Shown one piece after another: positions 1 through 10,874 of a DNA stretch of 10,874 bases; position 1 is the stretch's first letter; each line of letters begins with the position of its first letter. The notes under the pieces were generated by a model. That model was not told the origin of the DNA and made no database searches. It saw nothing but the letters and a program-made list of their open reading frames with translations. Made by a program: the position numbers and the translations under genes. This DNA comes from Coleofasciculus sp. S288 (GTDB lineage: Bacteria; Cyanobacteriota; Cyanobacteriia; Cyanobacteriales; Coleofasciculaceae), in contig JAIUYC010000045.1 of assembly GCA_020216575.1 (NCBI GenBank), forward strand, positions 1 to 10,874. The letters are read 5' to 3'.

Positions 1-2
1 AG

Positions 3-599
3 TGGGTCAAGAGTTTGCCAGGGCATCAACTTCAAGAAGCCGTAGCTGATGCACTCGACGCTCACAAGCAAGCGCTCTTCAATGGCGGGAATGCTGCTCG
101 GTTCAAATCATGCCGCAAGCCCTCTCAGGTGGTGAAGTTTAAAGTAGGGAACTTCAGGAGTGGCACTTGGTATCCAACCAAAGTTAAGGACTTGCACAGC
201 AAAACCACTCGGTTCCTAGTCGATAACTACAAAGTCATATTTCTGCCAACGTTTGGCACATCTGAGATGGTTGTCAAGTCGAAGCGAAAGCTCAAGAAGA
301 AAACCGCTCGGAATATGCTCACTTGGAGCCACTTCAAGTTCAAGCAGCACTTACTCCAGATGGCAGAGCGGGAAGGTGTTTTGGTTATCCAGTGCAATGA
401 ATCCTACACGTCAAGAACTTGCCCTGAATGCGGTCACATCCACTTCGCTTTGGGTGGAAACAAGAAGTTCCAATGCCCTAAATGTGGCTACACTGCTCAC
501 AGGGATTGGAATGGCGCTCGGAACATTATGGTTCGAGCTTTGCAGGCAACAGCCTTCACCGTCATCGGTGATGCCATACAGGTTGGAATCTGCTATTAG
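3..599 (+). CDS. tnpB: IS607-type TnpB (RNA-guided nuclease of a transposon), C-terminal part, probably internally deleted
   Basis: The frame is open from the window edge, so the true start lies upstream. Counting the first full codon (base 3) as residue 1, the visible part starts with an N-terminal-type segment (residues 35-65, FKSCRKPSQVVKFKV). It then passes directly to the helix DLHSKTTRFLVDNY that precedes RuvC-II. A zinc ribbon follows (C140-x2-C143 and C158-x2-C161), then RuvC-III HRDWNGARN with Asp168. The RuvC-I motif (D-P-G) that normally sits between the N-terminal segment and this helix is absent. I infer an in-frame internal deletion near bases 187-195, leaving no active nuclease. 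The usual RuvC-II Glu position reads VIFLPTF (Pro82), while a Glu (E133) sits just before YTSRTC, as in IS607-type TnpB and Fanzor2. No tnpA is visible. Family assignment is firm; the deletion is inferred from known domain order. Confidence 0.85.
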   Translation, partial: WVKSLPGHQLQEAVADALDAHKQALFNGGNAARFKSCRKPSQVVKFKVGNFRSGTWYPTKVKDLHSKTTRFLVDNYKVIFLPTFGTSEMVVKSKRKLKKKTARNMLTWSHFKFKQHLLQMAEREGVLVIQCNESYTSRTCPECGHIHFALGGNKKFQCPKCGYTAHRDWNGARNIMVRALQATAFTVIGDAIQVGICY

Positions 600-652
600 C
601 AGGTTTTAACAGGTTAAATGTTGCACATCTTATCCCTTAATGTTTTGAAAGC

Positions 653-684
653 AAAAAAAAAAGAGAACCACCGAGGCGGCTCTC
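653..684 (-). terminator. Strong rho-independent terminator, minus strand
   Basis: Read on the minus strand, bases 684 to 663 fold into a 9-10 bp stem (GAGAGCCGCC / GGTGGTTCTC, with two G-U pairs). It is followed immediately by ten T residues (662 to 653). This is a textbook intrinsic terminator. It could end the transcript of the minus-strand gene that stops at 836, or the short candidate RNA that would start near 707. Confidence 0.85.
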
Positions 685-707
685 CCGATCATCAGGGTGC
701 ATCTACT
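653..707 (-). ncRNA. Candidate small RNA, about 55 nt
   Basis: A sigma70-like promoter at 743-714 and the strong terminator at 684-653 would bracket a transcript of about 55 nt starting near 707. The 5' part is unpaired (it contains GATGCACCCTGATGATC) and the 3' half is the terminator hairpin. This is the usual architecture of a bacterial small RNA. It could equally be just the 3' untranslated region of the gene ending at 836. No homology is known to me. Confidence 0.35.
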
Positions 708-713
708 ACTCAT

Positions 714-743
714 ACTATAGCGTTCCGGGGTGAGGGGTGTCAC
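714..743 (-). promoter_or_regulatory. Candidate sigma70-type promoter on the minus strand
   Basis: On the minus strand GTGACA (743-738; one mismatch to TTGACA) and TATAGT (719-714; one mismatch to TATAAT) are separated by 18 bases. Transcription would start near 707 and run into the terminator at 684-653. The -35 element lies inside the large inverted repeat at 728-783, so the fit may be partly chance. Confidence 0.35.
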
Positions 744-783
744 CCCCTATTTGAAAAAAACTTTTCGACACTCCCCCTCACCC
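728..783. repeat. Large inverted repeat downstream of tnpB
   Basis: GGGTGAGGGGTGTC (728-741) pairs with GACACTCCCCCTCACCC (767-783), leaving only a 3-base bulge. An alternative short hairpin, GGGGTG/CACCCC, overlaps the left arm. The left arm begins about 130 bases after the tnpB stop and the right arm ends about 50 bases before the stop of the convergent gene. It may be part of the transposon right end or a two-way transcription barrier; the sequence does not decide. Confidence 0.6.
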
Positions 784-835
784 ACTCTCCTCCTCTTCTC
801 CAATCAGTGGCGTAACGATGCAAATTCCCGCCTCT

Positions 836-1498
836 CTACAGGTGGCGGACTGGTTTCTGGTAAAGGCGGACGCAGGCAGAGATAGACAAGACAAGTGGAC
901 CAAACAGAGGCACTAACCCCACTGCCCAGAAAATGCGGGAATCCTTAAGTCCCCGTCGTGCCATGTCATCGTCAAACAAGGATGTCAAGGGAAATATCAG
1001 GCACATGAGGGCAAAATCCACGCTAATGAGGTGAACAAAGTGCCTTGTCTGGAACTGTTGAACATAATTGCCCCAATCTCCAGCAAGTACTACCCAGGCA
1101 AGTAAGCCAATCGTACCGAGTAGAAGAAAAATTCCTGTCGAACGTCTATCTAGAATTCTCAGCCATTTATCTTTTTTGCCGTAAAAGTCTTGATTGGATT
1201 GACGGAAGATTAAATAGGGCAGGAGACAAATCACTCCCGTAAAGTTTGACCCGATAAAATAAGGCCAAGCCCGGAAATTTTGCATTCTGCCATCAGCGAA
1301 CATCAGGCAAGCATAGATCATTGGCCAGACGCCCATTAAACTGAATATAACAGGTATGATGGCGTTAAGTTTTCCCCACTGTAGGGTTAATAACTTCTGA
1401 GCCAATGGCCACGTATCAGCTCGATCAAGTGGAGCTAACCAGATGGTATAAGCGACAAATCCAACCCAGATCGAAAATAATGCAACTTTTCTGCCCAT
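836..1498 (-). CDS. Multi-pass membrane protein of unknown function, 220 aa
   Basis: I do not recognise a named family. From the chosen start the protein has about six hydrophobic stretches: residues 5-23, 45-68, 78-98, 121-141, 155-175 and 190-211. A charged loop FDDDMARRGLKDS lies before the last one, and the C-terminus is basic. It is therefore very likely an integral membrane protein. I chose the ATG at 1498 because AAGGA lies five bases upstream of it. The frame stays open to a GTG at 1522 and another ATG lies at 1501, but both have poorer ribosome-site spacing. It is the last of three minus-strand genes (1977-1882, 1821-1588, then this one), separated from the middle one by 89 bases, so it may share their transcript. 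The terminator at 684-653 would end it. Confidence 0.75.
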   Translation of the reverse strand: MGRKVALFSIWVGFVAYTIWLAPLDRADTWPLAQKLLTLQWGKLNAIIPVIFSLMGVWPMIYACLMFADGRMQNFRAWPYFIGSNFTGVICLLPYLIFRQSNQDFYGKKDKWLRILDRRSTGIFLLLGTIGLLAWVVLAGDWGNYVQQFQTRHFVHLISVDFALMCLIFPLTSLFDDDMARRGLKDSRIFWAVGLVPLFGPLVLSISACVRLYQKPVRHL

Positions 1499-1587
1499 CA
1501 TCTTCCTTAAGTGACAGTTCACGCGCTGAAAAAACTAACTTTAAATCTGAAATAGCGTAGCGTTATAACCTCGGTTAGTTAATAGGT

Positions 1588-1821
1588 TTAAGCACTTTTC
1601 AACTGCTGTACCTCCGCACTTGGTAGCAAGTTCCAGCCTGCACTCCTCAGCTTTTGGTATGTTGCCCAGCCCTTAGAGCCTCCAGGAATAACATAATCGG
1701 GTACGGCATATTGTGGAAAAGCTGTATAAGGTCGCCACGGCTGGTTGGGTGCAGTTCGTAAGTGCAATACCTTTTGCCCACTACTTCCCATGAGAGGTAA
1801 CCAACACATTTGTTTAAACAT
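1588..1821 (-). CDS. Small conserved-looking protein, 77 aa, unknown function
   Basis: The product begins MFKQMCWLPLMG and is soluble, rich in Pro, Trp and Tyr. It has a central VPDYVIPGGSKGWATYQKL segment that looks like a compact folded core. It resembles short hypothetical proteins I associate with cyanobacteria, but I cannot name a family. The start is well supported: a perfect AAGGAG (minus strand, 1833-1828) lies six bases before the ATG. There is no signal peptide and no cysteine pair. It sits 60 bases after the 31-residue gene and 89 bases before the membrane-protein gene, on the same strand, so the three may be co-transcribed. Confidence 0.65.
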   Translation of the reverse strand: MFKQMCWLPLMGSSGQKVLHLRTAPNQPWRPYTAFPQYAVPDYVIPGGSKGWATYQKLRSAGWNLLPSAEVQQLKSA

Positions 1822-1881
1822 GTAAAACTCCTTAGGTCGAATTTCAGGTCAGCTTATTAACAGAGAAGCCAGTAGTTTTAA

Positions 1882-1977
1882 TTAGCGAATCAGTTCTGCT
1901 AAATAATAGCCAAGGTTGATTAAGCTAATACCAAGGCTCAGAGTTGAAATGAGGGGAAACCATTGCAAGGCATCCAT
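1882..1977 (-). CDS. Candidate single-span membrane microprotein, 31 aa
   Basis: This is a complete small frame: MDALQWFPLISTL, then a hydrophobic stretch SLGISLINLGYYLAEL, ending in IR and TAA. One transmembrane helix (about residues 7-27) fits the sequence. A strong purine-rich ribosome site, AGAGGGGG (minus strand, 1992-1985), ends seven bases before the ATG, which is the main reason to believe it is translated. It resembles in size the small subunits of photosynthetic complexes, but I do not match it to PetN, PetG, PetM, PsaM, Psb30 or another known one. It is the first of three co-directional minus-strand genes. Confidence 0.5.
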   Translation of the reverse strand: MDALQWFPLISTLSLGISLINLGYYLAELIR

Positions 1978-1990
1978 TTTTTAACCCCCT

Positions 1991-2015
1991 CTATACTTAT
2001 ATAGATGACCTCATC
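1991..2015. promoter_or_regulatory. Two adjoining dyads upstream of the 31-aa gene
   Basis: CTATA-CTTA-TATAG (1991-2004) and GATGA-CC-TCATC (2004-2015) are perfect dyads that touch at one base. They lie just upstream of the ribosome site of the minus-strand 31-residue gene. They could be an operator or overlap a -10 element (TATATA or TATAGA), but I find no convincing -35 box. Confidence 0.25.
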
Positions 2016-2063
2016 CTCGCTATAAATGGTCTTAAACAACATCTCTCTATAGTGTTATTTCTT

Positions 2064-2099
2064 CTATCTCACTAACTCTTTCTTGAGTTTTAGAGATAG
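2064..2099. repeat. Two-tier hairpin in the divergent spacer
   Basis: CTATCTC (2064-2070) pairs with GAGATAG (2093-2099). Inside it AACTC (2074-2078) pairs with GAGTT (2085-2089) around the six-base loop TTTCTT, with a 3x3 internal loop between the stems. It lies between the minus-strand gene trio and the relic at 2257. No T-tract follows on either strand, so a terminator role is not supported. The rest of 1978-2256 shows nothing recognisable beyond the dyads at 1991-2015 and a short 6-bp dyad at 2104-2124. Confidence 0.4.
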
Positions 2100-2256
2100 T
2101 CCCGATACATCTTCTTTCTGTATCAGGCTTAACATCCTTTTAGCTAATTACTCTCTAATTCGGTGGATTTATAGTTCTTTGGAGAGATGCTGGAACGGCT
2201 TGCAGGCAAAAAAATATTCTTGTCGTTTTCCTGAGCCGGAGATAAAAAATATTGAT

Positions 2257-2627
2257 ATGTCCAACTCGATTGAATTCAACGTGTTTGCTCCTCGTAACGA
2301 AGGGGCTGCTTTAATCGGTTCTTTTTCTAATTGGAAAGAGATACCGATGGAAAAAGGAGAGGATGGTTATTTCTGAATTCAGGTAGAGCTAAAGGATGGT
2401 GTTTATTTCTATAAATTTCGCATCCAATCCAAAAGTCCTGTGTTCGAGCCTAATGAATGGGTAGTAATTTTTCCGATACCGTCTTGGCTGAGGAGAACGT
2501 CCCTAACGTCCCAGCCCCTGGCATCTGGCACGACTGGCTCAGCAACTGTGATGTCGAAGCTGAGGAGAACGAAATGGTCATTGACCTGCCAGAGTATGAA
2601 GCGCGGGTATTGGTCTTCCGCGAATAG
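2257..2627 (+). pseudogene. Relic of a CBM48/GH13 alpha-amylase-type enzyme: both ends kept, catalytic barrel lost
   Basis: From the ATG at 2257, codons 1-39 read as a CBM48-like N-terminus (MSNSIEFNVFAP, GAALIGSFSNWKEIPMEK). Codon 40 is TGA (2374-2376), after which the same frame continues in the same domain (VELKDGVYFYKFRIQSKS, FEPNEWV) to about 2463. The sequence then switches frame: 2463-2624 reads NFSDTVLAEENVPNVPAPG, then WHDWLSNCDVE and a final IDLPEYEARVLVFRE before TAG at 2625. That is the beta-sandwich C-terminus of the same GH13 family as I remember it. The (beta/alpha)8 catalytic barrel between them is missing. The gene is therefore broken twice, by a stop codon and by a large deletion with frameshift. 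The intact enzyme would act on glycogen or other alpha-glucans. The end matches are from memory. Confidence 0.75.
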
Positions 2628-2814
2628 GAAGCTTTCAGCGCCAGCAACAGAGCAAGGAGACAGGATAAGAATAACATTTACTTAAAAAGAAGGAGGCGAA
2701 CGTAAGTCCCGGTCGTGATATCCTGATGTTTGCGACCTGCTCCCCAGCGTATGTAACGATGAGGTTGGCGGTTTCCCAATCCCTTTGGAACACTGTATAG
2801 AAGTAATCTCTGCC

Positions 2815-3423
2815 ATGTTCTCATCTGAATTTCCCCAAGAGAATGGGCAATCTGGATTGCCCCAAGAGAATGGGCAATCTAGTAATAGTAGCGTCACGCT
2901 AACCGACGAAGCGGGGCGATCGCTCAAATGTTACATTGAGCATTCCCTGGAAGTGGAAGGCTCGGAATACTTTCTCCTTCTCCCGGTAGACTCCCCAGTA
3001 GAAATTGTGGCTTGGGACGCCGAAGACGACGACGAAGCTGAAGCTACCCTCATTGAAGACGAGGAAGAAATCGACTTAATTTTCTCTGACGCCCAAGCGG
3101 TGCTTGCCGAGCAAAATCTAACCCTTAAGCGCACCGCTTATACGCTCACCGTTGCGGGTGAACTGCCATCGGTAGATGAGGACGAAATTCTCACGATTGA
3201 AATTGAGGATGACCAAGAAGACTTAGAACCCGAGCAGTTCCAGCTTCTCGCCAGCTTCTATCACGAAGAGCAGGAGTATGGAATCTATACTCCCCTAGAT
3301 CCACTCCTATTTTTTGCTCAAAAAAGCGAGTCAGGTGAAACTGAACTCCTTTCACCTGAGGAATTTAAAAAAGTGCAGCCACTGTTAGAAGAATTGCTGT
3401 TTGAGGATCTCGATGAAGAGTAG
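2815..3423 (+). CDS. DUF3727 (DUF1292-like) family protein, 202 aa
   Basis: This is an acidic soluble protein of unknown function, conserved in cyanobacteria and plastid-bearing eukaryotes. The N-terminal half (LTDEAGRSLKCYIEHSLEVEG, then YFLLLPVDSPVEIVAW) matches the DUF1292-like beta-rich core. It is followed by a strongly acidic stretch (DAEDDDEAEATLIEDEEEID). The C-terminal part (FQLLASFYHEEQEYGIYTPLDPLLFFA, then LLSPEEFKKVQPLLEELLFEDL) is the DUF3727 signature. I chose ATG 2815 over a TTG at 2785 because family members begin close to MFSSEFP. Residues 7-24 contain a near-perfect duplicated nonapeptide, PQENGQS(G/S), from a 27-bp tandem repeat. It is followed by mltG 193 bases downstream, an association usual in cyanobacteria. 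The ruvX/yqgF gene I would expect just upstream is absent; its place holds the GH13 relic. Confidence 0.85.
   Translation: MFSSEFPQENGQSGLPQENGQSSNSSVTLTDEAGRSLKCYIEHSLEVEGSEYFLLLPVDSPVEIVAWDAEDDDEAEATLIEDEEEIDLIFSDAQAVLAEQNLTLKRTAYTLTVAGELPSVDEDEILTIEIEDDQEDLEPEQFQLLASFYHEEQEYGIYTPLDPLLFFAQKSESGETELLSPEEFKKVQPLLEELLFEDLDEE
2833..2886 (+). repeat. 27-bp tandem duplication within the DUF3727 gene
   Basis: A 21-base string beginning CCCCAAGAGAATGGG occurs at 2833-2853 and identically at 2860-2880, giving a 27-base period. It keeps the frame and duplicates a nine-residue peptide near the N-terminus. The exact identity of the 21-base core suggests a recent duplication. Confidence 0.9.
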
Positions 3424-3500
3424 GTGCTAGGGAAGAAGGATTTTCATCCATTCGTTGCATGCTCTTCTCACCTGAAGCCTAGTCTGAAAATAGAGGTCAG

Positions 3501-3565
3501 GGTTCGTATGGGTGGGTTTGATTGAAGTGTCGTGGAAATGCCAGATATCTCAACGAACCAAACCC
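3501..3565 (+). other. Interleaved complementary segments (pseudoknot-like) upstream of mltG
   Basis: GGTTCG (3501-3506) complements CGAACC (3554-3559), and GGGTTTG (3514-3520) complements CAAACCC (3559-3565). The order A-B-A'-B' is that of a pseudoknot, or of two competing hairpins because A' and B' share one base. The segment lies 52 bases before the mltG start in the 193-base spacer. It could be part of a leader or be chance. Confidence 0.3.
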
Positions 3566-3616
3566 TACACAAAGGAGTCAAGGGAAAGAGAATTTCATCC
3601 TTAACCGGAACCATAT

Positions 3617-4720
3617 ATGAAAGCTGTCGGAAGCATCTGTAAGTGGTCGTATTATCTTGCCATTCTGCCAGTAGTCGTGGGTGTGTGTGCATGGCAGGGT
3701 TGGGCGTGGTGGAGTTGGGCGCAGTCGCCTCCCATGGCAGGTTCCTCCCCAAACGCCGCCACCGAGAAAGCCGTACAAATTCAGATTCCCTCAGGAACAG
3801 CTGCTCAACAAATTGGCGAGGACTTGGAGGCGGCGGGGTTGATTCGCTCGTCCTATGCCTGGAGGCTATGGACGTATTGGCTGAGGCTGCACGACAAACA
3901 AGGCGGGTATAAAGCCGGAACTTACACTCTATCGCCAGCTCAACCCCTGCCAGCGATCGCCGAAAAAATTTGGACGGGTGAAGTGATGCAGTTATCATTC
4001 ACCATTCCCGAAGGTTGGTCGCTTCAGCAGATGGCAACGTACTTTGAGACTCTGGGCTTTTTCAAAGCACAAGACTTTCTCGCTGCTGCCAGCCAAATTC
4101 CCAAACAGCAGTTCCCTTGGTTGCCCGATGAGTTGCCTCACTTAGAAGGGTATTTATTCCCAGACACCTATCAGTTGCCGAGCGATCGCGTTTCACCTCA
4201 ACAGGTCATCCAACAAATGCTCAAACGGTTTGAGCAAGTGGCTTTGCCAATCTACGAACAACAAAAAAATCAAACGAAGCTGTCTATTGATGAGTGGGTC
4301 ACCTTAGCCAGTATCGTAGAAAAAGAAGCAGTCATTCCTGAAGAGCGTCCTCTCATCGCCGGTGTCTTTACCCAGCGCTTACAGCGCGGCATGAAACTCG
4401 AAACCGATCCCACCGTCGAGTATGGGTTGGGCATCCGACAAACTGCCGACCAACCCTTAACCTACGCTCAAGTCGGAACAGCCTCTCCCTACAACACCTA
4501 TCTCAACCCTGGACTGCCTCCTACTCCCATTGCCAGTCCAGGTGTAGCGAGTTTGAAAGCCACTCTTAATCCTGAAAACACAGATTATCTGTTTTTCGTT
4601 GCTCGCTACGATGGCACTCACATATTTAGTAAAACGCTAGAAGCTCACGAGGCAGCTAAAAACGCCGTTCGTCAACAACGGCAAACTCAGCAACAAGCAT
4701 CACCTTCACCTTCACCTTAG
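3617..4720 (+). CDS. mltG: Endolytic peptidoglycan transglycosylase MltG (YceG family), 367 aa
   Basis: MltG cleaves nascent glycan strands at the outer face of the plasma membrane and is thought to set glycan length. An N-terminal membrane anchor spans about residues 11-33 after a short basic start. A LysM-like subdomain follows (residues 53-105, IQIPSGTAAQQIGEDLEAAG). The YceG catalytic domain then contains LEGYLFPDTY (176-185), ASIVEKE (231-237) with the probable catalytic Glu235 (E218 in E. coli), DPTVEYG (264-270), SPYNTY (290-295) and GLPPTPIASPG (299-309). The length is normal. The last seven residues, ASPSPSP, come from a CACCTT hexamer repeat and look like a non-functional tail. No strong ribosome site precedes the ATG at 3617. 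It lies between the DUF3727 and YqeG-type genes, a common cyanobacterial order. Confidence 0.95.
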   Translation: MKAVGSICKWSYYLAILPVVVGVCAWQGWAWWSWAQSPPMAGSSPNAATEKAVQIQIPSGTAAQQIGEDLEAAGLIRSSYAWRLWTYWLRLHDKQGGYKAGTYTLSPAQPLPAIAEKIWTGEVMQLSFTIPEGWSLQQMATYFETLGFFKAQDFLAAASQIPKQQFPWLPDELPHLEGYLFPDTYQLPSDRVSPQQVIQQMLKRFEQVALPIYEQQKNQTKLSIDEWVTLASIVEKEAVIPEERPLIAGVFTQRLQRGMKLETDPTVEYGLGIRQTADQPLTYAQVGTASPYNTYLNPGLPPTPIASPGVASLKATLNPENTDYLFFVARYDGTHIFSKTLEAHEAAKNAVRQQRQTQQQASPSPSP

Positions 4721-4841
4721 AGGACTAAGGGTTAGGGGCTAATCGGCGGACAAGCCAAACGTCAAAACTTCAAGGTTCTCCCTGTCTGTCCTAGTCCCTA
4801 GAACAGCCTGGCAGCAACAATCCACCCGTAAAAATTCTTCC

Positions 4842-4882
4842 CCTGCTCCCCCTGCTCCCCCTGCTCTCCCTGCTCTCCCTGC
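4842..4882 (+). repeat. 9-bp short tandem repeats
   Basis: Two copies of CCTGCTCCC and two of CCTGCTCTC follow each other without gaps and end in a partial unit. This is the kind of intergenic short tandem repeat common in filamentous cyanobacteria. It fills part of the 277-base spacer between mltG and the YqeG-type gene. The rest of that spacer shows no promoter or gene I can support. Confidence 0.85.
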
Positions 4883-4997
4883 GGCTGTTACCCTAGAGTA
4901 ATTGGGGAACCATGCCAGCCCAAAATTTGAAGCATCTCACTCCAAATTGCAAACTATGTTAAAGGGCAACAATTTTGCCGACTATCACTAACCGCTT

Positions 4998-5549
4998 ATG
5001 CCTTGGGTAACGAACTTACAACCTGATTTAATTCTTGGGGGATCTATCTTGAACCTTACCCCAGATATCCTACAGCAGTATCAACTTAAGGGTCTAGTAC
5101 TGGATGTAGATGAGACATTAGTACCCCTAAGAGTATCTCAGGCATCTGAAGAACTTAAGCAGTGGGTCGAGCAAATCAGACCAGTGGTAGCGTTGTGGCT
5201 GGTCAGTAATAATCTGATTGAGTCTCGGATCAGGAATATTGCCAAGTCTCTGAACGTACCTTACATCCTAGGAGCTCGCAAGCCGTCGCGGCGAAAGTTA
5301 AAAAGAGCGGTAGAAGCAATGAATCTACCGGTGGAACAAATTGCCATGGTGGGCGATCGCTTATTCACCGACGTCCTAGCTGGCAACCGCTTGGGAATGT
5401 TCACCATTCTCGTCGAACCGATGATCGATCCCAGCGTGACTGTCCCTTCCTACCCCATTCGTGACTTTGAAGTTTGGGTAACTCAGACTTTGGGGGTTTC
5501 CCTAACGGGCATGCAACAAAACTTAACTAAAACTGACAAATCAATATAA
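4998..5549 (+). CDS. YqeG-family HAD-IIIA phosphatase, probable phosphatidylglycerophosphatase, 183 aa
   Basis: All four HAD motifs are present: DVDET (36-40, nucleophile Asp36 and acid/base Asp38), LVSNN (69-72, Ser70), Lys95 in the GARKPSRRK segment, and GDRLFTD (119-125). The compact fold without a cap domain and the start MPWVTNLQPDLILGG are typical of the YqeG/Gep4 group. In yeast mitochondria and in plants, members dephosphorylate phosphatidylglycerophosphate to phosphatidylglycerol, the essential phospholipid of thylakoids. That substrate is an inference from the family. The last 15 or so residues (MQQNLTKTDKSI) look like a variable tail. The gene follows mltG by 277 bases and precedes proB by 197 bases, so it may have its own promoter. 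I see no clear ribosome site. Confidence 0.9.
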   Translation: MPWVTNLQPDLILGGSILNLTPDILQQYQLKGLVLDVDETLVPLRVSQASEELKQWVEQIRPVVALWLVSNNLIESRIRNIAKSLNVPYILGARKPSRRKLKRAVEAMNLPVEQIAMVGDRLFTDVLAGNRLGMFTILVEPMIDPSVTVPSYPIRDFEVWVTQTLGVSLTGMQQNLTKTDKSI

Positions 5550-5681
5550 ACCGAAATATAAAGAAAACATTACGAGAGTGGGAAAGCTTAGAAAAGTCTG
5601 GCATTCTTAATAATAGTTCAAATGGGGTCAGCAAATATAAAGACCCTAAACATAACAGAAAAACCAGCCATCATACCATCC

Positions 5682-5720
5682 AGAACACCTCGCCCCTTAT
5701 ACTCAAAGGCGAGGTGTTCT
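5682..5720 (+). terminator. Perfect 13-bp hairpin between the YqeG-type gene and proB
   Basis: AGAACACCTCGCC (5682-5694) and GGCGAGGTGTTCT (5708-5720) are exact complements around a 13-base loop. The hairpin is followed by ATAATTTTGG, a poor T-tract. It probably ends the upstream transcript. It stands only 26 bases before the proB start, so it could instead be a leader element of proB. Confidence 0.7.
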
Positions 5721-5746
5721 ATAATTTTGGCTTGTTTAAATGATCA

Positions 5747-6862
5747 ATGACCACTCAAACGATTGTTGTCAAAGTTGGCACATCCAGCCTGACCCAACCT
5801 GAAACGGGTCAGCTAGCGCTTTCGACCATTGCTAAGCTCGTTGAAACCCTCACTCACTTGGGTGCCTCTGGTCATCAGATCGTACTAGTCACATCAGGAG
5901 CTGTAGGAGTGGGTTGTGCGCGGCTGGGGTTAAAGTCGCGTCCCCAAACAATGGCACTCAAACAAGCCGTTGCAGCTGTCGGGCAGGGACGCCTGATGCG
6001 GATTTACGACGATTTTTTTACTAGCTTGCAGCAACCCATCGCACAAGTTCTCCTTAGCCGCCGCGACTTTGTACAGCGTAGTTGCTACGTCAATGCCTAC
6101 GCAACGTTTCGGGAATTGCTACAACTGGGCGTCATCCCGGTGGTGAACGAAAACGACACTGTAGCCGTCGAGGAACTAAAGTTTGGTGATAACGATACCC
6201 TCAGCGCCTTAGTTGCTAGTTTAATTGAAGCCGACTGGTTGTTTTTATTAACCGATGTAGATAGGCTTTACTCTGCCGACCCCCGTGCTGTACCGGATGC
6301 TCAGCCGATTGCACTCGTAAACCGGATTGAGGATTTAGAAGAACTCCAAGTCCAAACCGGGGACTCAGGTTCTCAGTGGGGGACGGGGGGCATGGTGACC
6401 AAAATTGCGGCTGCCCGAATTGCTACTAGTGCGGGAGTGAGGACGGTAATTACAGAAGGAAGACGCCCTGAAACGATTGAAAAAATCTTACAGGGAGAAC
6501 CGCTCGGTACTCAGTTTGAACCCCAACCCCGAACTGAAAATGCCCGCAAGCGCTGGATTGCCTACAGTTTAGTTCCTGCTGGGAAGCTCTTTCTTGATGA
6601 TGGAGCGGTAGCAGCAATTGTTCAAGGAGGTAAGTCCCTGTTAGCGGCTGGGATTACTGGCCTTGAGGGAAATTTCCATGCTTCGGAGTCTGTCTTATTA
6701 TGCGATCGCAACGGTGCGGAAGTTGCTAGAGGGCTTGTGAACTACAGCAGCAACGAACTGCAGAAGATTCGGGGGCATCAATCTGACGAAATTCCCGCTA
6801 TCTTGGGCTACCCTAGCGCGGAAACGGTTGTTCATCGAGATAATCTTGTTGTGACAAAATGA
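5747..6862 (+). CDS. proB: Glutamate 5-kinase, 371 aa
   Basis: ProB phosphorylates glutamate to gamma-glutamyl phosphate, the first and feedback-controlled step of proline synthesis in the cytoplasm. The amino-acid kinase domain is complete: [10 protein letters not shown] (7-16), [10 protein letters not shown] (47-56), the substrate loop [18 protein letters not shown] (133-150), [14 protein letters not shown] (167-180) and [15 protein letters not shown] (212-226). A C-terminal PUA domain follows from about residue 276 to 360 ([14 protein letters not shown], then KSLLAAGI and [13 protein letters not shown]). The length is normal for the two-domain form. No proA is in the window, so it stands apart from the rest of the pathway. 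The start ATG at 5747 begins right after a conserved-looking hairpin and has no clear ribosome site. One HIP1 octamer lies in the gene. Confidence 0.97.
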
Positions 6863-6876
6863 TGTATTTTTTACAA

Positions 6877-6904
6877 ACCGCAGAGGCGCAGAGGTCACAG
6901 AGAG
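6877..6904 (+). repeat. GCAGAGG-type dispersed cyanobacterial repeat
   Basis: The segment ACCGCAGAGGCGCAGAGG, followed by a decayed third unit TCACAGAG, starts 15 bases after the proB stop. It belongs to a family of short intergenic repeats that I recall as frequent in cyanobacterial genomes. Its role is unknown. Confidence 0.6.
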
Positions 6905-7079
6905 CAGAAGAGGAGATAAATAGATAAAGGAGGTTACAGCAGCGGATTTGGTATCACGGATAGGAAGCCTACCTGCACTGAAGGATACATCTATATCCCT
7001 GGAGCAAAAAGCCTTGTGTTACTGAGTGTAGAACAGAACCGAAGGGCAGCCGGAAGGGAATATGGTGTATAATTAGGAG

Positions 7080-7373
7080 TTAGAGGATTAAAGAAAAGTT
7101 GCGGTAATACGCGCCTCTAAACAATTAGAACCTAGACAACTGAAGATTTGAGGGTTTTATAGGGAAGTGTGCCAGAACCTTGCACTGCCTCCTGTATGTA
7201 AAATCTTCAGGGAACTTAGTGTCGTGTAGAATTTTCACTACACCAAACCCGGTGGGGCGTTACGGGTCTGACTGTCGAGGGTTAAGTCTTTGAACTCCCG
7301 TTGAAGCAGTAACTTCCTTCCGCGAGGGGGAAGCCCCGTTTTAGCCCGTAAGGGCTGAACGGTAGAGCGTCAC
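7080..7373 (+). ncRNA. Orphan structured RNA / IS200-IS605-type right end (omega-RNA-like), no transposase gene attached
   Basis: The 563-base spacer between proB and aroB holds no gene, but this stretch contains a chain of hairpins. TTAGAGG/CCTCTAA is at 7080-7120, with GCG/CGC inside. CTGAAGATTT/AAATCTTCAG is at 7140-7210, GTGTAG/CTACAC at 7224-7243 and ACCCG/CGGGT at 7247-7267. CTTCCTTC/GGGGGAAG with G-U pairs lies just before 7334. AGCCC-GTAA-GGGCT, extended by CCGTT/AACGG, is at 7336-7362. The region ends TAGAGCGTCAC. The segment GTTGAAGCAG - GAAGCCCC - GTAA hairpin - TCAC resembles, as I remember them, the 3' ends of cyanobacterial tnpB elements, where the omega-RNA scaffold meets the transposon right end. 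An IscB-linked HEARO RNA is an alternative. A TATAAT stands at 7068-7073 without a good -35. The bases 6905-7067 show nothing I recognise. Confidence 0.5.
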
Positions 7374-7425
7374 AATTTATTTCTATTAACTAAACTCCTT
7401 ACCCTCATCCAATCTTCTTCAAAAA

Positions 7426-8526
7426 TCAAGAGTCTTGCATTTGGCGAAGTACCTGTCGAATCACATTGGCTGGCACTTGGTCGGTTACTGTTACTGCGCC
7501 AATTTGGGTAGGCAGAACAAATCGTACCTTACCGTCTTTGACTTTCTTATCCGTTTGCAGGGTATCGAGAATCGCTTCAATATCTAACCCACTAGGGAGT
7601 TGAGTGGGCAGTCCTGCTTTTTGAATCAGGGCATCTTGACGTTGGGCATCAGCAGGCTTCCACATCCGGAGTTGAACGGCAATTTGTCCGGCTGCGACCA
7701 TCCCAATGGCAACCGCTTCTCCATGCTTAAGTAACTTATAGTTCGTCAAGCTTTCTACGGCGTGACCGATGGTGTGACCGTAATTAAGAATTGCCCTTAA
7801 CCCTGCCTCTTTCTCATCCTTGCTGACGACATCGGCTTTGGCTTGGCAAGAATGAGTCAGGATAATGTCTAACAACTCCTCATCCATATAGCGCCGTTGG
7901 TCGAGGCGGGAAGCGTTCTCTAGTTTCTCAAATAGCTCGGTATTCCAGATAATCCCGTACTTAATTACCTCTGCCATTCCTGCCCGAAATTCTCGTGGCG
8001 GCAATGTCTTTAAGACTGAGGGGTCAATCAGAACAAAGCAGGGTTGATGAAATGCGCCAATCAAGTTTTTGCCTTTGGGATGATTGACGCCAGTTTTGCC
8101 GCCTACGGAGGAATCAACCATTGCCAACAGCGATGTCGGCACTTGTACTACGTTAATCCCTCGAAGCCAGGTTGCTGCTGCAAACCCAGCCATATCGCCA
8201 ATCACTCCACCCCCCAAAGCAACGATTGTGGAGGAGCGCTCTAAATGGTGTTGCAAGGCTGCATCGTAGAGCTTTTCGATGGATTTGAGCGTTTTGTAGC
8301 GTTCTCCGGCTGGGAGGGTGCAACTGGCCACGTCATACCCAACTAACTTAAGGGCAGCGATCGCTCTTTCTCCGTATTTTTTGACAATAGCAGGATTCGA
8401 CACCACCAAAACTCTCTTGCCCAGTTTCAGGCGACTCATCCACACGCCCAAATCGTCCAGACTATTAGCCGCGATCGCAATATCATAAGATTGCTGCGGT
8501 ACATCAACACGAATAACAGACTTCAT
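7426..8526 (-). CDS. aroB: 3-dehydroquinate synthase, 366 aa
   Basis: AroB converts DAHP to 3-dehydroquinate, the second step of the shikimate pathway to aromatic amino acids and, in cyanobacteria, quinones. The NAD-binding half has [15 protein letters not shown] (103-117) and [17 protein letters not shown] (130-146). The metal site has AEVIKYG (Glu186), [11 protein letters not shown] (His251) and [10 protein letters not shown] (His268), the three zinc ligands expected in the family. Residue numbers are from the ATG at 8526. I preferred it to a TTG two codons upstream, which lies too close to the weak AAGG site. The length is normal. The gene is divergent from petL (89 bases apart) and convergent with proB. 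Two HIP1 octamers lie in the gene. Confidence 0.97.
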
Positions 8527-8615
8527 TGCCAAGACCTTTTTCCCTATGGCTCGTGGGCTGATTCTACCGCACCAGATGTTTCAATAGATTATTAGAGTGA
8601 TGTGGAGAAACGTAA

Positions 8616-8711
8616 ATGTCTGGAGTCGTTGCTTACTTTTTACTTCTCGGTGGTGCTACAGGAGTCGCCTTGGCTCTGTTCTTTGGCCTGAAAGCCGTTA
8701 AGTTGATTTAA
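8616..8711 (+). CDS. petL: Cytochrome b6f complex subunit PetL (probable), 31 aa
   Basis: The 31-residue product MSGVVAYFLLLGG, then ATGVALALFFGLKAVKLI, is a single transmembrane helix (about residues 4-25). It has a short periplasm/lumen-side start and a basic KAVKLI end, the pattern I know from cyanobacterial PetL. PetL is a small peripheral helix that stabilises the b6f dimer in the thylakoid membrane, the complex that links photosystem II to photosystem I. A GGAG ribosome site lies eight bases before the ATG. It is too short for common gene-length cut-offs. It is transcribed away from aroB, alone, and is followed about 150 bases later by a strong terminator. PetM and PetG have different sequences, so PetL is the best fit. 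Confidence 0.75.
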   Translation: MSGVVAYFLLLGGATGVALALFFGLKAVKLI

Positions 8712-8725
8712 GGCTGAGAGGTGGG

Positions 8726-8850
8726 GGTTGGCAGGTTAGTCAGTTAGCAGGTTGGTAGGTTAGAAAACTGGCTTGAATCGTCTAGCGTTCCAATTTGATA
8801 ACATTCCAACCTTTCAACCTTCACTCTGTCAACCTTCAATTCCAACCTTC
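8726..8850. repeat. AGGTTGG-rich inverted low-complexity repeat
   Basis: The left side (8726-8763) is built of GGTTGG, AGGTTAG and AGGTTGGTAGGTTAG units. The right side (8806-8850) is built of CCAACC, CAACCTTC and CCAACCTTC units, their complements. Together they could form a long imperfect hairpin. Such AGGTTG heptamer-type repeats are common between genes in filamentous cyanobacteria. Confidence 0.65.
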
Positions 8851-8865
8851 ATCGGTTATGAGACT

Positions 8866-8886
8866 CTCCCTTTTTCTAAAAGGGAG
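8866..8886 (+). terminator. Perfect 9-bp hairpin, probable petL terminator
   Basis: CTCCCTTTT (8866-8874) and AAAAGGGAG (8878-8886) are exact complements around a three-base loop and are followed by GTTCTTT. It likely ends the petL transcript. The A/T-rich upper stem also allows weak function in the other direction. The following 163 bases up to rlmN contain no gene or motif that I can support. Confidence 0.65.
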
Positions 8887-9049
8887 GTTCTTTAACTGAC
8901 ATCCTCTTCCAGGCTCTCGGCAAAACCTACGCAAGATATACTCCGGCAACTGTCGAGCGGCAAGTCCAATCACCACTGCACGCATGCTGGCATACAGTTT
9001 GCTGAATCTAGGTTCTACGATAGAGATCTAAGAGCCAATCGCAATCCTT

Positions 9050-10324
9050 ATGAGTGCTACCTCCCATTTTTCCTCCGTTGACTCGCCAACGAGCAACGAC
9101 GCTCAAAATCCCTCAAACCTTACTCAGCTGGATAAATCCCCTCAATCCAAAGCCACCTCAATTCCTCCGCTCGTGGGGGCATCTTTAGCGGAGTTGACGG
9201 AGTGGGTGCAACAGCAGGGACAACCCACTTATCGGGGGCGTCAGTTGCATCAGTGGATCTATGATAAAGGGGCGCGATCGCTCTCTGAAATTTCCGTCTT
9301 TCCCAAGCAATGGCGTGAATCTGTCGCTGATGTACCCATCGGACGCTCAGTTTTACACTACCGTTCAGAATCCCCCGATGGCACGGTAAAATATCTCCTG
9401 CGGCTGGCAGATGGTCATATTATAGAAACCGTCGGCATTCCCACTTTCACGAGAGGGGGAGATGACCTAACCCAAAATCCAAAATCCAAAATCCAAAATC
9501 ATTCGACTGAGCACTCGCCGAACGGTTCCGCTGAGGCTTCGGCGCGAGCGCTCAGCCGAGCAGTCACCGAACGCGTCCGAAGTCCAAAATCCAAAGAGCG
9601 CCTCACAGTTTGCGTGTCCTCTCAAGTTGGTTGTCCGATGGCGTGTGACTTCTGCGCTACTGGCAAAGGGGGATTCATCCGCAATTTAGCCCGTCATGAA
9701 ATTGTGGATCAAGTCTTGAGTGTTCAGGAAGACTTTGGACAGCGCGTTAGCAATGTGGTGTTCATGGGAATGGGAGAGCCATTGCTGAACCTAGACGCCG
9801 TTATCGGTGCTGTGAAGTCCCTCAATCAAGATGTGGGGATTGGCATGCGATCGCTTACAATCTCAACCGTTGGCATTTCCGGTCGTATCCGCAAACTGGC
9901 TGAATACCAACTCCAAATTACCCTCGCCATCAGTCTCCATGCTTCCAATCAGCCGTTGCGAGAAAAACTCATCCCTAGTGCGAAGCGGTATCCCCTCGAT
10001 GCTCTATTAGAAGAGTGCCGGGAATATGTGCAGCTAACAGGACGCCGAGTAACCTTTGAATACATCCTCCTCGCTGGACTCAATGACCTTCCGGAAAATG
10101 CGATCGAATTGGCACACCACCTGCGGGGGTTCCAGAGTCATGTCAATTTGATTCCCTACAACCCCATCAGTGAAGTGGACTATCAGCGTCCTAGTCCCCG
10201 CCGGATTCAAGCCTTTGTCGAAGCTCTGGAGAAGCAACATATTGCGGTTAGCGTTCGCCGCTCTCGCGGACTGGAAAAAGACGCCGCTTGTGGACAACTC
10301 CGAGCCTCAAAGCTTGCTCCATAA
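9050..10324 (+). CDS. rlmN: Dual-specificity RNA methyltransferase RlmN with an in-frame repeat insertion, 424 aa
   Basis: RlmN is a radical-SAM enzyme that methylates C2 of adenosine 2503 in 23S rRNA and of A37 in some tRNAs. The N-terminal domain contains [18 protein letters not shown] (60-77). The radical-SAM cluster motif is C195-x3-C199-x2-C202 in the segment [24 protein letters not shown] follows, and the two mechanistic cysteines are Cys188 (LTVCVSSQ) and Cys414 (DAACGQL). It is longer than usual (commonly about 350 residues) for two reasons. One is a polar N-terminal extension of about 40 residues. The other is roughly 49 extra residues (about 133-181) between IETVGIPT and KERLTVC, segments normally almost adjacent. 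The insertion matches intergenic-type repeat DNA. The core motifs are intact, so activity is likely retained. The start ATG lacks a clear ribosome site. Confidence 0.95.
9446..9592 (+). repeat. Cyanobacterial intergenic-type repeat inserted inside the rlmN reading frame
   Basis: Four CCAAAAT heptamers (9472-9499) are followed by a GC-rich module (9505-9580) and then another CCAAAAT plus CCAAA (9584-9595). The module holds the imperfect direct repeat GAGCACTCGCCGAACG (9509-9524) / GAGCAGTCACCGAACG (9558-9573), with 14 of 16 bases alike. It also holds the inverted pair GCTGAG (9530-9535) / CTCAGC (9551-9556). CCAAAAT heptamers are a known class of tandem repeat between cyanobacterial genes. The whole block is open in the rlmN frame and adds about 49 polar residues. 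Confidence 0.85.
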
Positions 10325-10368
10325 CTACACCGAGGATGATGATTTTCCCGCTTAATTGGTCAACATTT

Positions 10369-10395
10369 GGGGGGTGAATTTGCATCACCGTCCCC
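10369..10395 (+). terminator. Possible rlmN terminator hairpin
   Basis: GGGG-GGTGA (10369-10377) pairs with TCACC-GT-CCCC (10385-10395), with a two-base bulge and a seven-base loop. It stands 45 bases after the rlmN stop. There is no T-tract, so factor-independent termination is uncertain. Confidence 0.35.
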
Positions 10396-10573
10396 TGAAT
10401 TGAAACATTTGGTGCACTTGAGAACTTTATGGTCTGTGTACTGATAAAGAACAATAAAAACTTGAACTAGAAGCACGAAAAATCAGCAATTCCGGGAAGC
10501 TGAGAAACAAAAAAAATTGGAAAAAGGAACACAAGCTGTCCTCCCAGTCCAAAATTTTATTGTCTTCAACTTG

Positions 10574-10667
10574 GCACAGAGCTACCAACGGCTCTATTAA
10601 CCCCAGAGCAAGGCTCTGTGCTTTGATAATTCCCCCAACTGACCAGCGCTCTTTCATAACTCTGGGG
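10574..10667. repeat. Overlapping, mutually exclusive inverted repeats
   Basis: GCACAGAGC (10574-10582) complements GCTCTGTGC (10613-10621). CAGAGC (10604-10609) complements GCTCTG (10613-10618) with a three-base loop. CCCCAGAG (10601-10608) complements CTCTGGGG (10660-10667). All three matches are perfect and share arms, so only some can form at once. Further CAGAGC/TAGAGC copies occur up to 10718. The 458 bases between rlmN and 10783 contain no gene that I can support. Confidence 0.55.
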
Positions 10668-10782
10668 AGAGGATCTGAGGAGGTAAAAGTCATCAAACCC
10701 AGAGCTAGTTTCTAGTTATACCTAGAGCCACTGTTGCTACAAGGAAGTTTGTACTTCAGTACTGTGTTAACCATTGGCTGAT

Positions 10783-10874
10783 TCAGTGAGAAAACTGCTC
10801 CTTAGCTTGTAGTGCGGCATTAATTGCATCCTGCACTGGTACTTTTAACGCCATAATGTTACCTATCCCAGCCC
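10783..10874 (-). CDS. C-terminal end of an unrecognised protein, partial at the window edge
   Basis: On the minus strand a frame is open from the window edge and reads AGIGNIMALKVPVQDAIN, then AALQAKEQFSH and TGA. The 29 visible residues look like an amphipathic helix at the end of a soluble protein. I do not recognise a family. An internal ATG (10856) has AGG seven bases before it. The same bases could therefore be a 23-codon reading frame, but a longer gene entering from the right edge is more likely. Confidence 0.35.
   Translation of the reverse strand, partial: AGIGNIMALKVPVQDAINAALQAKEQFSH

Follow-up and report, generated by a model that had tools for sequence, protein, structure and literature searches.

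The gene for RlmN in the window, by which we mean the whole stretch of 10,874 nucleotides of Coleofasciculus sp. S288 analysed here, raises the question of how a run of CCAAAAT heptamers and a GC-rich module came to lie in the reading frame of a conserved enzyme, a short way ahead of one of its invariant cysteines. An earlier note on this DNA had described heptamers flanking a GC-rich palindromic module, in frame before Cys188, and this arrangement is borne out in the form of (CCAAAAT)4, an 84-nt module and one more heptamer, as laid out in the following features:

9050-10324, + strand: rlmN ORF, dual-specificity RNA methyltransferase RlmN with a repeat-derived loop, 424 aa
9446-9471, + strand: clade-specific part of the loop, reading FTRGGDDL up to the array; not heptamer DNA
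9472-9499, + strand: heptamer array (CCAAAAT)4; TRF row 9472-9500, 4.1 copies, 100% matches
9500-9583, + strand: GC-rich module of 84 nt, codons 151-178, with nested palindromic elements; missing in the homolog P0002
9500-9524, + strand: module head CATTCGACTGAGCACTCGCCGAACG, a variant of the head common to other modules (CGTTCGACTGAGCGC...)
9538-9560, - strand: reverse-oriented palindromic element nested in the module, CTCGGCTGAGCGCTCGCGCCGAA, with 1 mismatch to the search pattern
9584-9590, + strand: fifth CCAAAAT on the far side of the module, followed by CCAAAG
9611-9613, + strand: codon of Cys188, aligned with E. coli Cys118 (alignment and invariant column)

The identity of the protein is supported by a profile search, in which it scored 432 bits against TIGR00048 (cut-off 290), and its reading frame runs unbroken across array and module, the latter standing out by a GC content of 65%, where the array has 29% and the whole gene 52%. 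A phmmer alignment equates Cys188, which lies 10 residues after the end of the module, with Cys118 of E. coli RlmN (3rf9). Along with C195, C199, C202 and C414 it forms an invariant column of the RlmN alignment, so that the radical-SAM CX3CX2C motif and the two mechanistic cysteines are all present; with these columns invariant and the TIGR00048 score above its cut-off, the conserved core is intact, as the note had stated. When P0002 is compared with 3rf9 by phmmer, the first matched segment stops at chain residue 112 and the second begins at 113, 5 residues before the Cys188-equivalent, which indicates that the loop is an addition at a single point.

The module contains imperfect inverted repeats, the longest arms of which (9503-9518 and 9544-9559) are 88% complementary, and its single-stranded fold energy is the same as that of shuffled sequences (z 0.11). 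We accordingly rejected a strong hairpin, and use "palindromic" here in the sense of imperfect and nested, not of an unusually stable hairpin. An AlphaFold2 model of RlmN built from 33 close homologs was poor (mean pLDDT 59.9, with residues 134-181 below 50); its best Foldseek matches were RlmN entries at a TM of about 0.5 and an rmsd of about 18 A. The low pLDDT at 134-181 would fit a disordered loop and proves nothing. The earlier proposal of a surface loop is plausible, and this low-confidence model lends it weak support.

To understand the provenance of the loop we considered the best 120 of 7034 RlmN matches, a set in which the protein of the window itself is counted. From GIP to RLTVC the loop spans 52 residues here versus 3 (e.g. 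TDK) in 63 of these 120, in agreement with the claim that about 49 residues had been added, and the module occurs in 0 of the other 119; the 49-residue segment lacks the conservation in RlmN that would have refuted the note. The remaining 57 have longer loops, and in 56 of them the loop includes KSK- or PKS-like residues of the kind encoded by the heptamers. Among the best 120, lengths of 17, 24, 25, 32 and 23 residues were seen in 25, 5, 9, 9 and 2 proteins, respectively, and lengths of 7, 15, 22, 37, 40, 52 and 56 once each. The pairs 17/24 and 25/32 account for 48 of the 57 longer loops, and the members of each pair differ by 7 residues, i.e. three heptamers. P0002 has the array and is missing the 28 residues of the module, while being about 99% identical elsewhere (3 differences in 150 residues before the module and 2 in 245 after it), and hence amounts to a near-empty site, known as protein. 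Worn heptamers are also found in the rlmN DNA of two genomes of genus g2, namely G001, an assembly of nine contigs, and G002. The earlier suggestion that a module had been placed into an array is upheld in so far as P0002 and many relatives have NPKSKIQN without the module, and needs correction in that the array was already in the loop of the clade. As these comparisons show, the RlmN array would be common to the clade and predate the module, with the 84-nt module apparently a recent addition.

The same point of RlmN has received other material as well. P0024, P0034 and P0040 carry different extra residues in the loop, which makes it a recurrent site, and unrelated extra residues are seen at this point in other cyanobacteria, such as those encoded by CTCAACC/CTCAAAA units in Leptolyngbya FACHB-321. 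Parsimony on a tree computed without the loop residues calls for 10 or more changes of the long-loop label, and the well-supported branches of this tree for 3 or more. P0017 and P0019, which carry the insert, are isolated there among rows that lack it, and may be chimeras.

The array and the GC-rich module are genome-wide repeats, and rlmN is one of many conserved genes that carry them in frame. A search with CCAAAATCCAAAATCC gave 19+17 matches in the genome versus 0+1 for the reversed control, where the copy numbers of array and module are to be read at the level of an assembly, the source being a MAG of 1069 contigs and 67% completeness. As the note had anticipated, the module occurs both between genes and inside them. 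Array and module together are in frame in the genes for ThiL, PurL, PdxA, SpeA, PhnE, RsgA, a kinase-AAA protein, a PKS and a GH38 mannosidase, and the array alone in those for HypD, MurD, PriA, LigA, LL-DAP aminotransferase, WD40 proteins and a hybrid histidine kinase; in C606 and C497 the frame is open without a Pfam match. The arrays of PurL and PdxA are worn or missing at the same spot in relatives. Among the best 120 of 3833 PdxA homologs, 8 rows of which were left unparsed, the loop measures 18 residues in P0122 (91% identical), 25 in P0123 and P0124, and 36 in this genome, i.e. successive steps of +21 bp, equal to three heptamers, and +33 bp, equal to the size of the PdxA module. P0122 thus represents an empty-site relative at the protein level.

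Several side observations concern these and neighbouring sequences. In P0126-P0132 and P0199 a different peptide (PPPYQGG, PPLVRGEFG) recurs in the PdxA loop, a hint that this loop has also taken up a further palindromic repeat. The ORFs for LL-DAP aminotransferase (L019, C450) and HypD (L006, C761) also carry the repeat-like EGAEGAEGAGEAGG and GEQGEQGEMGEMG beside the heptamers, and several repeat families therefore seem to enter the same loops. Heptamer arrays occupy the same codon position across genera or families in thiL (L002 of the source genome G000 and L327 of G418) and in the kinase-AAA gene (G000, G018 and G418), and these shared positions reflect either old inserts or repeated targeting. 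Within the window, a 27-bp tandem repeat of 2.1 copies (PQENGQSGLPQENGQS) lies in frame at 2823-2880 on the + strand, inside the ORF 2785-3423, and is possibly another nine-codon coding repeat. An array of the 9-mer CCCCTGCTC (4.8 copies) lies outside long ORFs at 4840-4882, and TGCTCCCCC units, which are similar, adjoin palindromic elements in C145 and C924. An open-ended ORF at 3-599 on the + strand, its translation read by eye, looks like the C-terminal portion of a TnpB-type protein and shows a zinc-ribbon motif.

In five more genomes, too, CCAAAAT arrays lie in frame within genes. Requiring a frame open for at least 80 codons on each side of the array, we counted 35 in-gene arrays among 103 in six genomes of four families: 12/21 in this genome, 10/42 in G018, 6/14 in G418, 1/6 in G493, 5/10 in G421 and 1/10 in G450, with the arrays of G450, G493 and G018 mainly outside long ORFs. 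The idea of an intergenic cassette, as the note had called it, needs correction for this genome, in which the heptamer arrays are not mainly intergenic: conserved ORFs hold 12 of the 21 array blocks in frame. These are 11 of the 21 blocks plus the block of C26 at the edge of the fetched stretch, with 193 codons before it. Blocks were defined by one mismatch in 16 bases in this genome and G018 and by exact matches of 21 bases in the other four; the G018 arrays come from the first 40 loci among 171 matches, blocks below 19 nt being left out, and those of G418, G493, G421 and G450 (14, 6, 10 and 10 arrays) from the first listed places. The array of C361, near a contig end, was left unclassified. 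Of the ORFs from the four further genomes 10 of 13 have Pfam matches, several of them spanning the array (ThiL through AIRS_C, MnmE, AAA_16, UvrA, UvrD), and L330, L338 and L352 have none. On a wider scale, (CCAAAAT)3 is present in 60 of 195 genomes of the order.

All 35 in-gene arrays read the hydrophilic PKSKIQN and 0 the equally stop-free ILDFGFW, a bias with a probability of about 6e-11 by a two-sided sign test if the arrays are independent, an assumption broken by sites shared by descent such as thiL and kinase-AAA. A CCAAAAT array has no stop in any of its six frames and, given that the antisense reading is equally stop-free, the sense-only count is not forced by stops. Antisense arrays that fall below the 80-codon threshold on one side, and are therefore uncounted, were found at C852, L249 and L266, and an in-ORF block at C231 is partly antisense (ILDFG...). 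At another four (L267, L268, L333 and L348) the open frames that come in from the two sides fail to join, and these arrays lie at apparent gene boundaries; among arrays entered from both sides by open frames of at least 80 codons, 0 break a gene. The candidate notion of CCAAAAT as a specially stop-free heptamer was weakened by a count of all heptamer classes, 590 of 1170 of which are stop-free on both strands. Stop-containing heptamers, a candidate control for these counts, appear among the reversed-pattern matches in G015, G006 and G005.

The modules, sought with a single pattern in 19 chosen loci so that all counts are lower bounds, have distinct lengths of 84, 57, 33, 26, 27, 81, 48, 102 and 102 nt between CCAAAAT units. 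The 33-nt module recurs in phnE and pdxA and is identical in three genes, and the 27-nt module is also found in the kinase-AAA gene. Lengths are divisible by 3 in 8 of the 9 distinct modules (chance about 1e-3) and at 11 of the 12 loci (chance 4.7e-5); the 26-nt module of purL is not a multiple of 3, and the whole purL insert is still in frame. The in-gene module readings inspected use the two open sense frames, none of them the frame that contains TGA, and at each of the 12 loci counted the module points the same way with respect to CCAAAAT. The rlmN module equals the thiL module plus exactly 27 nt that hold the reversed palindromic element. Searched alone, this element has 12+10 = 22 copies in the genome against 0+0 in the control and is seen in 14 of 386 sampled genomes of the phylum. 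Its core is an imperfect palindrome of 25 bp (G...G), GTTCGRCTGAGCGCTCACGYCGAAG, which together with a dinucleotide makes up 27 bp or 9 codons. It is hosted by CCAAAAT, CTGCCCT, CTGCCTT, CCACTGA and other repeats, and deletion of the core and one dinucleotide gives back clean arrays of these four heptamers; contigs C547 and C613 contain one of the targets, CAGTGACCAGTTATCAGG, in unfilled form. The flanking dinucleotides are equal (CC/CC or TC/TC) at 11 of the 22 copies, 2 bp being a short signal, and unequal at the other 11, of which nine read GC/TC, in places where elements are nested, and the last two AC/CC and CT/CC. In-frame copies are seen within the HATPase_c of a hybrid histidine kinase (C97), in a WD40 protein (C781) and in speA, kinase-AAA and rlmN.

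In our view these loops most probably arise from repeat DNA that expands in tolerant loops, is invaded by SDR-like palindromes (see below), is kept in frame by selection and is translated. A short seed in a tolerant loop would grow by slippage, with three heptamers giving 21 bp and hence the seven codons of NPKSKIQ; since the heptamer is stop-free in six frames, every array stays open. The 25-bp SDR-type palindrome is predicted to enter arrays at YC and to double the dinucleotide, so that each entry brings 27 bp or nine codons; later copies could nest in the earlier ones. To judge by the strand and frame counts, selection would then remove those events that break the frame, bring in stops or place the hydrophobic strand (ILDFGFW) in sense, leaving hydrophilic loops to survive. 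The same constraint on frame and strand suggests translation of the loop, which the enzyme would tolerate.

The last step would fail if the insert were present in the gene and absent from the protein, due to ribosome hopping or RNA removal, much as the GC-rich hairpin "byp" elements of yeast mitochondria are bypassed. The occurrence of short GC-rich imperfect palindromes within essential genes, and in RlmN near an essential cysteine, speaks for such a bypass, but skipped or spliced DNA needs no control of frame, strand or stops, and the constraints seen at 11 of 12 module loci (multiples of 3), in 35 of 35 in-gene arrays (hydrophilic strand) and in module readings that use open sense frames and avoid the TGA frame make it very improbable; nor is the hairpin signal above that of shuffles. 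We hold it to be no less remote that the locus is an artefact, i.e. a chimeric join at repeats, or a pseudogene. Assemblies do fail at repeats, the MAG is in 1069 contigs and the inserts of P0017 and P0019 among insert-free tree neighbours could be chimeras; yet rlmN is open with its catalytic columns intact, P0002 is about 99% identical outside the module, the decayed array part of the loop recurs in G001 (nine contigs) and G002, heptamer-derived loops are found in 56 of the best 120 homologs from many contigs, and many genes hold this arrangement in frame. That the loop might instead be an adaptive feature of RlmN, selected for its own function, the DNA repeat being secondary, draws some support from the persistence of loops of at least 17 residues across much of the clade and from the 57 of the best 120 homologs with more than 4 residues. 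We nevertheless think this quite improbable, given that length and sequence vary freely among close relatives, that insert-free relatives are common, that well-supported branches imply 3 or more gains or losses and parsimony 10, and that the same peptide appears in unrelated enzymes.

A reading to be taken more seriously, if short of even chances, dispenses with transposition and ascribes the spread of module-bearing arrays to gene conversion or template switching among heptamer arrays. This would accommodate the single orientation of 12/12 module loci relative to CCAAAAT and the identical 33-nt modules of three genes. However, the element is also found in CTGCCCT, CTGCCTT and CCACTGA arrays with equal flanking dinucleotides, and the fixed orientation would equally follow from a YC target, as the CCAAAAT strand has TC and CC and no GA or GG. 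Transposition and conversion or template switching may act together. Expansion and invasion of tolerant loops by translated repeats could be carried one step further to an open-ended loop generator in the enzymes of filamentous cyanobacteria, in which stop-free heptamer pads grow by 7-residue slippage steps and a 25-bp palindrome with its 2-bp duplication supplies exactly nine codons at every landing, making these the smallest known mobile elements, fitted in size and sequence to life inside proteins. We offer this last proposal tentatively, as one that we rather doubt.

Passages of PMC10969869 and PMC2996958 describe palindromic repeats in frame in proteins, in unstructured segments, from Rickettsia, Wolbachia and Methanocaldococcus jannaschii. 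The comparison with the Rickettsia palindromic elements (RPEs) drawn in the earlier note is apt: in both cases dispersed palindromic repeats lie in frame in unrelated conserved or housekeeping genes, RPEs being tolerated where globular proteins are unstructured, and here there are relatives with empty sites. Yet RPEs are put at about 150 bp, with described families at about 100-150 bp, and give one peptide each, in hosts that include Rickettsia, whereas the present unit, found in a free-living cyanobacterium, is 25 bp plus an apparent 2-bp duplication, sits in a heptamer array and nests in itself. It works like an RPE and, set apart by its size, is not a described member of that family. Closer in dimensions are the SDR families of 21-27 nt, which Elhai and colleagues are said to have described in 2008 in Nostoc punctiforme, reportedly publishing eight of them, as lying in tandem heptamers, self-nested and possibly mobile; part of PMC2884548 likewise presents SDRs as some 20 bp long and possibly mobile. 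The element matches this general description of the SDRs as a dispersed sequence of 21-27 nt in tandem heptamers with self-nesting; what is emphasised here is that it lives in frame within enzymes.

The STRR heptanucleotides of cyanobacteria are tandem 7-bp units with many arrays per genome and genus-specific units, and CCAAAAT resembles them as a tandem 7-bp repeat dispersed in the genome. According to sections of PMC4692102, GGGNATC heptamers (Xanthomonas, Nostoc) are under-represented in coding regions, with 89% and 93% intergenic in two xanthomonads. In contrast to these mostly intergenic STRR and GGGNATC repeats, CCAAAAT has 35 of 103 sampled arrays inside long ORFs. REPs of the GTAG and CGTC super-families, according to PMC3733652, bear a GTAG or CGTC tag at one end; like REPs and REPINs the present element is a short dispersed imperfect palindrome, but its 25-bp core is without either tag. 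In the literature searched, mostly outside subscription journals and hence no proof of absence, we found no report of such inserts in cyanobacterial proteins and nothing related to the inserted peptide or the repeat letters. What appears to be new, judged from sequence comparison, is that the in-frame outcome of repeats, a kind known from Rickettsia, Wolbachia and one archaeon, would extend to a large free-living phylum and be reached from much smaller units.

The intermediate states, namely no array, array, array with module and nested modules, are kept at the same sites in RlmN and PdxA, so that the passage from non-coding repeat to protein can be tested through comparison and through deletion of the loop. 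Such loops are common in these genomes, which calls for caution before they are taken for functional domains.
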